A stretch of DNA of 64,000 nt from a virus, in IMG/VR virus record IMGVR_UViG_3300031962_000001, positions 28,915 to 92,914 of that record; one strand, 5' to 3'. Position numbers and translations under genes: made by a program. The notes below the pieces were generated by a model. The model saw nothing but the letters and a program-made list of their open reading frames with translations. It had not been told where the DNA came from and did not search any database. Below are positions 1 through 64,000 of the stretch, piece by piece. Every line of letters begins with the position of its first letter. Within the stretch, counting starts at the first letter, position 1.

Positions 1-132
1 GAAGTGGCGGACCAGCTGGAGCCTGTCACTTGGGGAGTTTTAGCAGATCAGGTTTTCTATAGGACAGTATTGCGTCGTACTCAGCGGACGGGCATCGGCG
101 TTGCGGTAGGCGTCGGAATAGGAACGAAGTGA
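1..132 (+). CDS. 3' end of an unidentified virion/connector gene (partial)
   Basis: The frame is open from the first base to a TGA at 130-132 and gives 43 residues ending GVGIGTK. The stop overlaps the next start (GTGATG), as elsewhere in this tail operon. Its place just before the gp10-like protein suggests a head-tail connector or head-completion product, but I recognise no motif. The start lies outside the window. Confidence 0.5.
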   Translation, partial: EVADQLEPVTWGVLADQVFYRTVLRRTQRTGIGVAVGVGIGTK

Positions 133-623
133 TGGCACAGAACAGAAAAGTCCAAGGAGCAGGCTTCCAGCTAATCATCAGAACTGGAAGCGTCACTGAA
201 GCAGTGCAGAAAGCGGTCATGAAAGGGCTTACTGATGTCGGAAAGCAGTACAAAGAAAGAGTGATGAAGAACATCAGCCTAGACGATCACACTCTGCAAG
301 AACTCAGGGAGATGGGCCATCCATATAGAGTCACTGGCCCAAAGGACGCCTTGCATGGCGACGACAGATTGGTTCACGAACAGTCTGGAAAGCTCAAAAG
401 CAGCATCAGACTCCAGCCAGTCGAGCAGACGACTTCCAGAAAATTTACGGTCTATATTACGAGCAATGCTCCAGAGATGCCTTTCCTCATCTATGGTACT
501 TCTCGTATGCGGCCTCGCAGGTTTCATGAGAAGTCGTACGAGGACATCAAGGACAGATTCTGGAAGCCTCTATTAAGCGAGCTGAAGAAAGTCAATGTCA
601 GGATAGCGGGGTACGAAAGCTAA
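132..623 (+). CDS. HK97 gp10-like tail completion protein
   Basis: A 164-residue protein. Its C-terminal third contains YGTSRMRPRRFHEKSYEDI, resembling the G-T-S-x-M-x-x-R-P-F signature of HK97 gp10-type tail-completion proteins that sit at the head-tail joint. The ATG at 132 is preferred over the GTG at 129 because AGGA lies 8 nt upstream; the two differ by one residue. The stop overlaps the next ATG (TAATG). The order connector, tail completion, terminator, tube supports the call. Family identity is from motif and synteny only. Confidence 0.6.
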   Translation: MAQNRKVQGAGFQLIIRTGSVTEAVQKAVMKGLTDVGKQYKERVMKNISLDDHTLQELREMGHPYRVTGPKDALHGDDRLVHEQSGKLKSSIRLQPVEQTTSRKFTVYITSNAPEMPFLIYGTSRMRPRRFHEKSYEDIKDRFWKPLLSELKKVNVRIAGYES

Positions 624-1132
624 TGCTAGATTCTATAAGTGAAGCTCGGCTGACTCCAATCAATCCAACTCTGGCGAATAGAGTTCGGCAAATGGCATCT
701 GTCCTCGGATTCGATATTCGCGTCACAAGAGGAGCGGCGTCTGCAGACGAGCAGATGGCGTACTATGCGCAAGGTCGCTTGCCTGTTTCTACAGTGAACA
801 TTCTCAGAGGCAAGGTCAAACTGGCACCGCTAACTGAAGACCAGAATGTCAAAGTCACAGATGCTCCTCCAGGGCATAGCTGGCATGAATATCTGTTTGC
901 GGTGGATGTAGTGCCTATGACTCCTGTGCCAGACTATAACGAGAACCATCCAACTTGGAGAAAGATATTAGAAGTCGCTCCTCAATTTCAATTGACTGAT
1001 GGCGTTCACTGGAAGGACGAACCGCATCTGCAACCGATAGAGCTTCCAGATTCACCGACTCCGGTCTATGTCGGTATGCTTCATACGGTTACGATGGAAG
1101 AGATCTGGAGATACGCGGGGTTGGCAGCATGA
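623..1132 (+). CDS. M15-type peptidoglycan peptidase (endolysin or tail-associated)
   Basis: 169 residues with the layout of D-Ala-D-Ala carboxypeptidase / L-Ala-D-Glu endopeptidase (VanY-like, Zn-dependent) proteins: TRGAASADEQMAYYAQGR near residue 33, SWHEYLFAVD near residue 91, and WKDEPHLQ near residue 132. His and Asp of the first zinc motif and His of the last are present. The usual small Gly in H-x-x-G-x-A-x-D is replaced (HEYLFAVD). It would cut host peptidoglycan. It lies inside the tail-completion operon rather than next to the holin, so it may act at entry as well as lysis; this is inferred. Confidence 0.75.
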   Translation: MLDSISEARLTPINPTLANRVRQMASVLGFDIRVTRGAASADEQMAYYAQGRLPVSTVNILRGKVKLAPLTEDQNVKVTDAPPGHSWHEYLFAVDVVPMTPVPDYNENHPTWRKILEVAPQFQLTDGVHWKDEPHLQPIELPDSPTPVYVGMLHTVTMEEIWRYAGLAA

Positions 1133-1635
1133 GTGAACAGGTCTCACGTCTATGTGTGAACTATTTGAGGAACTTCATGTTCCCAGCTCTTCCACCAGAT
1201 GTGCAGAGCAAATTCCCGACTGTGCAGGATCCCCTTGTCAACGGACCAAATTCAGTGCCGAACATTGTAGTTGGACAATATCAGGACTTCGGCGCGAACG
1301 CTGCCACACCGATGGTGACAGTCAATTGCAATGGAGCGGCAGAAGGCATTGTCAACGTCTATCGGCATCTGGACTTGCGCGTGGATATCTGGGTTGGAGG
1401 CAATATCGCGTCGAACGTAGACGGTCGTAGATTCATAAGCATAATCTACGAATATATATTTCGCACTCTGTGCAATACGAACTGGACGGGTCAGTCGCAG
1501 CCGGGAGGCAGCACTGTTCGTATCGAACGCTGCTACGAAACAGAGCGCAGCCCGATTCTGTTTGAACCGACGAACAACATCTATCATATAGCGACAATTT
1601 TTCGGGTAGAAGCTCTTGCAAATACGTGGTACTGA
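1129..1635 (+). CDS. Tail terminator-like protein
   Basis: 168 residues, starting at ATGA overlapping the previous stop. The size, a mixed alpha/beta composition with a central RVDIWVGG strand, and the position directly before the tail tube gene match tail terminator (gpU-like) proteins that cap the finished tube. No catalytic motif is visible. The call rests mainly on gene order; it could be another minor tail-completion protein. Confidence 0.5.
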   Translation: MSEQVSRLCVNYLRNFMFPALPPDVQSKFPTVQDPLVNGPNSVPNIVVGQYQDFGANAATPMVTVNCNGAAEGIVNVYRHLDLRVDIWVGGNIASNVDGRRFISIIYEYIFRTLCNTNWTGQSQPGGSTVRIERCYETERSPILFEPTNNIYHIATIFRVEALANTWY

Positions 1636-1649
1636 AAAGGAGAAAATAG

Positions 1650-2231
1650 ATGTCACTTCCTCCGGGAGTACAATCTAGCGGACTGCTTCAACTACAGGAT
1701 GCTAGAAATATTCTGCTCGGGAACGGGCAGATCTTGTACGGCAGTCCTTATGCAAACCTAGGTCAGATCAAAGGAGACGCCTCCTTTAACTACACGCTGC
1801 GTCCGTACGACGTGGTCGGCGGCAATCCTTTGATCCTTCTGAGACGGTTCACGCTGGAAGAACGAGTGAACGTAACTGTTCCTCTTCTTGAAGTATCGGC
1901 GTCGAATGTCTCGCTGTATCTCAGAAACTTCAACCTCGGCTCTACGACTATCTTTGGCACGGCATCGGCTGGCGGCACTTTGTACAGCCAACAGTTCGGT
2001 GGTAACGCGCACATGCCGTTTTCGCTGATGAAATTCTTCCATCCCACGCCAGAAGGCGGATACTATGCCATCACTGGCTGGATCGTGTATCCGCCCCTCG
2101 AATTACGCTTGCCATTCCCGGAGCAGCGCGAAACGATATTTGATGCCGTGTTTGAATTCAGGCACGACATCACCAAGAATCCGGGTCAGCAACTGGGCCA
2201 GTTCGACGTGTTCGTAGTTCCTTTGACATAA
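1650..2231 (+). CDS. Major tail tube protein
   Basis: 193 residues preceded by a strong ribosome binding site (AAAAGGAG, 8 nt before ATG), as expected for a highly expressed virion protein. The sequence is beta-rich with few charged runs. It lies between the terminator-like gene and the tail chaperone, the conserved position of the siphovirus tube protein. It would stack as hexamers around the tape measure. I see no immunoglobulin-like add-on domain. Supported by synteny and composition, not by a diagnostic motif. Confidence 0.7.
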   Translation: MSLPPGVQSSGLLQLQDARNILLGNGQILYGSPYANLGQIKGDASFNYTLRPYDVVGGNPLILLRRFTLEERVNVTVPLLEVSASNVSLYLRNFNLGSTTIFGTASAGGTLYSQQFGGNAHMPFSLMKFFHPTPEGGYYAITGWIVYPPLELRLPFPEQRETIFDAVFEFRHDITKNPGQQLGQFDVFVVPLT

Positions 2232-2243
2232 TTGGAGGCAGTC

Positions 2244-2843
2244 GTGAGTCTCGAAGTCTGGTTGAAGACAGGACGAAAAGTGACGGTCGGTGGGAGAGAG
2301 CTGACCATGATGCCTCTCCCTCTGCGTCGTTTGTACTCTGTTGGTTCTTGGTTGGAGAACAACGCTACTGACGTGGTCAAGGAAACAATCGCCGCTACGA
2401 ACGAGGGCGAGGTTCCAAATCCAATGGTCTTGGTAGCTAGAGTCCTTATGCGAGTGGACGTAGCGGAGCTCGCATACGCGATATTCTCCCTGCCAAAGGA
2501 CCCGGAAACTGGTGAGCAAATCAATAAAGGACTTTCCAAGGAGTTCTTCGACGACTATCTCGACACTCCTACAGCGCAGAAGCTGTTCAAAGAGTTCATC
2601 GAGATAAACGACTTGGAAAGCCTAATAAAAAATTTGCAGAGCCTTCCGGTAGTGAAGAAGCTGATGGAAGCTTCCTCACTAACCTTTGGGATTCCGTTTT
2701 TGAGTTCTTTGCAGCAGAGTACGGCTTCGACCCAGAACAAACCGGAAGGCTCACCCTCCCCCAAATCAACAGACTCGTCGACGCCAATCACAGAAGAAAG
2801 TTTGGAACAAAGAACGGGCACAAGCCAGTCAAGAGTGATGTAA
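2244..2843 (+). CDS. Tail assembly chaperone, short (G) form
   Basis: The GTG at 2244 has GGAGG 5 nt upstream and is preferred to the in-frame TTG at 2232. The first ~150 residues are acidic and helical, typical of G-type tape-measure chaperones (KEFFDDYLDTPTAQKLFKEF). After about residue 150 the zero frame turns S/T/P-rich and looks like a shadow of the -1 frame. G chaperones bind the tape measure during tail assembly and are not in the mature virion. The following gene is the tape measure, as expected. Confidence 0.75.
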   Translation: MSLEVWLKTGRKVTVGGRELTMMPLPLRRLYSVGSWLENNATDVVKETIAATNEGEVPNPMVLVARVLMRVDVAELAYAIFSLPKDPETGEQINKGLSKEFFDDYLDTPTAQKLFKEFIEINDLESLIKNLQSLPVVKKLMEASSLTFGIPFLSSLQQSTASTQNKPEGSPSPKSTDSSTPITEESLEQRTGTSQSRVM

Positions 2844-3175
2844 AGAAGGAGCCTGAAAAGAAAGAGTCTAAGCCGAAGCCGACATACCGTCCGGCAGTAG
2901 CTAGGGCAAAAGAATTCCTTGGCAATCAGAGCGGAGTGCCTAATCCGCAAACCGGAACTACCAAGGAGTACAGTGACCAGAGAAGTTTGGACTTGAGAGT
3001 TTTCTCGTCGAAGGAACATTTTGAAATGGTGGATGCTCAGTTCAGAGAGGCTAAGGATCTCAAGGGCAATTCTATGCTGGAAATTGCCAGACGATATTGG
3101 GACGATCCTGACTACGCTGAGCAGATGAGAAAAGAAATTGAGGAAATGAAACGCCATGCCCGTAAACTTCCTTGA
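2244..3175 (+). CDS. Tail assembly chaperone, G-T fusion made by -1 frameshift
   Basis: The -1 frame is open from before 2582 to the stop at 3173-3175. It encodes convincing protein (for example EFFAAEYGFDPEQTGRL, then a K/E-rich linker and a helical tail ending HARKLP). It has no suitable start of its own, so it should be reached from the G frame. The best slippery heptamer is A-AAA-AAT at 2627-2633. The last 20 nt overlap the tape measure start. This is the classic siphovirus G/GT arrangement; the exact slip site is inferred. Confidence 0.7.
2627..2633 (+). other. Candidate -1 frameshift slippery heptamer of the tail chaperone
   Basis: Zero-frame codons are ATA AAA AAT, giving X-XXY-YYZ = A-AAA-AAT. 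Slipping back one base enters the frame that encodes the T domain. No obvious long stem was found immediately 3'. A later site around 2690-2700 cannot be excluded, because the zero frame stays plausible for another 15-20 codons. Confidence 0.5.
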
Positions 3176-5894
3176 TCTACTAGCGAACGTTTCAGTGGAC
3201 CTCAACAAGTTCGAGGGAGAGCTGAAGAAGGCCGAAGAATTGGCCGAGAAGTCTGCCAAGGCCATCTCTGGCAGCATGAACCTGATTGGCATCGGTATAG
3301 TCACATCAATAGCTGGCGCAGCTATTGTCGCTCTTGAGAAGGCTGTTAAGAAGACCGCAGAGTGGGGATTGGAGATGGAGCATCTATCCAATCGCATGGG
3401 CATGACGGTCAGAGATACAGCGACTGTAGTGGGTGTCATGGAACGCTTCGGTGTCAATGCTAATATGGGAGCACGCGCTATGCAGATGCTCTCGACACAG
3501 GTCCATCAGACACAGAACTCTCTGGATCCTCTGTCTACCAGACTCGGCAAAACTCTTGGCGCATTGAGAGACACTAGTGGTCACGCGCTGGCAATGGGTC
3601 AGGTACTAGATTTGGTTCGTCAGAAAGTTTCAGGTGCTTCTTCAGACAGTGAACGGCTCCAAATTGCTACCTCTCTCTTAGGCGCTCGTATCGGCGGTCA
3701 GCTAATTCCAATGTTAAGGCTCAGCAATGAAGAGTGGGAAAAGCAGAAGGCCTCTGTTCAGTCTACGCTGGGACCAGTGGAACAGGCGGCAGAACAGGCG
3801 TTAGCATACAAGCAAGCGACAGCTGAACTTGAGCAGGTCTTCAGAGGACTGGAAATCACGATTGGCACAAAGGTCCTGCCAGCACTGACAGACTTGATCA
3901 GAGAAACCTCCGCATGGATCAAGGCAGTGGCTGAAGGCAGAGACACGATTCCAATTCTCAACAGTTTCGTAATGGTCTTCAAAGACATCAAGACAATGAT
4001 ACAGGAAGCTACTTACGCCTATCTGTACTGGCAGGAGAAGCTTGGTCTTGTAGAAAAGGGAACGGCTGCCATATTTGCCAACATGGAAGCAGAGCAAGCG
4101 CAAGCTGCCAAAGCCGGAGCAGCAATAGAAGGCCAGAGAGACGCTGCCGAAAACTTGAACACTGAAATCGAGATGAATATCCAGAACGAACGCAAGCTGG
4201 CTGCCGAAGTTCAACAGCAAGTCAGACTGATGGAGAAGGCCAGACAGCTAGGAGTAGAGACTGGTGGCAGAGCAGCAGAACAGGCGGAACTAGAACGAGC
4301 TTTGAACAAGCTGACTGAGGAGCGTCTGTTTCTTGAAGATAAGATGAAGGACGTAAAGGGAGATCAGCGCATCAAGTACGAAAACGATCTCCTCAAGAAT
4401 CGAGTAGACGCCGCTCAGCTAGTCTCTGATTTCGTGATGAAGGGCTTCAAGGAAGAAGAGCTTCAGCTCAAAGCGAACGGGGCCTTGAATCTGTCTACTG
4501 AAATAAATCTTCTAGAGAGAAAGCTGTCTGATGAGCGTATCGTCGGTGATGAGAGACTGAAAATAGAAGCTGAGCTCTATAACAAGCGCAAGCAGTTTCT
4601 AGAGGAGGCTATGAAGGTTGGCCAGCAACTCGGCCTTGTGACCGTCGACCAAGAGATTGCTTATCGCAAGCAGCGATTTGCTGAACTCCAAGGCAAAGGA
4701 GACGTCATTGGTGCAGCTCAAGAACTGGTCAAAGCACGAGATTTGGCTATCAAACAAGCGGATCAAGTTATGGAGTTCACTAAGAAGCTTAGGATCGTGG
4801 CTATCAATGATGAGATTCGATATCAGGAACAGAAGCTCGCGTTGGCTAAGGGCAATGCAGAAGAAGAAATGAAGATTCTTAGTCGCATCGCAGATCTGGA
4901 CAAGAACCTATATGATAGGAGACTGCAATTCGCTTTGGATTACAATCAGAAAGCGATTGACTCCTATCGCGCTATGTTGAAAGCTACTGGTCAAAAGGAC
5001 ACAACCACGGTCAGTGGCCCACAAGAGTCTCTTACGTTCGCTCAGCGTGAACGCGAAGCAGAACGCGCTAGATTCCAGCAGGCTAGACTCATCGAAGAAG
5101 TGGCGATGCATGGAGGCACAGAAGCCGAAATATCCGCCGCTCGCAAGGCCGCAGAGCAGAACCGTAAAGACATGGAAGAAGCTATGGCTCTGGGCAAGTC
5201 TGTCTCAGATGGCATGAAAGAGATTGCCAATGCTTCCAAAGATTTCTTCAAGGCCGCGAGTGGCGGGGAAGAAGTGCGAGCTCCCGGCGGTCCTTCGCCA
5301 GTGGTCGGCAGCTTGATGTCGCCGGCAGAAGGCCTCGCTACAGAAGCTCTGGCAAGAGGCAGCGATATCCCACGGCTAGACACTTCGTTCACAGACTTGG
5401 CTGTCCGCATCAGAGACGTCCTGCTAGGCACGATTCCAAATATCCAGAACTTCTCCAATCAGCTGGCTCTAGCCACGAAGCAGATGGCGCAATTCACTGG
5501 CACTCCAAACAATCCCGGCATCATAGGTCCTGGTGGAGGCATTACGAACGTTCCTGTCGGAACTCCTCCTGCGACTGGATTCGGGCAGGTCACTGGAGGA
5601 CCTACGGCCGGACCGGGAGCTCAGCAGCCGGTGACGCCATCTTCTCAAGTGGGAGTTGGTACGACTACTCTGGACGCCAAGCTAGATGCTCTCACTACGG
5701 CTCTAGTGGGGATTCCTGGCAAAATTGCAGACTCTTTGAACCAATCGCCGCAAGCTGGCAATCTGCAGAGTCTGGTGGACGCTTTGCATCAGGCCATCTC
5801 TTCTAGACAGGGAGTCAACGTCCAGGTCGGAGTGGACCCGAACACGGGAGATTTGATAATCAACAGAATCGTGCAGGAGATTTCAGCAACGTAA
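3156..5894 (+). CDS. Tape measure protein
   Basis: 912 residues; the longest helical protein of the tail operon. Residues 41-60 are a glycine-rich hydrophobic segment (MNLIGIGIVTSIAGAAIVAL) of the kind that can enter the host membrane. Residues ~310-680 are almost continuous Q/E/K/R-rich coiled coil. The C-terminal 170 residues are G/P/T-rich. It follows the G-T chaperone directly, with a 20-nt overlap. Tape measures set tail length and help DNA cross the envelope. No lytic transglycosylase or peptidase motif was seen. Confidence 0.9.
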   Translation: MPVNFLDLLANVSVDLNKFEGELKKAEELAEKSAKAISGSMNLIGIGIVTSIAGAAIVALEKAVKKTAEWGLEMEHLSNRMGMTVRDTATVVGVMERFGVNANMGARAMQMLSTQVHQTQNSLDPLSTRLGKTLGALRDTSGHALAMGQVLDLVRQKVSGASSDSERLQIATSLLGARIGGQLIPMLRLSNEEWEKQKASVQSTLGPVEQAAEQALAYKQATAELEQVFRGLEITIGTKVLPALTDLIRETSAWIKAVAEGRDTIPILNSFVMVFKDIKTMIQEATYAYLYWQEKLGLVEKGTAAIFANMEAEQAQAAKAGAAIEGQRDAAENLNTEIEMNIQNERKLAAEVQQQVRLMEKARQLGVETGGRAAEQAELERALNKLTEERLFLEDKMKDVKGDQRIKYENDLLKNRVDAAQLVSDFVMKGFKEEELQLKANGALNLSTEINLLERKLSDERIVGDERLKIEAELYNKRKQFLEEAMKVGQQLGLVTVDQEIAYRKQRFAELQGKGDVIGAAQELVKARDLAIKQADQVMEFTKKLRIVAINDEIRYQEQKLALAKGNAEEEMKILSRIADLDKNLYDRRLQFALDYNQKAIDSYRAMLKATGQKDTTTVSGPQESLTFAQREREAERARFQQARLIEEVAMHGGTEAEISAARKAAEQNRKDMEEAMALGKSVSDGMKEIANASKDFFKAASGGEEVRAPGGPSPVVGSLMSPAEGLATEALARGSDIPRLDTSFTDLAVRIRDVLLGTIPNIQNFSNQLALATKQMAQFTGTPNNPGIIGPGGGITNVPVGTPPATGFGQVTGGPTAGPGAQQPVTPSSQVGVGTTTLDAKLDALTTALVGIPGKIADSLNQSPQAGNLQSLVDALHQAISSRQGVNVQVGVDPNTGDLIINRIVQEISAT

Positions 5895-5914
5895 CTATAT
5901 CTAGAGAGGCGAAG

Positions 5915-6544
5915 ATGAGCATACCGTCACAAGTAGCGAACGCGGGCAATAACAGCTCAGCGCAGAATGTTTTCAAGGTGACTTTCAGCCAAGCGTTGTC
6001 GTCACCTCCAACCATCGAGTCGTGGGACGATTCTACATTTTCTACCACGACCAAAGAGCAATTTGCTGGCACCACGATCAATGGAAATATTCCGTACGTT
6101 TCTGTGGTAGCGACTACTGATGCCGCTCCTATCGCTGCTTGGAAGCCAGCATCTCCAGTCGCTGGTGGAGCGGTAGCAAACAGGCTGAAGGGTCTCACTA
6201 ACTATGTCAATTCCTCCGTCAACACTCCTACGGCTGGAGGCGCGATCAGGTTCAACATTGACTTCGAGATACCGGCAGATGCCACTGTTCCCAGTACAAA
6301 CACGTTCGGTGTCTTGGCGGTAAGATACGCCTATTCTGGCCCAACGCCGACAATCACGTGGCAGTACAATGACGTCGCTGCTGGAGGGACAGAAGGAGCG
6401 CCTCAGTGGACGAACATAACTCCTGGTGCGGCCGGAAACTTTATCAGGCCAGCGGATGCTGGCACGACTTCTGCGAACGTCGCAGCGACTAAGCCTACTA
6501 GCTCTGTTGCGTCGGCAAATCAAATCTGGGTAACCAACACATGA
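5915..6544 (+). CDS. Virion-associated beta-rich protein, unknown role
   Basis: 209 residues rich in A, T, S, N and V, nearly free of Lys/Arg runs, like a secreted or virion surface protein. The RBS GAGAGGCGAAG precedes ATG. The upstream gap has GTAACTATATCTAGAGAGG, a loose match to the promoter-like motif at 51740 and 56359. It lies directly after the tape measure, the slot of distal tail or decoration proteins. The HNH gene begins inside its last codons. No recognisable domain. Confidence 0.5.
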   Translation: MSIPSQVANAGNNSSAQNVFKVTFSQALSSPPTIESWDDSTFSTTTKEQFAGTTINGNIPYVSVVATTDAAPIAAWKPASPVAGGAVANRLKGLTNYVNSSVNTPTAGGAIRFNIDFEIPADATVPSTNTFGVLAVRYAYSGPTPTITWQYNDVAAGGTEGAPQWTNITPGAAGNFIRPADAGTTSANVAATKPTSSVASANQIWVTNT

Positions 6545-7134
6545 TGACTAGGAAACAATTAGCAGCTTGCAGAAGAAACGCGAAAATAGCGCACTCTCTT
6601 CCAAGAACCAAGAAACAATTAGAAGCGCTCAGGAGAAATTCTAAGATAGGCTGCGCTATGCCTAGAACTGAAAGGCAACTGAAGTCTCTAGCCAAAGCTA
6701 GAAAAGTGGGCCAGAAAGTGTTGAGCACTATGTCTAGGACTTGGTTGAAGGGAAAGAATAGGTATAAATATCCCAATAGGCTCAAAGCAGATCTCAAAAA
6801 TATACAGATTGCCAACTCTCAACCTAAAACTGCAAAGCAACGTGCTACTTCTAGAGAGATGGTTAAGTATGCCCACGAAGGTTTGAAGAAGAGAAGAAAA
6901 GAGATCAATGGCATCTGTGAACTGTGCGGAGTTCCATGCTTCACTTATGGAGATCACTGTCATAAGACTGGAAAGAAGCGTGGAAAAGTCTGCCTCAGTT
7001 GCAACTTGGTTCTTGGAATGTTCAAAGACGATATAGGTCGATTCAAGAAGGCAATTAAATACCTTGAGAAATATAAAGTCTTGAGGTTTCCCAGACTGCC
7101 ACAAAGATTTCCTAGATTGAAAGTGGCAGCATAG
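6541..7134 (+). CDS. Endonuclease VII-type HNH (free-standing homing) endonuclease
   Basis: The C-terminal half has the T4 endonuclease VII-like zinc/His-Me layout: CELCG, YGDHCHKTGKKRGKVC, then CNLVLG, around residues 125-160. The N-terminal half has repeated T-x-x-Q-L-x-x-x-R-x-N-x-K-I units (residues ~4-75), like the modular DNA-binding repeats of homing nucleases. It splits the tail operon between virion genes, typical of a mobile intron-less endonuclease. The last 20 residues carry two copies of the phage-wide R-F-P-R-L tag (7084-7095 and 7105-7116). Confidence 0.85.
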   Translation: MMTRKQLAACRRNAKIAHSLPRTKKQLEALRRNSKIGCAMPRTERQLKSLAKARKVGQKVLSTMSRTWLKGKNRYKYPNRLKADLKNIQIANSQPKTAKQRATSREMVKYAHEGLKKRRKEINGICELCGVPCFTYGDHCHKTGKKRGKVCLSCNLVLGMFKDDIGRFKKAIKYLEKYKVLRFPRLPQRFPRLKVAA

Positions 7135-7157
7135 ATTCTATAAAAGGGAGGAGCCCA

Positions 7158-7529
7158 ATGTGGCTTTCTAACTTTGAGAACGGCACTTCCATCTCTTCCA
7201 AAAACGTATTCTGGACACAGTTGAAGGAAAGAAGCAATGGAGCCAAGATGACCGGGCTCCAGCTCACCAGTTCTCTGTTTCCAAATCTGTTTCTGGAACT
7301 TTCTGATCTGGACCGATACTATTTCGTGACTGAAGCCAGTGCTTTCATAGCGGAAGGAGTATTTCGCAACGAAGTGCTGGCTGAAATCATTGGTGGACAC
7401 AATCTAGAACTGGGAATCGGTATTGAAATCCGGCTAGAGTACACGGGCAGCGCGAAGTCCAGAATCTACAAGCTTGAACGTTATAAGTATTCGAAGGATA
7501 TCTTGGTAGAGGGTACTAGAAGGCACTAA
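7158..7529 (+). CDS. Conserved-position tail protein, unknown function
   Basis: 123 residues. The RBS AAGGGAGGAG lies before ATG. Mixed composition with hydrophobic strands (LGIGIEIRLEYTG) and no motif I recognise. It sits between the mobile HNH gene and the very large fibre-like gene, sharing its last base with that gene's ATG, so it is probably a small distal-tail or baseplate component. Function is not assignable from sequence. Confidence 0.5.
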   Translation: MWLSNFENGTSISSKNVFWTQLKERSNGAKMTGLQLTSSLFPNLFLELSDLDRYYFVTEASAFIAEGVFRNEVLAEIIGGHNLELGIGIEIRLEYTGSAKSRIYKLERYKYSKDILVEGTRRH

Positions 7530-10500
7530 TGCCAGCGGTATATGTCAGCTCGAATGTCAGTGGAGTTTCTGCTACTACTAGCGGAACGCTGAACTATGGA
7601 ACGCTGGCTTCTGGGCAGACCATATTTCTGCAGATAGCTGCCTACGGTTCAGGAAACGTTCCAAGCTCTGTCACGGACGATAAGGGCAATACATACGTTC
7701 AGCTCTATACGCAGAATTTCTCCACTTCTTTCCTTGGCGGTCTTGGCGGAACGATAACTCTCTACTACGCCACCGTAAAGACAGCGGGAAATACGACCGT
7801 CACTGTAAACTTCGCAAGCTCCACGACTTGGGCAATGAACGCGATCTGGTACTTGGGGTTCAACACTACTCCATTCACGTTAGAAACTTCAGCGTCTGCT
7901 GGCGGCACTGGCACTGCACCAAATTCTGGCGCGACTCCCTCGAACGCGACAGCTGGCGATCTGCTGCTCGGTCTTGGAATGACCGATATCGCCATAGGAA
8001 ATTTCTCAAACTTCTACTCAGCTCAGGGTGCTGGTTACAGTGGTTCCTTCAGCGATTCTTCAGGAAATAACGTAAGCAGTATACAAGAATTCCAGAACGC
8101 TGCTTCCACTACGACATATTCTGCGACGGCAACTCTTCAGAGCAGCGCAAATTGGGTGATGGCAGTCGTAGCGATCAAGCAGACGGCTTCAGTGCCTACG
8201 TTTGTGAGAGGCTACGGAACAGTCCACAGTGCTGGAGCTGGTTCTTTGGGATTGACCGGCGTCACGCTGTCCGTTGGCGATCTGGGCATCGTCTGCGTGA
8301 AATGGGTTGGCACACAGACCATCAGCACGGTCGCAGACAATCTTGGTGGCAACGTTTGGATAGCTGTTCCAAATTCCTATCAGACGGGAGCTGGAAATTT
8401 CAGCAGTCAGCTTTGGTATTGCGCCAAGATAGCCACTGGTGGAACAGCCACCATCACCGTCACTTGGTCTGCTACTACAGGGAGCATGGATATAGGTGGA
8501 GCCGAATTCACGGCTTCCACTATAGACATATCCTCGTCTTCGCAGCTTGCCTCGTCTAACAATATCACCATATCTGCGACCCCTACGAGTGCTAGCGAAA
8601 TGCTCTACGCTTTCTTCGTAGGAGGAGCTAGTACTCCTAGCATTTTAGCTTCTGGATTCACCAGTGCCGGAGCGGCTGGCAGTTTCAGCACTCAGGGATA
8701 CATGGCGGCAGGACCAACTGGGATATCTTATCCTGCGACCGCCACTCAAACCGCTCCTTCTCTTTTCTTTGCTGCGATAGTCGCTTTGGGACCGTCTTCT
8801 AACAGCAAGACCTGGAATACAGATTGCTACGTCTTTCCATTCTATAATTCCAAGAATTGGAACACAGATTGCTTCGTGACCGTTCCTCAGCGAAGCTGGA
8901 ACGTAGACTGTTACGTCGCTAATCCGTCTGCTATCACTGTCGCTTTGACTTACGTCAGCCTAGCTGGTCAGATCCTCTTCAAGATTAACGTTCCTAATGG
9001 CTTTATTGGGTTGAAGGGAACACTCAATCAGCCGGTCCTGACGTACGTCGGACTCGCGGCTACGATAAAGACTCAGAAGCTCCCAGCCAGTTTTACAGGT
9101 CTGGCAGGTACGATCAAGATCAAGCCTACTCCAAGCTACACAAGCTTGAAGGGCACGATCAACAATCCTACGCTCAAATCGTGGAACTCGGACTGCTTCG
9201 TTGTCGTTCCTGCCAGAATCTATGTTTCACTGGCTGGCACCATCGTACAGAAGCTGACGCCGACTGGTCCTCCTGTTCCTACTGGAGCGTTTCCAGATTC
9301 TTCTTACGTAGGATTGAGAGCTACGATTCTGAGTGGAGGGTCTGGTTCTATCCAGATGCCGGGTTCTGGATATACGACAGCAGACGATTGGTATTCTTCT
9401 GTAGACGCTGGCGCTTCCTACAAGTCTGGCTCTGTATTCAATCTGTCCGGTGCTAATCTTCCCGCTGGTGGAATCAATCTAGTCGTGACGGCATTCACTG
9501 GCGGAGTAACGAGCTTCCAGACTCGCACGAGAAACTGGCTGCGCAGAGTAGACGCTGCGAATAGTGGCATCGTCACCAACACTCAGACCAATGTGCATAC
9601 TCTGCCGAATGGTGCCGTCATCACTACGACTACAGTCACTACGCAGAACAAGGACGTATTGACTACGACCGTGACGACTCAGAGCAGTGCGACGCCTACC
9701 AGAACCAGCACCGTCATCACTGAGAAGAGCGTCGGTGGCCAGACTACCGTCCGTGAAATAGACACTACGACTATAAACGGCATCGTGACGAATGTAGAAA
9801 AGAAAAACGTCTTTTCGGTGCCGCCGACGTATGACAATCCACAGCCACTGAAAGTCACGACGCTGGACGGCGTAATTCATTACCAGTTTTTCTCGGCCAT
9901 CAACGCTGAATGGGCTGGCGGCGAGCAGGAAGGCGTAACGAATATCCAGACTCAGGTGCAGATAGTTCCCGGCACTTTGAACAATTCTACTACGGACGCC
10001 TTCGGCAATCCTATTCTGTCCAGAGTCACGACCAGCACTGCTACGACTCCAGATGGCAAGATCATTACTACCACTACGACAGAGACTGGCAGTTCTACGG
10101 CGAAGGACTTTGGCACTACGACCGTAGACACGATCAATCAGTTCAATGGCGTCCAGAAGACCGTCGTTACCAAGACGACATATCCTGATGGGTCTGTGGT
10201 GACTAGCAACAAGACAACCAATTTGCTTACAGGTGATAGCACAGAAACAGACACCGAAACGGTCACCGACGAATATGGGCAGGTAACGACGACTGTCACG
10301 TCTATCGACACCAAGACATTTGCAGACCCGACCACTGGCATCGAAAGACAGACAGTTACTAAGACGGTCGCCGTCACGAAAGGCGGAGTCACTACCATAG
10401 ACACTACTGTCGTTACGAACAACGATTTCGAGGACAGTATCGTCAGCCAAAAGGTCAAGGTCTACTTCATCCAAGAGTTCACTATCACTTGCGTTATAGA

Positions 10501-10825
10501 CGAGCTTAACTTGACAGCTCTGTCGGAGCTGAATGTTACGTTGCAGAAAAACTATACGCTGCTGGAACTGTTCGGCCAGCAATTAGGCAATGCACAATTG
10601 AGCTGGCCTCTGAGGAACACTCTCATCAACCAGTTCAATCTGGCGAATTCCAGCATCACGCCGTTCAAGCTTCAGGCTCTCGGCAAAGTCTACAATGTCA
10701 TATTCGCGCAGTCGGCTTCGGCGTTCAGGGCGAAATATATTCCTGGCACTGAGCCTCACGTCTATGAATTGCAGATGATTCTCCAATCCAGAAGCGACAT
10801 ATCTACAGGAGCGTTTGGGTTCTAG
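7529..10825 (+). CDS. Large repeat-containing distal tail / fibre protein
   Basis: 1098 residues, Thr/Ser/Val/Gly-rich, almost no Cys outside one repeat. Residues 1-~220 and ~225-420 look like two copies of a beta-sandwich-like unit. Residues ~425-600 contain two interleaved short repeats: W-N-x-D-C-[YF]-V (four copies) and Y-V-x-L-x-[GA]-T-I (about seven copies). Residues ~690-960 are T-T-V-rich, like fibre shafts. The last 130 residues are a normal mixed domain, perhaps the baseplate attachment. Likely a receptor-facing tail protein; the exact role is unknown. Confidence 0.65.
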   Translation: MPAVYVSSNVSGVSATTSGTLNYGTLASGQTIFLQIAAYGSGNVPSSVTDDKGNTYVQLYTQNFSTSFLGGLGGTITLYYATVKTAGNTTVTVNFASSTTWAMNAIWYLGFNTTPFTLETSASAGGTGTAPNSGATPSNATAGDLLLGLGMTDIAIGNFSNFYSAQGAGYSGSFSDSSGNNVSSIQEFQNAASTTTYSATATLQSSANWVMAVVAIKQTASVPTFVRGYGTVHSAGAGSLGLTGVTLSVGDLGIVCVKWVGTQTISTVADNLGGNVWIAVPNSYQTGAGNFSSQLWYCAKIATGGTATITVTWSATTGSMDIGGAEFTASTIDISSSSQLASSNNITISATPTSASEMLYAFFVGGASTPSILASGFTSAGAAGSFSTQGYMAAGPTGISYPATATQTAPSLFFAAIVALGPSSNSKTWNTDCYVFPFYNSKNWNTDCFVTVPQRSWNVDCYVANPSAITVALTYVSLAGQILFKINVPNGFIGLKGTLNQPVLTYVGLAATIKTQKLPASFTGLAGTIKIKPTPSYTSLKGTINNPTLKSWNSDCFVVVPARIYVSLAGTIVQKLTPTGPPVPTGAFPDSSYVGLRATILSGGSGSIQMPGSGYTTADDWYSSVDAGASYKSGSVFNLSGANLPAGGINLVVTAFTGGVTSFQTRTRNWLRRVDAANSGIVTNTQTNVHTLPNGAVITTTTVTTQNKDVLTTTVTTQSSATPTRTSTVITEKSVGGQTTVREIDTTTINGIVTNVEKKNVFSVPPTYDNPQPLKVTTLDGVIHYQFFSAINAEWAGGEQEGVTNIQTQVQIVPGTLNNSTTDAFGNPILSRVTTSTATTPDGKIITTTTTETGSSTAKDFGTTTVDTINQFNGVQKTVVTKTTYPDGSVVTSNKTTNLLTGDSTETDTETVTDEYGQVTTTVTSIDTKTFADPTTGIERQTVTKTVAVTKGGVTTIDTTVVTNNDFEDSIVSQKVKVYFIQEFTITCVIDELNLTALSELNVTLQKNYTLLELFGQQLGNAQLSWPLRNTLINQFNLANSSITPFKLQALGKVYNVIFAQSASAFRAKYIPGTEPHVYELQMILQSRSDISTGAFGF
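8810..9335 (+). repeat. Interleaved coding repeats inside the fibre-like gene
   Basis: Two degenerate coding repeats alternate here. W-N-[TVS]-D-C-[YF]-V begins at about residues 429, 441, 453 and 550. Y/F-[VTI]-[SG]-L-[AKR]-[GA]-[TQ]-I recurs about seven times between residues ~475 and 600. Codons differ between copies, so the conservation is at the protein level. Confidence 0.7.
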
Positions 10826-10826
10826 C

Positions 10827-12506
10827 ATGGGAACTGGATTCCAACCTGCCATCTTTTCAGCGGCATCAGAAAATATATTGCTATCCAGTCTGTCTTCTCT
10901 GATGCCGGGAAGCACTATCTTTACAGAAGCCAACGTAGTAGCCATGACGCTGTCCTATACCGCTACGGGAGGCAGCTTCTCTATTTCATTGCTGAAGGAT
11001 ACCATAGCGCCGTCAAAGATACTTGAAGACATGCTGATAGGACTGCCGTTCGGCAGAACAGGAATCGTCAAGTCTGTATCTAGTGGCTGGAGCACTGGTG
11101 GGATGGTGGATATCCTTTCTGGCCCAGCTCTCACCCTCAATGGCACTGCGCAGACGGCCGCTCAGACTCCTCCAGACGTGCCGAACGTTGGCCCAGTTTA
11201 CGTCTCTCTAGCTGTTCTTGCCAATCAGGTTCTGTATGGATATGGTGGTGGGGGTATAATCGGTGGCACTGGACTTGGATATGGCAATGTCGTAGAATGG
11301 GCGATGCTGGTTCCGTTCATCAAGCACTTCGCGTTCAGAGGACAAGCTCTGGCTGGCTTGCAGCAAATCGCTTCGATCATGCTGGCAGACCTGATCGTCA
11401 GGAAAGACGGCTATCATTTCGTCAACGCTGGAGCCTATCCGAACGTCTCCAAGAAAATAACCATTTCACAGACAGACGTCATCAATGCCAATCAAGCCAT
11501 GGACTATTCTTCAGACGTGGCTTCCATACTTAATCCAACGCTGCTTCTCATCAACACTGGCCTCCCGCAACAATTCGTCTACGACTACGTTCACGCGCAG
11601 AAGCAGCCAAAGTTCACGGTTTCTGCAGGAGCGCCCAGCACTCTAGGAGCTACGGATTTCATACCGATACCGGATGGTTGGCTTGTAGATGGCAATTACG
11701 AAGAATGGACTCCGGCTAATCCTAGCGATCTTACCAATCCTAATGCTAGCGTCACAAATGGTAGATACTGGAAACAGTTCCCTTCTCCCACCAATCCAAA
11801 TATGATGAGAGGCATCACAAACTTCACGCGTCTGGTGAAGCAGATAGTGATACCAGGAAATGTGTCTTCTTTCATTGGCTCGCCAATTACTGGATTGACC
11901 AAACAGGGAGGGCCATTTGAATTCGCTTTCAACGATTACACTTCGAACCAGGGGATCTATGGACTAGACTCTAGTAGCAGTGCGACTGGCGTCACATTGT
12001 TTGACATCATAAGTCACCAGTTTCTTACGTTTCCAAATGCTATAGTGCTAATACCTCAGGGCGGTGGCACAAGCGGTGATGCGGCTTCTAGTTTCTACAG
12101 CATCACGATGGAACAGTGGACATTCCCGTTAGTGAACCCTCAAACTTTTACGCTTGGCACTCCACTGCCTCCTTCCAATGTCGCCATCGTGACACCGAAC
12201 TCCAATATCCAGAACGGGCAGAATGGATACTGGTTGTTGTATCTCTACAACTACCAAAAGCTCAATTCGCCGAGACTTAGAACATCGGTCGCCGCCGTCT
12301 ACAGAAATACGCTGCCTGAAGTCGGAGATCATCTGTTCGTGAACGGTTTGACGTACGCAGATTGTGGCAGAATCCAGACAGTGAACGTCAGCTTCTCCAG
12401 GACCGGCGGAGTGGTGCTCAACCTGACCGCTGAGCTCTATCAAGCCAAGAAAGGAAAATGGTCTCTCAGTCCTGGCGGAGCCGTAATTGGCGGCGGATTG
12501 CCGTAG
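10827..12506 (+). CDS. Baseplate/tail hub-like protein
   Basis: 559 residues from the ATG at 10827, one base after the previous TAG; an in-frame TTG at 10815 would add four residues but overlaps the upstream stop. Beta-rich, with FSISLLKDTIAPSKILEDML near the N terminus and a C-terminal segment resembling hub or late-control proteins (GDHLFVNGLTYADCGRIQTV). It is followed by two proteins with related N-termini. Position and size suggest the distal tail hub. No enzyme motif was seen. Confidence 0.5.
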   Translation: MGTGFQPAIFSAASENILLSSLSSLMPGSTIFTEANVVAMTLSYTATGGSFSISLLKDTIAPSKILEDMLIGLPFGRTGIVKSVSSGWSTGGMVDILSGPALTLNGTAQTAAQTPPDVPNVGPVYVSLAVLANQVLYGYGGGGIIGGTGLGYGNVVEWAMLVPFIKHFAFRGQALAGLQQIASIMLADLIVRKDGYHFVNAGAYPNVSKKITISQTDVINANQAMDYSSDVASILNPTLLLINTGLPQQFVYDYVHAQKQPKFTVSAGAPSTLGATDFIPIPDGWLVDGNYEEWTPANPSDLTNPNASVTNGRYWKQFPSPTNPNMMRGITNFTRLVKQIVIPGNVSSFIGSPITGLTKQGGPFEFAFNDYTSNQGIYGLDSSSSATGVTLFDIISHQFLTFPNAIVLIPQGGGTSGDAASSFYSITMEQWTFPLVNPQTFTLGTPLPPSNVAIVTPNSNIQNGQNGYWLLYLYNYQKLNSPRLRTSVAAVYRNTLPEVGDHLFVNGLTYADCGRIQTVNVSFSRTGGVVLNLTAELYQAKKGKWSLSPGGAVIGGGLP

Positions 12507-12515
12507 GAGGAAGAC

Positions 12516-12773
12516 ATGCCAGAAGGAAGCCCATTGCGTCTAGCGCTCAAACAGCTTATCCAAGAAGTACTAGACGAGAACTCAACTCAAACTACCGGAG
12601 ACTTGCAGCCAACGCAAGGAACTGTAATCAACATCAACGACGATGGTACGGTGGATGTCCAAGCATCAGATCAGACATTTTATGGAGTTGGCTATCCAGA
12701 CCCGAATGTGGTGATCGGCACGATAGTCATAGTCGTGACTGGTGACGGAGTGACGGCGGCGATACCACAATGA
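12516..12773 (+). CDS. Small OB-like tail protein, paralogue of the next gene's N terminus
   Basis: 85 residues; RBS AGGAGGAAG before ATG. PLRLALKQLIQEVL then VININDDGTVDVQ and VVIGTIVIVV parallel the next protein (PLREKFKELIRSSL, VISLNDDGTVLAA, VVIGQNVILV). The short helix plus beta-barrel pattern resembles the OB-like domains of baseplate hub proteins. The ATGA overlap suggests coupled translation with the next gene. Probably a duplicated baseplate module. Confidence 0.6.
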   Translation: MPEGSPLRLALKQLIQEVLDENSTQTTGDLQPTQGTVININDDGTVDVQASDQTFYGVGYPDPNVVIGTIVIVVTGDGVTAAIPQ

Positions 12774-14524
12774 GTGGACCTCTAAGAGAGAAATTCAAAG
12801 AACTGATACGAAGCAGTCTGTCATCTCAGGCTACTTTTGATACACCGACATACTCCCTTGCGAGCGTGATCAGTCTCAATGACGACGGAACGGTCTTAGC
12901 GGCAGATAGCAGGGGAAACCAATTCACAGCATTCCCAAAGTATCCGGTCGTGATTGGACAGAATGTCATACTGGTAAACGATGGCCAAGGAAATATCTCA
13001 GCTGTCCCCGTAGGCGCTTCAGTGCAGCCAACAGAAGTCATACATCCTCCATTTTTCAGCGGTAAGATTCAGACTCTATTCACTGGGCAAATTGGGCCTG
13101 GAGCTTTTGGAAACAATTCACTTTTTGACAATCAATTGGATATTCTAGTGCAACAGGCTGGTAGCAATAAAGTCATAGCCATTAGAGCTAGGGACATTCT
13201 GAAATCTGCCGATTACGCCGAAGCGCTCCTGGCAAGCCAAGCTGGGACTTGTTTTGTACCAATGGCAGTGTCTACCGATCACAGAACTATGGCGATAATT
13301 TATCCCGCTTATGTCTCTCATGATGGATACGGCACTCCTTTCTACGTGATATTTCTAGACATTTCTGGATTGACTGCTGGAAATGTATTAAGCGCCCCAC
13401 TCGGGATCTACGCTCCATCTGCTATCAAAATTATAAGTTACAATTCTGGTCCCTACTCTCCTGGACCATACTTGTTTCCTCTCAATCCGGCTACTGGACA
13501 ATCTCTAGCAACAGTCTTCGTCAGCAATTTTTCATTGGCGAGTCCTTCATTGGCGTATTTATTCTATTTTCATTCTATAGGATCAGAACTATTGGTCACT
13601 ATAGCTAATCTGGCTTCTGGACAGGGTTCGGACGTATTAGGACAAGCTGGCATAGATAGTTTTACTATACCAGCTTATCCGAATGGAAATTTTGTGGGCG
13701 ATTTGGTTTTCGGGCCTTTCCAGAATCCATTGGATCTCAGGTTCCTACTTAACTATGCTTGGTATCTTCCGAACTACCCGTTCCTCAGTGGCACAGACAA
13801 TGCAAATCAGATATTCTTGTCTATTGTGAATGCTGCGTTCGATGGAAATTCCTTGGGTATTCTACTTCAGTTAGATACTTCTCAACCATACCACCACACT
13901 GTTGGTCAGTTTCCAGGCTACATTGGAAGTTTTACTCCTGTCTACTCACCTAGTCCACTCGTCAGTCATACCAGTGATAGTACCAATGGCGCCATACTTC
14001 AGAACAATCTCGTACAAACTCAAAATTCCAATTCTGAGAACTTTTGGATAGGTCTATACAAACTAGACAATCACACTGGAACTCCTGCAATACTAAACAC
14101 GGCTCTTCTCTATAGGGGAATGGTCTCAAAACCACCGGGCTTAGACTACATCACATTGCCATTGGACAGCTCTATACAATCAGGCCCTCCCAGTGGTGGA
14201 ATTGCTCCTAACACTCAAAGAACCATACTTCCCACCCAGATGGCGGTGATAAATACAAAATTCTATGCGATAGACTATTCTGACTGCGATGTCTCTGGTG
14301 GAACCTACTGGCTGCCGAAACTGTATCAGTTATCAGAGTTTCAAGGTCCTCTAGGAACTACTCTCACTCTGCCAAGCATCCCATCGAAACCAGCGCCCAT
14401 CCTAAGAAATATCAGCCCCGGATTTGTAGACCAAGACGCTATCAGACTATTTTCTAAATCTATAGACGGAACAGGATTGTATCAGTATTTGAACATATTC
14501 AAGATGGAAATGGCAAAACCATAA
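12770..14524 (+). CDS. Tail tip / receptor-binding candidate with OB-like N domain
   Basis: 584 residues. Residues 1-~90 repeat the domain of the 85-residue upstream protein. The remaining ~490 residues are beta-rich with many short Gly/Pro/Asn turns, suggestive of a beta-propeller or similar receptor-facing domain, but no blade repeat is clear. Last large gene of the tail operon, just before the holin-like gene, a common slot for adhesins. Function inferred from position and composition. Confidence 0.5.
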   Translation: MSGPLREKFKELIRSSLSSQATFDTPTYSLASVISLNDDGTVLAADSRGNQFTAFPKYPVVIGQNVILVNDGQGNISAVPVGASVQPTEVIHPPFFSGKIQTLFTGQIGPGAFGNNSLFDNQLDILVQQAGSNKVIAIRARDILKSADYAEALLASQAGTCFVPMAVSTDHRTMAIIYPAYVSHDGYGTPFYVIFLDISGLTAGNVLSAPLGIYAPSAIKIISYNSGPYSPGPYLFPLNPATGQSLATVFVSNFSLASPSLAYLFYFHSIGSELLVTIANLASGQGSDVLGQAGIDSFTIPAYPNGNFVGDLVFGPFQNPLDLRFLLNYAWYLPNYPFLSGTDNANQIFLSIVNAAFDGNSLGILLQLDTSQPYHHTVGQFPGYIGSFTPVYSPSPLVSHTSDSTNGAILQNNLVQTQNSNSENFWIGLYKLDNHTGTPAILNTALLYRGMVSKPPGLDYITLPLDSSIQSGPPSGGIAPNTQRTILPTQMAVINTKFYAIDYSDCDVSGGTYWLPKLYQLSEFQGPLGTTLTLPSIPSKPAPILRNISPGFVDQDAIRLFSKSIDGTGLYQYLNIFKMEMAKP

Positions 14525-14533
14525 GGAGGCAGT

Positions 14534-14953
14534 ATGAACAATCAGACAGCACAACAATTAGTAGCACTCATTTCACAGTATTTTTCAAGTGGAACGCTGG
14601 CGGTCGTTATTGTCGCTGTAGTTCAATGGATTAAAGACAGTCCGCTTTTCCCGAAGATTACTCAAGACACGACAAGAATCAATCAGGTTCTTGGAGCGGT
14701 GCTCGCATTCTTTGCTTCTGTAGGCGTTTCGTGGGGTGTGACCGGACATGTCGTATCGATAACATTCGACTATATTATCGTGCTCCACGGATTATGGCAT
14801 TGGGTTCAACAGCTGGCTCTTCAGCATTTCGTCTATCATGGGTTCCTGAAACCGACAATCCTGCAGAAACAGCTCTTAGATAAAGTGACACCAGCGTCTA
14901 ATCCTCCTGTTTCTCCTGCTCCAGCTCCGACCAACTTGAAAACTAATCGCTAG
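14534..14953 (+). CDS. Holin-like membrane protein
   Basis: 139 residues with three likely membrane segments: about residues 18-36 (SGTLAVVIVAVVQWI), 50-68 (VLGAVLAFFASVGVSWGV) and 72-90. The C-terminal tail is P/A-rich and polar. Strong RBS (AAGGAGGC). Size, topology and place at the end of the late tail operon fit a holin that permeabilises the inner membrane for lysis. The nearest peptidoglycan enzyme in the window is the M15 peptidase at 623. Other small phage membrane proteins could look the same. Confidence 0.6.
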   Translation: MNNQTAQQLVALISQYFSSGTLAVVIVAVVQWIKDSPLFPKITQDTTRINQVLGAVLAFFASVGVSWGVTGHVVSITFDYIIVLHGLWHWVQQLALQHFVYHGFLKPTILQKQLLDKVTPASNPPVSPAPAPTNLKTNR

Positions 14954-14984
14954 GGAGCTCCTAGGAACGTTTTAGAAATTCCCA

Positions 14985-15010
14985 GCCTTACCCTACGTAG
15001 GAAAATTTAT
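14985..15010 (+). repeat. Intergenic repeat with CCTACGTAGG palindrome, copy 1
   Basis: Contains CCTTACCCTACGTAGGAAAA followed by T-T-T-A-T. The same 20 bases recur at 61191-61210, also between genes. GAAATT lies a few bases upstream in both copies. The 10-bp palindrome suggests a dimeric protein site or a regulatory element. The rest of the 14954-15158 gap holds no gene that I can support. Confidence 0.6.
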
Positions 15011-15120
15011 TCTGCGCCAGTGGCCGCTGGTATCGTGGCAAAGTCCATTCTGGATTGCGATTTCCGCCGCCTAGGACGGCTTAAACCGGGCCTAGGGAAC
15101 TCCTCGTCTGGTGAAGAAAA

Positions 15121-15158
15121 CCTCTCCAGTCGTGTTTCATAGTAGTAGGGAGAGGTAG
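15121..15158 (+). promoter_or_regulatory. TCGTGTTTCATA promoter-like motif with RBS-pairing arms
   Basis: TCGTGTTTCATA begins at 15130, one of five strong copies placed 25-30 nt before a start codon. Here CCTCTCC (15121-15127) is the exact complement of the RBS region GGAGAGG (15149-15155). A transcript starting upstream could hide the RBS, while one starting inside the motif could not. Confidence 0.55.
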
Positions 15159-15485
15159 ATGCTAGAAAACAGGGAAGTTCCAATCAGCAAGCTGACCACT
15201 GGGCAGGACTTCACGCTCGTGCTGAACGCCACTAGCAAAAGACGCATCAAAGGCCGATTAGTAGACCTCAGCTCTTGCAGCGCCACAGTGATTCTGGACA
15301 ATACTCTCAGTGAAAAGCTTCACTGGTCTACCAACAAGAGGCTTCACTGGTCCGTGAATACTCCCGTGATTCCTGGCAATAACATCAGAAAGAGATTCCC
15401 CAGAACTCCTGAGCGGTTCCCACGATCTCCGGTTTACAGATATCCGAGACTGCGAAAAGGCGAAGTGATGAGGTATCCACGATGA
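15159..15485 (+). CDS. Small basic protein with four R-[FY]-P-R tags
   Basis: 108 residues. Residues 1-~70 are an unrecognised small domain with an internal near-repeat (KLHWSTNKRLHWSVN). The last 32 residues carry RFPRT, RFPRS, RYPRL and a terminal RYPR, the highest tag count in the window (15393-15482). The protein ends exactly on the tag, and the helicase starts at the overlapping ATGA. It may be a helicase partner or DNA-binding accessory protein; that is inferred from operon position only. Confidence 0.65.
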   Translation: MLENREVPISKLTTGQDFTLVLNATSKRRIKGRLVDLSSCSATVILDNTLSEKLHWSTNKRLHWSVNTPVIPGNNIRKRFPRTPERFPRSPVYRYPRLRKGEVMRYPR

Positions 15486-16966
15486 TTCGCCTGTACGCTT
15501 ACGATTCGCAGACGTTCTTTGAAGGAAAGAAATACGAGCTAGAAGAGCTATACCAGTTTCTGCGTATCGAAGACAAGAACCAGTTCTGGAAGGCGCGGTA
15601 TCTTCTCAAGAAATTCGCGTATTTCAGAAGCGTCGAAGACGAAGCTAAGCGAAGCAAAGAAATCGAAAAAATCCATGAACAAGCCAAATGGATGAAATTC
15701 TACGATGGGCGCTCCAAGTCGTTCTTGTCAGGATTGCTGCCAAGAGTCTTAAAGCAGCTTAAGAAAAACGATATCCGATTCAAACTTGAAGACAACAGAA
15801 CCAAATTCGACAAGGAATTCAAGCCTATAAAGAAATTCAGCTTCGATGTAGAATTCCGTCCAGAGCAAGTCGTGGCTGTGAACGCCGCTCTGAAACGCAA
15901 GCGAGGAATTCTACACTGTGCGACAAATGCTGGCAAGACGGCGATGGCGGCAGCTATAATCACGGAATACGAAAAGCTCTTTGGTATGCCAAAAGTCCTG
16001 TATCTTGTCCACAGAGTTCAGCTTGTCAATCAGACCGCTAAGAGGTTCAAGGAATATTTCGATATTCCGGTAGAAACCATCGGCGCTGGAAAGAAGAAGA
16101 TTCCTAAGACTGGCGTTTTGTCTGCTACAGTCCAGACTGCGAGCAAGCTGCTTGACGAGGATGACAGGTTTGACAAATTTCTGGAAAATTGCAACATCAT
16201 GTTCATCGACGAGTTTCATACGAACAAGGCGAGGCTCTGCACAGAGATTGCGAAAGCCTGTTTCGCTCCGATGCGCTTCGGTCTATCAGGCACGATAGAT
16301 GAAGACAACATGGTCAAGATGATGCACTACAAGGGAATCACTGGGCCAATCGTAGCGAGAGTCAGCAATGAGGAGCTCGTAAATCTAGGAAGATCTGCTA
16401 GACCGATAGCGAGGTTCGTAGAAGTGGACGCTCCGACAGTACCGAAGAGCCTGAAATACACTGGAGCTTATAGATTCGGTATCGTGCGCAACGAAGTGCG
16501 AAATTCATTAGTGCTAAGCGAGGTGCTTGGCCATCTTGACAAGGAACGCTCGGTTCTAGTCACTGTCGCCAGAATCAAGCATGGCATTATCCTGAAGAAA
16601 TTGCTGGAATCTAAGATAGACGTGCCAGTAAAATTCTTATCTGGAAGCACGCCGATACCAGTCAGGAATAAAGTGATAGGTAAATTCAGGAAAGGGAAAG
16701 TTTCAGTGCTGATTGCAAGCCCAATCTTTGACACAGGCGTCGATATTCCAGAAATAGACAGCTGGGTCAATGCGGCCGGAGGCAAAGGCTGGGAGCTAGT
16801 CTTGCAGAGGCTTGGCAGAGTCTTGCGCAAGAAGAAAGGAGAGAATCGAGTCTACATTTCGGACTTCGTCGATAAGCACAATCGGTATTTGATGAAACAC
16901 TCGCTGGCGAGAATCGAGCACTATCAGAAGGAAAAGATTGTAGAAATAGAAATCGTCGGAGACTAA
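15482..16966 (+). CDS. SF2 DEAD/H-box helicase (UvsW-like)
   Basis: 494 residues. Walker A variant ATNAGKT at 147-153, DEFH box at 243-246, motif III-like LSGT, and QRLGRVLRKK (motif VI) near 440. The N-terminal ~120 residues form a separate domain, as in T4 UvsW or T5 D10. Such enzymes unwind recombination or R-loop intermediates during phage replication. Translationally coupled to the tagged small protein upstream and followed by a zinc-ribbon protein. The ATP-binding and arginine-finger residues appear intact. Confidence 0.9.
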   Translation: MIRLYAYDSQTFFEGKKYELEELYQFLRIEDKNQFWKARYLLKKFAYFRSVEDEAKRSKEIEKIHEQAKWMKFYDGRSKSFLSGLLPRVLKQLKKNDIRFKLEDNRTKFDKEFKPIKKFSFDVEFRPEQVVAVNAALKRKRGILHCATNAGKTAMAAAIITEYEKLFGMPKVLYLVHRVQLVNQTAKRFKEYFDIPVETIGAGKKKIPKTGVLSATVQTASKLLDEDDRFDKFLENCNIMFIDEFHTNKARLCTEIAKACFAPMRFGLSGTIDEDNMVKMMHYKGITGPIVARVSNEELVNLGRSARPIARFVEVDAPTVPKSLKYTGAYRFGIVRNEVRNSLVLSEVLGHLDKERSVLVTVARIKHGIILKKLLESKIDVPVKFLSGSTPIPVRNKVIGKFRKGKVSVLIASPIFDTGVDIPEIDSWVNAAGGKGWELVLQRLGRVLRKKKGENRVYISDFVDKHNRYLMKHSLARIEHYQKEKIVEIEIVGD

Positions 16967-16967
16967 G

Positions 16968-17153
16968 ATGCTTAAAGTCTGTCAGTTTTGCAAGTATCCG
17001 TTCGTGAGTCCTGTCATCATCAAGGACAAGATATACGAAGACGGAACGCACTATCAGCAAATCTCGTGCCGAATGTGCGGAGCGACTGTCGAAGTGACGA
17101 TGAAAATTTTGCATGGGCCAGTCAGGAAGATAGAACCAAACAGCAGCACCTAG
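16968..17153 (+). CDS. Small zinc-ribbon protein
   Basis: 61 residues with CQFC at residues 5-8 and CRMC at residues 33-36, a four-cysteine zinc ribbon. It starts one base after the helicase stop, so it is probably co-translated. It may help bind nucleic acid beside the helicase. No closer family recognised. Confidence 0.65.
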   Translation: MLKVCQFCKYPFVSPVIIKDKIYEDGTHYQQISCRMCGATVEVTMKILHGPVRKIEPNSST

Positions 17154-17162
17154 GAGGAAGAA

Positions 17163-17552
17163 ATGACAATTCAGCAGCCGGACAGGAAGACGGTATTTGA
17201 CTTGGAGCAAATCATCAAAAGATGTTTTGAAGAATCTACGAAAGCTGGTGACATTCAAGTTTTGGACGAACACAATACTGAAATAGCTACGTTCGAAGTT
17301 CCAGCTTTGGAAGATAGAACCAACATAACTCTTTTGGTCAACATCGACAATGTCGCTATTCACATTTCTAGGACTATCATCGGCGAGCTTTACGAGCTGG
17401 AAGTCGTGAGGAAACTGGCCCCGTTCTTTCGGCAGTTCCGGAGCATGGAGCGAGACTTGATGTATCTTGAGGAACGCCAAGCTGCCGATACCGCAATGCT
17501 TGGACTCAGGATCACTCCTCCAGAACCTGCAAAGAAGGAGGAGAAGCCATGA
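17163..17552 (+). CDS. Hypothetical protein
   Basis: 129 residues, RBS TAGGAGGAAG before ATG. Acidic/helical with central strands (NITLLVNIDNVAIHISRT) and a P/K/E-rich end. No family recognised. It overlaps the next short basic gene by four bases and belongs to the replication operon by position. Confidence 0.55.
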   Translation: MTIQQPDRKTVFDLEQIIKRCFEESTKAGDIQVLDEHNTEIATFEVPALEDRTNITLLVNIDNVAIHISRTIIGELYELEVVRKLAPFFRQFRSMERDLMYLEERQAADTAMLGLRITPPEPAKKEEKP

Positions 17553-17680
17553 AACCGAAAGTATGGTGGCAAGATGAGGAAATATTCGAGCAGTACAAGC
17601 GCAGGAAGAAGCGAGTGCTCAAAAAGCTGAAGGCGAAAATGAAGATCGTGTTCAAGAAGAAACACAAGAAAGAGGAATAA
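17549..17680 (+). CDS. Short highly basic peptide (43 aa)
   Basis: The ATG at 17549 overlaps the previous stop (ATGA); RBS AAGGAGGAG upstream. The product starts MKPKVWWQDEEIFEQYKR and ends with a Lys-rich run containing KKKHKKEE. That run resembles the PKKKKKHKK tag of the HU-like and SSB proteins. Probably a nucleic-acid-binding accessory peptide. Coupling and RBS make it a credible gene despite its length. Confidence 0.55.
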   Translation: MKPKVWWQDEEIFEQYKRRKKRVLKKLKAKMKIVFKKKHKKEE

Positions 17681-17717
17681 ATTTCCTCACGCGTATATAT
17701 GTAGCGATCACGATCGC

Positions 17718-17733
17718 GTACGTGATCACGTAC
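17718..17733. promoter_or_regulatory. Perfect 16-bp palindrome
   Basis: GTACGTGATCACGTAC is fully self-complementary. Immediately upstream, GCGATC-AC-GATCGC (17704-17717) is another inverted repeat. Both lie in the 222-bp gap between two replication-operon genes. Candidate operator or origin element. Confidence 0.6.
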
Positions 17734-17775
17734 ATAGTTCGTCCAAATTTAGCTCAGCTCGACTAAAGTCTCGCT

Positions 17776-17831
17776 GATACTCTAAGATATTGCTCGCTTA
17801 CTCCGTAAGCTCGCTAATATCTTAGAGTATC
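17776..17831 (+). repeat. Long hairpin: perfect 16-bp arms with an inner 6-bp stem
   Basis: Arms GATACTCTAAGATATT (17776-17791) and AATATCTTAGAGTATC (17816-17831) are exact reverse complements. The 24-nt loop contains a second stem, GCTTAC (17796-17801) with GTAAGC (17805-17810). No T-tract follows, so it is not a standard terminator. Candidate origin cruciform, mRNA processing site or regulatory structure. Confidence 0.7.
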
Positions 17832-17845
17832 TTCAAATAAAGAAT

Positions 17846-17887
17846 ACGTGAACTGTCGGTAATGTAACGTGAACTCTCACAGATGTA
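17846..17887 (+). repeat. Two tandem 21-bp repeats upstream of the 17903 gene
   Basis: Two consecutive 21-bp units share ACGTGAAC at the left and ATGTA at the right, differing only in the middle; a third ACG follows. They end 15 bp before the next start codon. Spacing of two helical turns fits a protein binding the same DNA face twice. Confidence 0.55.
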
Positions 17888-17902
17888 ACGCCGGGGGCGA
17901 AA

Positions 17903-18553
17903 ATGCGTCGTCGCAGAAGAAAAAAGCCGCGTCGGTTTCCTAGACTCGATGTTCCGCTAGAGCTTAGGCACTACGAAAGAATCTTGAGAAGTGTATACAA
18001 CGAGTTAGCAATCAGACGCGACAAGCGGAAAATGTTTTTCCAGTTCGATGTTTACAGGACTAAGAGAGCTGGCAGAGCGGCAATCGCGTTTCTGGATTTG
18101 GCAAAGCTCCTCAAGAATCACAATATCGATCCTGGCTTGTATTTGAAAATCATGTGCAGATATGGCAAGTACAAAGAATCCACGTGGATGCCAAGTCCAG
18201 TGTGGCTTGCTAAAAAATCTACGCTGGAAAATTTCAAATGGGTCTATCGTAGGGAAGAGAGAAGTTATCCTTTGCATCTGCAATTCAAAAAGGAAATTTC
18301 TGGCTGGAGTATTTTCGACATCTACGCTTCGGTTAGAGATTCTGCAAGCATGTATCGGGACGCAGTCGAAAAAGTCGGGCTGCATCCGGACATGGCGACG
18401 GTTATGCTCAAGAAAGATCTGAGTCCATGGTTCATGGCAACGTCGCTTCTGATTTCTAAGGACAGCAAAGATTTCCTAGAATGCCTAGACCTGCTACGTA
18501 AAAACAAGAAGCTAAAAAAACTTGTGTTCAAGGCGTACAAGAAATCTTTCTAG
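17903..18553 (+). CDS. Hypothetical basic protein with N-terminal R-F-P-R-L tag
   Basis: 216 residues. It begins with a run of Arg/Lys followed by RRFPRL (17933-17944). The rest is a helical, Trp/Tyr-containing domain I do not recognise. The RBS CGGGGGCG precedes ATG. Located between a palindrome-rich gap and the DnaB-like helicase, so it may be a helicase loader, origin-binding or other replication accessory protein; inferred from context alone. Confidence 0.6.
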   Translation: MRRRRRKKPRRFPRLDVPLELRHYERILRSVYNELAIRRDKRKMFFQFDVYRTKRAGRAAIAFLDLAKLLKNHNIDPGLYLKIMCRYGKYKESTWMPSPVWLAKKSTLENFKWVYRREERSYPLHLQFKKEISGWSIFDIYASVRDSASMYRDAVEKVGLHPDMATVMLKKDLSPWFMATSLLISKDSKDFLECLDLLRKNKKLKKLVFKAYKKSF

Positions 18554-18580
18554 TCGTGTTTCATATAGCTAGGGAGGAAG
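18554..18580 (+). promoter_or_regulatory. TCGTGTTTCATATA promoter-like motif and RBS
   Basis: TCGTGTTTCATATA at 18554-18567 followed by AGGGAGGAAG, 15 nt before the GTG start of the replicative helicase. The spacing to the RBS is almost the same as in the copies at 29260 and 36229. If CATATA acts as a -10 box, the transcript would begin just before the RBS. Confidence 0.55.
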
Positions 18581-18582
18581 GC

Positions 18583-19923
18583 GTGTCTGAGGAATATTCA
18601 TGGAGTGAAAGTTTTCAACGCAAGTTGCTGGCTCTATACGTCCGCATACCGAACAAAACTTTTTCGATCATAGAGCCAAGCTATTTCACGAGTCCTGTCC
18701 ACAGTGAGATAGCGAAGGTGGCTTCCAGCGTTTACAACGGACACAACAAAGCCGAAGTCAGAATCTCCAAGCCGACGCTGATTTCTCTAGTGCGAGGATA
18801 TCTCGGCAAGAAGCGAGCGGAAGTCTGGCCTGGATACCGCAAGGAAATTCGGGACATCTACGAAGACGAACTCAAAGACAAAGACGTAATCCTTGGTCAA
18901 GCTCTGGCTTTCGCAAAAGAGCAGAAGTTCAGAGAGACACTAGTCCAAGCGGAAAAGGACATCAATGCAAAGCAATTCGACAGAGCGATAGCACGCTTCG
19001 ACAAGATGAAAGGATTTGGGGAAGATAGAGACGTAGGGCTGGAATTTTGGAGGAATGTGAAAACTTCTAAGCGTTGGTTGGAAGACAGAATGGGTCTGGT
19101 GGGCACATTCTATTTCAAAAAACTCGATAAGATGATGGGCGGTGGATTGGGTGGAGGAGAGCTTGGCATTGTCTTGGCTGGCGGCAAAGTTGGCAAATCT
19201 ACGATACTCGCTAGGTTCGCGGCTGGTGCAATGTGGCAGGGGAAGAACGCCGCAATAGCGACTGGAGAACTCTCAGACAAGAAGTATCGCAAACGCATAG
19301 ACTCGATGTTCACTGTGATTCCTGGTTGGAAGCTCACGAAATACAGCAAGGGATTCATGGAAGACAACAAGAAGCTCACTAGATCTCTGGAGAAAGCGCA
19401 ACGCAGATTGGAGCTGACGAAGAAGCAGGCGAAAGGAAGCCTCTGGATAAAACAGTGGCCTACGAACAAAGGCAAAGTCTCAGACATCGAAAACTGGCTC
19501 GATGCCCTGAAAGAAAACGGAGTAGAAATTGATATTCTGTTTGTGGACTATGTCCGAGTGTTTCGGCCTAGCGAGAAATTCGATGAGCAGAGGCTCTCGA
19601 TCGGAGCGGTCTGCATGGACTTGCGTGGCATCGCAGTGGCTAGAAATATTCCTGTGTGGACAGCGGCGCAGACAAACAGAGCGGCGCTATCCAAAGCAAG
19701 CATCGGTGCGGAGGATATGGCAGAGGACATTAGCCAATTCTGGACTCTGGATTTCTTGGTAGCCTTGTGCCAAACGGAGAACGAATCGTTGAAGGACCCT
19801 GAGCGAGCAAGACTATTTCTAACGGCGGCAAGAGACGCTGGCAGAGGTGGCATTGTAAACATCAAACTGAAGCGCGACATCTTCAGAGTCTGGGAACAAG
19901 AGGACGGTAGACATAGGTCATGA
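18583..19923 (+). CDS. DnaB-like replicative helicase
   Basis: 447 residues from the GTG at 18583, chosen because AGGGAGGAAG lies just upstream; an earlier in-frame GTG at 18556 falls inside the promoter-like motif. RecA-fold core: Walker A AGGKVGKST at 199-207, Walker B ILFVDY near 318-323, and AAQTNR (sensor) with ARDAGRGG near the end, as in DnaB/gp41-type helicases. The N-terminal ~160 residues match a DnaB-type N-domain in size. It overlaps the primase gene by 4 nt, a common helicase-primase pairing. Confidence 0.85.
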   Translation: MSEEYSWSESFQRKLLALYVRIPNKTFSIIEPSYFTSPVHSEIAKVASSVYNGHNKAEVRISKPTLISLVRGYLGKKRAEVWPGYRKEIRDIYEDELKDKDVILGQALAFAKEQKFRETLVQAEKDINAKQFDRAIARFDKMKGFGEDRDVGLEFWRNVKTSKRWLEDRMGLVGTFYFKKLDKMMGGGLGGGELGIVLAGGKVGKSTILARFAAGAMWQGKNAAIATGELSDKKYRKRIDSMFTVIPGWKLTKYSKGFMEDNKKLTRSLEKAQRRLELTKKQAKGSLWIKQWPTNKGKVSDIENWLDALKENGVEIDILFVDYVRVFRPSEKFDEQRLSIGAVCMDLRGIAVARNIPVWTAAQTNRAALSKASIGAEDMAEDISQFWTLDFLVALCQTENESLKDPERARLFLTAARDAGRGGIVNIKLKRDIFRVWEQEDGRHRS

Positions 19924-20837
19924 AAGATATTTCACAATACTTCGCCAGAGTTTGGCAGACTAGGGAAGGCTGGCATGCCAACTGTCCTCGCTGCGCAGAC
20001 GGTGAAAGAAAATTCTACTGGAACGTAGACAAGGAAGTTGGATGCTGCTTCCATCACGATTGCCAGTGGTACTACAGCAAAGGCGGAGTAACTATTGCTA
20101 GGGCCTCCGCGTTCTTCTCGTCGGCTGGGCTGGCACTGCAAATCCCAGATGTGGTGGAATCAGAAGGCGAAGCAGAAGTCCAGCTACCAGAGGAATTCAA
20201 AGTCGTAGGCTCTCTGGAGCCGGAGCTCAAGGAAACGCTTTACGCCTATCTCGAGTCCAGAGACTTAGGCAAGAAAATCGTGAAGGCCGCTCGCGTCGGC
20301 TATTGCAAGTCGGGACGCTGGTGGGGATACCTGGTCTTCCCGGTCTTCAACGACGAAGGGAAAGTGGTCTACTGGCAAGGCAGACGCTTCAAGGAACGTG
20401 AACCGAAGTTCTACAATCCAAAATCTAGCCAGAAATCCGAGCTCGTGTACCGCATCAATCCAAACGTCAGGCCTCGCAAAATCGTATTGGTAGAATCCAT
20501 CATCAACACACTCACGATAGACAGCGTGCAATCTGACCCGACTGTCGTGATGGCAATCCTTGGCAGTAGTCTGTCGGAAATCCAGAAGCAATATATCCTC
20601 AGGTTTGAAAAGCGTCTCAAGGAAGTCTGCATCGCCATGGATGGAGACAAGCGCAGGGAAGGAGTCGAAATGGCAGAACAGTTTTGGGCGGCAGGCATTC
20701 GCAGTACGATAGCGCCTATACCGGATGGCGAGGACATCAACAGCCTAGGCCGGAAAGAAGCTTTGCGAAGAATTTCTCGTGCTGAGGTGTTTCATAAGGG
20801 TAGCAGGTCGGAGATCATAACTAGGAAGATCGCATGA
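19920..20837 (+). CDS. DnaG-like primase (zinc-binding plus TOPRIM)
   Basis: 305 residues. N-terminal zinc motif: CPRC at residues 22-25 and C-C-F-H-H-D-C near 42-48. TOPRIM core: VLVES with its glutamate, then AMDGDKRREG (D-x-D) and PDGEDINSL. It makes RNA primers for lagging-strand synthesis, acting with the overlapping helicase. Shorter than cellular DnaG and lacking a clear helicase-binding C domain. The promoter-like GTGTTTCATA at 20787 lies inside its last codons. Confidence 0.85.
   Translation: MKDISQYFARVWQTREGWHANCPRCADGERKFYWNVDKEVGCCFHHDCQWYYSKGGVTIARASAFFSSAGLALQIPDVVESEGEAEVQLPEEFKVVGSLEPELKETLYAYLESRDLGKKIVKAARVGYCKSGRWWGYLVFPVFNDEGKVVYWQGRRFKEREPKFYNPKSSQKSELVYRINPNVRPRKIVLVESIINTLTIDSVQSDPTVVMAILGSSLSEIQKQYILRFEKRLKEVCIAMDGDKRREGVEMAEQFWAAGIRSTIAPIPDGEDINSLGRKEALRRISRAEVFHKGSRSEIITRKIA
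20787..20796 (+). promoter_or_regulatory. GTGTTTCATA, weaker intragenic copy of the promoter-like motif
   Basis: Matches the core of the five upstream motifs but lies within the primase 3' end, 38 nt before the LAGLIDADG gene and without the tight RBS spacing. Could be a promoter for that gene and the RNA region after it, or chance. Confidence 0.3.
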
Positions 20838-21106
20838 TCGACAGAAAATATCTAGCTGGGCTCTTTGACGGGAGAGGGCACATAGAACTCCTAGAAAATG
20901 GCGGGATGCGAGTGCATATTCGCATGGGCGGTGATGTACCCATGCTTCTGAAAGAGGAATTTGGCGGGACCTGTTTCAAGAACGGCAAAAAATGGTGGTT
21001 TCGGGTGCAGGGGGAAAATGCCCGTTTTCTGCTCAGCGAAATTTTGCCCTATTTGCGGGTGACCAAAAAACGGGTCAAAAAGCTGATGGCGAAAAATGGG
21101 CTGTGA
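20834..21106 (+). CDS. Small LAGLIDADG-family protein
   Basis: 90 residues with one LAGLIDADG-like motif at the N terminus (YLAGLFDGRGHIEL) and the family-typical ILPYLRVTKKR near the end. A single motif implies it works as a dimer, either as a homing endonuclease or an RNA-splicing maturase. It overlaps the primase stop by 4 nt and lies directly before the 1.1-kb hairpin-rich non-coding block, a neighbour of interest for either role. The acidic residue of the motif is present. Confidence 0.7.
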   Translation: MIDRKYLAGLFDGRGHIELLENGGMRVHIRMGGDVPMLLKEEFGGTCFKNGKKWWFRVQGENARFLLSEILPYLRVTKKRVKKLMAKNGL

Positions 21107-21227
21107 TTCGCAGAGCAGGAGCGGCGAAGAAAAGGCTTTACAAGGGGCTTGCCAAGTAGTATGATTTTACTAGTGGTAGAGGTTAGGTTAGTTACTTAAA
21201 ACTAACTTATGTTCTTTGAAAAATAAA

Positions 21228-21556
21228 GGTTCCAGCAAGCAAGGCCGAGCGGGGAAACGCAAACCTGCAGACTAAATGTGCCGACGCTTAACAAGGCGCA
21301 AGCATGTTACAGATACTAGGGGTAGCAAACTACCGGCAAAGTATACGCAAGGCAATAATGCTGAAAGCGCCGATTCCTGACAAGGACTTTTGTGCGCCCA
21401 CCGTAACCGTGCTGTAAGCATACCGCGCTCTGCGAAGAGCAAAATAATAAGGTGTGCGAAAGCGTGACGTGCGACTTAGGTTGCGCCGATCGCGAGGCAA
21501 TTAAGGTGTGGGCAATAGCAAACATCGGACCGTAAGTAAGCATGTTTTTTGGAACC
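21228..21556 (+). ncRNA. Candidate structured RNA, domain 1
   Basis: About 330 nt closed by GGTTCCA (21228-21234) and TGGAACC (21550-21556). Inside are clean hairpins: GGTAG-CAAA-CTACC (21321-21334), GCTCT-GCGA-AGAGC with a GNRA loop (21427-21440), and TCCT-GACA-AGGA near 21375. Purine-rich loops (GAAA, GCAA, AATAATAAGG) are frequent. No convincing protein-coding frame exists. A 7-bp hairpin GTTAGTT/AACTAAC (21187-21206) lies just upstream. Class unknown; size and style resemble large ornate phage RNAs such as GOLLD or ROOL, but I cannot match a consensus by eye. Confidence 0.5.
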
Positions 21557-21571
21557 CAAATCGCGAATGAC

Positions 21572-21594
21572 GGTAGAAACCTCCCGTTTCTACC
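21572..21594 (+). terminator. Strong 9-bp hairpin between the two RNA domains
   Basis: GGTAGAAAC-CTCCC-GTTTCTACC is a perfect 9-bp stem with a 5-nt loop. No T-tract follows, so it may be a structural element or processing site rather than an intrinsic terminator. Confidence 0.4.
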
Positions 21595-21630
21595 AGCAGG
21601 AAAACATAAAACTCTTAACCTTTATATACG

Positions 21631-21960
21631 CTTGCCCAGCGGGATGCCGCACCAACGGCAAGTGTAGAAGCAAATGCCTCACGGCGGGGATGCGTCCTAT
21701 AGCGTAGAGTGAGAGGGTGAAAAATATTCCAGCGTTGCGAGTCATTCGCAGGAGAGTGCAGTCGTGCAGTGTCGTTGCTTGGGGCAGTTAGTTCGCTATC
21801 CATCTCCGTGATAGCGGTGGAGGCCCGGCGATACTTGCATGTGCGATACGCTCTGGTTAGCACGCGCCACATAGAATGGAATGCGGGATCAGAAAACGGC
21901 AAAAGGATTAGTCGCTAGTCCAAGATATGAGCGAACCGTGGTATGTCCCACGTAAAATAA
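21631..21960 (+). ncRNA. Candidate structured RNA, domain 2
   Basis: Contains CTTGCC (21631-21636) pairing with GGCAAG (21657-21662) around an inner GCGG-GATG-CCGC hairpin. It also has CGCTATC (21794-21800) pairing with GATAGCG (21810-21816), and CGTGG-TATGTC-CCACG near 21937-21952. No coding frame on either strand looks like protein. It may continue domain 1 as one RNA of roughly 700 nt. Function unknown. Confidence 0.45.
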
Positions 21961-22006
21961 ATGTAGTGAAATGGCACCGTTGTTTTTGGTAGTACCTAAC
22001 TTCAGC

Positions 22007-22083
22007 TCGCTGTCGAGAATCAGGCCCGTCAGCCACTCTGGCGGATACCGCATGAGTACTCTAGGAAAGTTCTCGACTAGCGA
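22007..22083 (+). promoter_or_regulatory. Long imperfect hairpin upstream of the FtsK-like gene
   Basis: TCGCTGTCGAGAA (22007-22019) pairs with TTCTCGACTAGCGA (22070-22083), interrupted by a single small bulge. A GCC-ACTCT-GGC hairpin lies inside. It may be the 3' domain of the upstream RNA or a leader element. Confidence 0.45.
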
Positions 22084-22118
22084 CGTGGGAGTTCTGCTCG
22101 TCAGAATTCCCTCGCCGC

Positions 22119-22144
22119 TTGAAAAGGCGGAAACGTAGTATAAT
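22119..22144 (+). promoter_or_regulatory. Sigma70-like promoter for the FtsK-like gene
   Basis: A perfect -10 box TATAAT at 22139-22144. TTGAAA at 22119-22124 could be the -35, but the spacing is only 14 nt, so it may be a -10-driven or activator-dependent promoter. This is the only consensus bacterial -10 noticed next to a gene start in the window. Confidence 0.45.
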
Positions 22145-22152
22145 GCTGACTA

Positions 22153-22169
22153 GCTAGACGCTGTCTAGC
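22153..22169 (+). promoter_or_regulatory. Leader hairpin before the FtsK-like RBS
   Basis: GCTAGAC-GCT-GTCTAGC is a perfect 7-bp stem starting 9 nt after the TATAAT box and ending 5 nt before AAGGAG. It could protect the mRNA 5' end or bind a regulator. Confidence 0.45.
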
Positions 22170-22188
22170 ATAAAAAGGAGAAAGTGAA

Positions 22189-23619
22189 ATGAGAACCAAA
22201 GAAGAATGGCTTGAGAACCTGATGTGCTGCGAAGGCTGCAAAGTGTTGGGCGAAGGCAAAGTCGGTTGCTTCTGGAAGAAACAGCATTGTCCGTTGTGTG
22301 GCAAGGCTACTTCGAAATTCAAGAAGCTGAACGGCAAGAAGGGCGAGAAAATCCTTCGCTTCCCCCGCGAGGCTAGCACGGCAACGAAACAGCAAGTGGC
22401 GATCATGAAACAGATCAACGACCGCTGCCGCGACTTCGATTGCCCGGGAAAAGTGGTGGACGTTATCACTGGTCCCGTGGTTACCGAATACGTTTTCGAG
22501 CCTGACCGGTTCACCCGCGTCAAGAAGCTGAAGGGCCTGAACGAGGAACTTTCGCTGACACTGAGCAAGCCGGAACTCGGCATCGGCTCTGTGGAAACCG
22601 TCACCATCCGCCGCATCGCAGGCAGAGCAGCCATCGGCATCTCAGTGCCGAATCCAGACCGTAAGATGGTCAGCTTCAAGGATTGCCTGAAAAATGTCAT
22701 CGCACATCGAGACGACATGGAATTGCCGCTCAACATGGGCGTCACTTCCACGGGCGAACCTTATGTGGAGGACCTCGCCACGATGCCGCATCTGCTTATC
22801 GGTGGTAGCACTGGCACTGGCAAGTCGGTATACCTTAATGCTTTGCTGACCAGCTTGCTCTATATCCGCTCGCCGAAGCAACTCTGGCTCTACATGATCG
22901 ACCCGAAATCTGTGGAGCTCTTTCCATACAAAGGTCTGCCGCACCTCAAGCGCGACCCGGTCAACGATGTGTACGAGGCGCTCAGCGTCATGGACACGAT
23001 CGAACAGGAAATGCGCCGTCGCACTAACAACCTCCACATCAACAAAGCTAAGGATATCAAGGAACTCAACACGCGCATCAAGGGCGAGGTTGCCGAGCTC
23101 AGAAAGCAAGGCAAGGAAGAGGAAGCCAAGAAGCGCGAAGCCGATCTCTGGCCCTACATTATATTGGTCATCGATGAGATGGCTGATCTGGTGCTGGCAG
23201 AGAAGAAAATGTTCACCCAGAAGCTGGCGTGCATTTCCCAGATGGCTCGCGCCGCTGGCATCTGCATCATCAGCGCAACCCAGCGTCCGTCTGTGGACGT
23301 GCTGCCGGGAAAAATCAAGGTGAACTTCCCCGCTCGCGTCTGCTTCCGCGTGCCTAGCGCCGTGGATGGCAAGACGGTGCTGAACTACAAGGGAGCGGAA
23401 ACGCTGCTGGGCAAGGGCGACTGCTTTTTGGTGTCGCCTAACAAGGCTGGTCTCCAGCGCATCCACGTCCCCTACTGCACTCCGGCCGATCGCGACGAAA
23501 TGCTGAAAATCTCGCTGGAATTCGGGCACGTCCTGAAAGTCCCGGCGGATTCTATGGAAGTCGCCGCTCCGGTCGTGGAGAAGAAAAACGGCAAGCCTGC
23601 CTCCAAGCTGGTCAACTAG
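22189..23619 (+). CDS. FtsK/SpoIIIE-type DNA translocase with N-terminal zinc finger and RFPR tag
   Basis: 476 residues. A Cys-rich zinc motif at 13-37 (CCEGC, CPLC) is followed by LRFPREA at 56-62. Then come the FtsK alpha/beta motor: Walker A GGSTGTGKS (205-213), MIDPKSVELF (236-245), Walker B LVIDE (326-330) and ATQRPSVDV (~365). Its close likeness to chromosomal FtsK motors is unusual for a phage; there is no membrane domain and no clear gamma (KOPS-reading) domain. Codons are CGC/CTG/CCG-rich, unlike the AGA/CTA-rich neighbours, suggesting recent transfer. It could pump phage DNA or strip proteins from it. Confidence 0.9.
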   Translation: MRTKEEWLENLMCCEGCKVLGEGKVGCFWKKQHCPLCGKATSKFKKLNGKKGEKILRFPREASTATKQQVAIMKQINDRCRDFDCPGKVVDVITGPVVTEYVFEPDRFTRVKKLKGLNEELSLTLSKPELGIGSVETVTIRRIAGRAAIGISVPNPDRKMVSFKDCLKNVIAHRDDMELPLNMGVTSTGEPYVEDLATMPHLLIGGSTGTGKSVYLNALLTSLLYIRSPKQLWLYMIDPKSVELFPYKGLPHLKRDPVNDVYEALSVMDTIEQEMRRRTNNLHINKAKDIKELNTRIKGEVAELRKQGKEEEAKKREADLWPYIILVIDEMADLVLAEKKMFTQKLACISQMARAAGICIISATQRPSVDVLPGKIKVNFPARVCFRVPSAVDGKTVLNYKGAETLLGKGDCFLVSPNKAGLQRIHVPYCTPADRDEMLKISLEFGHVLKVPADSMEVAAPVVEKKNGKPASKLVN

Positions 23620-23629
23620 GAGGTGACTT

Positions 23630-23878
23630 ATGGCTATCACGAAACAAGTCACATACGATTTGGATTGTGAAGGACCTTGCAAGCGCAAAATCAGCAAGTC
23701 CATTCCCAAGGATTGGGCTCGGCTGAAAATCCTGCCAGCAATACAGCAGCCGGGAAGACCGGCTCACTACTATGTTAGCTGTCTGTGCTTCGACTGCCAG
23801 ATGAAGGCTATCAAGCTTCTCCAAACAGCCGGATACAAAATCTCATTCGTGGAGGGAAAAGATGAACAGCGATCTTGA
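23630..23878 (+). CDS. Small four-cysteine protein
   Basis: 82 residues with a strong RBS (CTAGGAGGTG). Cysteines at CEGPC (residues 13-17) and CLCFDC (residues ~51-56) suggest a zinc-binding fold. It follows the FtsK-like gene by 10 nt and shares its codon style. Function not recognised. Confidence 0.55.
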   Translation: MAITKQVTYDLDCEGPCKRKISKSIPKDWARLKILPAIQQPGRPAHYYVSCLCFDCQMKAIKLLQTAGYKISFVEGKDEQRS

Positions 23879-24065
23879 TCTGATCGCCGCTCGTAGCTTG
23901 TGGAACCACACAAAGGATGGCTATGCTGCCTTGCGCCTGAAACGGTTCAGCGCTAGCAAGGCAGTAGCCAAGGTGCTAGCGGGGAGGTCGTATGAGGCCT
24001 TACCCCGCTGGGTTAAGGCAAGGCTAAAGGCCGACGCCCGTGCTGCCCGTAGCCTAACAAGGTAA
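23862..24065 (+). CDS. Small basic hypothetical protein
   Basis: 67 residues, Arg/Lys/Ala-rich and helical (RSLWNHTKDGYAALRLKRFS). It overlaps the previous gene by 17 nt with RBS GGAGGGAAAAG. It could be a small DNA-binding protein, but no family is recognised. Confidence 0.45.
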   Translation: MNSDLDLIAARSLWNHTKDGYAALRLKRFSASKAVAKVLAGRSYEALPRWVKARLKADARAARSLTR

Positions 24066-24067
24066 GC

Positions 24068-24478
24068 ATGGACCGCCCTATAGTAGCGGTGCTGGAAACA
24101 ATGTGGGGATACCGGTCCGGCCGCGCCCCGCGCTGGTTCCGTATCAACCCGCAGAACGCTTCTGGCCGTAGGCTATACAAACTCATAGGCGAAGAAAATT
24201 CTCATCGCCTCCTTGTCACCAATGCTTGCCGTGAACTAGTCACAAGCGCAAAGCGCCACGGCAAGCCGGACCCGGATTGGCTTCTGGAAAACCTTATCCG
24301 GCTTGACCCGCACCTTATATTAGTGTGTGGCAACGTAGCCCAAAAAGCCTACAAAGCCTGTGGCTATGTTCCGCTTCGCAAGTCACGCGTGCTCCACATA
24401 GCGCATCCGGCCGCACGCAACTGGACCAAGAAACGTCTGAGAGAAGTGCAAAGGAGAATAGCAAATGGATCACGATGA
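24068..24478 (+). CDS. Uracil-DNA glycosylase superfamily-like protein
   Basis: 136 residues. The pattern LLVTNACRELV (residues ~48-58), LILVCGNVAQKAY (~82-94) and HIAHPAARNW (~110-119) follows the order of UDG-fold motifs (substrate loop, central strand plus helix, final His-containing loop). No Fe-S cysteine set. In a phage with probable base modification it might process or spare altered bases rather than remove uracil. Fold-level call only; activity unproven. Confidence 0.5.
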   Translation: MDRPIVAVLETMWGYRSGRAPRWFRINPQNASGRRLYKLIGEENSHRLLVTNACRELVTSAKRHGKPDPDWLLENLIRLDPHLILVCGNVAQKAYKACGYVPLRKSRVLHIAHPAARNWTKKRLREVQRRIANGSR

Positions 24479-24680
24479 TCGATGCGAGTGCGAGAAGCCC
24501 GGATATTTCTGCAGTGGAGTGAAAGGCATCATAGCGCACATCCACAACGGCCACATCGTAGGCACGGTAGAACGCTGCGACACTTGTGGCATCTACGCCT
24601 CTGACGCTGACGCGGAGCGTATGCTTGAGAAGTATCTTTTCGGTCAGAAGAATGGGCCAGCAAAGGAGATAGAAAAATGA
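24465..24680 (+). CDS. Small Cys-rich hypothetical protein
   Basis: 71 residues. CECEKPGYFC at the N terminus and CDTC near residue 39 suggest zinc binding. It overlaps the UDG-like gene by 14 nt and the next gene by 4 nt, consistent with coupled translation. No family recognised. Confidence 0.5.
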   Translation: MDHDDRCECEKPGYFCSGVKGIIAHIHNGHIVGTVERCDTCGIYASDADAERMLEKYLFGQKNGPAKEIEK

Positions 24681-24913
24681 ACGACAAGACTGTGATTGAA
24701 GTTACGAACCGATGCTTTCGAGCGTTTAGAAAACAATTGGAAGCAGAGGATTTGGACAGCGACGCAGAAGTTTTGGTGCAGAGGCTGGTAATTGCTCGCA
24801 TCAATTCTGATGCGGAAATGGGGCAAGGAGAATTGGAGACTGACGCACCGAGGCTTGCAATCAAAGTAGAAAAGAAGCTGGAGGTGCTTCTTCCAAAAGC
24901 GCTGACTCTCTAG
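24677..24913 (+). CDS. Small acidic helical hypothetical protein
   Basis: 78 residues, mostly helix-forming (E/L/A/R). RBS AAAGGAG before ATG. First of several small accessory genes with normal phage codon use, marking the downstream edge of the atypical FtsK island. Function unknown. Confidence 0.5.
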   Translation: MNDKTVIEVTNRCFRAFRKQLEAEDLDSDAEVLVQRLVIARINSDAEMGQGELETDAPRLAIKVEKKLEVLLPKALTL

Positions 24914-24925
24914 GTGGCAGTAGAA

Positions 24926-24963
24926 GTAAAATTCACTACGCTCCAACGTGAGCGAGAAAGAAA
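24926..24963 (+). repeat. Leader repeat, copy 1
   Basis: 38-nt element starting GTAAAATTCAC and containing CTCCAACGTGAGC; it recurs at 25344-25381 with a few changes. Each copy lies just before a start codon and contains the small stem GCTC/GAGC. Probably a duplicated 5' leader or regulatory RNA element. Confidence 0.6.
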
Positions 24964-24975
24964 CAAGGAGGAAGT

Positions 24976-25338
24976 ATGAAAAGGGAATCATGCATCATTA
25001 TTTCTAACCTGTCGGAAGAGGATGCCATCAAGGTGTTGCCGAAACTGAAGGGAGAAATTCTCCTCAAGAAAGCAACCCTCGAATTGGAAAATCCAGGACC
25101 ACCGGAGCCGGAGGAAGTCTGCGAGAAAGAATACGAACGTGTCAATAACATGGCGTATGATCTCGACGAGTTCCTTGGACAGATTGATGATTACGGCGAT
25201 TCAACCACTGCAAAGGAAGTCCGTCGGGATGTAGCTCACCTGCGAAAGCAAATCGTCAAGATGGAAAACCTTTTCGTGAAATGGCGTAGTGCAGTAGACG
25301 CTCTCGAAGAGGCGGCGAATCGTCTAGAGAAGAAGTAG
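24976..25338 (+). CDS. Hypothetical coiled-coil protein
   Basis: 120 residues. A short N-terminal alpha/beta part (CIIISNLSEEDAIKVLPKLK) is followed by a long acidic helix and a C-terminal coiled coil (VAHLRKQIVKMENLFVKWR). RBS AAGGAGGAAG before ATG. Preceded by the repeated 38-nt leader. No known family. Confidence 0.5.
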   Translation: MKRESCIIISNLSEEDAIKVLPKLKGEILLKKATLELENPGPPEPEEVCEKEYERVNNMAYDLDEFLGQIDDYGDSTTAKEVRRDVAHLRKQIVKMENLFVKWRSAVDALEEAANRLEKK

Positions 25339-25343
25339 TAGTT

Positions 25344-25381
25344 GTAAAATTCACCATGCTCCAACGTGAGCAAGAAGGAAA
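25344..25381 (+). repeat. Leader repeat, copy 2
   Basis: Near-copy of 24926-24963: GTAAAATTCAC, CTCCAACGTGAGC and GAAGGAAA are kept. It lies immediately before the ATG at 25386. The internal ATG at 25356 would translate part of the repeat, but the AAGGAA site favours 25386. Confidence 0.6.
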
Positions 25382-25385
25382 TATC

Positions 25386-25634
25386 ATGGCAACAAAATGG
25401 GCAATCAAGGTAATGGAAATACGCACGACAGAGATGGGCACGACGTACTACTTTCAGCTCTTCACGAAGACACAAATCGGCATTCTGTTGCCGACCGTGT
25501 CTGACGACGAGCCGATGGTCCTAGCCGAAAACGACTTCCACGAATTGACATTCCGGCTCAGCGCGGATGTCTACAACGAAGGTCTGCAAGTCCTCAAAGA
25601 CGGCTTCCCGCTCAGGCAGCACGCACATGGCTAG
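25386..25634 (+). CDS. Small hypothetical protein
   Basis: 82 residues, beta-rich (TTYYFQLFTKTQIGILLPTV) with an acidic middle. The start at 25386 is preferred to 25356, because the latter lies inside the repeated leader. It overlaps the next ATG by 8 nt. Unknown function. Confidence 0.5.
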   Translation: MATKWAIKVMEIRTTEMGTTYYFQLFTKTQIGILLPTVSDDEPMVLAENDFHELTFRLSADVYNEGLQVLKDGFPLRQHAHG

Positions 25635-25848
25635 ACTGTATTCTCTATACCGTCTCTACGGCAATCGCTGGGTGCGTGTCGCTAGAGAGCAACTCCCACT
25701 TAGGGAAGCGCATGAGAAGTGGAGCCATCTTGTATCGCAGAATCCACTTTTCTATTCCATACTTCCGAAGTACAGCATCCGCCTGATTCCCAAGTCTGAA
25801 ATCAGGCGGCAGATTTTGCAGTCAATCCAAAACAAGGAGCAATCATGA
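25627..25848 (+). CDS. Small basic hypothetical protein
   Basis: 73 residues starting MARLYSLYRLYGNRW, Tyr/Arg-rich with a helical C-terminal half (SEIRRQILQSIQNKEQ). It overlaps both flanking genes. The N-terminal pattern resembles small phage proteins of unknown role. No family assigned. Confidence 0.5.
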   Translation: MARLYSLYRLYGNRWVRVAREQLPLREAHEKWSHLVSQNPLFYSILPKYSIRLIPKSEIRRQILQSIQNKEQS

Positions 25849-26018
25849 AAGACAAAGTCAAGGCCAAGAACATGACTAAGCGGGACGCGATCCCGGTACT
25901 GGAGAAAATCCTGAAGAAAGGAGACTTCGGCAAGCGCAAACGCAAGGCTCTTGAAATCGCCATCAACGATCTCAAGTCGAAGGTGAATTCGTACGAGCCC
26001 CACGCTGTCAACCAGTAG
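25845..26018 (+). CDS. Short basic helical protein (57 aa)
   Basis: ATG at 25845 overlapping the previous stop, with RBS AAGGAG 7 nt upstream. The product is Lys-rich and helical (RDAIPVLEKILKKGDFGKRK, then IAINDLKSKV). It ends just before an intrinsic terminator at 26039. The coupled start supports expression. Function unknown. Confidence 0.55.
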   Translation: MKDKVKAKNMTKRDAIPVLEKILKKGDFGKRKRKALEIAINDLKSKVNSYEPHAVNQ

Positions 26019-26038
26019 TCGAATCCAAAAGCAGCGAG

Positions 26039-26069
26039 CGGGGACTCGAAAGGGTCCCCGTTTATATTT
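26039..26069 (+). terminator. Intrinsic terminator
   Basis: CGGGGAC (26039-26045) pairs with GTCCCCG (26054-26060) around an 8-nt loop, followed by TTTATATTT. It closes the small-gene cluster beginning near 24465. Confidence 0.75.
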
Positions 26070-26085
26070 CAAAAGGAGCAATCGA

Positions 26086-26379
26086 ATGGCAAAGAAAAAA
26101 GTAGTGAAGAAGCGAGTCGTGTATCGCGTCAAGAAGGAACTGCCGAGGATGTATCGGGTGATAGACCAAATCCTCCCGGATCTCAACCTGCCAAATCCCG
26201 TTGCAATATCCATAACGGTCACGGCGAGGGACGTTCAGCTCATAGTGGGCCCACGTGATTGGCAGTGGGACCGCAAGACAGGCGACATGGTCGGCGCTGG
26301 CACCAGTCTTGACGATTACGAGGAAGCGGCTGCGAAGCAAGAGCCTCCAGCATCGGAAGGACATAACTCAGATGTCTAA
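26086..26379 (+). CDS. Hypothetical protein with basic N terminus
   Basis: 97 residues. The Lys-rich start (MAKKKVVKKRVVYRVKKELP) is followed by a beta-rich core (VAISITVTARDVQLIVG) and an acidic end. RBS AAAAGGAG. First gene after the terminator. The basic tail may contact nucleic acid. No family recognised. Confidence 0.5.
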   Translation: MAKKKVVKKRVVYRVKKELPRMYRVIDQILPDLNLPNPVAISITVTARDVQLIVGPRDWQWDRKTGDMVGAGTSLDDYEEAAAKQEPPASEGHNSDV

Positions 26380-26686
26380 CAGTGGTGCAAACTCCAAACC
26401 ACGCTTTAAGTCGCTGAAGGAACTGATGGAGATGGTACACACCATCGTAAAAACCGTTGAGAAGCTAGACAAGGAGCTCGCGAAATTCACAGAACTCGAC
26501 ATGCAAAAGATGGTAGCAGGCACCAGAACTACCACCGAGAATCTGGCCAAGATGTCGAACGAGCTGACCGCTCTCGCAGAACTCCTACCTCTCAATGAGC
26601 AGTACGAACTGCCTTCCAATCTGGACAGACTTTCAACCGTCTTGAGCGCGGAGTACGACTCAAAATTCATCGGGGAGGAAAAATGA
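26372..26686 (+). CDS. Hypothetical helical protein
   Basis: 104 residues from the ATG at 26372, overlapping the previous stop by 8 nt. Almost all helix/coiled coil (LMEMVHTIVKTVEKLDKELA). Suited to oligomerisation. No enzyme motif. It overlaps the next start by 4 nt (ATGA). Confidence 0.5.
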   Translation: MSNSGANSKPRFKSLKELMEMVHTIVKTVEKLDKELAKFTELDMQKMVAGTRTTTENLAKMSNELTALAELLPLNEQYELPSNLDRLSTVLSAEYDSKFIGEEK

Positions 26687-26892
26687 CAGTGATCATTAGA
26701 TGTGGCACATGCAAGAAGCACGAAACGATTGACGATATCAAAGCGTCCAAATCGTTCGTGCTTGGATTTCATATCTGTCAGGAATGCCTGACTAATTTCA
26801 AGAGCGATTTCGGTCTAGATCTCTTGGGAGAGGAGGTGGCAGAAAATGTTTCTAGCCCTAATCTTAGCAAGTCTAATACTGCTGGCAGCTAA
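26683..26892 (+). CDS. Small zinc-binding protein
   Basis: 69 residues with CGTC at residues 7-10 and CQEC at 33-36, plus His residues nearby, a probable zinc ribbon. RBS GGGGAGG upstream. Its last 47 nt overlap a 24-codon membrane micropeptide gene in another frame. Confidence 0.55.
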   Translation: MTVIIRCGTCKKHETIDDIKASKSFVLGFHICQECLTNFKSDFGLDLLGEEVAENVSSPNLSKSNTAGS

Positions 26893-26920
26893 ACTCGACC
26901 ATGAATTGGGGAAGTTCTGA
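26846..26920 (+). CDS. 24-residue membrane micropeptide
   Basis: ATG at 26846 with one of the strongest RBSs in the area (GAGGAGGTGGC). Residues 2-15 are a hydrophobic segment (FLALILASLILLAA), followed by KLDHELGKF. The stop TGA overlaps the next ATG (TGATG), so it is coupled on both sides. Likely a small inner-membrane peptide; the role is unknown. Confidence 0.5.
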   Translation: MFLALILASLILLAAKLDHELGKF

Positions 26921-27210
26921 TGGTCTGGCGCTACCAAGAAGTGGACGTGCGCGACGATGTGAAGTGGAAGCTGCCAGACCATTCCAGCCTGCAAGTGTAC
27001 AAGGTTCTCAGCGGAGACAGTGGCAAGACGTACTACGTCCAAGTTCTGGTCGTAAAATCTGAACTGTCTAGACCGCAATCCAAACCTATATATCTCTGTG
27101 GCTGCCCAGAAGGGACGTTCCTTGCTCCACTTTCAATAGTGGGACTCGGACCACAATGCAAGCACGCCAAGAACTTGGCAGCGTTCTTGGAAGAAAAGAG
27201 GAAGAAGTGA
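26920..27210 (+). CDS. Small protein with SWIM-like zinc motif
   Basis: 96 residues. CGCPEG (residues ~59-64) and CKHAKNLAAFL (~79-89) give C-x-C-xn-C-x-H, the SWIM zinc-finger order used for DNA or protein contacts. It starts in the stop codon of the membrane micropeptide and overlaps the next gene by 4 nt. Function otherwise unknown. Confidence 0.6.
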   Translation: MVWRYQEVDVRDDVKWKLPDHSSLQVYKVLSGDSGKTYYVQVLVVKSELSRPQSKPIYLCGCPEGTFLAPLSIVGLGPQCKHAKNLAAFLEEKRKK

Positions 27211-27584
27211 AAAATAGACACAAGCTGAGCATAGACTGGAGCGTGGTTCAGAAGGATCGGAACAGTGGAACGCCGATTTCTGAATTGGCATCCAAGTACG
27301 GATGTCACAAGTCGTCTATCTATCTCCACACCAAATCAAGGCGCTCCAAAGCGAGCGAGAAAGCAGGCACACTCAATGGCAGCATTGGCAAGAAGATCAC
27401 CAAGAATACAAGCGGCGATAGCAGCTACGCCGAGACAATCATCGCGTTCCTCTTCGGGCGGATCACGGAGCAGATTAACTCCTACTCTCAGAGCGCTGGC
27501 ATCCCTGAGGCCGTACTTACCTCAAGGATTTCAGAACTACTTCACCGTAAGGCGAGCGGGTCGCGGCTGGGGCCTTTCGATTAA
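27207..27584 (+). CDS. Small HTH DNA-binding protein
   Basis: 125 residues from the GTG at 27207, chosen for the AGAGGAAG site upstream. Residues ~20-45 (GTPISELASKYGCHKSSIYL) are a helix-turn-helix of the resolvase/homeodomain-like type. The C-terminal half is helical (AETIIAFLFGRITEQINSYS). Possible regulator or site-specific DNA-binding protein. The following zinc-ribbon frame has no clear start. Confidence 0.6.
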   Translation: MKNRHKLSIDWSVVQKDRNSGTPISELASKYGCHKSSIYLHTKSRRSKASEKAGTLNGSIGKKITKNTSGDSSYAETIIAFLFGRITEQINSYSQSAGIPEAVLTSRISELLHRKASGSRLGPFD

Positions 27585-27678
27585 GTGTCCGAAATGCAAC
27601 GAACCCGCACCGCTGGAACTCAACACCTACCAGAAGTGGCGCTGGCTCTCCGTCCACGAAGTGATGTGCAGAGGATGA
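27496..27678 (+). CDS. Zinc-ribbon protein without a normal start codon
   Basis: In the +1 frame relative to the HTH gene, LRPYLPQGFQNYFTVRRAG, then KCPKCNEPAPLELN and a terminal C-R-G look like real protein. No ATG, GTG or TTG lies between ~27340 and the zinc motif. Either a rare start (CTG at 27496 or 27508) or a +1 shift from the HTH frame is needed. The start given is only nominal. Confidence 0.4.
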   Translation: MASLRPYLPQGFQNYFTVRRAGRGWGLSIKCPKCNEPAPLELNTYQKWRWLSVHEVMCRG

Positions 27679-27679
27679 A

Positions 27680-28405
27680 ATGGCCATCCACACTCCAGTA
27701 GATAGTCCCATCTTTGGAGGACGCGTCTGGGGCCAGTCCAAGGACCGCAAGGCCCAACGACTGGCCGCAGCCAGGAAGAACAAGGAGTTCCGGCAGGAGA
27801 AGGCGTATCGCACAAGATACAAGGGAGCCAAAAATGATGTAGAGGCTGCCAACCTTTTCCTGCTTCTTGGCATCAACTATTTCAGCACGCCGAAAGAACA
27901 GCTTGCCGCTATCGTGCGCGAGAAGTTCGAAGGAAAGAGAGCCGACGCCATCAATGTCAAAGCGATGGATTTCCTGACAGACAACTTTGATGCTCTGGTG
28001 GAGCTCAAAGATGGATTTCCACCACTGATAAGGTTCCGTCCGGCAGAGCCGGAGAAGGAAGAGGAGACACGACCCATGAAACTGTATTCCCAGCTAGCAG
28101 AACGTTCCGGTCAGACACGTAGGGTAGTCAGAGAAGTGTACGAGGCACTGGTCTTGGAGGCACGCAAGGCTCTGAGAACAGAACGCCTTTTCAAGCTGCC
28201 CGATCTAGGCAGACTGAAGATATCGTACAGACCACCGAAGGAAAAGCGGAGGGGCATCAACCCTTTCACTGGCAAGAAGCAGTGGTTCAAGTACAAACCC
28301 GCATCAAACAAACTGCGCTTCGCACCGGCGAAGGTTCTGAAAGTCTTCGTCGCCGAGAAGGTGGAGGTTGTAGCACCGAAGAAAAAGAAAAAGCACAAGA
28401 AGTAG
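27680..28405 (+). CDS. HU/IHF-like DNA-binding protein with N-terminal extension
   Basis: 241 residues. Residues ~133-225 follow the HU fold: LYSQLAERSGQTRRVVREVY, LPDLGRLKISYR, then RGINPFTGKKQW and LRFAPAKVLKVF. The NP-T/F-G arm-tip Pro is present. Residues 1-130 are an extra helical domain absent from HU. The C terminus is PKKKKKHKK, shared with the SSB and polyampholyte proteins. An internal ATG at 28076, preceded by GAGGAGA, could make the HU domain alone. Likely condenses or organises phage DNA. Confidence 0.8.
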   Translation: MAIHTPVDSPIFGGRVWGQSKDRKAQRLAAARKNKEFRQEKAYRTRYKGAKNDVEAANLFLLLGINYFSTPKEQLAAIVREKFEGKRADAINVKAMDFLTDNFDALVELKDGFPPLIRFRPAEPEKEEETRPMKLYSQLAERSGQTRRVVREVYEALVLEARKALRTERLFKLPDLGRLKISYRPPKEKRRGINPFTGKKQWFKYKPASNKLRFAPAKVLKVFVAEKVEVVAPKKKKKHKK

Positions 28406-28418
28406 AAGGGAGGTTTGG

Positions 28419-29147
28419 ATGTCCTATTGTAGGCAGTGTGCAAATCCAGATCTGAAGGGTATGCACACTTGTGAAAAAAGAAGAAAGAGAGGCACGATGG
28501 AACCGCAAGTACAGGTGATCACGAGAGAAGCACGCAAAGCACTGATCCAAGAATTGCCGCGAGCGGTGCCGGAGTTCGAAGAGCCGACGCCGGAGTCTGA
28601 GAAGATAGCGAAGAAGGCCAGCAGAGTCCTTGGCTACCGAGGCTTGCTGACTTTCAACGCTGGAGGCAAACTCCAAGCCATTCTGGAGAGCCTTGAAATC
28701 GAAGTCATCGACCCGAAGGCTGTGTTCGAATATCAGTCCAAATTCGGGAGAGCGACCTACAATAAACCAGTCATCTTCGTAGAAGAGGCTATTCAAGACG
28801 ATGATGAAGATGACGAAGAAGAGGAAGATGATGACGACGAGGAGCCGGTCCGTAGCAGTCATGGACGGTACTTTTGGAATCGAGTTCCGATCAAAGAGTA
28901 CCATAAGGCTATCCCAGAGTTCGTAGTTAGCAAGGCTATCCAAGTCAAGGAAGCCCTGCCAGAAGTGCAGGTCTTCGTTGAGGAACTGCAATACGACCCT
29001 GACCCGTTCTTGGTTGTGACCTGCAAGAACGACAATTTCATTGAGCAGTATTACATCGAAGTCTGGGAGGAGCCTCAGTTCGAAGGGCGATTCCTGGGCC
29101 AGCCGACCAAGCAAGAGCGCAATCTGTCGAAGAAGCACAAAGGCTGA
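28419..29147 (+). CDS. Hypothetical protein with acidic linker
   Basis: 242 residues. N-terminal CRQC and C-E-K-R-R suggest a small zinc site. A D/E-only stretch occupies residues ~127-141. The C-terminal 95 residues form a mixed domain (FLVVTCKNDNFIEQYYIEVW). An internal ATG at 28498 is also possible. It ends 8 nt before a long inverted repeat. No family recognised. Confidence 0.5.
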   Translation: MSYCRQCANPDLKGMHTCEKRRKRGTMEPQVQVITREARKALIQELPRAVPEFEEPTPESEKIAKKASRVLGYRGLLTFNAGGKLQAILESLEIEVIDPKAVFEYQSKFGRATYNKPVIFVEEAIQDDDEDDEEEEDDDDEEPVRSSHGRYFWNRVPIKEYHKAIPEFVVSKAIQVKEALPEVQVFVEELQYDPDPFLVVTCKNDNFIEQYYIEVWEEPQFEGRFLGQPTKQERNLSKKHKG

Positions 29148-29154
29148 AATTGTT

Positions 29155-29200
29155 CCAGACTGGAGCTCACTTGGCGCGGTAGAGGAAGGCTCCAGTCTGG
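29155..29200 (+). terminator. Perfect 12-bp inverted repeat after the 28419 gene
   Basis: CCAGACTGGAGC (29155-29166) and GCTCCAGTCTGG (29189-29200) are exact reverse complements around a 22-nt loop. No T-tract, so it may be an mRNA-end stabiliser or processing site in tandem with the next hairpin. Confidence 0.55.
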
Positions 29201-29208
29201 GCAATAGG

Positions 29209-29252
29209 GCGGGAGTAGAAGGTATGCGGCCCCCTGCTCCCGCTCATTTTAT
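29209..29252 (+). terminator. Intrinsic terminator-like hairpin
   Basis: GCGGGAG (29209-29215) pairs with CTCCCGC (29237-29243), followed by TCATTTTATC. With the inverted repeat before it and a promoter-like motif 17 nt later, this marks a transcription-unit boundary. Confidence 0.6.
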
Positions 29253-29259
29253 CTCACAA

Positions 29260-29287
29260 TCGTGTTTCATATAGGTAAGGAGGAAGA
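29260..29287 (+). promoter_or_regulatory. TCGTGTTTCATATA promoter-like motif and RBS
   Basis: TCGTGTTTCATATA at 29260-29273 then GGTAAGGAGGAAG and ATG at 29290. Directly downstream of two hairpins, the expected place for a promoter starting a new operon. Confidence 0.6.
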
Positions 29288-29289
29288 AA

Positions 29290-29529
29290 ATGGAGCTATC
29301 CGTAGGAGATGTGAAAACCATGTTCGTAGATCGTTGGAGGTCCACTCTGAAAGGAGCAAACGAGCAGACCGAAAATGTTTTGCTCCACGAAGTTTCTGAT
29401 GAACATAAGCAGAATCTTCGGGAGATCGTGATTCTTCAGAAAGAGGCTCTACTAAGACTCCAGATGCTGGAAACCGCTCTTGGGAATTTTGGAGAAGCGA
29501 TTTCAGGGCTGATGGAACTTACCGAATAG
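29290..29529 (+). CDS. Small acidic helical protein
   Basis: 79 residues, first gene after the 29260 motif, with RBS AAGGAGGAAG. Helical (EVSDEHKQNLREIVILQKEA). No known family. It is probably expressed strongly at whatever stage the motif is used. Confidence 0.55.
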   Translation: MELSVGDVKTMFVDRWRSTLKGANEQTENVLLHEVSDEHKQNLREIVILQKEALLRLQMLETALGNFGEAISGLMELTE

Positions 29530-29537
29530 GAGCTAGC

Positions 29538-30392
29538 GTGGACCCACAATACGGCAAGATGAACATAATCCCCGGCATCACCGTCGTGGTGGATACTGTA
29601 ACTGGCAGGTCTGCAAGAGTCGAGAAGATTCTGCCGAGCGGCGTCCAAGTAACTGTTAGGCAGCGAGGATACGAGCTAGAAAATTGGCAATGGAGTTGGC
29701 TTACAGTCCGTCAGCCGCGTCTAGTCAAACGCTATCCACGCCCGTTCCGATTCCCAAGGGAGGAAAAGACCGAATGCTGCCATTGTAAAATTGGTAAGAT
29801 GGAGGCGCAACTTGAAAAAACGAAAGTCGAAGAAGGCTGGATCGAAACATGGATCGTCTGGTGTCTCAGATGCAAGCAACCAATCGGTACGGAAAGTTTT
29901 CCTAGACGTATCGAGAGAGCCTACGAGCTTGTACGCAAAGCTCGTAATGCAAAACCCAAACGCGAAGTTCATAAAGCAGTATCGCGACGAGCAAGGAAAG
30001 TTTCACGTCATCACAAAAGTTCCGTCAAAGCACGGAGAAAGAGTACGAGTAAACTGGGTATTCGACCCACAAGGAGCAGCAATGCGCAAGCGAGCAATCG
30101 AAAGACAGTCAGGAAGGCCAAGCTCAAAACATCTAAGGTTCCCGCGAGAAGCCGTCAAAAGATTTCCACGGCTCGCCATCAGGAGGTTTCCAAGACTCGC
30201 CAAAAAGGGGTGAAACGTGTACGACATAGCGCGAGCCCTGAAAAAGTTCCGACAACTGATAAGGTGGACATCGTGGCGAGCGTCCCGCAACCCGATACTC
30301 CGGCAGACGTTCGAGGATCTGGAAGCGGAGGGGCTTCTAACGCTAGTGAAGTGTTGTCGGGAGTTCCCGGAGGGACAGACAAGGTTCACTAG
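29538..30392 (+). CDS. Tagged zinc-containing protein; 3' extent uncertain (overlaps two other frames)
   Basis: GTG at 29538 with RBS TAGGAG. Residues 1-~60 form a small beta domain. Residues 65-74 hold RYPR and RFPRE tags (29730-29759). C-C-x-x-C (80-83) and CLRC (~109-112) suggest zinc binding. Beyond residue ~140 the frame stays open for another 440 nt as an S/R/K-rich tail, while a more protein-like frame runs in +1. The tail may be a shadow, a real basic tail, or the result of a frameshift between the two. The N-terminal 140 residues are the secure part. Confidence 0.5.
   Translation: MDPQYGKMNIIPGITVVVDTVTGRSARVEKILPSGVQVTVRQRGYELENWQWSWLTVRQPRLVKRYPRPFRFPREEKTECCHCKIGKMEAQLEKTKVEEGWIETWIVWCLRCKQPIGTESFPRRIERAYELVRKARNAKPKREVHKAVSRRARKVSRHHKSSVKARRKSTSKLGIRPTRSSNAQASNRKTVRKAKLKTSKVPARSRQKISTARHQEVSKTRQKGVKRVRHSASPEKVPTTDKVDIVASVPQPDTPADVRGSGSGGASNASEVLSGVPGGTDKVH
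29948..30213 (+). CDS. Small protein with three C-terminal R-F-P-R tags
   Basis: About 88 residues from the ATG at 29948; the core KFHVITKVPSKHGERVRVNW looks like real protein. It ends with RFPREA, RFPRL, RFPRL (30136-30195). No clear RBS before 29948, so translation may be coupled or reached by +1 shift from the 29538 frame. Its stop is 4 nt before the GTG of the sigma-like gene. The tag copies support this frame over the overlapping one. Confidence 0.55.
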
Positions 30393-30813
30393 ATATTTCA
30401 AACGCTCTTGGTACAATCACCTGAAAAGATTGTACCGAGATGGCTATGCTCTGAAACGACGCGGCATTGAAGTCGAGCTAGAAAAAGCCGAAAGCATAGC
30501 GCCTGCCGAGGACGATTTCCTAGAACGGATGCAATCTCGCTATGACGAGATACAACCATTCCTTTCACAAGACGCCAGACGGCTTCTGGAGAGCTTGCTG
30601 TCTACAGAGCCGGAACCTATGGCAATAGAATATGCGTGGCGAGAGTTCTGTCGCAAGAGCAAACTACGCTCGCTAGAAATTCCAGTAACAGGTGGAAAAA
30701 AGTTCCGTGTTCGTATTCGCCACGTCCGACGTGCGCTGGGCTTGACGACCAAACGGATGCGCGAAGTAGTCAAGGAAATAAAGTCTGTAAGCAGATCACA
30801 CAGGAGGAAGTAG
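30217..30813 (+). CDS. Sigma-70 region 2-like transcription factor
   Basis: 198 residues from the GTG at 30217 (RBS AAAGGGG). Residues ~20-70 follow the region-2 pattern: NPILRQTFEDLEAEGLLTLV, an F-x-R-Y-F aromatic stretch and NHLKRLYRDG, as in ECF-like and phage sigma factors. Residues ~150-195 may hold a region-4-like HTH. Probably directs host RNA polymerase to phage promoters. The repeated upstream motifs in this window are candidate targets. Confidence 0.65.
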   Translation: MYDIARALKKFRQLIRWTSWRASRNPILRQTFEDLEAEGLLTLVKCCREFPEGQTRFTRYFKRSWYNHLKRLYRDGYALKRRGIEVELEKAESIAPAEDDFLERMQSRYDEIQPFLSQDARRLLESLLSTEPEPMAIEYAWREFCRKSKLRSLEIPVTGGKKFRVRIRHVRRALGLTTKRMREVVKEIKSVSRSHRRK

Positions 30814-32163
30814 ATGGCTAAGAAGAAAACAGGCAAGAAAAAGAGCAGAAAGGGCAAGAAGGGCAAGTCGCGTGACGAGGAAGAAGATGAGGACGAAGAG
30901 GAGGTAGACGAGTCAGACGAGGAAGAGTCTGACGATGAGGAAGAGGACGACGAAGACGACAAGCCATCCAAAAAGAAGAAGCACAAAAAGTCCTCTGACG
31001 AAGATGAAGAGGACGAAGAAGAGTCTGAGGATGAGGAAGAGTCCAGCGACGATGAGGAAGAGGACTCTGACGACGATGAGGAAGAAGACGAGGACGAGGA
31101 ACCTAAGAAAAAGAAGAAACACAAAAAGTCCTCTGACGAAGATGAAGATGAAGATGAAGAGGACGAAGAAGAGTCCGATGACGAGGAAGATGAAGACGAG
31201 GATGACGAGCCCAAGAAGAAAAAGAAAAAGGGCAAGAAATCCTCAGACGACGATGACGACGAGGAAGACGAAGACGAGTCCGAGGACGAGGAAGATGAGG
31301 AAGAGTCCGAGGACGACGATGACGATGATGATGACGAACCTCCCAAGAAAAAGAAAAAGTCCAAGAAGTCAGAAGATGACGACGAGGACGAGGAAGAGGA
31401 GGAAGACGAGGACGAGGAAGAGTCTGACGATGATGATGATGAGGAAGAGGATGACGATGAGGAGGACTCCGCAAAGGGGTCCTCTTCCAAGCTCGTCCAG
31501 ATCGATCCAAATAAGTATCAGCCCAAACAACCAAAAACCCCGATCCCTCCGGGCATAGAAGATTGCTTCGGCAAGTATTATGGGCCTCTGTCGGGAGAAC
31601 CTGACGCCCCAGAGTGCAAGCGTTGCGTCGAAGCGAAGAACTGTGCGGCTGTAATGAAAGCCAACAGAGAAGACGAAGAAAAGGAAGGTAAAAAGAAGAT
31701 GAAAAAGCACGGGAAGAAGCGGCACGCAAGAGAGGAAGAGGAAGAAGAGGTGAAGGTGTCCAAGAAAAAGAAGGGCAAGAAGCACCGTCGCGAGGAAGAA
31801 GAGGAAGAGGAAGAAAAGAAGTCCTCGAAGAAGGTGAAGGGCCTTGCTCCGGCTGTCAAGTCGATCTTGGACAAGTCCAAATACAAGAAGTACGATGGCG
31901 ATCTGGTCAAGAGCGCGGAGAACAAGTACGTCGTCAAAATTCACGATGTGAAAGCTGTCCGTATCACACGGGCGAATCGCGAAGATGGTGCTCAGTTCCG
32001 TCTGCTTTGCAAAAAGGAGCCGAAGAAATATGGACTGCGCTCTAGCGACTGGAAGAAGGCTGGCGCCGGTAAGTACGACTTCCAGGGAGAGCAGAAGGCT
32101 CTTCCGAAGAAGCTGCGTATTTTCTTCAAGAAGTTTGCGGCCGAGCACAAGGAAGCAGCGTAG
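30814..32163 (+). CDS. Acidic/basic polyampholyte protein with C-terminal domains
   Basis: 449 residues. Residues ~20-230 consist almost wholly of D, E, S and K: four long D/E/S blocks separated by Lys blocks of the type PKKKKKHKKSSDED. Residues ~250-285 hold a Cys motif (CFGKYYG, CKRC, C), then a second acidic/Lys segment, then a folded C-terminal domain (KAVRITRANREDGAQFRLLC). Resembles histone-chaperone-like or DNA-mimic low-complexity regions of eukaryotic proteins. It follows the sigma-like gene. Role unknown; nucleoprotein organisation is plausible. Confidence 0.7.
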   Translation: MAKKKTGKKKSRKGKKGKSRDEEEDEDEEEVDESDEEESDDEEEDDEDDKPSKKKKHKKSSDEDEEDEEESEDEEESSDDEEEDSDDDEEEDEDEEPKKKKKHKKSSDEDEDEDEEDEEESDDEEDEDEDDEPKKKKKKGKKSSDDDDDEEDEDESEDEEDEEESEDDDDDDDDEPPKKKKKSKKSEDDDEDEEEEEDEDEEESDDDDDEEEDDDEEDSAKGSSSKLVQIDPNKYQPKQPKTPIPPGIEDCFGKYYGPLSGEPDAPECKRCVEAKNCAAVMKANREDEEKEGKKKMKKHGKKRHAREEEEEEVKVSKKKKGKKHRREEEEEEEEKKSSKKVKGLAPAVKSILDKSKYKKYDGDLVKSAENKYVVKIHDVKAVRITRANREDGAQFRLLCKKEPKKYGLRSSDWKKAGAGKYDFQGEQKALPKKLRIFFKKFAAEHKEAA

Positions 32164-32186
32164 CAGTTCCACAACAACTCTAACTG

Positions 32187-32221
32187 GAGGGGCCTTTCAC
32201 CGTGAGGCCCCTCTTTCTTTT
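32187..32221 (+). terminator. Intrinsic terminator
   Basis: GAGGGGCCT (32187-32195) pairs perfectly with AGGCCCCTC (32205-32213), then TTTCTTTT. It closes the operon that starts at the 29260 motif. Confidence 0.85.
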
Positions 32222-32229
32222 GAGGCGAA

Positions 32230-33537
32230 ATGAAAAAGATAGCAGTGGTGATGTTCGACGCTGGGCACATAGGAGGAGTTCTGCCATACAATCTGGATCT
32301 GACCTATGGTCTGAGAGAAGCTGGCTACGAAGCAGACCTGATATTCGCTGTTCCCAAGGAGCAGCCTGACAAGGCGCATGGAGCAAAGGCTGGTTTGGGG
32401 CTGCGCATACATATATCGAAGTCTGGAGGAAGGCTGTTCTCAGAAAATGCTATCCCGTATATCGGGAAGAAAAATTCTGGTGAGCTCAAGGAAAAGCTCC
32501 AAGAATACGACGGCGTAGTCCTGTCCAAGGTTCCCAGTTGGAAAAGAGGTCACAACGATGACCAGGATTGGTTGAAGGCTTTACAGCATGGCAAGCCTAT
32601 GGTGTGTATCGTGCATGACACGCTATGGCTGCGTTCCTACCCGTGGATACTTTCGCTGCGGGACAAAATCACATACTATGTCGCTGTACATCCGGCGGCA
32701 TTTTCAATGGCGAAGCTGATTCCTGGTAGAATTTGCTGTATCGTGAATCCATTTGACATTTCTAAGTCTCAGAAGACCTACGAAAAGGACTGGAACGCGC
32801 TGGCTTCTACAGCGTTCTTCAGACAGTGGAAACATAACGAGGATGGCATTAGGGCAGTCCCATACATGAAACCTGTCCATCTCTTTCAGACTGGAGCAGG
32901 TATAGAACTGAGCTATATGAGGGCCGAACTGAAAAGCAAAGATAAATACAGTGGTAGTTCCTACGCTAACTATCGCAAGAAGATAATGCAGTATCGTTGG
33001 AAGAAAAGCGACTACTCTTACAGAGAGAAGTGGGATGGTAAGAGAATATTCGATGTCGCAAAGAAGACTGGGCGATTCCATTATATGGGTGTCGTGCCTC
33101 CAGAGGAACTGTACAATCTCAAAGCTGGATGCGGTGGCTCTGTAGATTGGTCCTATCATTCGTGGGGAGAATATTTCAACAGAGTTACAGTAGAGGCTAT
33201 GATCTACCACTGTTTGCCATTTGCCAGACCGACAGGTATAGCAGGCAACGAAACGGGGGAAGGGCTGGTCTTTGGACCTGAAAATGTAGTCCTTATCAGA
33301 GAAGGCTTGTCTCCAAAGAAAACTGGCGAGTTGATCGTAAGCTCTATGCATGACAAGGCGCTTAGGAAGGAAATGATTACTAGGAATCTGAAGAAGATCG
33401 AGATGTTTGACAGGAAAGTGGTGGCGGAACAGATTGTGAGAGCTTTGAAAGGGAAGGAAAAAGTTGGACTGCTGGAGACGATGACGGGAAAATCTAATAA
33501 AAAAGTCAGAAGCTATATGGAGGACTTCGGAGAATGA
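32230..33537 (+). CDS. GT-B-like glycosyltransferase 1
   Basis: 435 residues. Starts with a Rossmann-like strand/loop (KKIAVVMFDAGHIGGVLPYN). YVAVHPAAF at mid-length and W-x-EYFNRVTVEAMIYHCLPF (~325-345) resemble the acceptor and nucleotide-sugar halves of GT-B enzymes (E-x7-E-like region). The next gene is a paralogue, overlapping by 4 nt. Neighbours are thymine-modification genes, so transfer of sugar to modified DNA bases is the leading idea; a protein or envelope target is also possible. Confidence 0.6.
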   Translation: MKKIAVVMFDAGHIGGVLPYNLDLTYGLREAGYEADLIFAVPKEQPDKAHGAKAGLGLRIHISKSGGRLFSENAIPYIGKKNSGELKEKLQEYDGVVLSKVPSWKRGHNDDQDWLKALQHGKPMVCIVHDTLWLRSYPWILSLRDKITYYVAVHPAAFSMAKLIPGRICCIVNPFDISKSQKTYEKDWNALASTAFFRQWKHNEDGIRAVPYMKPVHLFQTGAGIELSYMRAELKSKDKYSGSSYANYRKKIMQYRWKKSDYSYREKWDGKRIFDVAKKTGRFHYMGVVPPEELYNLKAGCGGSVDWSYHSWGEYFNRVTVEAMIYHCLPFARPTGIAGNETGEGLVFGPENVVLIREGLSPKKTGELIVSSMHDKALRKEMITRNLKKIEMFDRKVVAEQIVRALKGKEKVGLLETMTGKSNKKVRSYMEDFGE

Positions 33538-34925
33538 AAAGAATCGCCGTCCTCCTGTTCGAAGTGTTCAACAACCTCGGCGGCATCCTACCGTCTACAT
33601 ACCATACCTGCAAAGGTCTGGAAGAGGCAGGTTACGAACCGTTCATATTCCATGCGGAATGGAAAGACCGGAAATACGACCGGCCAGAAGGCAGCTATAA
33701 AAACGTGGGGTTTGGACTACGCACTAGCACGAGCAAGGGACTAGAGCGTATACGCATGTTTGCCAGCCCTAAGCATACTTTCCTGTACCGTGGGCGATCG
33801 TGCGCCAGGGACCTCCGGGACGCCCTTAGCGAGTATGATGGCGTTATACTTAGCAGTTCCATACCGTCTATTGCGGCAAAGAAGATGGGTGGCAACAACG
33901 ACTGGAAAATAGTGCTTCAGCACGGCAAGCCGATGATAGGCATGGTGAGAGACTGTCACTGGAGCCGTCTGTCGCCACACATATTTCCATACAGACATCT
34001 GTTTCAGGCTTTCGTGGGAGTACACCCAGCCGCGTTCAACTCGCTGAAAAACATGCCATGGAAAATTGCCTGTCAGCCGAATCCGCATGACACTTCCCTG
34101 TATGGTAGGGAATACGAAAAGAACTGGGAGGAAGTCTGCATCACGTCGTGGTTCAAACAGTGGAAGCATATCGACGATGCTCTCAGAGCAGTACCGTATA
34201 TGAAGCCAATCCGTTTGCGGATAGCTGGTGGTGGCATCGAGCATTCCTATATGGAAGCTGCTAAGAAGAATCCAGATAGGCCGCGTGAGGATTTCAACTT
34301 GGAATCGACGTACCGTTCTTGGCAAAACAAAATGAGATTCTATTCGTGGAAGGAAAACGACAAGAGCGTCAGGGACAAGTGGATTGGTAAAAGTATCTGG
34401 GAAGTAGCGGAGCGCTCCGGAAATTTTACGTACGAAGGATTCCTGTTGCAAGGCAGACAGCTTGACGATCTTCAATCGGAATGTGGAGGCCTGTTTGATC
34501 CTTCCTACCATTACGACTGGGGAGAGCATTTCAATCGCACGATGATAGAGGCCATCCTGCATCATAGCATTCCGTTCATGAGGCCATATGGCATCTCAGA
34601 CAACGCGGAAGGCCAAGGCAAGATATTTGGACCTGACAATGCTGTCATGATTCCTGAGACGGCTTCTCCAAAAAGGATAGGCGAGATAATCCGCTCGTCG
34701 ATGAACGATAGAAAACTTAAGAGAGACCTGAAGGCGGCGAACGCTGAGAAGGTTCAAATGTTCAACAGGACGTATGTGGCTAGACAGTATATAAAATTAT
34801 TGGAGGGAAAGGAGGCAGGTCTGTTCGGCATACAGGAGGGAAAGCTCGATGAGAAGACACTGTTCAGGCTGAATAAGCTAGGTCTCATCAGGAGGTTCCC
34901 CAGAACATTCAGATTCCCGAGGTGA
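33534..34925 (+). CDS. GT-B-like glycosyltransferase 2, ending in R-F-P-R tags
   Basis: 463 residues, paralogue of the upstream protein along its whole length: KRIAVLLFEVFNNLGGILPS, FVGVHPAAFNSLK, W-G-E-H-F-N-R-T-M-I-E-A. It has an extra C-terminal tail absent from its twin, ending RRFPRT then FRFPR at the stop (34893-34922). Tandem duplication followed by divergence suggests two acceptors or two sugar steps. Probable function: DNA-base glycosylation (inferred). Confidence 0.6.
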   Translation: MKRIAVLLFEVFNNLGGILPSTYHTCKGLEEAGYEPFIFHAEWKDRKYDRPEGSYKNVGFGLRTSTSKGLERIRMFASPKHTFLYRGRSCARDLRDALSEYDGVILSSSIPSIAAKKMGGNNDWKIVLQHGKPMIGMVRDCHWSRLSPHIFPYRHLFQAFVGVHPAAFNSLKNMPWKIACQPNPHDTSLYGREYEKNWEEVCITSWFKQWKHIDDALRAVPYMKPIRLRIAGGGIEHSYMEAAKKNPDRPREDFNLESTYRSWQNKMRFYSWKENDKSVRDKWIGKSIWEVAERSGNFTYEGFLLQGRQLDDLQSECGGLFDPSYHYDWGEHFNRTMIEAILHHSIPFMRPYGISDNAEGQGKIFGPDNAVMIPETASPKRIGEIIRSSMNDRKLKRDLKAANAEKVQMFNRTYVARQYIKLLEGKEAGLFGIQEGKLDEKTLFRLNKLGLIRRFPRTFRFPR

Positions 34926-34931
34926 AAACAG

Positions 34932-35303
34932 ATGTCTGAAAGAGATCGCGGCGCGTTCGTTGAAATGGAAGAACCCTGCGTCGATTGCAAGCAGATGTGG
35001 GGAATGTACGAAAGCGAAATCAGGTTCTTCGAGAATCTGATCAAGACAGAAGGCTACACAATGCCGAAACGCTGCCCGGCGTGCAGAAAGAAAAAGAAAG
35101 CTGCGAAGGAACAGAAAGTCTCGCTGCACTCTGTGCTCGATAATCTGCGTAGGATAGCAAAAGCCGCGAGAGAAGGAGCCTACACTTTCCACGACGACGT
35201 ACTTGCCGATGAAGTCACAGAAGTCGCCGACGAGCTCCAGATCCTTGTGAAGAATAGCCGGAAGAAAGAGCTAAATGAGCAGCCGACCGAAAGTGTATCG
35301 TGA
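34932..35303 (+). CDS. Zinc-ribbon protein
   Basis: 123 residues. CVDC (residues ~16-19), an F-x-E-x-x-x-R-F-F helix, then PKRCPACRKKKK (~46-57) match small phage/bacterial zinc-ribbon proteins of the C-x2-C/C-P-x-C-R type. The remainder is helical. It overlaps the next gene by 29 nt within the modification cluster. Role unknown. Confidence 0.6.
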   Translation: MSERDRGAFVEMEEPCVDCKQMWGMYESEIRFFENLIKTEGYTMPKRCPACRKKKKAAKEQKVSLHSVLDNLRRIAKAAREGAYTFHDDVLADEVTEVADELQILVKNSRKKELNEQPTESVS

Positions 35304-36228
35304 CGTACCGAAGGTCGAAGTCTACCAGCCTAACTTGGAAGAATTTTTCAGGTTCATGCACGAAAGGCACATGATCTATGTGCGCCGTTTTGTGAAGAAG
35401 CTCCCTCCACCTTGGACGGATAATCCTATTCTTAGAGATTATAAATTCACCAACGTCTATAGAGAGTTAGACAGAGGGACGATTTGGTACAAGGAGCATG
35501 TCGTACCCAAAGCGAAAACGCTGAAAGGGATTTTATGGTTCACCGTGATGTACCGTCTGCTGAACAGGGTGGAAACCTTCGAAAAAGTTGGACTCGTATC
35601 GTACAGGCGATGGCCAAGCTCAAGAGAAAAGTGGTTCGTATCGCTGAAGAACTTGCACAAGAGGACTTCCATATTCACGAACGCGCACTTGACGCTGCCG
35701 TCAAAAACTTTGGGGCAATCAAAGATAGAAAGATATATCTCGGTGTTAGACGAGCTCCATGTCGAGCTTGGAAGGATCTCTTCAGAAGTGAGACGAGCCA
35801 AAAGCCTCGAAGAAGTCTTCAACATCCTCAAGCAGATACCGTGCGTGGGAAATTTCATAAGCTACGAGGTATGCTGCGACCTGATGCTAGCCGGAGCGAT
35901 CTCATTTACAGAAAACGACTGGGTGAACCCCGGCCCGGGATGCAAGACGGGGCTGCGGTTGATATTTCCGCTCACGAAAACGACTGAAGGATTTCAGGAC
36001 AGAATCAAACAGCTACAACGAGATCAGAATTCATACTTCAGCGCTCTTGGCCTGCGCTTTCCATTTCTATACCAAGGAAAAAAGATGACTCTGAGGAGCA
36101 TCGAGCACAGTCTCTGTGAATATTCCAAATTCAAAAAAATGATAACTGGCATCGGCAAGATCAGAATGCGCTTCAATCCGATGACAGGCATAGACAACGG
36201 GCAGTTGGTGTTCAGGTTTCCGCGCTAG
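35275..36228 (+). CDS. Thymine-hypermodification protein (aGPT-pyrophosphorylase/HMUDK-helical-like), RFPR-tailed
   Basis: 317 residues. FFRFMHERHMIYVRR, then PPPWTDNPILRDYKFTNVYR and ELDRGT (residues ~22-70) match the signature I know from alpha-glutamyl/putrescinyl-thymine pyrophosphorylase-type proteins of phages with hypermodified thymine. A helical middle with I-P-x-V-G-x-F-I (HhH-like) and NPGPG loop follows. The protein ends in FRFPR at the stop (36214-36225). Beside a thymidylate synthase homologue it would act on hydroxymethyl-uracil in DNA or its nucleotide. Family call from motif memory. Confidence 0.65.
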   Translation: MSSRPKVYRDVPKVEVYQPNLEEFFRFMHERHMIYVRRFVKKLPPPWTDNPILRDYKFTNVYRELDRGTIWYKEHVVPKAKTLKGILWFTVMYRLLNRVETFEKVGLVSYRRWPSSREKWFVSLKNLHKRTSIFTNAHLTLPSKTLGQSKIERYISVLDELHVELGRISSEVRRAKSLEEVFNILKQIPCVGNFISYEVCCDLMLAGAISFTENDWVNPGPGCKTGLRLIFPLTKTTEGFQDRIKQLQRDQNSYFSALGLRFPFLYQGKKMTLRSIEHSLCEYSKFKKMITGIGKIRMRFNPMTGIDNGQLVFRFPR

Positions 36229-36254
36229 TCGTGTTTCATATAAGTAAGGAGAAC
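36229..36254 (+). promoter_or_regulatory. TCGTGTTTCATATA promoter-like motif and RBS
   Basis: TCGTGTTTCATATA at 36229-36242, then AGTAAGGAGAAC and ATG at 36256. It starts immediately after the preceding stop, so the motif occupies almost the whole intergenic gap. Confidence 0.6.
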
Positions 36255-36255
36255 T

Positions 36256-37335
36256 ATGAAAGTTTACAGTGGGGCTGGACTCGGTGACATTTATTTTGCA
36301 CTCATACGCGACATCACAGAATTTGGCAGAAAGATAACGACGCGAGGCCAGACTTGCTTGGAGTTGCCAGAACCGGTCTGCCTCGAGTATCATCGCCCCG
36401 GCGCGTGCTGGATGCGCATTCCGGGTCGCAAATTCAATCCATTCTTCGCGCTAGCAGAAGTGGTCTGGATACTTTCTGGCAACGGGAACGTCGAATGGAT
36501 TTCCTACTTCAACAAGCAGATGAGAGAATACGCTGATGAAGGCAAGGAGGACTTCCATGGGTCCTATGGTCTTCGAATTAGAAAGTGGCCGTCTGCTGTA
36601 GGCAATGTCACCGGAATAAGCGTGGACCAGATTCTGTGCGTCGTCAACAAGCTGAAAAAGGATTCGTTCTCAAGACAAGCCGTCATCAGCCTATGGGACC
36701 CAGAACTAGACAATGTCGTAGCCTCTAAAGACTATCCTTGCAACAACATTGTCTACTATTCATTGCGAAATGAAATCCTAGAACAGACGGTCGTGATTCG
36801 TAGCAACGACGCAATCTGGGGAACTCCGGTCAATGCAATCCAGTTTACACATCTGCACGCGCTCGTGGCAGGCATGCTCGGCGTAGCGATGGGGAAATTG
36901 ACATACGTAATCCAGAACATGCACTACTATCTGGACCTCTACAAACCGACGCTGTCTAATGTAATCGAAAAAGCCTACGAGAGCCGGATACAGGCGGAAA
37001 TGATTTCGTCATTCGACACTGTGGACGAATACGAATTCGAAGAGTGTCGAATGGCGGTCGGTGCGATATTGGCTGCCAAGAACAAGGGAATGATAGCTTC
37101 ATTGGCGGCAGAAAGAGTTGGCTACTGGGGACACGTCATTCCACGGATGGTCCTCATCTATACGGCAATCAAAGAGGACACTGTCAAGACAGAACGCATG
37201 ACGGAAATGGTGATAGATTCCATATCTAGTCTCGGCCAGCCACTCGTAGACCTGATCGTGGACTTCTACAAGGACAGCAAGATACCGAGCGCTCAAAAAG
37301 TTTTGCAGCTACTTCAAGAACGCATGGAGGCATGA
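36256..37335 (+). CDS. Thymidylate synthase / dUMP-dCMP hydroxymethylase homologue
   Basis: 359 residues. Catalytic-Cys loop YPCNN near residue 161 (PC-H in classic ThyA), RSNDAIWGTPVNAIQ (~178-192), and NMHYYLDLY near 219 match the ThyA fold. The N-terminal GRPGACWMRIPGRKFNP-like region binds dUMP phosphate. The CNN variant is typical of phage hydroxymethylase-like members. It likely makes hydroxymethyl-dUMP (or -dCMP) from deoxynucleotide plus folate, feeding DNA-base hypermodification. It has its own promoter-like motif. Confidence 0.8.
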   Translation: MKVYSGAGLGDIYFALIRDITEFGRKITTRGQTCLELPEPVCLEYHRPGACWMRIPGRKFNPFFALAEVVWILSGNGNVEWISYFNKQMREYADEGKEDFHGSYGLRIRKWPSAVGNVTGISVDQILCVVNKLKKDSFSRQAVISLWDPELDNVVASKDYPCNNIVYYSLRNEILEQTVVIRSNDAIWGTPVNAIQFTHLHALVAGMLGVAMGKLTYVIQNMHYYLDLYKPTLSNVIEKAYESRIQAEMISSFDTVDEYEFEECRMAVGAILAAKNKGMIASLAAERVGYWGHVIPRMVLIYTAIKEDTVKTERMTEMVIDSISSLGQPLVDLIVDFYKDSKIPSAQKVLQLLQERMEA

Positions 37336-37336
37336 A

Positions 37337-37561
37337 GTGAAACACTCGGCTCTGTCAATTTGGTGTAGATTAGGTCTTCACAAGTGGAGAACCGTCTGGG
37401 AGAATAGATTCAACATTCGCCCTAACGGTAATTTGGAGTCGTATGATTCTGAAACAGAAGAGAAATGTATTCGAGAGTATTGTACGGCTCACCGACAAGT
37501 AGTTGGCTGTGTGATTGGCAGCATGGGCGGTCAATCAACAATTAGAAGATGGGAGGCATGA
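37337..37561 (+). CDS. Small hypothetical protein
   Basis: 74 residues from the GTG at 37337, two bases after the previous stop (RBS ATGGAGG). CRLGLHKWRTVWENR near the start and two later Cys suggest a small zinc-binding or secreted domain. No family recognised. Confidence 0.45.
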   Translation: MKHSALSIWCRLGLHKWRTVWENRFNIRPNGNLESYDSETEEKCIREYCTAHRQVVGCVIGSMGGQSTIRRWEA

Positions 37562-38025
37562 TGGCACTTTCAGCAGAGGAAATGAAACAGTACATCGAAG
37601 CGAGGAACAGAGCGATCACACGAACTACAGATGGATTGGAATTTGATGGTGATTGTGTAGCTGGATTTAAGGAAGGATTACGACTAGCGACAAACGATCC
37701 GTCGTATTTCCTCCCAGAAACGAACGATGGCTTCTCCAGAATCTGTGGCCTCATAACAGTCATCCAAGCTAAAAAAGGCAAAGCATACGCCGCATCGTGG
37801 CAGAAGCGCGGTATGGAAGGCGCATTTTCAAATCTGCAGAGGAAATACGATCGAATAGACGTACTAGTGAACTCCAACACTGACCATCCTCCATACAAGA
37901 AAACCGAGAGCTTAATCTCTCAACTAGCAGACACGGCAGTCTATGCGATTCTGATGCTCTCATTGCAAGCGCAGCTTCATCCTGAAGAACTGGAAAAATG
38001 GTTGAACGAAGTCCATAGTCTATGA
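37561..38025 (+). CDS. Nucleotide-modification-associated (Nmad1/DUF1599-like) protein
   Basis: 155 residues from the ATG at 37561 (GGGAGG 4 nt upstream). The pattern SWQKRGMEGAFSNLQRKYDR (~83-102) followed by DTAVYAILMLSLQ (~135-147) matches a helical family often beside phage nucleotide-modification genes and related to MazG-type pyrophosphohydrolases. It probably handles modified dNTP pools. Located between the synthase and the DNA polymerase, consistent with this role. Confidence 0.55.
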   Translation: MALSAEEMKQYIEARNRAITRTTDGLEFDGDCVAGFKEGLRLATNDPSYFLPETNDGFSRICGLITVIQAKKGKAYAASWQKRGMEGAFSNLQRKYDRIDVLVNSNTDHPPYKKTESLISQLADTAVYAILMLSLQAQLHPEELEKWLNEVHSL

Positions 38026-40703
38026 TATCGCTAAACGTCATTCGTGAACCAGACCAATTCTGCAAGCCATGTGGCCTGTATAAATTGTGCAACACGCCTC
38101 TCATGAACGGAGAGGGTGCTGAATATCCCACATGGTTTTTCATCGGGGAAGCTCCTGGCGCAGAGGAAGACGAAAGTGGTTTCCCGTTCTGGGGAGAGTC
38201 TGGCCAGGAACTGCGCCAGTCCATCGAAGACGTTGGTATACCCATAGAAAAATGCAGATTCTCCAATGCCGTGAGATGTAGGCCTCCAAATAATGACCTG
38301 AAAAAATTCCCAGACGCGATAGAGCACTGCCGTCCGCATATCCTGCGCGAAATCAGAGCGTGTCGGCCCAAAGTGGTCGTTCTGATTGGCAACTCCGCGA
38401 TCAAGAGCGTGCTGAACAAGACGGGCATCCTGAAGCTCCATGGCGAAGTGATAGATGCCGGCTGGGTCAAATATCTTTGCATGTTCCATCCAGCATACAT
38501 GCTGCGAAACGACACTCCAGCTACGAGAAGGAAATTCAAAGAGGCTCTCAAGACCGCTAAATTTGTGGCTAACCCAAAACTCCAGAAAGCTGCTTCCAAG
38601 CGCAATCACACTGTCATTATGGACAGGTCTATGTTGAAAGAGTATGTAGACCTGCTCACAAATCGTCAATACTTGGCGACAGATATCGAAGCAAGCACTC
38701 TGTCGTCGTTTTCTAAACACAGGAAATTCCTCATCAGTGCGATAGGATTTGCGTGGACTAAGAACGACGCTGTAGAATTTCCTATCCATGTCAGGACTGG
38801 TCTGACAGGTTGTAAGGTCAAGCCAGAGGAAATGCTAGAAGGCGTGAAGGAAGTCTACGAACAAGATGATGTCAGATTTCTGACATGGCATGGCAAGTAC
38901 GATTTCACGTCGGTGCTCGGTGCGCATGATATCTGGATGGGCGGGGAAATGCATCCCATCGGTCCGTACTTTGATGGGATGCTGGGCAGCTACGCTCTGG
39001 ACGAAAGGGCAGGCATCCATAGCCTGAAAGACTGGGCGTACAGGCTAGGCATGGCTGGATACGAACTCCCGCTTAGACAATATCAACTTTTGAATCCAAA
39101 AGCCGACCCAAACAAAGGCGGCGACATGAATATGGTACCAGCGGATATCCTCTATCCGTATAACATGGACGATTGCATTTGCACGTTCAGAGCTTATCTC
39201 AAACAGAAAAAGCTTCTGAAAGAGCAAGGCCTCTGGGATAGACCGTTCAAATTCCCATTGCGACAAATAAGCTGGGTCGCGGGAATGATGGAAATGAACG
39301 GCCTCGGTGTGGACCTGAAAAGGAATGCTGAGCTAGATGAAGAATTCACGGAGAAGATTGAGACTATAGAAAAAGATCTTCGCAAGGACAAATCAGTAAT
39401 CGAGCTTCAAAAACGCAAAGATCTGAAGTTGATGCGAAAGCTGTATGAGCGTGTCAAAGCGTACAAGCGTCCAGTGCCAAGTGTGAAGAAAAAGGTCTTG
39501 GAGTTCTTCAAGAGTGAGCCAGTTAATTTGGATTCTCCAGACGAGAAGCGCACGCTCGTATACGATATCTTAGGCTGTGAGCATTATCAGAAGACAAAGA
39601 AATCCGAGCAAGATTCCACAGAGCGCTGGGTGCTGGAAGAGATAGCGCAGAAATACAAATATCCGGCAATCAAGAAAATCATAGCTCGCAGCACTCTATC
39701 TTCAGCATGGTCTAAATACATCAATCCGATTCCAGGTTGGGTTGGTACCGACGGTCGCATCCATCCTAACATGCTGCCACATGGCACGAGGACTGGAAGA
39801 CTAGCGTGCGAGGACCCAAACCTGTATAACCTGCCTTCTAGAAGTCCTCTCACTCCAGTGCTGATGAGTCAGTTTGTTTCTAGAGGAGAGGATTTCGTAG
39901 CCGTCAAGCAAGACTCTAAGCAGATAGAGCTGCGCATCATAGCTGATAGAGCTAGAGACAAGACGATGATCGGTGAGTTCAATAGAGGTGAGGACCCACA
40001 TGCCAAGGGGGCACAAGCCGCTTTCGAGTTGACAGAGGAGGACTGGGCTGAGCTATCTAAAGAAGAACAGAAGATAAAAAGAGGCTACGCAAAAAATGCT
40101 GTCTCGTTCGGCTTGGTGTATGGCAGAGAAGCCCCAGCGCTCGCAGGAGACTTCGGTTGGCCTATAAGCAAAGCAGAAAAATTCAAGGCCAGATATTTTG
40201 GTAAGTACGACGGCATCGCGGAATACCTTGTAGACAGACGCGAGCATATTCTGGAGCACAAGGAAGCCATATCTCTCTATGGCAACCGACATCGCCGGCT
40301 CCCAGATGTAGACAGTGAAAGCGAAGGAGCGGCAAACGCGGCAGTCCGCGAAGGCATCAACGCGCCGATACAAGGAGACGCAAGCGACATCAACATCATA
40401 GCGGCGTACCGCATGGAGCGTTGGCTCCGGCTGAATCGCTATCTGACTCGCGTCATCCTGTACGTCTACGATGCGGTATATCTGGACGCCTATCGCAAGG
40501 AATTGCCTATCGTCATTCCAAAACTCCATGCGTTCATGACGGACAGAAATTTCATAGAAGCTATGACTGGCTGGAAGCTGAGAGTTCCTCTAGACACCGA
40601 CTGCGCCATTGGCTATAATTTCGGCGAGATGACAGAGCTGAAATCTAAGGGCAACGGCGAGTTTGAAATCCCAGAACAATTTCTGTCACGTCGTGTTTCA
40701 TAA
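38022..40703 (+). CDS. Family A DNA polymerase fused to an N-terminal uracil-DNA glycosylase domain
   Basis: 893 residues. Residues 1-~190: family-4-like UDG with CKPC (14-17) and further Cys at VRC and EHC for a probable 4Fe-4S cluster, IGEAPGAEEDESG (~41-53) and a final HPAYML. Residues ~215-380: 3'-5' exonuclease (TDIEAS). Polymerase: motif A QDSKQIELR (~629), motif B KRGYAKNAVSFGLVYG (~684), motif C YVYDAVYLD (~812). Motif C lacks the usual Glu after Asp (D-A, not D-E) and His is Tyr. Main replicative enzyme; the UDG part may scan for uracil versus modified thymine. Confidence 0.9.
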   Translation: MISLNVIREPDQFCKPCGLYKLCNTPLMNGEGAEYPTWFFIGEAPGAEEDESGFPFWGESGQELRQSIEDVGIPIEKCRFSNAVRCRPPNNDLKKFPDAIEHCRPHILREIRACRPKVVVLIGNSAIKSVLNKTGILKLHGEVIDAGWVKYLCMFHPAYMLRNDTPATRRKFKEALKTAKFVANPKLQKAASKRNHTVIMDRSMLKEYVDLLTNRQYLATDIEASTLSSFSKHRKFLISAIGFAWTKNDAVEFPIHVRTGLTGCKVKPEEMLEGVKEVYEQDDVRFLTWHGKYDFTSVLGAHDIWMGGEMHPIGPYFDGMLGSYALDERAGIHSLKDWAYRLGMAGYELPLRQYQLLNPKADPNKGGDMNMVPADILYPYNMDDCICTFRAYLKQKKLLKEQGLWDRPFKFPLRQISWVAGMMEMNGLGVDLKRNAELDEEFTEKIETIEKDLRKDKSVIELQKRKDLKLMRKLYERVKAYKRPVPSVKKKVLEFFKSEPVNLDSPDEKRTLVYDILGCEHYQKTKKSEQDSTERWVLEEIAQKYKYPAIKKIIARSTLSSAWSKYINPIPGWVGTDGRIHPNMLPHGTRTGRLACEDPNLYNLPSRSPLTPVLMSQFVSRGEDFVAVKQDSKQIELRIIADRARDKTMIGEFNRGEDPHAKGAQAAFELTEEDWAELSKEEQKIKRGYAKNAVSFGLVYGREAPALAGDFGWPISKAEKFKARYFGKYDGIAEYLVDRREHILEHKEAISLYGNRHRRLPDVDSESEGAANAAVREGINAPIQGDASDINIIAAYRMERWLRLNRYLTRVILYVYDAVYLDAYRKELPIVIPKLHAFMTDRNFIEAMTGWKLRVPLDTDCAIGYNFGEMTELKSKGNGEFEIPEQFLSRRVS

Positions 40704-40714
40704 TAACGGAGGGA
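40691..40714 (+). promoter_or_regulatory. TCGTGTTTCATAATA promoter-like motif and RBS
   Basis: TCGTGTTTCATAATA begins at 40691, overlapping the end of the polymerase gene, then ACGGAGGG and ATG at 40717. Differs from other copies after CATA. Confidence 0.55.
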
Positions 40715-40716
40715 AA

Positions 40717-40941
40717 ATGAACGGATATGTAGACATAGACAGCAAGGACTTTGCGAAACTCGTGAAGGGCGAGATGACAGCGATTCCGATAACAGGCGGA
40801 AGTGGAGCACTACTTGGGGAAGCTTGTCTAAGACTGGACCCGAAGATCAGTTTCAACATGATGCTAGAAGCAGTCAAGGAAGCGATAAATGAAAAAGACA
40901 AAACTAAAGAAAATCCCGATTCTGGTCCAGCTCTATCCTGA
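40717..40941 (+). CDS. Small hypothetical protein upstream of the recombination genes
   Basis: 74 residues from the ATG at 40717. Starts MNGYVDIDSKDFAKLVKG and includes a Gly-rich loop (PITGGSGALLGEA). First gene after the 40691 motif; overlaps the next gene by 53 nt. No family recognised. Confidence 0.5.
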   Translation: MNGYVDIDSKDFAKLVKGEMTAIPITGGSGALLGEACLRLDPKISFNMMLEAVKEAINEKDKTKENPDSGPALS

Positions 40942-41347
40942 CGATATCTACAAGAGCGATCTGGCAAAAGCTCTCAAGATAGACAAGCACAATCTCACAA
41001 ACGAACTCGTCAGGCAGCCAGCGCTTTACGGATTCTGGGCATCTCTGTACAGCGTCGTCACGGCGAAGGTAGAGTTCCTGAAAGAGCAGGTGGAGAACAT
41101 GGACTCTGAGCTCTTCAAATTCTATCTGCTCAAGCGTAAAATAAAGAAGCCGACAGAGATCAAACATTGGATCAACAACAATTCGAGATATGTCAAGGCT
41201 AAGAAGAGGCTGCGCCGCTGGCAGGAAGCAGAACGACACCTGAAATATGCTGAACGAGCGTTCAGTCAGCGCTTGAGCGTTTTGATGGCAGTCAATGCCA
41301 ACAAGAGACAGGACAAGAAGCAGGAGAATTATCAGGAGGAAGACTGA
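40889..41347 (+). CDS. Recombination-associated helical protein (mediator candidate)
   Basis: 152 residues, helical and strongly charged. DLAKALKIDKHNLTNELVRQ then PALYGFWASLYSVVTAKVEF are typical of a phage protein usually encoded next to SSB and RecA. By analogy with T4 UvsY it may load the recombinase on SSB-coated DNA. This role is inferred from position only; sequence identity with UvsY is not evident. Confidence 0.5.
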   Translation: MKKTKLKKIPILVQLYPDDIYKSDLAKALKIDKHNLTNELVRQPALYGFWASLYSVVTAKVEFLKEQVENMDSELFKFYLLKRKIKKPTEIKHWINNNSRYVKAKKRLRRWQEAERHLKYAERAFSQRLSVLMAVNANKRQDKKQENYQEED

Positions 41348-42327
41348 TGACGAAAACTGCAAGTGAAATACGTAAGGAGCTAAGAGAGCGCACCAGAAAG
41401 AAAGGCAAGGTGGACTGGTTCGGCATCAAAGGTGACACGACCGTGTACCTTCGCTTCTGTCCACCATGGAAAAAGAACGGGGATTTCTGGAAGGACGTTC
41501 TGTTCCACGGTGGCTTCAAGGACAAGGTCTACTGTCGCAAGAATGACATGAACGAAGAGACAGAAAAGCCGAAATCCTGTCTTATCTGCAAGCGTGTCGT
41601 GGAGCTGAAAAATGACAGGAGCACCAGAGGCAAGAAATTGTGGTCTCTGATTCGTCAAAAGAATGAAAGCCTCTGGAACGTTTTGGTCGCGAAAATCAGA
41701 CGTCGTGACGATGGCAGCATCAAGGTCATCCGGTATAGAGACAATCACGCCAAGGTTCTGCGTCTTTCCAGCAAGTGGCACAATGCGTTGCTGGAAATCT
41801 TTGCGGATGAGGACCTCAGGGCGAAGTCTATCCTGGGTGTCACGCATCCGAAATATGGCAGGCTCGTCAAGGCCAAGAGAAGTGGCACGGGTCGCGACGA
41901 CACAAACTACACGTTTCTGCCGACAGACAAGATGATGCCGATATTTCCAGAGAAGTCTAAGCGAATGAAAATCCTGAAGACAGTAGTGAATCTGGACAAG
42001 ATGGTCCACGCTAGCAGCAAGGAGGAGCTGGAAGCGTTTCTGGAGAAGATGGAAAGACGCGCCAGAAAACTGGCAGCCTTGGAAAAGGAAGGCGGACATG
42101 GCCGGGATGAAGACGAGGAAGAAGAGGACGTCGAAAAAGACGATGAGGAAGAAACTCCAAAGAAGAAAAAGAAGCACCACAAGCGAGCAGACGATGCTGA
42201 TGATGACGATTCCGATGATTCCGATTCTGATTCAGAAGATGAAGATGACGAAGATGCTGACCTAGAGCGCAAATACAAGGAAATGAAAAAGAAGTCCAAG
42301 AAAGACAGGGACGAGGATGACGACTGA
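41347..42327 (+). CDS. gp32-like single-stranded DNA-binding protein with long acidic tail
   Basis: 326 residues. Core: VYLRFCPPWKKNGDFWKDVL, HGGF, then YCRKN and CLICKR (Cys/His zinc site as in gp32). It coats ssDNA during replication and recombination. The C-terminal ~80 residues alternate acidic runs with a Lys block PKKKKKHHK (near 42160-42190), like the polyampholyte at 30814. T4 gp32 also has an acidic tail for partner binding, but this one is longer and has an embedded basic tag. Confidence 0.75.
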   Translation: MTKTASEIRKELRERTRKKGKVDWFGIKGDTTVYLRFCPPWKKNGDFWKDVLFHGGFKDKVYCRKNDMNEETEKPKSCLICKRVVELKNDRSTRGKKLWSLIRQKNESLWNVLVAKIRRRDDGSIKVIRYRDNHAKVLRLSSKWHNALLEIFADEDLRAKSILGVTHPKYGRLVKAKRSGTGRDDTNYTFLPTDKMMPIFPEKSKRMKILKTVVNLDKMVHASSKEELEAFLEKMERRARKLAALEKEGGHGRDEDEEEEDVEKDDEEETPKKKKKHHKRADDADDDDSDDSDSDSEDEDDEDADLERKYKEMKKKSKKDRDEDDD

Positions 42328-42526
42328 GTATCAACCTTTACTGGACATGGTCTTCAAGATTAAATTCTTGAAGGCCATGCTGCCAGTAATGACAGACGAC
42401 GATGCTCTGAAATTTACGAGCATCTCCATATCCATAGGTATTGGGGAAGCTACCGAATACGACTTCGCAGAGCTTAACAGGCTCTTCGGGAAATTCGAGA
42501 AATCTTATGCCTCTCCGCTTTCCTAG
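42317..42526 (+). CDS. Small hypothetical protein between SSB and RecA
   Basis: 69 residues, acidic and hydrophobic (PLLDMVFKIKFLKAMLPVM). Overlaps SSB by 11 nt and the RecA-like gene by 20 nt. Its C-terminal KSYASPLS is encoded by the same bases that encode the RFPRL tag of RecA in another frame. No family recognised. Confidence 0.45.
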   Translation: MTTEYQPLLDMVFKIKFLKAMLPVMTDDDALKFTSISISIGIGEATEYDFAELNRLFGKFEKSYASPLS

Positions 42527-43559
42527 ACTTGAAAACGACAACAGCGTCCGCGGCGTAAAGCATTCCACGCTGAAAGCGGTAATCAAGGTAGTCAACGCTT
42601 CGCTGAAGAAAAAGAAGCGTTCGTTGCGGATATCTGTGCTTGGCAATTCAGTGTTCTCCAAGCCACGTGTCTATATGTCTTCAGGCATCCTGCCTATAGA
42701 CTGTGTGGTGTGTCGTGGGATGGGATTCCCATCGGGCATCATAGAGATATTTGGCGGTGAAGCTAGCGGCAAGACAGCGGTGATGGAAAACACTTTGGCA
42801 GAAGCGCAGAGCAACAATTACTACGCCATTCTGTTTCCTCAGGAGTTCGCTGTAGACTACAGACGCGTGAAAATTCTGCATCTCAAAGAAGATGAGCTGA
42901 TCATCGGCGACGCCGAAACAATAGAGGATATCTATGACCAGATAAAGATGATGGTCAAGAAGATCAGACAAAAGGACAAGCATACGCCTATCGTAATTGG
43001 ATGGGATAGTGTAGCGGCAACACCGACACGTTCAGAACTGGAAAATCCCAAGGGACTAGAAGCCTCCGACATGGGCAAAGCGGCAGCGCAGATTTCAAAG
43101 CTCTTTAGGCGTCTAGTGCGATTTCTGTTCATCAACAAGGTCTGTCTCATCTGTGTCAATCAGACCAGAACTAATTTGGGCATCATGTTTGGCAACAAGG
43201 AGTCTACGTTTGGCGGTAAGGCTCTCAAATTCTACTCGTGGGTTCGCATTCGCCTTGGAGCCACAAAGGTGATCGAAGAGGACGGCGAGGATATTGGTTT
43301 CATGTGTCAACTGAAAGTGGTGAAAAATAAAGTAGCGCCACCGCTGAAGACCTGCAAATTCCCTATCTATTGGGACAAGGGCATAGATGTGCCGATGGCG
43401 ATATGGGAATTCGCCATCGAAAAAGAAGTTTTCGTGAAGAATAAAGCACACTACACATATAGAGGGCAGCTGATTACACGCTCCTCGTTCAGGAAATTCT
43501 ATGAGCGTCACGGAGAAGAAATAGATGGAGCTCTGCGAGCATCTGTGAGGGAACAGTGA
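42507..43559 (+). CDS. RecA/UvsX-like recombinase with N-terminal R-F-P-R-L tag
   Basis: 350 residues from the ATG at 42507; earlier in-frame starts lie in the upstream gene. Begins MPLRFPRLEN (42516-42527). Walker A GGEASGKT (83-90), Walker B-like VIGWDSVAA, and the L2-adjacent NQTRTNLGIMFG with TFGGKALKFYSW match RecA-fold strand-exchange proteins. Forms filaments on ssDNA for recombination-dependent replication, with the gp32-like SSB, SbcCD and UvsW-like helicase of this window. The tag precedes the normal N-domain. Confidence 0.9.
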   Translation: MPLRFPRLENDNSVRGVKHSTLKAVIKVVNASLKKKKRSLRISVLGNSVFSKPRVYMSSGILPIDCVVCRGMGFPSGIIEIFGGEASGKTAVMENTLAEAQSNNYYAILFPQEFAVDYRRVKILHLKEDELIIGDAETIEDIYDQIKMMVKKIRQKDKHTPIVIGWDSVAATPTRSELENPKGLEASDMGKAAAQISKLFRRLVRFLFINKVCLICVNQTRTNLGIMFGNKESTFGGKALKFYSWVRIRLGATKVIEEDGEDIGFMCQLKVVKNKVAPPLKTCKFPIYWDKGIDVPMAIWEFAIEKEVFVKNKAHYTYRGQLITRSSFRKFYERHGEEIDGALRASVREQ

Positions 43560-44500
43560 GCGATAAAAAGATTCTGTTGATTGATGGTTACAATGCCGCG
43601 TGGCGGCTCATGCACAAGCTTCCGCCACTCAGCGTCAATGGCCAAGATATCCAGATAGTCTATGGATTTATCCGTCTCCTCAGAGGAGTCATAGAACAGT
43701 TCGAGCCAAATGCGGCTCTAGTGATCTGGGATTCTGGACATTCCGAGTTCCGGAAGAAAGTGTATCCTGGCTACAAAGACCGGCATCATGACAGGATTCA
43801 CGAAAAGCAATATCACAGTCTGACGAGCCAGATCAGTATTCTGGACGATATCTTGGCAAACCTGAACGTTGGCGTAGTAGCATGGCCTGGAACAGAAGCA
43901 GACGATCTGATTGGCCTTTCTTGTGATGGATTGAGTGGCCTGAAAATCATAGTGTCCGCCGACCAAGACATGCTTCAATTAGTAGACTCAGACGTGCAGG
44001 TCTGGTCGCCTATGAAATCAGAGCTATACACAGACAAGAATTTTCAGAAACTAATTGGCATGACACCTCGCCAGTATCTGGAGATGAAAGCGTTGATAGG
44101 TGACGGTAGCGATAAGATAGGAGGAGTAGCGCGTGGCTTCGGAGAGGCTACAGCGCGAGAACTGATTCTAAAATATGGTTGTATAGAAGAACTCTATTCT
44201 CCCAAAGTGGAGAAGAAGGTTTACAATCAAGGGAACAGGTATAAGCTGCTCTATAACGAAGGCGCTAAGGAAATCGTGTACCGAAACCTAATCTTGATGG
44301 ACCTCAGCGTCTGTGGGCATGGAATCAAGAACAAGGAAGAGGCCATCAAGCGCATCAAGCACGTAGTTCGGTTCAGAAATAAGATAGACAAGGCACAAGT
44401 GAAAAGAATTTTCATCGAGAAAGCCTTTAAGTCGCTTCTTGAGGATTTTGGCAGGTGGGTCACGCCGTTCGAAATTCTAGATTGGCAGGAGCAGGAATGA
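43556..44500 (+). CDS. 5'-3' exonuclease / flap endonuclease (FEN/PIN family)
   Basis: 314 residues. LIDGYNAAW (first Asp), VIWDSGHSEFRKKVYPGYK, PGTEADDLIG (Glu/Asp metal cluster), SADQDMLQLV, and the H3TH-type region DGSDKIGGVARGFGEATARE match T5/T4-type FEN nucleases. It removes RNA primers and flaps. It overlaps RecA by 4 nt, in a typical phage replication-recombination operon. All core acidic residues appear present. Confidence 0.9.
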   Translation: MSDKKILLIDGYNAAWRLMHKLPPLSVNGQDIQIVYGFIRLLRGVIEQFEPNAALVIWDSGHSEFRKKVYPGYKDRHHDRIHEKQYHSLTSQISILDDILANLNVGVVAWPGTEADDLIGLSCDGLSGLKIIVSADQDMLQLVDSDVQVWSPMKSELYTDKNFQKLIGMTPRQYLEMKALIGDGSDKIGGVARGFGEATARELILKYGCIEELYSPKVEKKVYNQGNRYKLLYNEGAKEIVYRNLILMDLSVCGHGIKNKEEAIKRIKHVVRFRNKIDKAQVKRIFIEKAFKSLLEDFGRWVTPFEILDWQEQE

Positions 44501-44724
44501 AAAAGATAATGCGGTTTCCAAGGGAAGCAGAGATCACAGGCAACGCCTTCTCTATGGGTCTGATCTATAGGACTCTCAAGAGAATCTACAAGGGAAAAGG
44601 AGTCCTCCCTGAAGACCGAGAGCTCGTGCTGCGTTGGTACGGGATAGAATCCATAAATAGGAAGCTGGCGAAATATCTGCACCATACCGCTCCTACTGGC
44701 AGAAGGGTGAGATTTCCAAGGTGA
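44497..44724 (+). CDS. Small protein tagged with R-F-P-R at both ends
   Basis: 75 residues from the ATG at 44497 (overlaps the nuclease stop; RBS AGGAGCAGGA). Begins MKKIMRFPREA and ends RRVRFPR at the stop (44512-44523 and 44710-44721). The middle is a short helical domain (FSMGLIYRTLKRIYKGKGVL). Carrying the tag at both termini suggests a bridging role. No known family. Confidence 0.65.
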   Translation: MKKIMRFPREAEITGNAFSMGLIYRTLKRIYKGKGVLPEDRELVLRWYGIESINRKLAKYLHHTAPTGRRVRFPR

Positions 44725-44727
44725 CGC

Positions 44728-45210
44728 ATGGGCAGAAAACCTAAAATCCTGAAACTCAGGGAAGACTACAGACCGCTCTTGCTAGAAACGAAAAAACTAT
44801 TCCCAACGCTGCTTGGTCATGTTAAGACCAAGAGGATAGCACTCGTTGGAATGTACGCTCGCAAGAGTGGCTTCATAGGCAGGATATTCGCTAATAGACC
44901 TCCATATTCTCTGCTAGTAGAAGACTACGACTATCTGATCATGTTCTGGAGCACGCGCTTCGACGACAAGCCGCACTCGTATAAAATCTATGTCATGCTC
45001 CACGAATTGGCGCACATAACCGAGGGAGGATTTGTAAAAGGCGCTCCGGACTATCGTAAATGTATCCGTCACGACATAGAGGAGTTCACTTTCCTAGCAG
45101 AGCGCTATGGGATAAATCTAGAGAATGTGAAAGATGTGATGAAAGGTGAAAAGCATCTACTCAACAAGGACGGGGTCAGAAGGTTCCCGCGCGTGGAGAC
45201 AATACATTGA
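44728..45210 (+). CDS. Putative phage metallopeptidase with C-terminal RFPR tag
   Basis: 160 residues. HELAHI (residues ~92-97) is a zinc-protease-like HExxH-type motif, followed by RHDIEEFTFLAERYGI (~113-128) with the expected second His/Glu region of the phage metallopeptidase family. RRFPRV lies 5 residues before the stop (45181-45192). It may process a phage or host protein; the co-occurring RFPR-tagged proteins are possible partners. Activity is untested. Confidence 0.65.
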   Translation: MGRKPKILKLREDYRPLLLETKKLFPTLLGHVKTKRIALVGMYARKSGFIGRIFANRPPYSLLVEDYDYLIMFWSTRFDDKPHSYKIYVMLHELAHITEGGFVKGAPDYRKCIRHDIEEFTFLAERYGINLENVKDVMKGEKHLLNKDGVRRFPRVETIH

Positions 45211-45443
45211 TCAAACAGAAAGCTACAATCAAGAAGCAGACTTCTGATAGCGGGAGGTTCAATTTCCCAGAAGCGGCCATCGGAACTGAAATCTGGATAA
45301 ATCCTAGGTCCATAACTATGGCTCGCTACTCTGTTAAGGAAACGAAGGAAATGTTCATGGAGATGGTAGTTAAAGAAGCTACTACTGAAATGTGGATTCC
45401 AGTATCGGTTCTGCATTTCACGGACGAGTTCGAAGTAACATGA
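45207..45443 (+). CDS. Small hypothetical protein
   Basis: 78 residues from a TTG at 45207 that overlaps the previous TGA; RBS GTGGAGA. Beta-rich (IGTEIWINPRSITMARYSV), ending in an overlap with the next ATG. Unknown function; the start is moderately secure. Confidence 0.45.
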   Translation: MIKQKATIKKQTSDSGRFNFPEAAIGTEIWINPRSITMARYSVKETKEMFMEMVVKEATTEMWIPVSVLHFTDEFEVT

Positions 45444-45721
45444 AGACAAAGGAGAATAAGAACATGATTCACTGTCATAAGCACGCAACATATGACCCAC
45501 GCTGCGAAGAGTGCAAACGCAAAAAGCGCCTTCACGAAGAGGACGAAGTATCACGCACATCCGTATTCGACACGGCCAGTGCGTTCACACCAGCACTCAT
45601 AGACACAACGAGTACAACGAGCAGTCCAGATCCAACTCCTTATCCAGCTCCTGATCCTCCTTCGACACCTGATTTCGGCGGAGGCCAAAGTGGTGGCGGA
45701 GGAGCCGGAGGCGACTTCTAG
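45440..45721 (+). CDS. Small zinc-site protein with P/T/G-rich tail
   Basis: 93 residues from the ATG at 45440. N-terminal CHKHATYDPRCEECKRKKR is a compact Cys/His zinc site. Then a Thr/Pro linker and a Gly-rich end (GGGQSGGGGAGGDF). Overlaps the SbcD start by 1 nt. Looks like a small folded head on a flexible tail; role unknown. Confidence 0.5.
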   Translation: MKTKENKNMIHCHKHATYDPRCEECKRKKRLHEEDEVSRTSVFDTASAFTPALIDTTSTTSSPDPTPYPAPDPPSTPDFGGGQSGGGGAGGDF

Positions 45722-46770
45722 TGAAATTCTTGGCGACTGGCGACTTGCAAATCCACGCATGGCGCCAGTTCGCCTATACGACAAAATCTGGCATGAACTC
45801 TAGACTCAGAAACTGCTTGCGAGTGCTGAGCTTCTTGCGTAAGACGGCGCTGGAGCGTGGCATCAACAAGATTCTACTCAATGGAGATATCCTTGAGGAA
45901 TGCGACTACATAGAAATAGAGGTGTATGATGGACTCTACACAGAGCTCGAAAGAATTAGAGATTCAGGAATCCATACGGTTATTAACATCGGAAATCACG
46001 ACGTTCACAGCGAATCTGGTGGACGAGTGCTTAATTCGTTACGCGCACTCCGAGGGGTCGCCACTATTGTGGAAGAACCGACGCTGGTATGGGGTTGCGT
46101 ACAGGTGGTTCCTTGGTGCGTATCTCCAGATAGACTTAGAGAAACGATTGGAAATCTTAAGGCTGACAGGAGCCGCTGCCTCGTCCTACACTACGGTGTT
46201 CAAGGAGGAGTCACAGGACCAAAAAATTACCTTCTCAGATCTCCAGTCAAGCTCAGAGACATTAGATACAAGGAATTTGGACTGGTCCTTCTCTCCGATT
46301 ATCATACAAGACAGCGACTTGCAAAGCGTCCCCCGGTCTACTACCTCGGGTCCCCTATACAACATAGCTTTGGTGAAATTCACAGACCCTGCGTCTGGGA
46401 GATCGGTGTGGATAGAGGAGGAGTATTTAAGACAGAGAAAATTTTCACCAGCTTCCCTAGATTTCGACGAGTCCGGGCAAATGACCGCAGTTCACTTCTT
46501 GAAGCAACCAGAAAATATGCCGCCGATTACGTATCTATTACCCCAGTTGGCACCGTACTCTCAGAACAGGATATTCGTATGGTCGCAAAGAGAGTAGGAT
46601 TTCAGTACATCATCAACAGAGCGCCGGAAGAGCGAGAGGATGTGCAGGACTCCAGATCGCTGAATTTCAAAAAGGCCATGAAGAAGTACGTATCTTCCAA
46701 CGTGAAGAGCGAAGCGCAGAGTGGCAGACTGCTAAGGCTCGGCTGGAAAATTTTCAATGGAGAATTATGA
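45721..46770 (+). CDS. sbcD: SbcD/gp47-like recombination nuclease subunit
   Basis: 349 residues from the GTG at 45721. Metallophosphoesterase motifs in order: GDLQIH (7-12), NGDILE (~58), GNHD (~92-95), LHYGVQG (~157) and SDYHTRQR (~196; GDxH in cellular forms). It is the nuclease half of an Mre11-Rad50-type complex that resects DNA ends for recombination. Its partner SbcC is encoded two genes downstream. A 223-codon frame inside this gene (45926-46597) is treated as a shadow. Confidence 0.85.
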   Translation: MKFLATGDLQIHAWRQFAYTTKSGMNSRLRNCLRVLSFLRKTALERGINKILLNGDILEECDYIEIEVYDGLYTELERIRDSGIHTVINIGNHDVHSESGGRVLNSLRALRGVATIVEEPTLVWGCVQVVPWCVSPDRLRETIGNLKADRSRCLVLHYGVQGGVTGPKNYLLRSPVKLRDIRYKEFGLVLLSDYHTRQRLAKRPPVYYLGSPIQHSFGEIHRPCVWEIGVDRGGVFKTEKIFTSFPRFRRVRANDRSSLLEATRKYAADYVSITPVGTVLSEQDIRMVAKRVGFQYIINRAPEEREDVQDSRSLNFKKAMKKYVSSNVKSEAQSGRLLRLGWKIFNGEL

Positions 46771-47048
46771 TGAGAAGATTAGACTACGATACTCCAGGGT
46801 CACCTCAAGATTTGAAGGTTTTCAAGACTAACCTGCAAGCCAAAAGCAAAGACGAATTGATTTTAATAATTGGAAACGTGGCTGAATGCTGTGACATGAG
46901 CGGAAAAGGTTATGTAAACGAGTGGGAGAATCGTGTCAGACACGCTATCGGTTACACCAGAGGACACGGTGAAGACCATCTAGACTCTTGTGGCTGTGAG
47001 CGGTGTCAAGAAGAAGACGTTGGAGTGTACAAGAAAAGCAAGAAATAG
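46767..47048 (+). CDS. Small Cys-containing hypothetical protein
   Basis: 93 residues between SbcD and SbcC. ECC near the middle and CGCERC near the end suggest metal binding. Overlaps SbcD by 4 nt. A similar small gene between the two subunits occurs in other phages, but I cannot name a family. Confidence 0.5.
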   Translation: MMRRLDYDTPGSPQDLKVFKTNLQAKSKDELILIIGNVAECCDMSGKGYVNEWENRVRHAIGYTRGHGEDHLDSCGCERCQEEDVGVYKKSKK

Positions 47049-47050
47049 CT

Positions 47051-48811
47051 ATGATCCATTTCCGCAAACTCGTTCTGCAAAATTTCATGAGTTATCGTGA
47101 AAAGACAGTCGTCCCTCTGTCTGGGCAAGGCATTGTTCGCATAGAGGGCAAGAACGAGGACGACCGTGGAGCCGTAAGCAACATGGCAGGCAAGAGCACT
47201 ATTCTGGAAGGACTCTTGTGGTGCCTGTTCGGGAAAACTTTGAGAGGAGTAAAGCACGATGCCGTTGTCAATAGAAAATCTAAACGAAATTGTCGAGTGT
47301 CTGCAGTGGTTGAGCTCGATGAGAGCGCTTTCAGGTTCATCCGTTACAGACGAGATTCGAAATTCCAAAACAGACTTAGAATCTTTAGAGGTGATAGAGA
47401 AATATCTTTTAAGCACGAGCAGAATGCGCAGTCTAAGCTCGAAAGCATACTTGGCTGTGACTTTGCGGCATTTGTCAATTCGACAGTGTTTGGAGGTTTT
47501 GATGGAGCGAGACGCCAGTTCGCCCTTCTATCAGATTCTGACCAGAAGCGAATCCTCGACTCCTTCCTGAGTTTTGAAAAATTCGAGCTCGCGCAGGAGC
47601 GGACGAAAGAGCTGCTGCGCAAGTCCAGAGAAAATCTTACAGAAACCAAGCTGGCTCTAGTGAGGGCAGAAGGCGAAGTAAGTACGTATAGGGAAAAGAC
47701 AGCTACGCTCCTGGCTGGCGCAAAACTTTTCAGAGACAAGGAAAGAGACGAACGCCGGAAGCTGAAGAAGCAGCTCAAGGCCATCGTGCTTCCAAATGTC
47801 AGGAAGTATGACAAAGAGATTGAGGGGGCTGAAAAGCGAGTAGAGGACTTCTCAACCAAGCTGAACAAATCTAATTCCCACTCAGACGCTGCTCGTCGTT
47901 CTCTCAATAAACTGCGCAAGCAGATACTCTCTTGGAAATCTCTCACTGGTAGGAAATGCCCAACATGCGGACAGATCGTATCAGGCTTGACCGGAGAGAA
48001 GCTCCTAGAGCATTTGAGAGCCGACCTGAAAGAGATCAAGAGAGACTTTAAGAAGTCCTCTGCTCTTGCGTCGAAATATGAAAGGAGGTTGGCGTATGGG
48101 TCGTCTGTCCTAAAGGACCTGCACAGAAAGCAACAACACGTTCGGCATCAACACGATAAGCTAGACGAGAGGAGAGCGGGGATACTTGAACGTATATCCA
48201 GATTAACCCCTGGGGATCCGTTCTCCTCTCAAATAGAGGAGGCAAGATTACAATATTCCAAATCTCTATCGAGAATGTTGGTGCTGAAGCAAAAGAGCGT
48301 AGAGCTTACGAGGCGCATCAAAGCTCTGTCGTTCTGGGAGGTAGGCTTTGGAAACAAGGGAGTGAAAACGCTAGTCATGAGAGAAATCCTTCCGGCCATG
48401 AACACCAAGCTGCAAGAATACGCTTCGCAAGTGTTCCACTCACCGGTCGAGCTAGAATTCCGCCCCAGCAAAACTACGAAGAAGGGGGACGAGCGTGAGT
48501 CTTTCCATTTGCATTACAAATCCAAGCTCAATTCTGCCAGTTATCTTGGCGAGTCGTCAGGAGGCAGGCGACGGATCGACATCTGCTGCCTCCTTGTGTT
48601 TAGTTGGCTTGCACGCTGTTCTAATCTGCTCATGGTCGATGAACTCCTTGATGGCCTTGATGATTCGGGACAGCGAGCTGTTCTGGATATCCTTACAAGC
48701 CAACGAGGAAGCGTTTTCGTTATTTCACATAATGCCGGAATCAAGCATTCAATAGGTCAAGTCTGGACAGTAAGAAAAAAGCACGGAGTCTCAACATTGG
48801 AGATACCATAA
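47051..48811 (+). CDS. sbcC: SbcC/gp46-like recombination ATPase
   Basis: 586 residues from the ATG at 47051, two bases after the previous stop. N-terminal ABC ATPase half with NFMSY and Walker A variant MAGKST (45-50), a coiled coil broken by the zinc hook CPTCGQ near residue 302, then signature LGESSGGRRR and Walker B LLMVDELLDGLD. Works with SbcD to process DNA ends. The Walker A loop carries an insertion (GKNEDDRGAVSNMAGKS) relative to cellular SbcC, as in gp46-like proteins. Confidence 0.9.
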   Translation: MIHFRKLVLQNFMSYREKTVVPLSGQGIVRIEGKNEDDRGAVSNMAGKSTILEGLLWCLFGKTLRGVKHDAVVNRKSKRNCRVSAVVELDESAFRFIRYRRDSKFQNRLRIFRGDREISFKHEQNAQSKLESILGCDFAAFVNSTVFGGFDGARRQFALLSDSDQKRILDSFLSFEKFELAQERTKELLRKSRENLTETKLALVRAEGEVSTYREKTATLLAGAKLFRDKERDERRKLKKQLKAIVLPNVRKYDKEIEGAEKRVEDFSTKLNKSNSHSDAARRSLNKLRKQILSWKSLTGRKCPTCGQIVSGLTGEKLLEHLRADLKEIKRDFKKSSALASKYERRLAYGSSVLKDLHRKQQHVRHQHDKLDERRAGILERISRLTPGDPFSSQIEEARLQYSKSLSRMLVLKQKSVELTRRIKALSFWEVGFGNKGVKTLVMREILPAMNTKLQEYASQVFHSPVELEFRPSKTTKKGDERESFHLHYKSKLNSASYLGESSGGRRRIDICCLLVFSWLARCSNLLMVDELLDGLDDSGQRAVLDILTSQRGSVFVISHNAGIKHSIGQVWTVRKKHGVSTLEIP

Positions 48812-49503
48812 TGCCAGTTCTGAACAATCGAAGAGTGACAAAGCTATTGCAAAGATTTTCTCGTCATAAGAAAGACGTGGCTCTTCGAAACAAGATAGTC
48901 GAAAAAGCCATTCCGCTCATGGACGCTGCCATCTCGCGAATGAAACTCTACAGATACAGAGACGAGTTGAAACAGGAATGCGCCTTGAAAGTCATGTACG
49001 CGCTTGGCAAATACGACAGCCACCGCGGCGACGCATTTGGATTTCTATGGACCGTCATCTGCAATACCTGTCGTACCCACGCCGAAAGACTTGGCAGACC
49101 GAACTTGTCCTTGTCCACGGACGAAGTGATACAGCGTGAGGCTGAAGCCAGCTCGTACGAAAAGTTCCAGACTCCTGAGAACCAGCATATCATAACTACA
49201 ATTCAGAGTCAGCTTGTCAAAGCGCTCAACAATCCAAATTCATTCAGACCCGCTAGGGTCAGGCTCCATAGAAAAGCCTGCAAGCGTCTGAAGAAATTTA
49301 TATCCAGTGGAGAACTGTTCTTTGATAAAAACAAAGTCGTGACCGATCTGAAGAGGATAGGCCTCGACAGAAAGGCGATTCAGTATTACATGCAATTCAG
49401 TCTCGTAGTGGTTCGCGCTCAATTATTGAAAGCGAGGGAGAACGCTGGTGCGATCGCTCATCACAAGATTGGCCAAAATTTTTCCGCAGAGCTTGACGTC
49501 TGA
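48811..49503 (+). CDS. gp55-like late sigma factor
   Basis: 230 residues. RYRDELKQECALKVMYALGK, then YDSHRGDAFGFLWTVICNTC (residues ~46-88) match the region-2 core of T4 gp55-type late sigma factors. As in T4, it lies beside the gp46/gp47 (SbcCD) genes. It probably directs host RNA polymerase to late promoters; the repeated GTAACTCTATAGG motif upstream of packaging genes is a candidate target. The C-terminal half is divergent. Confidence 0.65.
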   Translation: MPVLNNRRVTKLLQRFSRHKKDVALRNKIVEKAIPLMDAAISRMKLYRYRDELKQECALKVMYALGKYDSHRGDAFGFLWTVICNTCRTHAERLGRPNLSLSTDEVIQREAEASSYEKFQTPENQHIITTIQSQLVKALNNPNSFRPARVRLHRKACKRLKKFISSGELFFDKNKVVTDLKRIGLDRKAIQYYMQFSLVVVRAQLLKARENAGAIAHHKIGQNFSAELDV

Positions 49504-49843
49504 GATTCTGAGAATATTTGGGCCGGAGCTTACAGAAAAATTCTTTCTGGTATTCGGTGGCACAACAATCAAAATCCCCTCCACAAAAGAAATTAGAGAA
49601 ATGCAAATAGGTCTAGCTATCTATGACACCTTGCACAATGCAAAGTCTAGAGCTGAAAGCCGACGTCTCTGTGCCATACTTGGGGAGCAGCATGATCTGA
49701 AGAGAAAGGAAGTCAGGAAACTCTACAAGTATACGAAAGGTATGCTTAGAGAGGCGAAGAAGGTGAACGAAGCGGATGTCAGGGTCGGCAACAACCAAAA
49801 GGCTAGAATCAAGGTCAAGCGCAAGAACAAGAGGAGGATGTGA
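49448..49843 (+). CDS. Mor-like transcription activator
   Basis: 131 residues; GTG at 49448 inside the sigma gene (56-nt overlap), though a downstream start is possible. LTSEILRIFGPELTEKFFLV then FGGTTIKIPSTKEI resembles the Mor/C activator family of phage Mu, which turns on middle genes. The C-terminal part is highly basic (KARIKVKRKNKRRM). Found next to a late sigma factor, it may join the same regulatory switch. Confidence 0.55.
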   Translation: MRSLITRLAKIFPQSLTSEILRIFGPELTEKFFLVFGGTTIKIPSTKEIREMQIGLAIYDTLHNAKSRAESRRLCAILGEQHDLKRKEVRKLYKYTKGMLREAKKVNEADVRVGNNQKARIKVKRKNKRRM

Positions 49844-49980
49844 TGCCGCCTGTGGTAGACCTGGAAGAAGCCAAAGAGCATGCTGAAAAAGCGTTCAAGT
49901 ATGGCATTATAGTCGGGTTCTGTGCTTGCGCCTTGCTATTACTGATTCTAAAAATGGCTGGATGCAAATGGCTAACGTGA
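49843..49980 (+). CDS. 45-residue single-span membrane protein
   Basis: ATG at 49843 overlapping the previous TGA; RBS GAGGAGGATG. An acidic N-terminal helix (DLEEAKEHAEKAFKYG) is followed by a membrane segment (IIVGFCACALLLLIL) and a short polar end. The homing-endonuclease gene begins inside its last codons. Function unknown. Confidence 0.55.
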   Translation: MPPVVDLEEAKEHAEKAFKYGIIVGFCACALLLLILKMAGCKWLT

Positions 49981-50513
49981 GTGACTGGACCAAGGAAGAC
50001 CAAGCTGAGATGATGAGCAGAATTGCTAAGAAATATAATCGCTTAAGATGGAAGAACTCATCATATCGTAGAAAAATGCTTAGAGTTCTTAGAAAAGGGA
50101 AGCGCGCTAGGATTCTAGGCTATAGGAAAAAATTTGATAGTTTTAGATCGAAGCTAGTAGAGCGTGGAAAGGAACTTTGGGAGTCTCATAAAGACGATCC
50201 TGAATTCCAAAAGCTGGTACACGAGAGTCACAAATATCCTTCTGCAATACAGATTTCTATTTTCAAAAGTCTGTGCGCTAGGAGGTGTAAAGGGATTCGT
50301 TTAGAGCATGTAGTGTCTCGATACTCTGTGGACATTGCTCATCCGAAAAAGAAAATAGCTGTAGAGGTAGATGGAAAATATTGGCATAGAGATAAGAGCA
50401 AAGAGCGGACAAGAGATCGTTGTCTAAGAAAATTGGGTTGGAAGGTTATACATGTGAAAACAAAATTGTCAGAAGCGATCTGGCTTTCGGAGGTACTCCG
50501 TGGCAAATGTTAG
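49968..50513 (+). CDS. Vsr/DUF559-like homing endonuclease
   Basis: 181 residues. The C-terminal half has RYSVDIAHPKKKIAVEVDG, W-H-R-D and LGWKVIHVKTKL, the PD-(D/E)XK Vsr-like fold of very-short-patch and homing nucleases. Its first residues, MANVSDW, nearly repeat the next gene's start (MANVSGW). This suggests it was inserted at, and copied, that gene's 5' end. AT-rich and LEU/ARG codon use differs slightly from neighbours. Probably a mobile free-standing endonuclease. Confidence 0.75.
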   Translation: MANVSDWTKEDQAEMMSRIAKKYNRLRWKNSSYRRKMLRVLRKGKRARILGYRKKFDSFRSKLVERGKELWESHKDDPEFQKLVHESHKYPSAIQISIFKSLCARRCKGIRLEHVVSRYSVDIAHPKKKIAVEVDGKYWHRDKSKERTRDRCLRKLGWKVIHVKTKLSEAIWLSEVLRGKC

Positions 50514-50958
50514 TGGCTGGAAAAACTTCGAAAGAGAAGTAGCAGAGGCTCTGGGCGGCAAGCGTCGCCTGAGGACGATGGAGTCTTATGGTAAGGAAGC
50601 GACAGACGTTTTCTTTCCCAAGAAACTGCGCAAACGGTTTCCCAAATTGAAGACCGTCGCCATCGAGTGCAAGAAGCGCAAAACCATCAACGTGCATTCT
50701 ACTTTCTCAGAAGCGAAGCTGAAATATGGCAAGACCGGGAAGAATCTAATCTTGGCTTCTAAGATACCTGCTACCAAAAAAGGGACTATCAAGTGGAAAA
50801 AGCTACGCAAGAAAATCAAGGGCAAGACAGGACTGAAGCTCAAGCGCAAAGATTTTATTGCGCCATTAGTCACTGTAGAATTAGATTTCTTTAAAGAACT
50901 TTGGGAGCATTGGGTTTTCGGTAGGAAATTCACAAAACAGGAGATGAGGAATGCCTGA
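50500..50958 (+). CDS. Hjc-like PD-(D/E)XK nuclease (resolvase candidate)
   Basis: 152 residues from the GTG at 50500 (RBS GGAGG, 6-nt spacing). GWKNFEREVAEALGGKRR (N-terminal Glu), YGKEATDVFFP (Asp) and KTVAIECKKRK (E-x-K) follow the order of archaeal-type Holliday-junction resolvases and VRR-like nucleases. It would cut branched DNA before packaging. RFPKLK at residues ~46-51 resembles the phage RFPR tag but ends in Lys and lies inside the fold, so it is not counted. Confidence 0.6.
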   Translation: MANVSGWKNFEREVAEALGGKRRLRTMESYGKEATDVFFPKKLRKRFPKLKTVAIECKKRKTINVHSTFSEAKLKYGKTGKNLILASKIPATKKGTIKWKKLRKKIKGKTGLKLKRKDFIAPLVTVELDFFKELWEHWVFGRKFTKQEMRNA

Positions 50959-51553
50959 CAAGAAGATAAACGTGGACGCGCACATCCCGTCCGACACAGA
51001 GCAGTTCGACAAGAAGGTGGCACAAATGAAAAGGCCAATGAGGACACCAGAACGAGAAGAGCTAGATCACAAGCTCAGCCTGCTTGTATCTCGCCTGTCC
51101 TCGTATGCCAATTTTCACACCAAGAACGAGCACATCATAGACGAAAAGACCGGCCAAGATCTGGGCCTCGGCCCTCTGGATGTGCAATGTTACGTTCAGA
51201 CAATCCTCACGAACTGCCAAGTCATAGAGTTCAGTGGGATGCTGCAAGAGAAACTGACGGCCATGTCTAAAATCTTAAGGAAGGCAGAGAGTACTTACCT
51301 GAACGCTCGCTTGAACATAGCTCCTCTGCGAGGAAATGAAACCGAAGACATCGCAAGACAACTGGCAGACGTGCTCGCTACCGACGAAATAGAACTGCTC
51401 AACAGAACGGTCAAGAACGTGGAAAACTATTTGCATTCTTTGCAGCAACAGTTCGGCATCCAAATCACGGCAGAAGGAGTCACAATCAATGTCAGAACAG
51501 AACCAGCCGGACCTATCCCAACCGAACCAGACTCAACCTCCAAGCCAAATTAA
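50951..51553 (+). CDS. Hypothetical helical protein before the terminase
   Basis: 200 residues, mainly helical (RTPEREELDHKLSLLVSRLS), with a beta-rich C-terminal piece (FGIQITAEGVTINVRTEPAG) and a P/T/S tail. The last 65 nt overlap the next gene. It sits just upstream of the terminase small subunit; it may be a packaging or capsid-related factor. No known family. Confidence 0.5.
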   Translation: MPDKKINVDAHIPSDTEQFDKKVAQMKRPMRTPEREELDHKLSLLVSRLSSYANFHTKNEHIIDEKTGQDLGLGPLDVQCYVQTILTNCQVIEFSGMLQEKLTAMSKILRKAESTYLNARLNIAPLRGNETEDIARQLADVLATDEIELLNRTVKNVENYLHSLQQQFGIQITAEGVTINVRTEPAGPIPTEPDSTSKPN

Positions 51554-51743
51554 GGGCACAGAAGGAGTAGAGCTCCGGGTTATCATACGAGAAAAAGGGA
51601 ATGGCGACCCTGAGGTGCAATGGCAGGCTACGCTGATAAATAGCGAAGTCATAATACCTCTACGCCCAGCCCATTTGCTGGGCCTTTTTCAGGCTGCGAT
51701 TCTAGTGCTGGGAAAAGACATTTACTGGCCGAAACAGAAGTAA
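51489..51743 (+). CDS. Small hypothetical protein containing a terminator-like hairpin in its gene
   Basis: 84 residues. A Q/P/N-rich start is followed by strands (GVELRVIIREKGNGDPEVQW) and a hydrophobic end. Bases 51664-51683 form a perfect 7-bp hairpin followed by CTTTTTC while coding RPAHLLGLFQ. The 3' end can therefore terminate transcription before the packaging promoter-like motif at 51740. No family known. Confidence 0.5.
   Translation: MSEQNQPDLSQPNQTQPPSQIKGTEGVELRVIIREKGNGDPEVQWQATLINSEVIIPLRPAHLLGLFQAAILVLGKDIYWPKQK
51664..51689 (+). terminator. Intrinsic terminator inside a coding sequence
   Basis: GCCCAGC (51664-51670) pairs with GCTGGGC (51677-51683), loop CCATTT, then CTTTTTC. 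It lies about 55 nt before the end of its gene and just upstream of the GTAACTCTATAGG motif, consistent with the end of the recombination operon. Confidence 0.65.
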
Positions 51744-51752
51744 CTCTATAGG
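51740..51752 (+). promoter_or_regulatory. GTAACTCTATAGG motif before the small terminase gene
   Basis: A 13-mer found identically at 56359-56371; both lie 9-15 nt before a packaging-gene start. CTATA could be a late-promoter core. Its stop-codon overlap (TAA of the previous gene) leaves little room for another promoter. Confidence 0.45.
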
Positions 51753-51766
51753 CATGGAGCCTCGCT

Positions 51767-52477
51767 ATGAAAAAGAAGATTCGTAGATTCCCGCGTCTTA
51801 GCCCACGCAGGTTTCCGCGTCTGCCTGAGGATTTTCCAGAACTTGTGCCAAAGAAGAAGAAAATGTTCATGGGAGTCAGCGTCGAAGGCGGCAGGATTCC
51901 CAGAAACTATAACAAGTTAACAAAGAAACAGAAGCGGGCTATCAGGCTCGTAGTCAACGGCATGACCATCAATGACATGTGCCGCAAAGTAGATATCCAT
52001 CACAACACGTGGTATCGCTGGCTGCATCTGCACGAAAAGTTCAAACACTACTATCTACGCTACGCTAACAAGCAGGCGCTAGTCACAGAAGGGAGGCTGG
52101 ACGCGAAGGTTGGCAGAGCAGTGCAGGTCGTAGAAAGTTCGTTAGACAGCGCCGATCCGTACTTCGCACACGACGCCGCCGTCAAGCTGCTATCTGGCCG
52201 TGGGCTTTACAAAAAGAATGTGGAGCAGAACAAACATGTCAGCGGCTCGGTCATGCACGGTGTGGTTGGCAAGGTGGAACACCAAATCGTAGACAAGGAC
52301 CTGATGGTGGCTTTCGTAGACGCTCTTACAGGCAAAGCCATAGGAGCGCCGGAACACAAGGAAAAGGTAATCAACGCGAAAGTTCTGAAGAGTTTGCCGG
52401 AGCCGAGGAATGGTATCAATACCGAAATACAAAAAATCGTCGAAGCAGAAGCTGTACGATCAGATTCGACAAGCTAA
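51767..52477 (+). CDS. Terminase small subunit-like protein with two N-terminal RFPRL tags
   Basis: 236 residues. Begins MKKKIRRFPRL, then RRFPRL (51785-51820), before an HTH domain, LTKKQKRAIRLVVNGMTIND plus VDIHHNTWYRWL, like phBC6A51-type small terminases. The C-terminal part is helical. It would bind the packaging start site and recruit the ATPase, whose gene overlaps by 68 nt. The tags precede the DNA-binding domain, so they could add DNA contacts. Confidence 0.7.
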   Translation: MKKKIRRFPRLSPRRFPRLPEDFPELVPKKKKMFMGVSVEGGRIPRNYNKLTKKQKRAIRLVVNGMTINDMCRKVDIHHNTWYRWLHLHEKFKHYYLRYANKQALVTEGRLDAKVGRAVQVVESSLDSADPYFAHDAAVKLLSGRGLYKKNVEQNKHVSGSVMHGVVGKVEHQIVDKDLMVAFVDALTGKAIGAPEHKEKVINAKVLKSLPEPRNGINTEIQKIVEAEAVRSDSTS

Positions 52478-53654
52478 AGGAATCGCTGGCGTTCGTGAGC
52501 TGATGCGTCAGTATATGTCGCCTCAGTTCAGAAGACAGATGGTTTCTTTATCGCCAGAGTTCTTCCTGACCTATTACCTTGGCTTCAAGCTGCCGATGCA
52601 CCAGCAAAAATGGATCAAGCTGTGGAGAGTGAAATATCTATTGGACCTAGCGCCTAGAGATCATGGCAAGTCGTGGATATTCTCTTACGGCCATCCATTG
52701 TACGAAATATACGCGGACTTCGTGAAGAACAATCTGGAAGAAGTGAAGTTCCGCTTCCTGCAAATTTCCAAGACAGACGACCAGTCCTCCAAATACGCTA
52801 ATCAGGTTCGCGAGACGATCGAGAGGAATCCTTACCTGCGCGAAGACTTCGGAAACATACAGGACTCTGACCACTGGCTCAAGGGCTACTTCGCCTGCAA
52901 GCGCAAGGACACCGCGATCAATATCGAGAAAGACCACACCTATGAAAAGACAGGAGTACTGGGCGGTATCACCGGAGGGCATTTTGAGTTTATCAACGTT
53001 GATGACCCACTCGATGACGAAAACACGAAGAATACTGAACGTATGGATTCTGTCGAGAACTGGTTTTGGGGCACGGTCTGGAATCTTAGGGAAACATATA
53101 CTCGAATCCGGGTTGTTGGGACTCGTAAAAACAGACGAGACCTTTTCAACACGCTGATACAGTCGCCGCTCTGGAAAAAGAACATCGAGCGAGCTATTAT
53201 CAAGTATCCGATGATAATCGACAGGTCTACGAACAGACAGATACAAGGCTGGCTCTACAAGACAGACAAGGGCAGGCATGTCCGCAATATGTCAGAGCTG
53301 CGCAGTGAGGAAATCATTGTAGACGTGGAACTCTTGACAGATGACTACGAAGTCTTGTGGCCCTCGACGGAAGCTCTAAACGAGAAGGGCGAAATTGAGA
53401 TGACGCCAGTGATCGATCAAGACACGGGCGAGGAAATAGGTCAGCAGCCAAAAGTGTTTGGGTGGGGGATCAAAGAGCTTTTGCTAGACAGAGCCGGTTC
53501 TGGAGCGTCGGTATTCGACAGAGAGAAGCAGAACGAAATCAACGCCGAAGAAGGTGGAGTGTTCAAAAAGGACTGGCTCCATCTCTTCAATCAAGACCAG
53601 CTGTACCTGAACGATCAGGACTCCTATTTCTATCTCCTCCCGGAGGCAGCATGA
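52410..53654 (+). CDS. Terminase large subunit, ATPase half (split gene)
   Basis: 414 residues. Walker A-like LAPRDHGKSW, a motor core, Walker B FINVDDPLDDE with its Glu, and VVGTRKN (coupling motif) match phage TerL ATPases. The protein stops at LLPEAA, where the nuclease domain should begin. That nuclease is encoded 2 kb downstream (55685), beyond a HAD/ART gene and others. The ATPase motor pumps DNA through the portal. The split at the domain boundary is unusual. Confidence 0.85.
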   Translation: MVSIPKYKKSSKQKLYDQIRQAKGIAGVRELMRQYMSPQFRRQMVSLSPEFFLTYYLGFKLPMHQQKWIKLWRVKYLLDLAPRDHGKSWIFSYGHPLYEIYADFVKNNLEEVKFRFLQISKTDDQSSKYANQVRETIERNPYLREDFGNIQDSDHWLKGYFACKRKDTAINIEKDHTYEKTGVLGGITGGHFEFINVDDPLDDENTKNTERMDSVENWFWGTVWNLRETYTRIRVVGTRKNRRDLFNTLIQSPLWKKNIERAIIKYPMIIDRSTNRQIQGWLYKTDKGRHVRNMSELRSEEIIVDVELLTDDYEVLWPSTEALNEKGEIEMTPVIDQDTGEEIGQQPKVFGWGIKELLLDRAGSGASVFDREKQNEINAEEGGVFKKDWLHLFNQDQLYLNDQDSYFYLLPEAA

Positions 53655-53944
53655 AATCGCTAGAAGAATTAAAAGAAGAGTACAAATCTCTTTGTCATGC
53701 TATGCAAAGTGGTGTGGCTGCGAAGATGAACGTGGACGATTCTGAGTGTAAGCCGAAGCATCTGAGAGTTGGTGTGAACTCTTCGATGGTGGATTCTTCA
53801 GCTCTCGCCAGACTCCTTATGAGAAAAGGAATCATCGTAGAACAGGAATACTACGAAATCCTCGTAGAAGTAATGCGCGAAGAAGTGGAGAGTTACAAAA
53901 AGTTCCTGAGCGATCATTATGGGTCTAATATAAATCTTGCGTGA
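53651..53944 (+). CDS. Small helical phage protein inserted between the terminase halves
   Basis: 97 residues from the ATG at 53651 (RBS CGGAGGC, overlap of 4 nt). KHLRVGVNSSMVDSSALARL then IVEQEYYEILVEVMREEVES looks like a small helical phage protein type common near packaging genes; I cannot give a name. Part of the ~2-kb segment that separates the ATPase and nuclease genes. Confidence 0.5.
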   Translation: MKSLEELKEEYKSLCHAMQSGVAAKMNVDDSECKPKHLRVGVNSSMVDSSALARLLMRKGIIVEQEYYEILVEVMREEVESYKKFLSDHYGSNINLA

Positions 53945-53951
53945 GGAAATT

Positions 53952-55436
53952 ATGACTGACGCCGATCTCCTTTACGAACGCAGGCTTCTGGAGCAGGAGC
54001 AGCAAATCCATCCAGACCCTGTCACGCAAATACAGTACATCCAGAAGCAGCTGCCGAGAGCTGGCGGCCAGGGGAAAGACTACACTGTTTGCATGGACTT
54101 CGATGGCGTGCTGTCATTCCATAGAACCGGCGATTCCATAGACAAGATCGGACCTCCACTCCAGCCAGGAATCCAACTGGCGAAGCGTATCGTGGCTTCT
54201 GGTCTTAAGCTGGTGGTCCTCACGGCGAGGCCGGAGCAAATGCATGACACAATCCTTGGATGGCTCAAAGGCCAAGGAGTCAAAGCCTACGAGGTGACGA
54301 ACATCAAGCCACCAGCGGCTCTGTATATCGACGATCGCGCAGAAAAGTGGCCCCAGAATTTTACTGGGCATAGAGAAGCCATCCGTCGCATAGACGAATT
54401 TGGAACTCGCTTGCTTGAACATGGCATAAAGGGACAGAAATGGCATCATCACAAGCAGAAGGACGAGCCTGAATCCAAAGGCAGAGCCTTGAAGCTGAAA
54501 GACAAAGATATTAGGACTCAGAGAGATTCTCTAGAGCTTGTCAAGCAGGCAGAAAAGCAGGCTGGTCTCAGCGCCTTGATGTACGCTGGTAGAGATGAAG
54601 AGCAGAAGGGAATTTCGGGCGGCTCTAACCTTGACAAATTGTACTCAGAGTTGGAAAAAAAGAGCGATCGTCTGGAAAGACTTGAAGATAAGATAGACGA
54701 CCTTCGCGACAAGAAATACTATGCCTCTAGCGAAAAGAAAGCGGCGATAAGTGAAAAGATAGCTAGCATGAAAGACGAGATGTCAGAACTTAAGGATAGA
54801 GTTAAGTGGCTAGACAAGGAAACGGATAGGCGTGAAGATAGCGATGAGACGGCATGGGACCCTTCTAGAATATATCGCCACGCTCTGTTCGATGCCGCTG
54901 GCTTCTCAGAAAAAGATTACAACTCGTTCCATGGGCATATTGAAGATTGGGCAGACGATGGTGGAGGTAAGAACCATCCATTGCGCCTAGCAGCGAAGGA
55001 AATTGCCACTGGGAATGTCAGAAGTATGAACGCCAAAGGCCTCCTAATAGAAAACGCCATCAATGCAATCTACTATGGCGAGAACAAAGACGTACATCTG
55101 TTCCGTGGCATAGACACGGCTAAGATGGAGAAGATCGTTAGGAAGGCAGAAAAAGAAGGCAAGGACTACGTCACTGTCTTGTTCAATCATTCCGACCATT
55201 GGAGCACCTCAAAGGACACTTCTAAAGATTTAGGTGAGACAGTGTTCTGTTCTAGGAATTTCTTCTATGGAAAAGATATTCTATTAAGCTACAAAACAAA
55301 CCATATCTTTGACGAGTACGAAAGCGAAAAAGAAGTTGTGCCTCTGGTGAAGAACCAGAAAATGAAATTTGCCTTGAACGCAAAAGCTGACAAGGGCAAC
55401 AGAGTGAGATTTTACGATGAAGGAGAATTTGACTAA
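53952..55436 (+). CDS. HAD-like phosphatase plus ADP-ribosyltransferase fusion, with HGIKGQKW tag
   Basis: 494 residues from the ATG at 53952 (RBS GTGAGGAAA). Residues ~45-145: HAD fold with VCMDFDGVLSFHR (D-x-D), VVLTARPEQ, K-P-P and YIDDRAEKW. Residues ~157-165: HGIKGQKWHH, a motif common in phage head proteins. Residues ~215-300: coiled coil. Residues ~375-480: ART-like R-S-E order, LFRGI, HWSTSKDTSKDLG and YESEKEVVPL. Such ARTs are often packaged in the head and injected to modify host proteins. The gene lies between the terminase halves. Confidence 0.65.
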   Translation: MTDADLLYERRLLEQEQQIHPDPVTQIQYIQKQLPRAGGQGKDYTVCMDFDGVLSFHRTGDSIDKIGPPLQPGIQLAKRIVASGLKLVVLTARPEQMHDTILGWLKGQGVKAYEVTNIKPPAALYIDDRAEKWPQNFTGHREAIRRIDEFGTRLLEHGIKGQKWHHHKQKDEPESKGRALKLKDKDIRTQRDSLELVKQAEKQAGLSALMYAGRDEEQKGISGGSNLDKLYSELEKKSDRLERLEDKIDDLRDKKYYASSEKKAAISEKIASMKDEMSELKDRVKWLDKETDRREDSDETAWDPSRIYRHALFDAAGFSEKDYNSFHGHIEDWADDGGGKNHPLRLAAKEIATGNVRSMNAKGLLIENAINAIYYGENKDVHLFRGIDTAKMEKIVRKAEKEGKDYVTVLFNHSDHWSTSKDTSKDLGETVFCSRNFFYGKDILLSYKTNHIFDEYESEKEVVPLVKNQKMKFALNAKADKGNRVRFYDEGEFD

Positions 55437-55603
55437 TGCCAAAAGTAGTAAAGGAAACGCCGAACGAAGTAGTGGTAGACATACGCGACGATCCCGATTA
55501 CGATTGGATTCGCTTGCGTAGAAAACTAAAGAGGGAGAAAACTGATGGCAACGAAAAGACTGACCGAAGTGAAAAAGCCAGAGGTAAAGCCAAAAGATTC
55601 TAG
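55436..55603 (+). CDS. Short charged protein (55 aa)
   Basis: ATG overlaps the previous TAA. The product is hydrophilic (NEVVVDIRDDPDYDWIRLRR, then K/E/R-rich). It overlaps the next short gene in another frame by 59 nt. Only coupling supports it; function unknown. Confidence 0.4.
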   Translation: MPKVVKETPNEVVVDIRDDPDYDWIRLRRKLKREKTDGNEKTDRSEKARGKAKRF

Positions 55604-55685
55604 ATTCGACGACCTTGAGCGAGTGAACAAGAGAGCCAGGAAGCTTTTTCGTCAACAGGAGCCAAGTAGACTGCGTGGACACTGA
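55545..55685 (+). CDS. Short basic protein (46 aa) before the terminase nuclease
   Basis: ATG at 55545 with RBS GAGGGAG; stop TGA overlaps the nuclease ATG (TGATG). The product is basic and helical (FDDLERVNKRARKLFRQQEP). The tight coupling suggests co-production with the nuclease half. Function unknown. Confidence 0.45.
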   Translation: MATKRLTEVKKPEVKPKDSRFDDLERVNKRARKLFRQQEPSRLRGH

Positions 55686-56356
55686 TGCTAGTCTTAAGAC
55701 CTCAACAGTTCGCTGATCTAGCGCTCCTCTCAGACAAAGACCCGCAGGCACGGAAGCGTCCAGATGGGACAGTCATAGCCGACTGGTTCTGTCTGGCGAC
55801 CGCGTCTAGAGTCAACGCTCTGGTATATTTGCTGGACCTGTACCGCGCTCAGATTCCATTTCCAGATCAGGTCAAGGTCCTCGCTCGAGAACATTGCCAA
55901 TGGCACTCAGTTTCCATCGGCATTGAAAACCATGCGTACCAGTGGGCGCTAGGACAGCAAGCATGGGCAATCGGTTTGCCAGTAGTCCCAGTCACATATC
56001 CAGGAGACAAGCTCTACAAGTGGCAGTTGGGCACGCCACACTTCGAGTCCGGTAGAGTCAGAATGCGCGGCGTGCGAGAACCCAACGGCGAGTTGACGCC
56101 ACATCCGGCATTTAGAAGATTCGTGAAGGAAGCACTGGACGCGCCATACGGGGAAAATGACGACACGATAGACGCAGTCATCGGCGTAGTGCTGATGTGC
56201 ACTGGCCCAGAGTTCGTGGCGAAGGAATTCGCTGGCGGACTGACAAAGGGATTCGCCATCGCAGTAGCTGGTGGCACAGGACGCAGGTGGACCATCCCGG
56301 GAATACACACGGGCAGGAATGTAGATCCGTACGACGAATTCAAAAGCGAGTTCTAA
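55685..56356 (+). CDS. Terminase large subunit, nuclease half (split gene)
   Basis: 223 residues with the RNase H-like TerL nuclease layout: FADLALLSD (Asp11), an extended strand VYLLDLYRAQ, IGIENHAYQWALGQ (Glu81), GLPVVPVTYPGDKL, and GENDDTIDAV (Asp159-163). It would cut concatemeric DNA when the head is full or at a cut site. No ATPase motifs. In most phages this domain is fused to the ATPase encoded here at 52410. Starts in the stop of the 46-aa protein. Confidence 0.8.
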   Translation: MLVLRPQQFADLALLSDKDPQARKRPDGTVIADWFCLATASRVNALVYLLDLYRAQIPFPDQVKVLAREHCQWHSVSIGIENHAYQWALGQQAWAIGLPVVPVTYPGDKLYKWQLGTPHFESGRVRMRGVREPNGELTPHPAFRRFVKEALDAPYGENDDTIDAVIGVVLMCTGPEFVAKEFAGGLTKGFAIAVAGGTGRRWTIPGIHTGRNVDPYDEFKSEF

Positions 56357-56358
56357 AG

Positions 56359-56371
56359 GTAACTCTATAGG
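56359..56371 (+). promoter_or_regulatory. GTAACTCTATAGG motif before the 56380 gene
   Basis: Identical 13-mer to 51740-51752. Here it merges with the RBS (TAGGAGG) and lies 8 nt before the ATG, so a transcript would start with almost no leader, or the motif acts at the RNA level. Confidence 0.45.
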
Positions 56372-56379
56372 AGGACGCA

Positions 56380-56904
56380 ATGGGCGGATATTATGGATTG
56401 CCGATTTTCAAACAGCACGAACTGACTAGCGTGAAGCGACTGCGGGAAGGCGCTATGCACAAGCTCCCCGACGGCAGCGGATTCTTCACTGCTACTATCC
56501 AAACGCCAAAGACAAAGGAAGGCGGACCCGGCTCAGGACCGCAAGGCGGACGGCATCCAAAGGCGAAATCTAAAAAAGTCTCTGACGCACGACAGTCGGC
56601 TCTAGATCTTAAGCAGAACAAGAAACATCTTGTTGCTGCAGACAAGCACGACAGAGCAGAAAATGAGCATTATGAGAAGATGAAGGAAGAAGAACAGTAC
56701 GATCACGACAGAGCCGCTAACCTGCATGACAGAGCTTCGACTCTACACTCTGAAGCTTCTGAAGCGCATCGTGCAGCGATGGAAGATCCTGGGAATCGTG
56801 GAAAACATGGAAAGGCTGAAACTGCTTCTTGGCGTGCTTGGAACGCATCTACTCATGCAGACAACGCATCTGATGATGCTCAAGATGAAGATTGGGAGAA
56901 ATAA
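56380..56904 (+). CDS. Virion-associated candidate with GGPGSGPQGG motif
   Basis: 174 residues. Residues ~46-56 hold EGGPGSGPQGGRHP, a Gly/Pro tag seen in many phage head-gene products. The rest is a long helical, D/H/A/E-rich region (AADKHDRAENEHYEKM, HDRAASTLH-like repeats), with repeated H-D-R-A units. The gene sits between the nuclease and the portal and may encode a scaffold, internal head or decoration-type protein. The portal ATG overlaps its stop by 1 nt. Confidence 0.5.
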   Translation: MGGYYGLPIFKQHELTSVKRLREGAMHKLPDGSGFFTATIQTPKTKEGGPGSGPQGGRHPKAKSKKVSDARQSALDLKQNKKHLVAADKHDRAENEHYEKMKEEEQYDHDRAANLHDRASTLHSEASEAHRAAMEDPGNRGKHGKAETASWRAWNASTHADNASDDAQDEDWEK

Positions 56905-59543
56905 TGGCAACCTCAGTCAACAATCCTACGAACGCGCCTCCCATCAAGGGTCAGGCGCTCCCGTTCATTCGCAAGGAGTCCGGCGCAATTACCGCCAACG
57001 CGAACAAAGACGCGTTCAACGACGGTAAGGACTACAAGGACGAAGGCGCTCCTCTGCTGACTACAAACTACGGCATCAAGCCTATAGCGCCATATGGCTT
57101 CATCACCAATCCGCTGGTCTTGCCGCCGACTCGAGAGGAAATGGAAGCGTTGTCCCATCCCGACGAGTCCAGTCAGACGCAGATACAATATCTGAAGGAA
57201 GCCGTCGTGATGGACATAGACGCCAAGATAATCGTGTCCACAATGGAGCAGATGAAGCGCGGCGTCTTCAGAGAAGCGCACTATCCTACGATGCTGGACT
57301 ATATCGCCAGTCCACACTACAAGAAGCTCCGAGAAGCCAAGGCAGTGGCTGAGCGTCTGGTGGGGATTGGAAACAAAACTCGTCTGCGTGAAAGCGACGC
57401 AACGATAGCGGGCGTCAGGCTCAATCCACGCCTGGTCTACGCCATCAACAAGGTGGACAAGACGGTTATCCAAGGACTCCAGAAAAAGGGATTCGACAAG
57501 GAACTCAAGCGCCTGCAAGAGTCCTTCGCTGGCAGCGGAGTGCGTCTCAAGGAAGACAGCTTCACAATGGAGCCGAACTGGGACGGTGGCATGTCCGGCT
57601 CCCTAGCTGGTAGACAGCCAGACTTTACTCCTCTTATCGCTGGCCCGTTCAACAAGCAGTTATATTGGTTTGACTATTTGGACATGCACTCCAAATGCTT
57701 CGAGGCGAGCACGCACAATCCGGTTGCAAAGCGCATCATCAAGGTCATAACGCAATTCGTCCTAGGCAAGGGAGTAAAGCTCACAGTCCAGAGAGCAATC
57801 CGTAAGAGCGACAGGCTCAAAGCGAAGCAAGACACTGCGCAGCTCGCTTCCAAATTAGTTGGCACAGGAAAGCAGCCTCCTATTACGATACAAGATTTCA
57901 CTGAGCAATGCCAATCTGAATTGGACCAGCACTGGACGCAGAACCAGTTGCATATTCGCAGCAAGCAAATTCTCAAGGACCTGCTGACTTTCGGAGAGCA
58001 GTTCATTCGCTACTTCGACGCGCCTTGGGGACTCAAGATTCGCCAGATAGACCCGTCCACTGTCTGGGAAGTAGTGACCGATCCTGACGATTGCGAAAAC
58101 GAGTTCTACCTCCATCAGCAATATCCAACTCGTTACCAGTGGTATGTAGACCTGCCAGTCCCAACGATCAAATTCATTATTCGCCAAGTTCCGGCTGCGC
58201 TCTACTATCACATGAAAATCAATTCCACTTCTGGCGAAGTGCGAGGCAGATCAGAGCTGTTCGCAATCCTTGGTTGGTTGAAGCGCTTGAAGGAATGGGC
58301 ATCCGATCGCGTCGTGAGAAACAAGATGGCCAATCTCTTTATTCTCGACGTGGCGGTAGAGGGAGACTTAGGAGCTGTGCAGGCTGTTCAACAACAGTTC
58401 AGCACTCCGCCCACTCCGGGCTCCTTCTTCGTGCATAACAAGGCGGCAGAACTCCAAGGAGTCAACGTAGAAATCGGAGCCAACGATGCGTCTGGAGACT
58501 GGGAAATCTTCATGACATTGGCCGCGATGGGAGCTGGTCTGTCTAAAGAATATCTTGGCATGTCTACAGACGGTGGGAAGGCTGGCGCATTGGTCGGCAC
58601 CGAGCCGGACATCAAATCGTTCGAGGACTACCAAGAGCTGATGGAACAGTTCTTCCTGCAAGACGCTCAGCGACTGTTCCAGAGGATCAAAGAGCGTGGT
58701 CAGCTCCCACAAGATGTAGAAGTAACGATAGAAACTACGTATCCAAGTCTAGCGGAGGAAAACAGATCTGAGAAGCTGAAGGACTTCGCGTTCGGTGAAT
58801 CTATGTCTTGGTGGTCTCATCGCAGGACTGCTACTGCCGCCGCTAAAGAAATGCAGATGACTAGCTACAATTACGACGAAGAGCAGAAGCAGATAGCTAT
58901 GGAAGATGCAATGAAACAAGTCTTGCTCAACACAGCCTACCAGCAGGTGACGAAGGGCGTAGACAATTCTAAGTCTGCCACTGGGGGTGGTGGTACAAGC
59001 TCTGGAGGTAGCGGCAAGGGTGCAAGTGGTATGGGGATGGGCAGACTTCCCGGTGCTACCTCCAGCAGCAAACAGTCAGACAGTACGGACGCTCTGACTG
59101 GAGACCAGGGCTATTTGACAGAGGCAGAAGATGAAGACGACGAAGGACTTTCGGCGACTGCGCCAGGAACGGCGTTCCCAGCGAGAGGCTCAACAATCGC
59201 AACTACTCACAATGCTTCAATGGGAGATAAGAGGAATCCTTGGCGAGGCACAGAGGTTGACGCAAGCTCTGGAAGACGGGACCATTACAGAGGACAGGAT
59301 CCTAGAGATATTGCTTCTGGTATTAAGCGTGAAGCAACGAATCTCAGATATGAACGTAGGGCCATCGGGCGGAAAAATGACCGTGTGCAAACTCCTGATA
59401 AAAGACGAGATCAGAAGAGCATGGACCGGGGCGAAATCATCGCTGATGCCAGACAAGCGCTCAGCTCCGGAAATCTAGGCCACGAGTCCAAGAAAAAGAT
59501 ACGCCGATTCCCCCGCGAAGCAGACGACCGGAGGTCCCTTTGA
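56904..59543 (+). CDS. Portal protein with RFPREA tag at its end
   Basis: 879 residues from the ATG at 56904. The core (residues ~240-660) has LYWFDYLDMHSKCFEASTHN, DLLTFGEQFIRYFD, RGRSELFAILGWLKRLKEW and MSTDGGKAGALVGTEPD, as expected for a dodecameric portal. After ~700 the tail is G/S-rich, then charged, ending KIRRFPREADDRRSL (tag at 59505-59516). The stop TGA at 59541 sits in a release-factor-2-like +1 shift signal. A 115-codon overlapping frame (59131) lies in the tail. Confidence 0.85.
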   Translation: MATSVNNPTNAPPIKGQALPFIRKESGAITANANKDAFNDGKDYKDEGAPLLTTNYGIKPIAPYGFITNPLVLPPTREEMEALSHPDESSQTQIQYLKEAVVMDIDAKIIVSTMEQMKRGVFREAHYPTMLDYIASPHYKKLREAKAVAERLVGIGNKTRLRESDATIAGVRLNPRLVYAINKVDKTVIQGLQKKGFDKELKRLQESFAGSGVRLKEDSFTMEPNWDGGMSGSLAGRQPDFTPLIAGPFNKQLYWFDYLDMHSKCFEASTHNPVAKRIIKVITQFVLGKGVKLTVQRAIRKSDRLKAKQDTAQLASKLVGTGKQPPITIQDFTEQCQSELDQHWTQNQLHIRSKQILKDLLTFGEQFIRYFDAPWGLKIRQIDPSTVWEVVTDPDDCENEFYLHQQYPTRYQWYVDLPVPTIKFIIRQVPAALYYHMKINSTSGEVRGRSELFAILGWLKRLKEWASDRVVRNKMANLFILDVAVEGDLGAVQAVQQQFSTPPTPGSFFVHNKAAELQGVNVEIGANDASGDWEIFMTLAAMGAGLSKEYLGMSTDGGKAGALVGTEPDIKSFEDYQELMEQFFLQDAQRLFQRIKERGQLPQDVEVTIETTYPSLAEENRSEKLKDFAFGESMSWWSHRRTATAAAKEMQMTSYNYDEEQKQIAMEDAMKQVLLNTAYQQVTKGVDNSKSATGGGGTSSGGSGKGASGMGMGRLPGATSSSKQSDSTDALTGDQGYLTEAEDEDDEGLSATAPGTAFPARGSTIATTHNASMGDKRNPWRGTEVDASSGRRDHYRGQDPRDIASGIKREATNLRYERRAIGRKNDRVQTPDKRRDQKSMDRGEIIADARQALSSGNLGHESKKKIRRFPREADDRRSL
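59131..59478 (+). CDS. Candidate gene overlapping the portal tail in the +1 frame
   Basis: 115 codons with a plausible RBS (GAGG, 7 nt before ATG). The product is helical and protein-like (ILGEAQRLTQALEDGTITED, then ILEILLLVLSVKQRISDMNV). The portal frame here is charged low-complexity sequence, so either frame could be the older one. No family recognised. It may be only a shadow; the RFPR tag shows the portal frame is used further 3'. Confidence 0.35.
   Translation: MKTTKDFRRLRQERRSQREAQQSQLLTMLQWEIRGILGEAQRLTQALEDGTITEDRILEILLLVLSVKQRISDMNVGPSGGKMTVCKLLIKDEIRRAWTGAKSSLMPDKRSAPEI
59529..59543 (+). other. RF2-like +1 programmed frameshift site at the portal stop
   Basis: CGGAGG-TCC-CTT-TGA: a Shine-Dalgarno-like GGAGG three bases before CTT-TGA, the arrangement of the bacterial prfB (RF2) +1 frameshift. 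A slip from CTT to TTT enters the frame at 59542, which encodes E-S-R-F-T-E-H-G-I-K-G-Q-R-W-G and is open to 59919. Confidence 0.6.
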
Positions 59544-59919
59544 GAGTCGATTTACTGAACACGGAATCAAAGGACAAAGATGGGGCATCCACAAGGCGAA
59601 GGACATATCCACGTGGAGCAAGGTGGGCGCGGCCGAAGGCAGCAACGTTGGTGGATACTACAGAGACCCAGCAGGCATAAAATATTACGTCAAGTTCTAC
59701 AACAGCAATGAACAGGGAAGATCTGAAATCCTAGCGAACAGCATCTACTTGCCAAAGAAGAAAAAGACGCAAGAGTCCATGGAGCCTTTCAAGCCACAGG
59801 ATGGCGACCAGCTCCAGAAGCCAAGAGTTCTTCCTGTAGAAGACCACAACGCCGCTCCACGTCCTACAGGAAAAGTAAATCCAAGAGGGTGGGGTGCTAG
59901 CAAGAAAGAAAGGATTTAG
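59542..59919 (+). CDS. Portal C-terminal extension (by +1 frameshift) with HGIKGQRWG motif
   Basis: 125 residues open from the portal stop. It starts ESRFTEHGIKGQRWGIHKAK, the same kind of tag as in the HAD/ART protein and widespread in phage head proteins, then a beta-rich part (GGYYRDPAGIKYYVKFYNSN) and a basic/P-rich end. The in-frame stop at 59476 and lack of ATG/GTG/TTG before the tag mean it is best explained as a read-on from the portal. A GTG at 59623 could start a shorter protein without the tag. Confidence 0.6.
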   Translation, partial: ESRFTEHGIKGQRWGIHKAKDISTWSKVGAAEGSNVGGYYRDPAGIKYYVKFYNSNEQGRSEILANSIYLPKKKKTQESMEPFKPQDGDQLQKPRVLPVEDHNAAPRPTGKVNPRGWGASKKERI

Positions 59920-60207
59920 ATGAGTGAAGCCACTGCGACTATTATAGCGACAATCATTGGAGGTATCGTGGTCATCCTTGTAGCGGTCGTGGGTGGCATG
60001 CTCTCTTGGATGTTCGCCATAGTGCGGCGAATCGAGAGCTATCGTAGTGAGTGGAAAGAAGACCTAGAACGCCATCGCGGTGATTGGAAAGAAGATCTAG
60101 AAAGACTCTCCGGGCGGGTCAACGGAATCGGCCAGCAACTCCGCGAAGTCCCAAAGCGCAAGTCAGACCGCGCCAGATATAACGATGAGGACACGGAGCA
60201 TGAATGA
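59920..60207 (+). CDS. Small membrane protein with WKEDLER repeats
   Basis: 95 residues. One N-terminal membrane span (IIATIIGGIVVILVAVVGGM, residues ~8-28), then two near-identical units (EWKEDLERHRGD and DWKEDLERLSGR) and a basic/acidic tail. Topology resembles small phage holins or spanin-like proteins, but location near the portal is unusual. Starts directly after the previous stop. Confidence 0.55.
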   Translation: MSEATATIIATIIGGIVVILVAVVGGMLSWMFAIVRRIESYRSEWKEDLERHRGDWKEDLERLSGRVNGIGQQLREVPKRKSDRARYNDEDTEHE

Positions 60208-60455
60208 GTTGTCTCTACTTCAAAGAAACAACTTCAAAGAACGCAAAGACACGTCAGTGGGAAGTTGAGAACGTAGACACCGGAGCCGCTCTAGGCTTCA
60301 TTCGTTTCTTCAGAGGCTGGATGAAGTATGTGTTTGCACCTCTAGCTGGCACAGTATACGATGAAAGTTTCTTGGAGGAGATCTTGAAGTTTACTAAGAT
60401 ACAGACAGAGGAATGGAGAGCGAAGCAGAAACCAAGGAGCGCTGGTGACGCTTGA
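60204..60455 (+). CDS. Small hypothetical protein
   Basis: 83 residues. Aromatic-rich (GFIRFFRGWMKYVFAPLAG) with a helical C terminus. ATG overlaps the previous TGA (ATGA). The short beta-type N terminus (VENVDTGAALGFI) may form a small domain. Unknown role in the post-portal cluster. Confidence 0.5.
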   Translation: MSCLYFKETTSKNAKTRQWEVENVDTGAALGFIRFFRGWMKYVFAPLAGTVYDESFLEEILKFTKIQTEEWRAKQKPRSAGDA

Positions 60456-60714
60456 GAGTTTCATTCTGGCGATTGGTAGCTCCGCTGCGACCGCAGCCAT
60501 ATTCCTTCTAAGAGCCGGTATGAACCAAGGAAGGTTCGAGCAGAAAGTGGAGGGAGGACTTAAGAATCTTGGTGAACAGATCAATGGTGTGGGAAAGAAA
60601 GTGAACGATAACCAAGTTGCGACCGACAAGCGCATCCGCAATCTCTCAGTAATTGTCCAGTTCTGCGCCCCGGAGGATAAGGAGAAGGACGTAGCCGCAC
60701 TACTTAAGGAGTAG
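60445..60714 (+). CDS. Small protein with N-terminal membrane span and coiled coil
   Basis: 89 residues from the GTG at 60445. Residues ~3-22 are hydrophobic (ESFILAIGSSAATAAIFLL), followed by a coiled-coil stretch (RFEQKVEGGLKNLGEQINGV). Resembles the membrane protein two genes upstream in layout, so both may belong to one lysis or envelope complex. No family match. Confidence 0.5.
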   Translation: MTLESFILAIGSSAATAAIFLLRAGMNQGRFEQKVEGGLKNLGEQINGVGKKVNDNQVATDKRIRNLSVIVQFCAPEDKEKDVAALLKE

Positions 60715-60732
60715 AACTCAGGGGCCAAAAAC

Positions 60733-61032
60733 ATGAGTGGTAGAATCATAGATGGAGACAGTTCAGAAGCACGACTGGCGACGATAGTAATGTCAATGCT
60801 GCGCAAGCGTACAGACGAGAACTGGAGGTTTCTTGACCATGCTGATTTCGAAAGTATGCTCAAGCCACACATCGAGATAGAGAAAATTCTCAGAGCGCTC
60901 GACGAATTGCGTGAGCACAGAATTACGATCAGACACCATGGGGTAGAGCGAGATCGACTGATAGATCGGGAACGGTTTTTATTCACGCAGATATTCAATC
61001 TGCAGGCAGAGATATCGATGCAAGAGTTCTAA
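60733..61032 (+). CDS. Small helical hypothetical protein
   Basis: 99 residues, charged and helical (DFESMLKPHIEIEKILRALD). No clear RBS (AGGGGCC). It may bind nucleic acid or another protein; no family recognised. Confidence 0.45.
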   Translation: MSGRIIDGDSSEARLATIVMSMLRKRTDENWRFLDHADFESMLKPHIEIEKILRALDELREHRITIRHHGVERDRLIDRERFLFTQIFNLQAEISMQEF

Positions 61033-61043
61033 ACGGAGGATGC

Positions 61044-61136
61044 GTGGAGTGGCGAGAGCATTTGAGCGGCTTTTTTGTAGGATTGTTTCTTGGTTTGTGC
61101 CTCGCCACACTCGCATATCTGTTCCTGCATTCGTAA
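61044..61136 (+). CDS. 30-residue membrane micropeptide
   Basis: GTG at 61044 with RBS ACGGAGGA. Product EWREHLSGFFVGLFLGLCLA plus TLAYLFLHS: a short polar start, then one membrane span. Its strong RBS supports it. It is followed by a 167-nt gap containing the CCTACGTAGG repeat and no other gene. Confidence 0.5.
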   Translation: MEWREHLSGFFVGLFLGLCLATLAYLFLHS

Positions 61137-61189
61137 GCGCAGAAATTCCCGTCAAAAATCGGTAGAATTCCCCAGATGGAAATTGTTAT

Positions 61190-61215
61190 GCCTTACCCTA
61201 CGTAGGAAAATCTAT
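61190..61215 (+). repeat. Intergenic repeat with CCTACGTAGG palindrome, copy 2
   Basis: CCTTACCCTACGTAGGAAAA matches 14986-15005 exactly; G precedes and T-x-T-A-T follows in both. Lies in the gap 61137-61303 before the accessory genes. The rest of the gap has no gene; a further CCTTACC occurs at 61217. Confidence 0.6.
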
Positions 61216-61303
61216 CGCCTTACCACGGGCTCCCTCCTCGTGCCTCCATCATGTGTAGAGTGCGAAATTTTGTATGCTAGGCAATCCCTAAAGGAGAACA
61301 ATC

Positions 61304-61579
61304 ATGAAAGAATTACCGAAATATCAGTGTCACAAAGAAGTGCAGGCTCTAAAGATCAAAGAAATGGCTGTGCACTTCGCGGTAGATGGAGTATCTATCT
61401 CAAATGTCACAATTACTCCAGAAGAGGAGGGGTACGATTCGTTCGAAGTTTCGAAAGAGTATTACGAGAAGCACTTGCCTTACGTGGGAGGATACTACGT
61501 CGTCTATAAGGATGGCTACAAGTCATTCTCACCGGCAGAGGCGTTCGAAGACGGATACACTAGGGTACAAGGAGAATAA
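61304..61579 (+). CDS. Conserved phage protein of unknown function (KYQCHKEV family)
   Basis: 91 residues. KYQCHKEVQALKIKEM at the N terminus and PYVGGYYVVYKDGYKSFSPA at the C terminus match a short protein I have seen in many unrelated phages and prophages, without a known role. Strong RBS (TAAAGGAG). First gene after the second CCTACGTAGG repeat. Confidence 0.75.
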   Translation: MKELPKYQCHKEVQALKIKEMAVHFAVDGVSISNVTITPEEEGYDSFEVSKEYYEKHLPYVGGYYVVYKDGYKSFSPAEAFEDGYTRVQGE

Positions 61580-61581
61580 TC

Positions 61582-62211
61582 ATGTTCACAATCGTAATTC
61601 TGTTCATACTGGCGGTTCTAGCTTTTGAGCTGATCTCAAGAGGCTGGGACCCGCGCAATACGTTCAATCGCAGGATGCCGCGCTATGCCCATCGCAGAGG
61701 CAAAGTCAGAGTATCCAAGGAAGCTGGCATGGCTATGCTTCTGGCAGAACTTGTTGCGGTGGGAATATTGGGCGTTCTGCTGGCGATAGCTCTGCCGAAC
61801 ATCGTAACCATGATGCGCTATCAGCGAGCACAGAACGCTCTTGTCATGATGAGAGCGGTTCAGGCTGGCGAATCGTGGTACGACATGACATACGGAAATG
61901 GCTTCGCAGATCCGCTATTCCTAGTTGGCTACCCAGGTCAACCTCGCACATGCGACAATCCGAAGATGCTGAACATGGCCTACGCTCCCAATGGCATAAT
62001 CTACGGATACCAGTTCACGTTCTCGCATGGCGAAGATGCGCATCAATTGCCGCCTCCGCCGGGATGTTCTAACGGCGGATGGAGCAGTTTCAAATTCACT
62101 GCAACGCCAGTGATGGGAGGCAGAAGCTGGTACGTAGACCCAACATCCGGGATACGATATTCCGATACCGGACCAGCGAATGCCGAATCAGAATTCTGGA
62201 GGGGAAATTGA
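61582..62211 (+). CDS. Type IV pilin / pseudopilin-like protein
   Basis: 209 residues. A first hydrophobic segment (MFTIVILFILAVLAFELI) is followed by KEAGMAMLLAELVAVGILG and VLLAIALPNIVTMMRYQRAQ (residues ~47-85), the class III prepilin N-helix with its Glu, Pro-Asn kink and amphipathic end. Then MMRAVQAGESWYDMTYGNGF recalls minor pilins/pseudopilins. The Glu is at +5 if cleavage follows G-M-A rather than the Gly. C-terminal domain beta-rich with a Cys pair. A phage copy could disturb host pili or secretion, or exclude other phages (inferred). Confidence 0.65.
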   Translation: MFTIVILFILAVLAFELISRGWDPRNTFNRRMPRYAHRRGKVRVSKEAGMAMLLAELVAVGILGVLLAIALPNIVTMMRYQRAQNALVMMRAVQAGESWYDMTYGNGFADPLFLVGYPGQPRTCDNPKMLNMAYAPNGIIYGYQFTFSHGEDAHQLPPPPGCSNGGWSSFKFTATPVMGGRSWYVDPTSGIRYSDTGPANAESEFWRGN

Positions 62212-62516
62212 TAACCCACTATTGGATAGTCCATCATGTGCCAGAGAGCAAAGGCAGCAAGGAGTTCTTCAGAGTGTTCACCAGCTGGACTGTTCTCCTG
62301 ATGTCGCTCTACAAGTTCCAGACCTGCAGTCTATCGTCGCATTCCGCTTGGCTTACGCCATTCAGGATATTCAGCTTCGCCGAAGACAGGCTCATCATCA
62401 ACGACGTAACTCTATTAGTCCAGCAGGAAGCGGAGCACTACAATCCTACAGACGCAGACTGGCAGATGGAAGAGCCGGGAATGCCGATATTCGAGACTGG
62501 GAGATCGTGGCAATGA
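62208..62516 (+). CDS. Small hypothetical protein (TTG start)
   Basis: 102 residues from the TTG at 62208, supported by the RBS GGAGGGG 4 nt upstream and overlap with the pilin stop. ITHYWIVHHVPESKGSKEFF then a mixed domain with W/F residues. Being coupled to the pilin-like gene, it could be its partner. No family known. Confidence 0.45.
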   Translation: MITHYWIVHHVPESKGSKEFFRVFTSWTVLLMSLYKFQTCSLSSHSAWLTPFRIFSFAEDRLIINDVTLLVQQEAEHYNPTDADWQMEEPGMPIFETGRSWQ

Positions 62517-62803
62517 CTTACATCTATATCAGCTATACCGGAAAGGACGGCAAGTTCCTCGGAGGCTGCTTCAGTCAGATAACCGGAGCTGGCGATAGAG
62601 TATTCCATTGCATAGACGCGAGCGGAATTCCCAGAGAAGAGATAAGCCAGATGCTCATAGGTCCGGTCGCCGAGAAGTCTTTCCCGAAGGATCACAAGTT
62701 CCACAACAGGCTTCTGTCCAGGCAAGAAGTCGAAGAAGCCACTGGTGAAGAGACGTTCAAGGTGAGCGACATGTTGAAGGAGGCAAGTGACTATGAGAAC
62801 TAG
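62513..62803 (+). CDS. Small hypothetical protein
   Basis: 96 residues from the ATG at 62513, overlapping the previous TGA. TYIYISYTGKDGKFLGGCFS at the start suggests a beta-rich fold; helical C terminus (SRQEVEEATGEETFKVSDML). No family recognised. Confidence 0.5.
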   Translation: MTYIYISYTGKDGKFLGGCFSQITGAGDRVFHCIDASGIPREEISQMLIGPVAEKSFPKDHKFHNRLLSRQEVEEATGEETFKVSDMLKEASDYEN

Positions 62804-63077
62804 ACAAGAGATACTCCAAGGCATCAAGCTGAAGCAGAGAATAGGACGCGCTGGCGACGCTGATATTCTGTACGCAATCCTGGAAGTCTTGTTGGACTTC
62901 CGCGACATGCTGGCTCCTACGATGACGATAGACGCCAGCAAGATAGACAAGATAGACACAAGAGAGCTTGACGACTCAGGAAGAAAAATCACAGGAAGGG
63001 GAAGCAATGTCCAGAGCGAAGCACCACAGGAAGAGTTCAGAAATGGCCATGAATCGCAGGAAGACTGGTGGCGATAG
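62793..63077 (+). CDS. Small helical hypothetical protein
   Basis: 94 residues from the ATG at 62793 (RBS GGAGG, 9-nt spacing). Helical N-half (ILYAILEVLLDFRDMLAPT), polar/acidic C-half. Overlaps the next gene by 71 nt. Unknown. Confidence 0.45.
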   Translation: MRTRQEILQGIKLKQRIGRAGDADILYAILEVLLDFRDMLAPTMTIDASKIDKIDTRELDDSGRKITGRGSNVQSEAPQEEFRNGHESQEDWWR

Positions 63078-63459
63078 TCTGCCAAGAGAAGTTCTGAGGA
63101 CAGAGAAAGATACAGAGCTAGTCCCAGTATTCAAGCCGATGTTTGAGCTGGAGTATTACGATGAAGCGAGATTCGTCCAAGTCTTGCTGGAATTCATCTG
63201 CGATAGATGCAGTCGCAAGTGGCATCTGGAAGCCTGGATAGGCGAATCGGAAAGCCACCCAATTACTATAGCGAGCATCTCCGACTATCATACTACGAGC
63301 CTCAATCCTCCAACGTTCCACATCAACCCAGTGGACATCTCAGAATCGGCCTGGACACCATGCATAGGAAAGTTCATTCTCATGACAATCTGGAAAGTTC
63401 ATGCATCGTTGAATCCCACGACAATCCCCGAGGGCAATCGTTCCCCTAGTGGCTCATAG
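63007..63459 (+). CDS. Hypothetical protein with a Cys pair
   Basis: 150 residues from the ATG at 63007 (RBS GGAAGGGGAAG). A basic N terminus (MSRAKHHRKSSEMAMNRRK) is followed by FELEYYDEARFVQVLLEFIC and CDRCSRKWHLEAW, a possible zinc or DNA-binding element, and a small mixed domain. Last complete gene before the repeat-rich gap. Confidence 0.5.
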   Translation: MSRAKHHRKSSEMAMNRRKTGGDSLPREVLRTEKDTELVPVFKPMFELEYYDEARFVQVLLEFICDRCSRKWHLEAWIGESESHPITIASISDYHTTSLNPPTFHINPVDISESAWTPCIGKFILMTIWKVHASLNPTTIPEGNRSPSGS

Positions 63460-63526
63460 TATCGTAGTCAAGTAGAGAGTGGTAAGCAAAGCAATAGAAA
63501 GAGTCTGTAGCGCAGCTTGTCAGGAG

Positions 63527-63929
63527 CGTCATATCCAACTGAGTACAGGACAGAATTGGAGCGAGCAAGAAGGAGCTATGCAGATTCTGTTGGTGCTTGA
63601 GAGTAATCTAGTTGGTATTTGCCAGTTCTATGGGACAAACCTGGCATCTGAGAGCGCTATGCAGCGAATTGGTAGGACAAACTTGGCATCTACCCAATAT
63701 GCCCAGTTCTATCTCTCAGATGGAATCTGTCTAGCTCGCTTCGCTATCGCTCAGCTCGCGTCATATCTAGCGGATTCTCGCTGGCTCTCGTCATATCTGC
63801 GTGGCTCTATGGCTCGCTGGACATGGATAGCCCTCTCGCTCGCTGAGAATCCGTCATATCCTCTGCGAATCTCGCTCTCTGCGAGGGGTAATCATGGTCA
63901 CAGGAGAAAGAGTAATGGTCCGTCATATC
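63527..63929 (+). repeat. Five direct CGTCATATC repeats (iteron-like)
   Basis: CGTCATATC occurs at 63527, 63759, 63789, 63852 and 63921, the last inside the start of the 63894 gene. Surroundings are rich in CTCGCT/GCTCGC. Between 63460 and 63893 no convincing gene exists; a 168-codon open frame there translates into repetitive sequence. Candidate origin, packaging or regulatory region. Confidence 0.5.
63632..63710 (+). repeat. Duplicated GGACAAAC-TGGCATCT element
   Basis: GGGACAAACCTGGCATCT (63632-63649) and AGGACAAACTTGGCATCT (63674-63691) differ at two bases. CCAGTTCTAT also recurs nearby (about 63622 and 63703). In the first copy TGCCAG and CTGGCA can form a 6-bp stem. Part of the repeat-rich gap. 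Confidence 0.5.
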
Positions 63930-64000
63930 CTGGGCGGTATAGTAGCGCATGGCACACTTGGCCGTATTCTTCTGGGATTCTGTGACTCCGGTTGGGGTCT
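63894..64000 (+). CDS. 5' end of a gene leaving the window (partial)
   Basis: ATG at 63894 after a GAGGGGTAATC ribosome site; open to the last base (MVTGERVMVRHILGGIVAHG). Too short to assign. It lies directly after the CGTCATATC repeats, one of which is inside its coding start. Confidence 0.5.
   Translation, partial: MVTGERVMVRHILGGIVAHGTLGRILLGFCDSGWG

Follow-up and report, generated by a model that had tools for sequence, protein, structure and literature searches.

The portal gene and its 3' end

The window (the whole 64,000-nt stretch of DNA analysed here) spans bases 28915 to 92914 of a virus record that is 92,914 bases long; the features discussed below are collected in Table 1. The portal ORF was assigned by the phrog_10963 portal profile, which matched across the portal core; Pfam Phage_portal_2 also matched (7.6e-6, 25.7 bits), under its cut-off of 32.9. 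The ORF is listed from the TTG, but the ATG at 56904 appears to be the likelier start, because of the comparison with the portal of the relative L013. At the 3' end the ORF reads GAC-GAC-CGG-AGG-TCC-CTT-TGA, so that the product terminated there ends RRSL. The sequence-only reading had claimed a prfB-like end, CGGAGG-TCC-CTT-TGA, and this was found at 59530-59543 in the portal frame, with the spacer TCC at 59535-59537, CTT at 59538-59540 and TGA at 59541-59543. Thus, an SD (Shine-Dalgarno)-like purine run precedes the slippery codon by exactly 3 nt, and CTT-T is followed by a zero-frame TGA. TGA is an ordinary stop codon in this phage (31 of 65 genes).

Table 1. Features of the portal locus and of the second site in the same record
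Feature	Position	Strand	Description and evidence
Portal ORF, zero frame (short product)	56892..59543	+	883 codons from TTG 56892, 879 from ATG 56904; phrog_10963 (9e-13); relatives L002, L013-L015
Internal Shine-Dalgarno-like GGAGG, 3 nt 5' of CTT	59530..59534	+	Sequence; prfB and, in three phages, the second gene have it at the same place
Slippery CTT, then TGA stop	59538..59543	+	Predicted +1 slip from CUU onto UUU, with GAG read next; sequence; CTT-TGA also kept by three phages in the second gene
+1 reading frame, C-terminal extension of the predicted long portal	59542..59919	+	125 codons plus TAG
Cassette: HGIKGQRWG tag and beginning of domain (GSNVGGYYRDPAGIKYYVKFY...RSEILAN)	59542..59748	+	65% identity to an internal L015 stretch
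Conserved portal tail, SMEPFKPQDGD...GASKKERI	59776..59919	+	In the portal frame in L013, L014 and L015; dN/dS ~0.11 versus L015, 0.19 versus L013
Second gene with GGAGG-NNN-CTT-TGA and conserved +1 continuation (L040)	G000:C1:12400-13525		~15.4-16.5 kb before window base 1

In the +1 frame, TAG codons at 59476-59478 and 59917-59919 bound an open stretch that reads ESRFTEHGIKGQRWG past CTT-T. The claims that this frame is open to 59919 and encodes EHGIKGQRWG, and that it holds no normal start codon between the stop at 59476 and the motif, were borne out; the earliest ATG, GTG or TTG is GTG 59623, beyond the HGIKGQRWG motif.

Upstream in the window, the terminase large subunit is encoded in two ORFs (ATPase part, 52410-53654; nuclease part, 55685-56356). 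The split terminase with intervening ORFs was seen in all the relatives (L002, L013, L014 and L015), with a HAD-like ORF between the halves in most of them. The ORF between the halves at 53937-55436 has a HAD-like start, HGIKGQKW in its middle and, by eye only, an ADP-ribosyltransferase-like end; its L015 counterpart matched an ADP-ribosyltransferase (DRAT) weakly, under the cut-off.

Relatives of the portal

Portal relatives were taken from IMG/VR, and all phages compared are metagenomic records. Identity to the window portal was 49% for L002 (best segment), 58% for L013, 63% for L014 and 59% for L015, and two distant relatives showed 32%. No relatives of the portal were found in bacterial genomes, and among named phages it had one weak match. 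Intein-like insertions were observed in the portals of L014 and L015 (near residue 270) and of L013 (within FY/HQQYPT; L013:4013-7798), and none in the window portal.

The intein-bearing L013 portal runs in a single frame through to ...RFPRERKRKREG-MEPFKQQDGDRVQRPRVEHVEDH...GFGASKQEEFSQ. The L014 portal is continuous, with a cassette (EGGPGSGPHKK...) between RFPRE and ESMSPFK, and the L015 portal is continuous as well, with a cassette (AGVKGMKWGNQK...) preceding RFPRESMEPFK. The window +1 frame ends ES-MEPFKPQDGDQLQKPRVLPVEDH...GWGASKKERI, with 60% identity to the L013 tail (pair E 6e-19) and 36 of 47 residues (77%) identical to L015. The comparison proposed earlier, of related portals for a continuous frame, thus found three that run without a break into the same tail, and because of this the +1 frame is predicted to be the genuine portal C-terminus. 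The portal tail is under purifying selection (for dN/dS, see Table 1), and a selected continuation in the +1 frame, as at a prfB-type site, is therefore present. Because L014 and L015 carry other small cassettes at the same place, the portal tail of this clade is taken to accept tag-bearing cassettes, the window extension being one of these with the conserved tail behind it.

The window cassette resembles an internal part of a 761-aa tagged ORF of L015, and the similarity begins at the first codon after the predicted slip (ESRFTEHGIKGQRWGIHKAKDIS in the window, ESAFLEHGVLGMKWGVHKAKDIS in L015). In the zero frame, homology to the relatives is still present at RFPRE (59505-59519). The frame break thus falls in a stretch of ~22 bases that includes the signal. 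In a comparison of the whole record with the ORFs of the relatives, only the portal had matches in two frames at a single place; the tagged L015 ORF also matches the record in two frames, yet at two separate places. Comparison of the record with the relatives' genes showed no further frame break inside a gene.

The signal is not conserved at the portal itself, where L013-L015 have in-frame fusions. The L002 portal stops near the end of the window short product, without the tail, and no separate L002 gene showed significant similarity to the tail. From the end of L002, the two-length reading of the window portal and the fusions of L013-L015, we therefore consider that across the clade the tail is carried by no portal subunit (L002), probably by some (the window phage) or by all (L013-L015).

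The HGIKGQ(K/R)WG tag (Pfam DUF7211, PF23847) occurs in several head-region proteins, as it does here; the difference in this phage is its attachment to the portal via a change of frame. The tag in the L015 ORF matched DUF7211 weakly, below the cut-off. The cassette domain, GSNxGGxYxDxxGxKYYVKFY (L015:86-2371), also forms part of very large proteins in named phages (L008-L012); one such protein carries the annotation particle-associated ADP-ribosyltransferase, and one, in Gordonia phage GodonK, is encoded immediately downstream of the portal. EGGPGSGP is a second tag that recurs in these phages, in several head-module proteins (window 56524; L040:10706-12269; L014:7878, in the portal tail; L060).

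Frequency of the signal

The signal pattern has a single exact match in the 64-kb window, the portal end. At wrong-frame stops within coding sequence (n = 5,816), CTT-TGA occurred in 1.5% and GGAGG at the exact spacing in 0.14%. The joint chance of both at a wrong-frame stop is ~2e-5, a single-site figure in which the number of windows first read is not factored; it is too high if anything, because the set of stops includes loci picked for CTTTGA. Across the whole 92.9-kb record, CTT-TGA closes just three open frames of 60 or more codons, and two of the three have GGAGG exactly 3 nt upstream, with the +1 frame open for 125 and 139 codons.

The exact portal junction was absent from the other contigs searched, a set from which siblings very close to the window's record may have been withheld, and the portal site is known from one record. 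Scans of IMG/VR for the signal beside the HGIKGQRWG tag yielded no case with GGAGG. CTTTGA alone beside the tag was found nine times, none a +1 junction of the portal kind; in three of the nine, GGAGG lies one base before CTTTGA, within the end of the upstream gene.

A second site in the same genome

The second site lies outside the window, at G000:13105 of the same record, and reads CTCCGGAGG-TCG-CTT-TGA-A, with 238 open codons before it and 139 open +1 codons after it. The gene consists of part A (zero frame, 12400-13107, 235 aa) and part B (+1 frame, to 13525). Both parts are conserved in the records of L013 (G002) and L014 (G003) at ~52% amino-acid identity, with the junctions GGAGG-GGA-CTT-TGA-T (G002) and GGAGG-GGT-CTT-TGA-G (G003). 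Across the three phages the SD, CTT and TGA are invariant and the spacer codon differs (TCG, GGA, GGT). The value of pS is 0.7-0.86, around 0.75 and near saturation, and that of pN 0.28-0.35, around 0.33, and the two frames are similarly constrained. Given the encoded amino acids, the joint chance of CGG, AGG and CTT is 0.001-0.005 per phage. In the B frame no start codon stands at the junction; its starts come 22, 34 and 28 codons downstream at the earliest, except for one GTG ten codons upstream in G002.

A and B were not found in G001 or G004, which are possibly fragments; relatives of the second gene were absent from bacterial genomes, and the gene had no match in named phages and no family match above chance. 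In G003 the head maturation protease gene directly follows B, and in G002 one ORF (phrog_15531) lies between them; because of this position, A/B appears to be part of the head module.

Comparison with known systems

In prfB, the SD pairs with 16S rRNA and displaces the E-site tRNA, and, at low RF2, the tRNA-Leu moves onto UUU; CUU-UGA with an internal SD is the textbook autoregulatory device of this gene. The C after TGA weakens termination in prfB. We know of no description of the prfB frameshift as requiring a downstream RNA structure; at the portal, no stimulatory structure was detected downstream, the folding of 59541-59640 being no better than that of shuffles (z +1.06). The prfB signal is laid out as an SD-like sequence, three nucleotides, CTTT and TGA, and the portal site is alike in its SD-like sequence, 3-nt spacer, CTT, TGA and +1 continuation (PMC12421855). 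However, the signal is early in prfB, whereas here one copy is near the end of the portal gene and another within a second phage gene. The C that follows TGA in prfB is replaced by G at the portal and by A, T and G at the second-gene sites, and a base other than C may alter the efficiency of frameshifting. Neither gene is release factor 2: one is the portal, and the other is the gene lacking a family match. Unlike prfB, the phage genes have no feedback loop on RF2 synthesis, and the short product is possibly functional.

According to the PRFect paper, every CUU-stop +1 entry in RECODE is prfB (PMC10885494). In the Listeria phages PSA, A118 and A500 (tsh, cps), +1 frameshifts on CCC (proline) codons extend tail or capsid proteins (PMC5009743). 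The likeness is the C-terminal extension of a structural protein by a +1 frameshift; the difference is CCC in tail or capsid genes there, and CUU with an internal SD in a portal gene here. Among the open-licence papers searched, none dealt with frameshifting in portal genes, the tag family or the occurrence of this signal in phage genes.

Proposed programmed frameshifting and other explanations

The portal gene thus appears to contain a prfB-type +1 programmed ribosomal frameshift signal that would give a short and a long portal, and we put the probability of this at roughly 0.87. Ribosomes would pause at the portal UGA, GGAGG would pair with the anti-SD of 16S rRNA, the peptidyl-tRNA-Leu would slip from CUU to UUU, and part of the ribosomes would go on in the +1 frame. 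The short portal would end RRSL, and the long one would be extended by 125 residues that include the HGIKGQRWG cassette and the conserved tail. By analogy with prfB, we infer the occurrence of the slip at the portal, its efficiency and its dependence on RF2. The RF2-like frameshift proposed in the sequence-only reading is well supported by the in-frame tail of the relatives and by the second-gene signal in three phages. That reading had also named lack of conservation in relatives as evidence against itself; at the portal this is formally the case, because the relatives are simply continuous there, and the signal conserved in the second gene answers it.

An error of sequencing or assembly, or a very recent one-base insertion, in an otherwise continuous portal would leave the signal a coincidence. 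The tail is continuous in all three relatives that have it, the two frames join if one T is dropped (CCCTTTGAG in the record to CCCTTGAG), and the portal site was seen in a single record. However, an accidental break would have to land on the signal (~2e-5), the identical signal recurs in this genome at another junction, a conserved one, and the conserved genes show no further frame breaks. Since the second-gene signal is conserved in two relatives, chance or sequencing error is considered unlikely. Still less probable is a separate small gene downstream, starting at GTG 59623 or at a non-standard codon, with GGAGG as its ribosome-binding site. TTG 59540 overlaps the stop with GGAGG 5 nt before it, but is in the wrong frame, its ORF ending after ~46 codons; GTG 59623 has GGAG 4 nt upstream, but a start there would leave the conserved ESRFTEHGIKGQRWGIHKAKDISTW untranslated. 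Tagged proteins elsewhere commonly begin just before the tag, whereas the tail belongs to the portal in the relatives.

We give an equally slight chance to a cassette insertion that cut the portal short and left the downstream frame dead. The tail-less L002 portal ends at about this place and a short portal is apparently workable; against this, 125 codons are still open, the tail has dN/dS ~0.1 with changes not in excess, and the exact frameshift signal stands at the junction. Two further mechanisms were rejected for the portal: readthrough of the UGA, as a second zero-frame TGA follows four codons on, and transcriptional slippage, as the site has just TTT and CCC runs.

Implications

With frameshifting preferred, the short portal is plausibly functional, because the L002 portal ends nearby, and the long form would perhaps supply a few tagged subunits within the portal ring. 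Recombination is the probable route by which the cassette came into the portal tail of this lineage, recoding having restored the frame. More tentatively, and in our view with the odds against it, this clade of uncultivated tailed phages may use the RF2-sensing signal as a general device of the head module, in the portal and in a gene near the maturation protease. If so, head composition would follow the release-factor level of the host during infection, and the same short signal would keep out-of-frame cassettes in use. Conserved in phage head genes, the CUU-UGA signal would be in use outside prfB, with both products possibly functional; it gives a simple sequence rule for locating further such sites and raises the direct question of what a portal ring would need both long and short subunits for.

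What the first reader, a model, noticed from the sequence alone, without database searches (positions are those of the whole stretch)
61582..62211. Phage-encoded pilin/pseudopilin-like protein
The N-helix (AELVAVGILGVLLAIALPNI) and the following MRAVQAGESWYDMTYG are typical of type IV pilins or pseudopilins, with an unusual extra hydrophobic start and a prepilin site that fits G-M-A or A-G imperfectly. A phage copy could jam host pili to block superinfection, or attach to the secretion machine. It is coupled to an unknown TTG-start gene.
Basis: partly seen in the sequence, partly recalled or inferred. Interest (0 to 1): 0.74.

Follow-up and report, generated by a model that had tools for sequence, protein, structure and literature searches.

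The report
Membrane-tethered pilin encoded by soil phage
A soil phage carries a real copy of its probable hosts' pilus building block, fused to an extra membrane anchor that also occurs in a pilin of a second, unrelated phage but in none of the roughly 175 bacterial relatives checked, which suggests a tool for changing or jamming the host's pili.

Summary
Observation confirmed and strengthened. Window 61582-62211 encodes a genuine type IV pilin homologue, not just a pilin-like helix. A profile of 102 Acidobacteriota pilins matches residues 54-201 (E 1.5e-11, the only hit in 5,006 ORFs); the globular half alone scores 22 bits against a best of 6.4 in 2,000 shuffles. The AlphaFold model (pLDDT 83) is a pilin 'lollipop', and the best solved-structure matches are type IV pilins. 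Closest relatives (41-43% identity) are bacterial pilins of one Acidobacteriota order, the likely hosts. The 'unusual extra hydrophobic start' is real: a strong Shine-Dalgarno precedes M1, giving a 49-residue leader made of a transmembrane helix plus a basic linker, where normal prepilin leaders are short and hydrophilic. An unrelated podovirus-like phage (IMGVR_UViG_3300044837_000269) carries a pilin with the same layout; no bacterial pilin (about 175) and none of 79 other viral-contig pilins examined has it. Phage-encoded pilins have precedent (P-FimU of Pseudomonas phage JBD68, placed in the host pilus and thought to exclude other phages). Most likely function, inferred: the protein enters the host's type IV pilus pathway and substitutes for or blocks host pilins. 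Cleaved or retained leader is undecided. New variant of a known kind.

The parts
61582..62211 (+). Pilin gene, 209 aa
   Evidence: Full-length match to Acidobacteriota pilins; AlphaFold pilin fold
61569..61574 (+). Shine-Dalgarno AAGGAG, 7 nt before ATG 61582, inside the end of the upstream gene
   Evidence: Read directly from sequence
61585..61638 (+). Extra N-terminal transmembrane helix (residues 2-19) in the leader
   Evidence: Kyte-Doolittle 3.26; helix 2-19 in the model
61639..61725 (+). Basic linker (residues 20-48; 10 K/R, 2 D/E), predicted cytoplasmic by the positive-inside rule
   Evidence: Charge count; unstructured in the model
61726..61731 (+). Putative prepilin peptidase site Gly49|Met50 (alternative Ala51|Met52)
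   Evidence: Gly49 aligns with the invariant Gly(-1) of relatives; VIA-align pairs residues 50-51 with mature residue 1 of PilA4 and PAK pilin
61729..61893 (+). Pilin alpha-1 helix (residues 50-104), Glu at +7, Pro at +23 counted from Gly49
61894..62208 (+). Globular pilin domain (residues 105-209) with Cys124 and Cys162, conserved in the closest relatives
61304..61579 (+). Upstream coupled phage gene, 91 aa, phrog_11049 (unknown function); 37 relatives found in IMG/VR without a pilin beside them
62208..62516 (+). Downstream TTG-start gene, 102 aa, overlapping the pilin stop; weak relative in phage contig L004

Best explanation
This is an accessory (moron-like) gene captured from an Acidobacteriota type IV pilin and carried by a siphophage that probably infects the same order. 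The product is a two-segment membrane protein. A first transmembrane helix (residues 2-19) is followed by a strongly basic cytoplasmic linker that presents a prepilin site (Gly49|Met50) at the inner face of the membrane; the second helix is the pilin alpha-1 helix, with a pilin globular head outside. Most likely it enters the host's type IV pilus pathway during infection, using the host's prepilin peptidase because the phage record shows none. There it either replaces or caps host pilins or, if the leader stays on, sits as a non-extractable subunit that jams assembly, and so changes or removes pili as receptors for competing phages. Shown: homology, fold, phage location, leader anatomy and start signal, and the same leader layout in a second unrelated phage. 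Inferred: topology, cleavage, entry into the pilus pathway and superinfection exclusion.
For: Full-length profile match to Acidobacteriota pilins. Relatives concentrated in one order: 45 of 95 genomes at E<=1e-8, against 19 of 396 drawn from the phylum at the looser 1e-6. Best relatives 41-43%. AlphaFold pilin fold with type IV pilins as the top 13 PDB rows. Same layout in a podovirus-like phage; absent from the bacterial pilins and from 79 other viral-contig pilins. Prepilin peptidase found in G427, G428 and G003 but not in either phage record. Related case: P-FimU of JBD68 (PMC12826054).
Against: Only one sequence of this gene exists in what was searched, so purifying selection cannot be shown. 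Glu is displaced (+7), so assembly may be impaired. No integrase turned up among the proteins scanned, so a lysogenic-conversion role like P-FimU's is not directly supported. The host is inferred only from gene kinship. Similarity between the two phages' leaders is marginal (20-53 of 2,000 shuffles as good). G474, which carries a relative of the second phage's pilin, showed no prepilin peptidase (possibly an incomplete bin).
Confidence: 0.55

Rival explanations
1. P-FimU-like substitution: the long leader is fully cleaved by the host prepilin peptidase and the mature pilin is assembled as a minor or tip subunit, altering the receptor while the pilus still works. The leader helix only aids membrane insertion.
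For: Gly(-1) retained; residues 50-51 pair with mature residue 1 of solved pilins; P-FimU of JBD68 works this way according to PMC12826054; the second phage's pilin keeps Glu5 and Pro22. Tip-capping subunits lack Glu5 (PMC10191384), so a displaced Glu could fit a tip role.
Against: It does not explain why two unrelated phages carry a transmembrane leader that no examined bacterial pilin has; P-FimU's family has an ordinary short leader.
Confidence: 0.4
2. Tethered jammer: the leader is cleaved slowly or not at all, the protein stays anchored by two helices, docks on the pilus machine and blocks assembly (dominant negative).
For: Transmembrane leader with a positive linker in two unrelated phages; displaced Glu in the window copy; pilins must be extracted from the membrane to assemble (PMC10191384).
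Against: Gly(-1) kept in both phage proteins; Glu5 canonical in the second phage; no experiment.
Confidence: 0.3
3. The pilin domain is reused for something else: a membrane-anchored adhesin or lysis or envelope protein of the phage, or a virion part, unrelated to pili.
For: Lies in the late region after the portal among small genes, some with predicted transmembrane segments; Acidobacteriota also have zinc-ribbon+DUF4190+pilin fusions that have no prepilin motif.
Against: The prepilin site and pilin helix are conserved in outline in both phage copies.
Confidence: 0.2
4. Recently captured host gene with no phage function, or an assembly chimera.
For: Single copy; absent from the two nearest phage contigs L004 and L043.
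Against: Long branch (1.33), so not a fresh copy; intact frame with its own strong ribosome-binding site, tightly coupled to genes on both sides; the same layout in another phage.
Confidence: 0.08

Closest known systems
Acidobacteriota type IV pilins (e.g. L153/L154 in genomes G427/G428; L070 in MAG YF1.bin127)
   Same: Alpha-1 helix and whole globular domain align (41-43% with L153/L154); shared Cys pair; L153/L154 share the one-residue shift that puts Pro at +23
   Different: Bacterial leaders are short (about 7-20 aa) and hydrophilic; the phage leader is 49 aa with a transmembrane helix; Glu at +7
Second pilin of podovirus-like contig IMGVR_UViG_3300044837_000269 (L178:2028-2570)
   Same: Transmembrane helix + basic linker + Gly|helix + small beta domain ending in ..RSYYADSTGILRYSDT; strong Shine-Dalgarno at the long start
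   Different: Only 27% identical; canonical Glu5 and Pro22; sits next to a second, ordinary pilin gene; unrelated phage backbone
P-FimU, phage-encoded minor pilin of Pseudomonas phage JBD68 and relatives (F10 gp011, phrog_11596)
   Same: Phage-borne pilin with a class III signal helix; per PMC12826054 it is placed in host pili and thought to prevent infection by similar phages
   Different: Short leader MYSRSRG|FTLVELM; similarity to the window protein only over 27 helix residues; different host phylum
Aqs1 and Tip (phages DMS3 and D3112)
   Same: Phage proteins that alter type IV pili to exclude other phages (PMC12826054)
   Different: Small inhibitors of the extension ATPase PilB, not pilins
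Acidobacteriota zinc-ribbon + DUF4190 + pilin-domain fusions (L163, L164, L168)
   Same: Pilin domain carried behind extra membrane segments
   Different: No Gly|FxxxE prepilin motif; several membrane segments and a zinc ribbon; cellular

Membership tests
Type IV pilin superfamily (class III signal peptide proteins) | Leader ends in Gly or Ala just before the hydrophobic helix | tested here: met
   Gly49 aligns with invariant Gly(-1); definition from PMC10191384
Type IV pilin superfamily (class III signal peptide proteins) | 20-25 residue mostly hydrophobic helix after the leader | tested here: met
   Residues 50-72; helix 48-104 in the model
[quoted passage not shown]
   Leader holds a transmembrane helix, KD 3.26. 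Hence called a pilin homologue of variant architecture, not a canonical member
Type IV pilin superfamily (class III signal peptide proteins) | Glu at position 5 of the mature helix (usual, not universal) | tested here: inconclusive
   E7 counted from Gly49, E5 counted from Ala51
Type IV pilin superfamily (class III signal peptide proteins) | Lollipop fold: long helix plus antiparallel beta head | tested here: met
   AlphaFold pLDDT 83; VIA-align Z 8.5 to PilA4 (rmsd 3.2, 120 aligned), top 13 rows all type IV pilins; Foldseek E only 0.15
Type IV pilin superfamily (class III signal peptide proteins) | Cleaved by prepilin peptidase and polymerised into filaments | not testable with these tools
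   Needs experiment
Acidobacteriota type IV pilin family | Sequence homology over helix and globular domain | tested here: met
P-FimU / phrog_11596 | Sequence homology beyond the N-helix | tested here: not met
   Only 27 residues align
phrog_3433 (pilin, moron category) | Significant profile match | tested here: inconclusive
   E 0.029 library-wide, 7e-4 within its own genome
Type II secretion pseudopilin | Closest fold or sequence to GspG-type pseudopilins | tested here: inconclusive
   PulG Z 4.5 against 8.5 for PilA4; sequence relatives are pilins

The most novel reading that the evidence does not exclude
Phages of Acidobacteriota carry a distinct class of pilin in which an added signal-anchor helix keeps the subunit tethered to the membrane, turning a stolen pilus building block into a dominant-negative plug of the host's pilus machine: an anti-pilus exclusion protein different in kind from Aqs1/Tip (motor inhibitors) and P-FimU (subunit substitution).
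Probability: 0.27. Interest if true: 0.75.

Novelty: new variant of a known kind. Interest (0 to 1): 0.55.

Why it matters
It extends phage-encoded pilins from Pseudomonas phages to phages of a major, poorly cultured soil phylum, and shows a leader layout found here only in phages. If the anchor stops release, it would be a simple natural design for switching off pili and would make the question of what holds or releases a pilin from the membrane directly testable. It also gives host clues: kinship of the captured pilin points to one Acidobacteriota order.

Tried and rejected
Chance hydrophobic ORF: rejected by profile scores and shuffles. Start at Met32 instead of Met1: its AGG abuts the ATG with no spacing, while Met1 has AAGGAG at 7 nt; not excluded by experiment. 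Tail protein: no tail family match; F10 gp011, which lies beside tail genes, is itself a pilin. Conserved gene of this phage group: not found in L004 or L043 nor beside the 37 relatives of the upstream gene. Alignment A2 found no close viral relative. BFVD fold search gave nothing. A tree does not unite the two phage pilins (3 origins; long branches), so common descent of the anchored layout is not shown. One genome search was wasted on the same order. In one search, three bacterial ORFs with upstream hydrophobic stretches (L061, L109, L118) were judged chance in-frame extension because a short-leader start is available; a fourth (L132) has no recognisable prepilin motif.

Full report
Setting. 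The window is the last 64 kb of a 92.9 kb IMG/VR virus record with siphophage features: tape measure, portal, terminase, DNA polymerase, SbcCD, recombinase, major head protein. No integrase was seen among the larger proteins scanned; not every ORF was scanned.

The observation. ORF 61582-62211 encodes 209 aa. AAGGAG lies 7 nt before ATG 61582, inside the end of the upstream gene, and the next gene starts at TTG 62208 across the stop. Family libraries see only the N-helix, weakly: phrog_3433 'pilin' E 0.029, NCBIfam Myxococcus PilA E 0.09, PDB 8tj2 Myxococcus PilA E 0.15.

Homology. A profile of 102 Acidobacteriota pilins (from loci) matches residues 54-201 with 42.7 bits, E 1.5e-11, the only hit among 5,006 ORFs of the window and viral loci. 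Residues 98-209 alone give 22 bits; the best of 2,000 shuffles gives 6.4. Best pilin of that set: L070, 32% over 164 aa. Searching genomes, relatives occur in 45 of 95 genomes of one order at E<=1e-8, against 19 of 396 drawn across the phylum at 1e-6. The closest, in G427 and G428, are 41% identical by search and 43% by alignment, have a short leader (MRGKISERG), and share the one-residue helix shift that puts Pro at +23. A tree groups the window pilin with these two plus L158 (100/90), on a long branch. Contig lengths suggest G427 is a subdivision-2 MAG; that is inference.

Fold. AlphaFold2 with 25 window or fetched-locus sequences gives pLDDT 83, pTM 0.66: helix 2-19, disordered linker, helix 48-104, antiparallel beta head. 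Foldseek against PDB is weak (best E 0.15, a minor pilin). VIA-align ranks type IV pilins in the first 13 rows (PilA4 Z 8.5, rmsd 3.2, 120 aligned), with residue 50 or 51 pairing with mature residue 1; PulG pseudopilin is lower at Z 4.5. Z near 8 is modest on its own; with the sequence match it is convincing.

The odd leader. Residues 2-19 are strongly hydrophobic (17-residue mean 3.26; under 0.1% of windows reach 3.2) and are followed by a linker with 10 K/R and 2 D/E. By the positive-inside rule this gives N-out, linker-in, pilin head out, leaving the prepilin site on the cytoplasmic face where prepilin peptidases act (PMC10191384). That review describes prepilin leaders as hydrophilic and ending in Gly or Ala, so the end fits and the hydrophobic part does not. 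Relative to Gly49, Glu is at +7 and Pro at +23; all 102 profile pilins have Pro22, and Glu5 too, though Glu5 was part of how they were picked.

A second case. Alignment A3 found contig IMGVR_UViG_3300044837_000269. It has a terminase (E 6e-65), a podovirus-type portal (E 2e-27) and a weak major head match, so it is a phage unrelated to the window's. It carries an ordinary Acidobacteriota-type pilin and, next to it, a pilin with a 51-aa leader made of a transmembrane helix and a basic linker before G|FSLLELM, again with a strong Shine-Dalgarno at the long start; its model has the same build (pLDDT 86). Among 181 distinct pilin ORFs, the only real cases of this layout are these two viral genes; three bacterial ORFs are DUF4190 fusions that have no prepilin motif, and the rest of those flagged are chance in-frame extension or motif-less. 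Of 79 further viral-contig pilins, none has it. The two leaders are weakly similar (20-53 of 2,000 half-shuffles as good) and the tree does not unite the two proteins, so shared descent or convergence is open.

Phage-borne pilins in general. In annotated phages, tblastn with the second phage's pilin found Pseudomonas phages F10, JBD68, LESphi2/3 and Ostro. The JBD68 protein, P-FimU, is described in PMC12826054 as incorporated into host pili in place of FimU and thought to prevent infection by similar phages. F10 gp011 has a 7-aa leader and resembles the window protein only over 27 helix residues.

Mechanism. Neither phage record has a prepilin peptidase, while G427, G428 and G003 do. I conclude that the protein most likely enters the host's type IV pilus pathway. 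Two forms are open: substitution after cleavage, or jamming while tethered. The rival confidences overlap with the umbrella explanation because they are its sub-cases. Not shown: expression, cleavage, topology, pilus effect, exclusion, host.

Verdict. The finding is real and better than it looked. Being a phage pilin is not new in kind; the anchored leader, found in two unrelated phages and in none of the bacterial pilins checked, is a new variant worth an experiment.

Noticed in passing
window 52410-56356: The terminase large subunit looks split: phrog_38 positions 255-534 lie in 52410-53654 and 564-706 in 55685-56356, with about 2 kb of other ORFs (53462-55436) between; no Rfam intron match.
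   Followed up: partly
L043:10013-13798: The related phage's portal (1261 aa against 883 aa in the window) appears to contain an intein-like insertion of about 370 aa in the middle of the portal frame.
   Followed up: no
L163, L164, L168 (Acidobacteriota genomes G477, G459, G476): Cellular fusions of zinc ribbon + DUF4190 + pilin globular domain in which the second DUF4190 membrane helix seems to replace the pilin N-helix; no prepilin motif.
   Followed up: partly
window 61304-61579: The 91-aa gene just upstream (phrog_11049) is widespread: 37 IMG/VR contigs encode a relative; function unknown.
   Followed up: partly
L178:1437-2570: A podovirus-like phage carries two pilin genes in tandem, one with an ordinary leader and one with a membrane-anchored leader.
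   Followed up: yes
window about 62800-64000: The contig end has few convincing genes and reads as overlapping short ORFs in several frames; it may be non-coding or poorly assembled.
   Followed up: no
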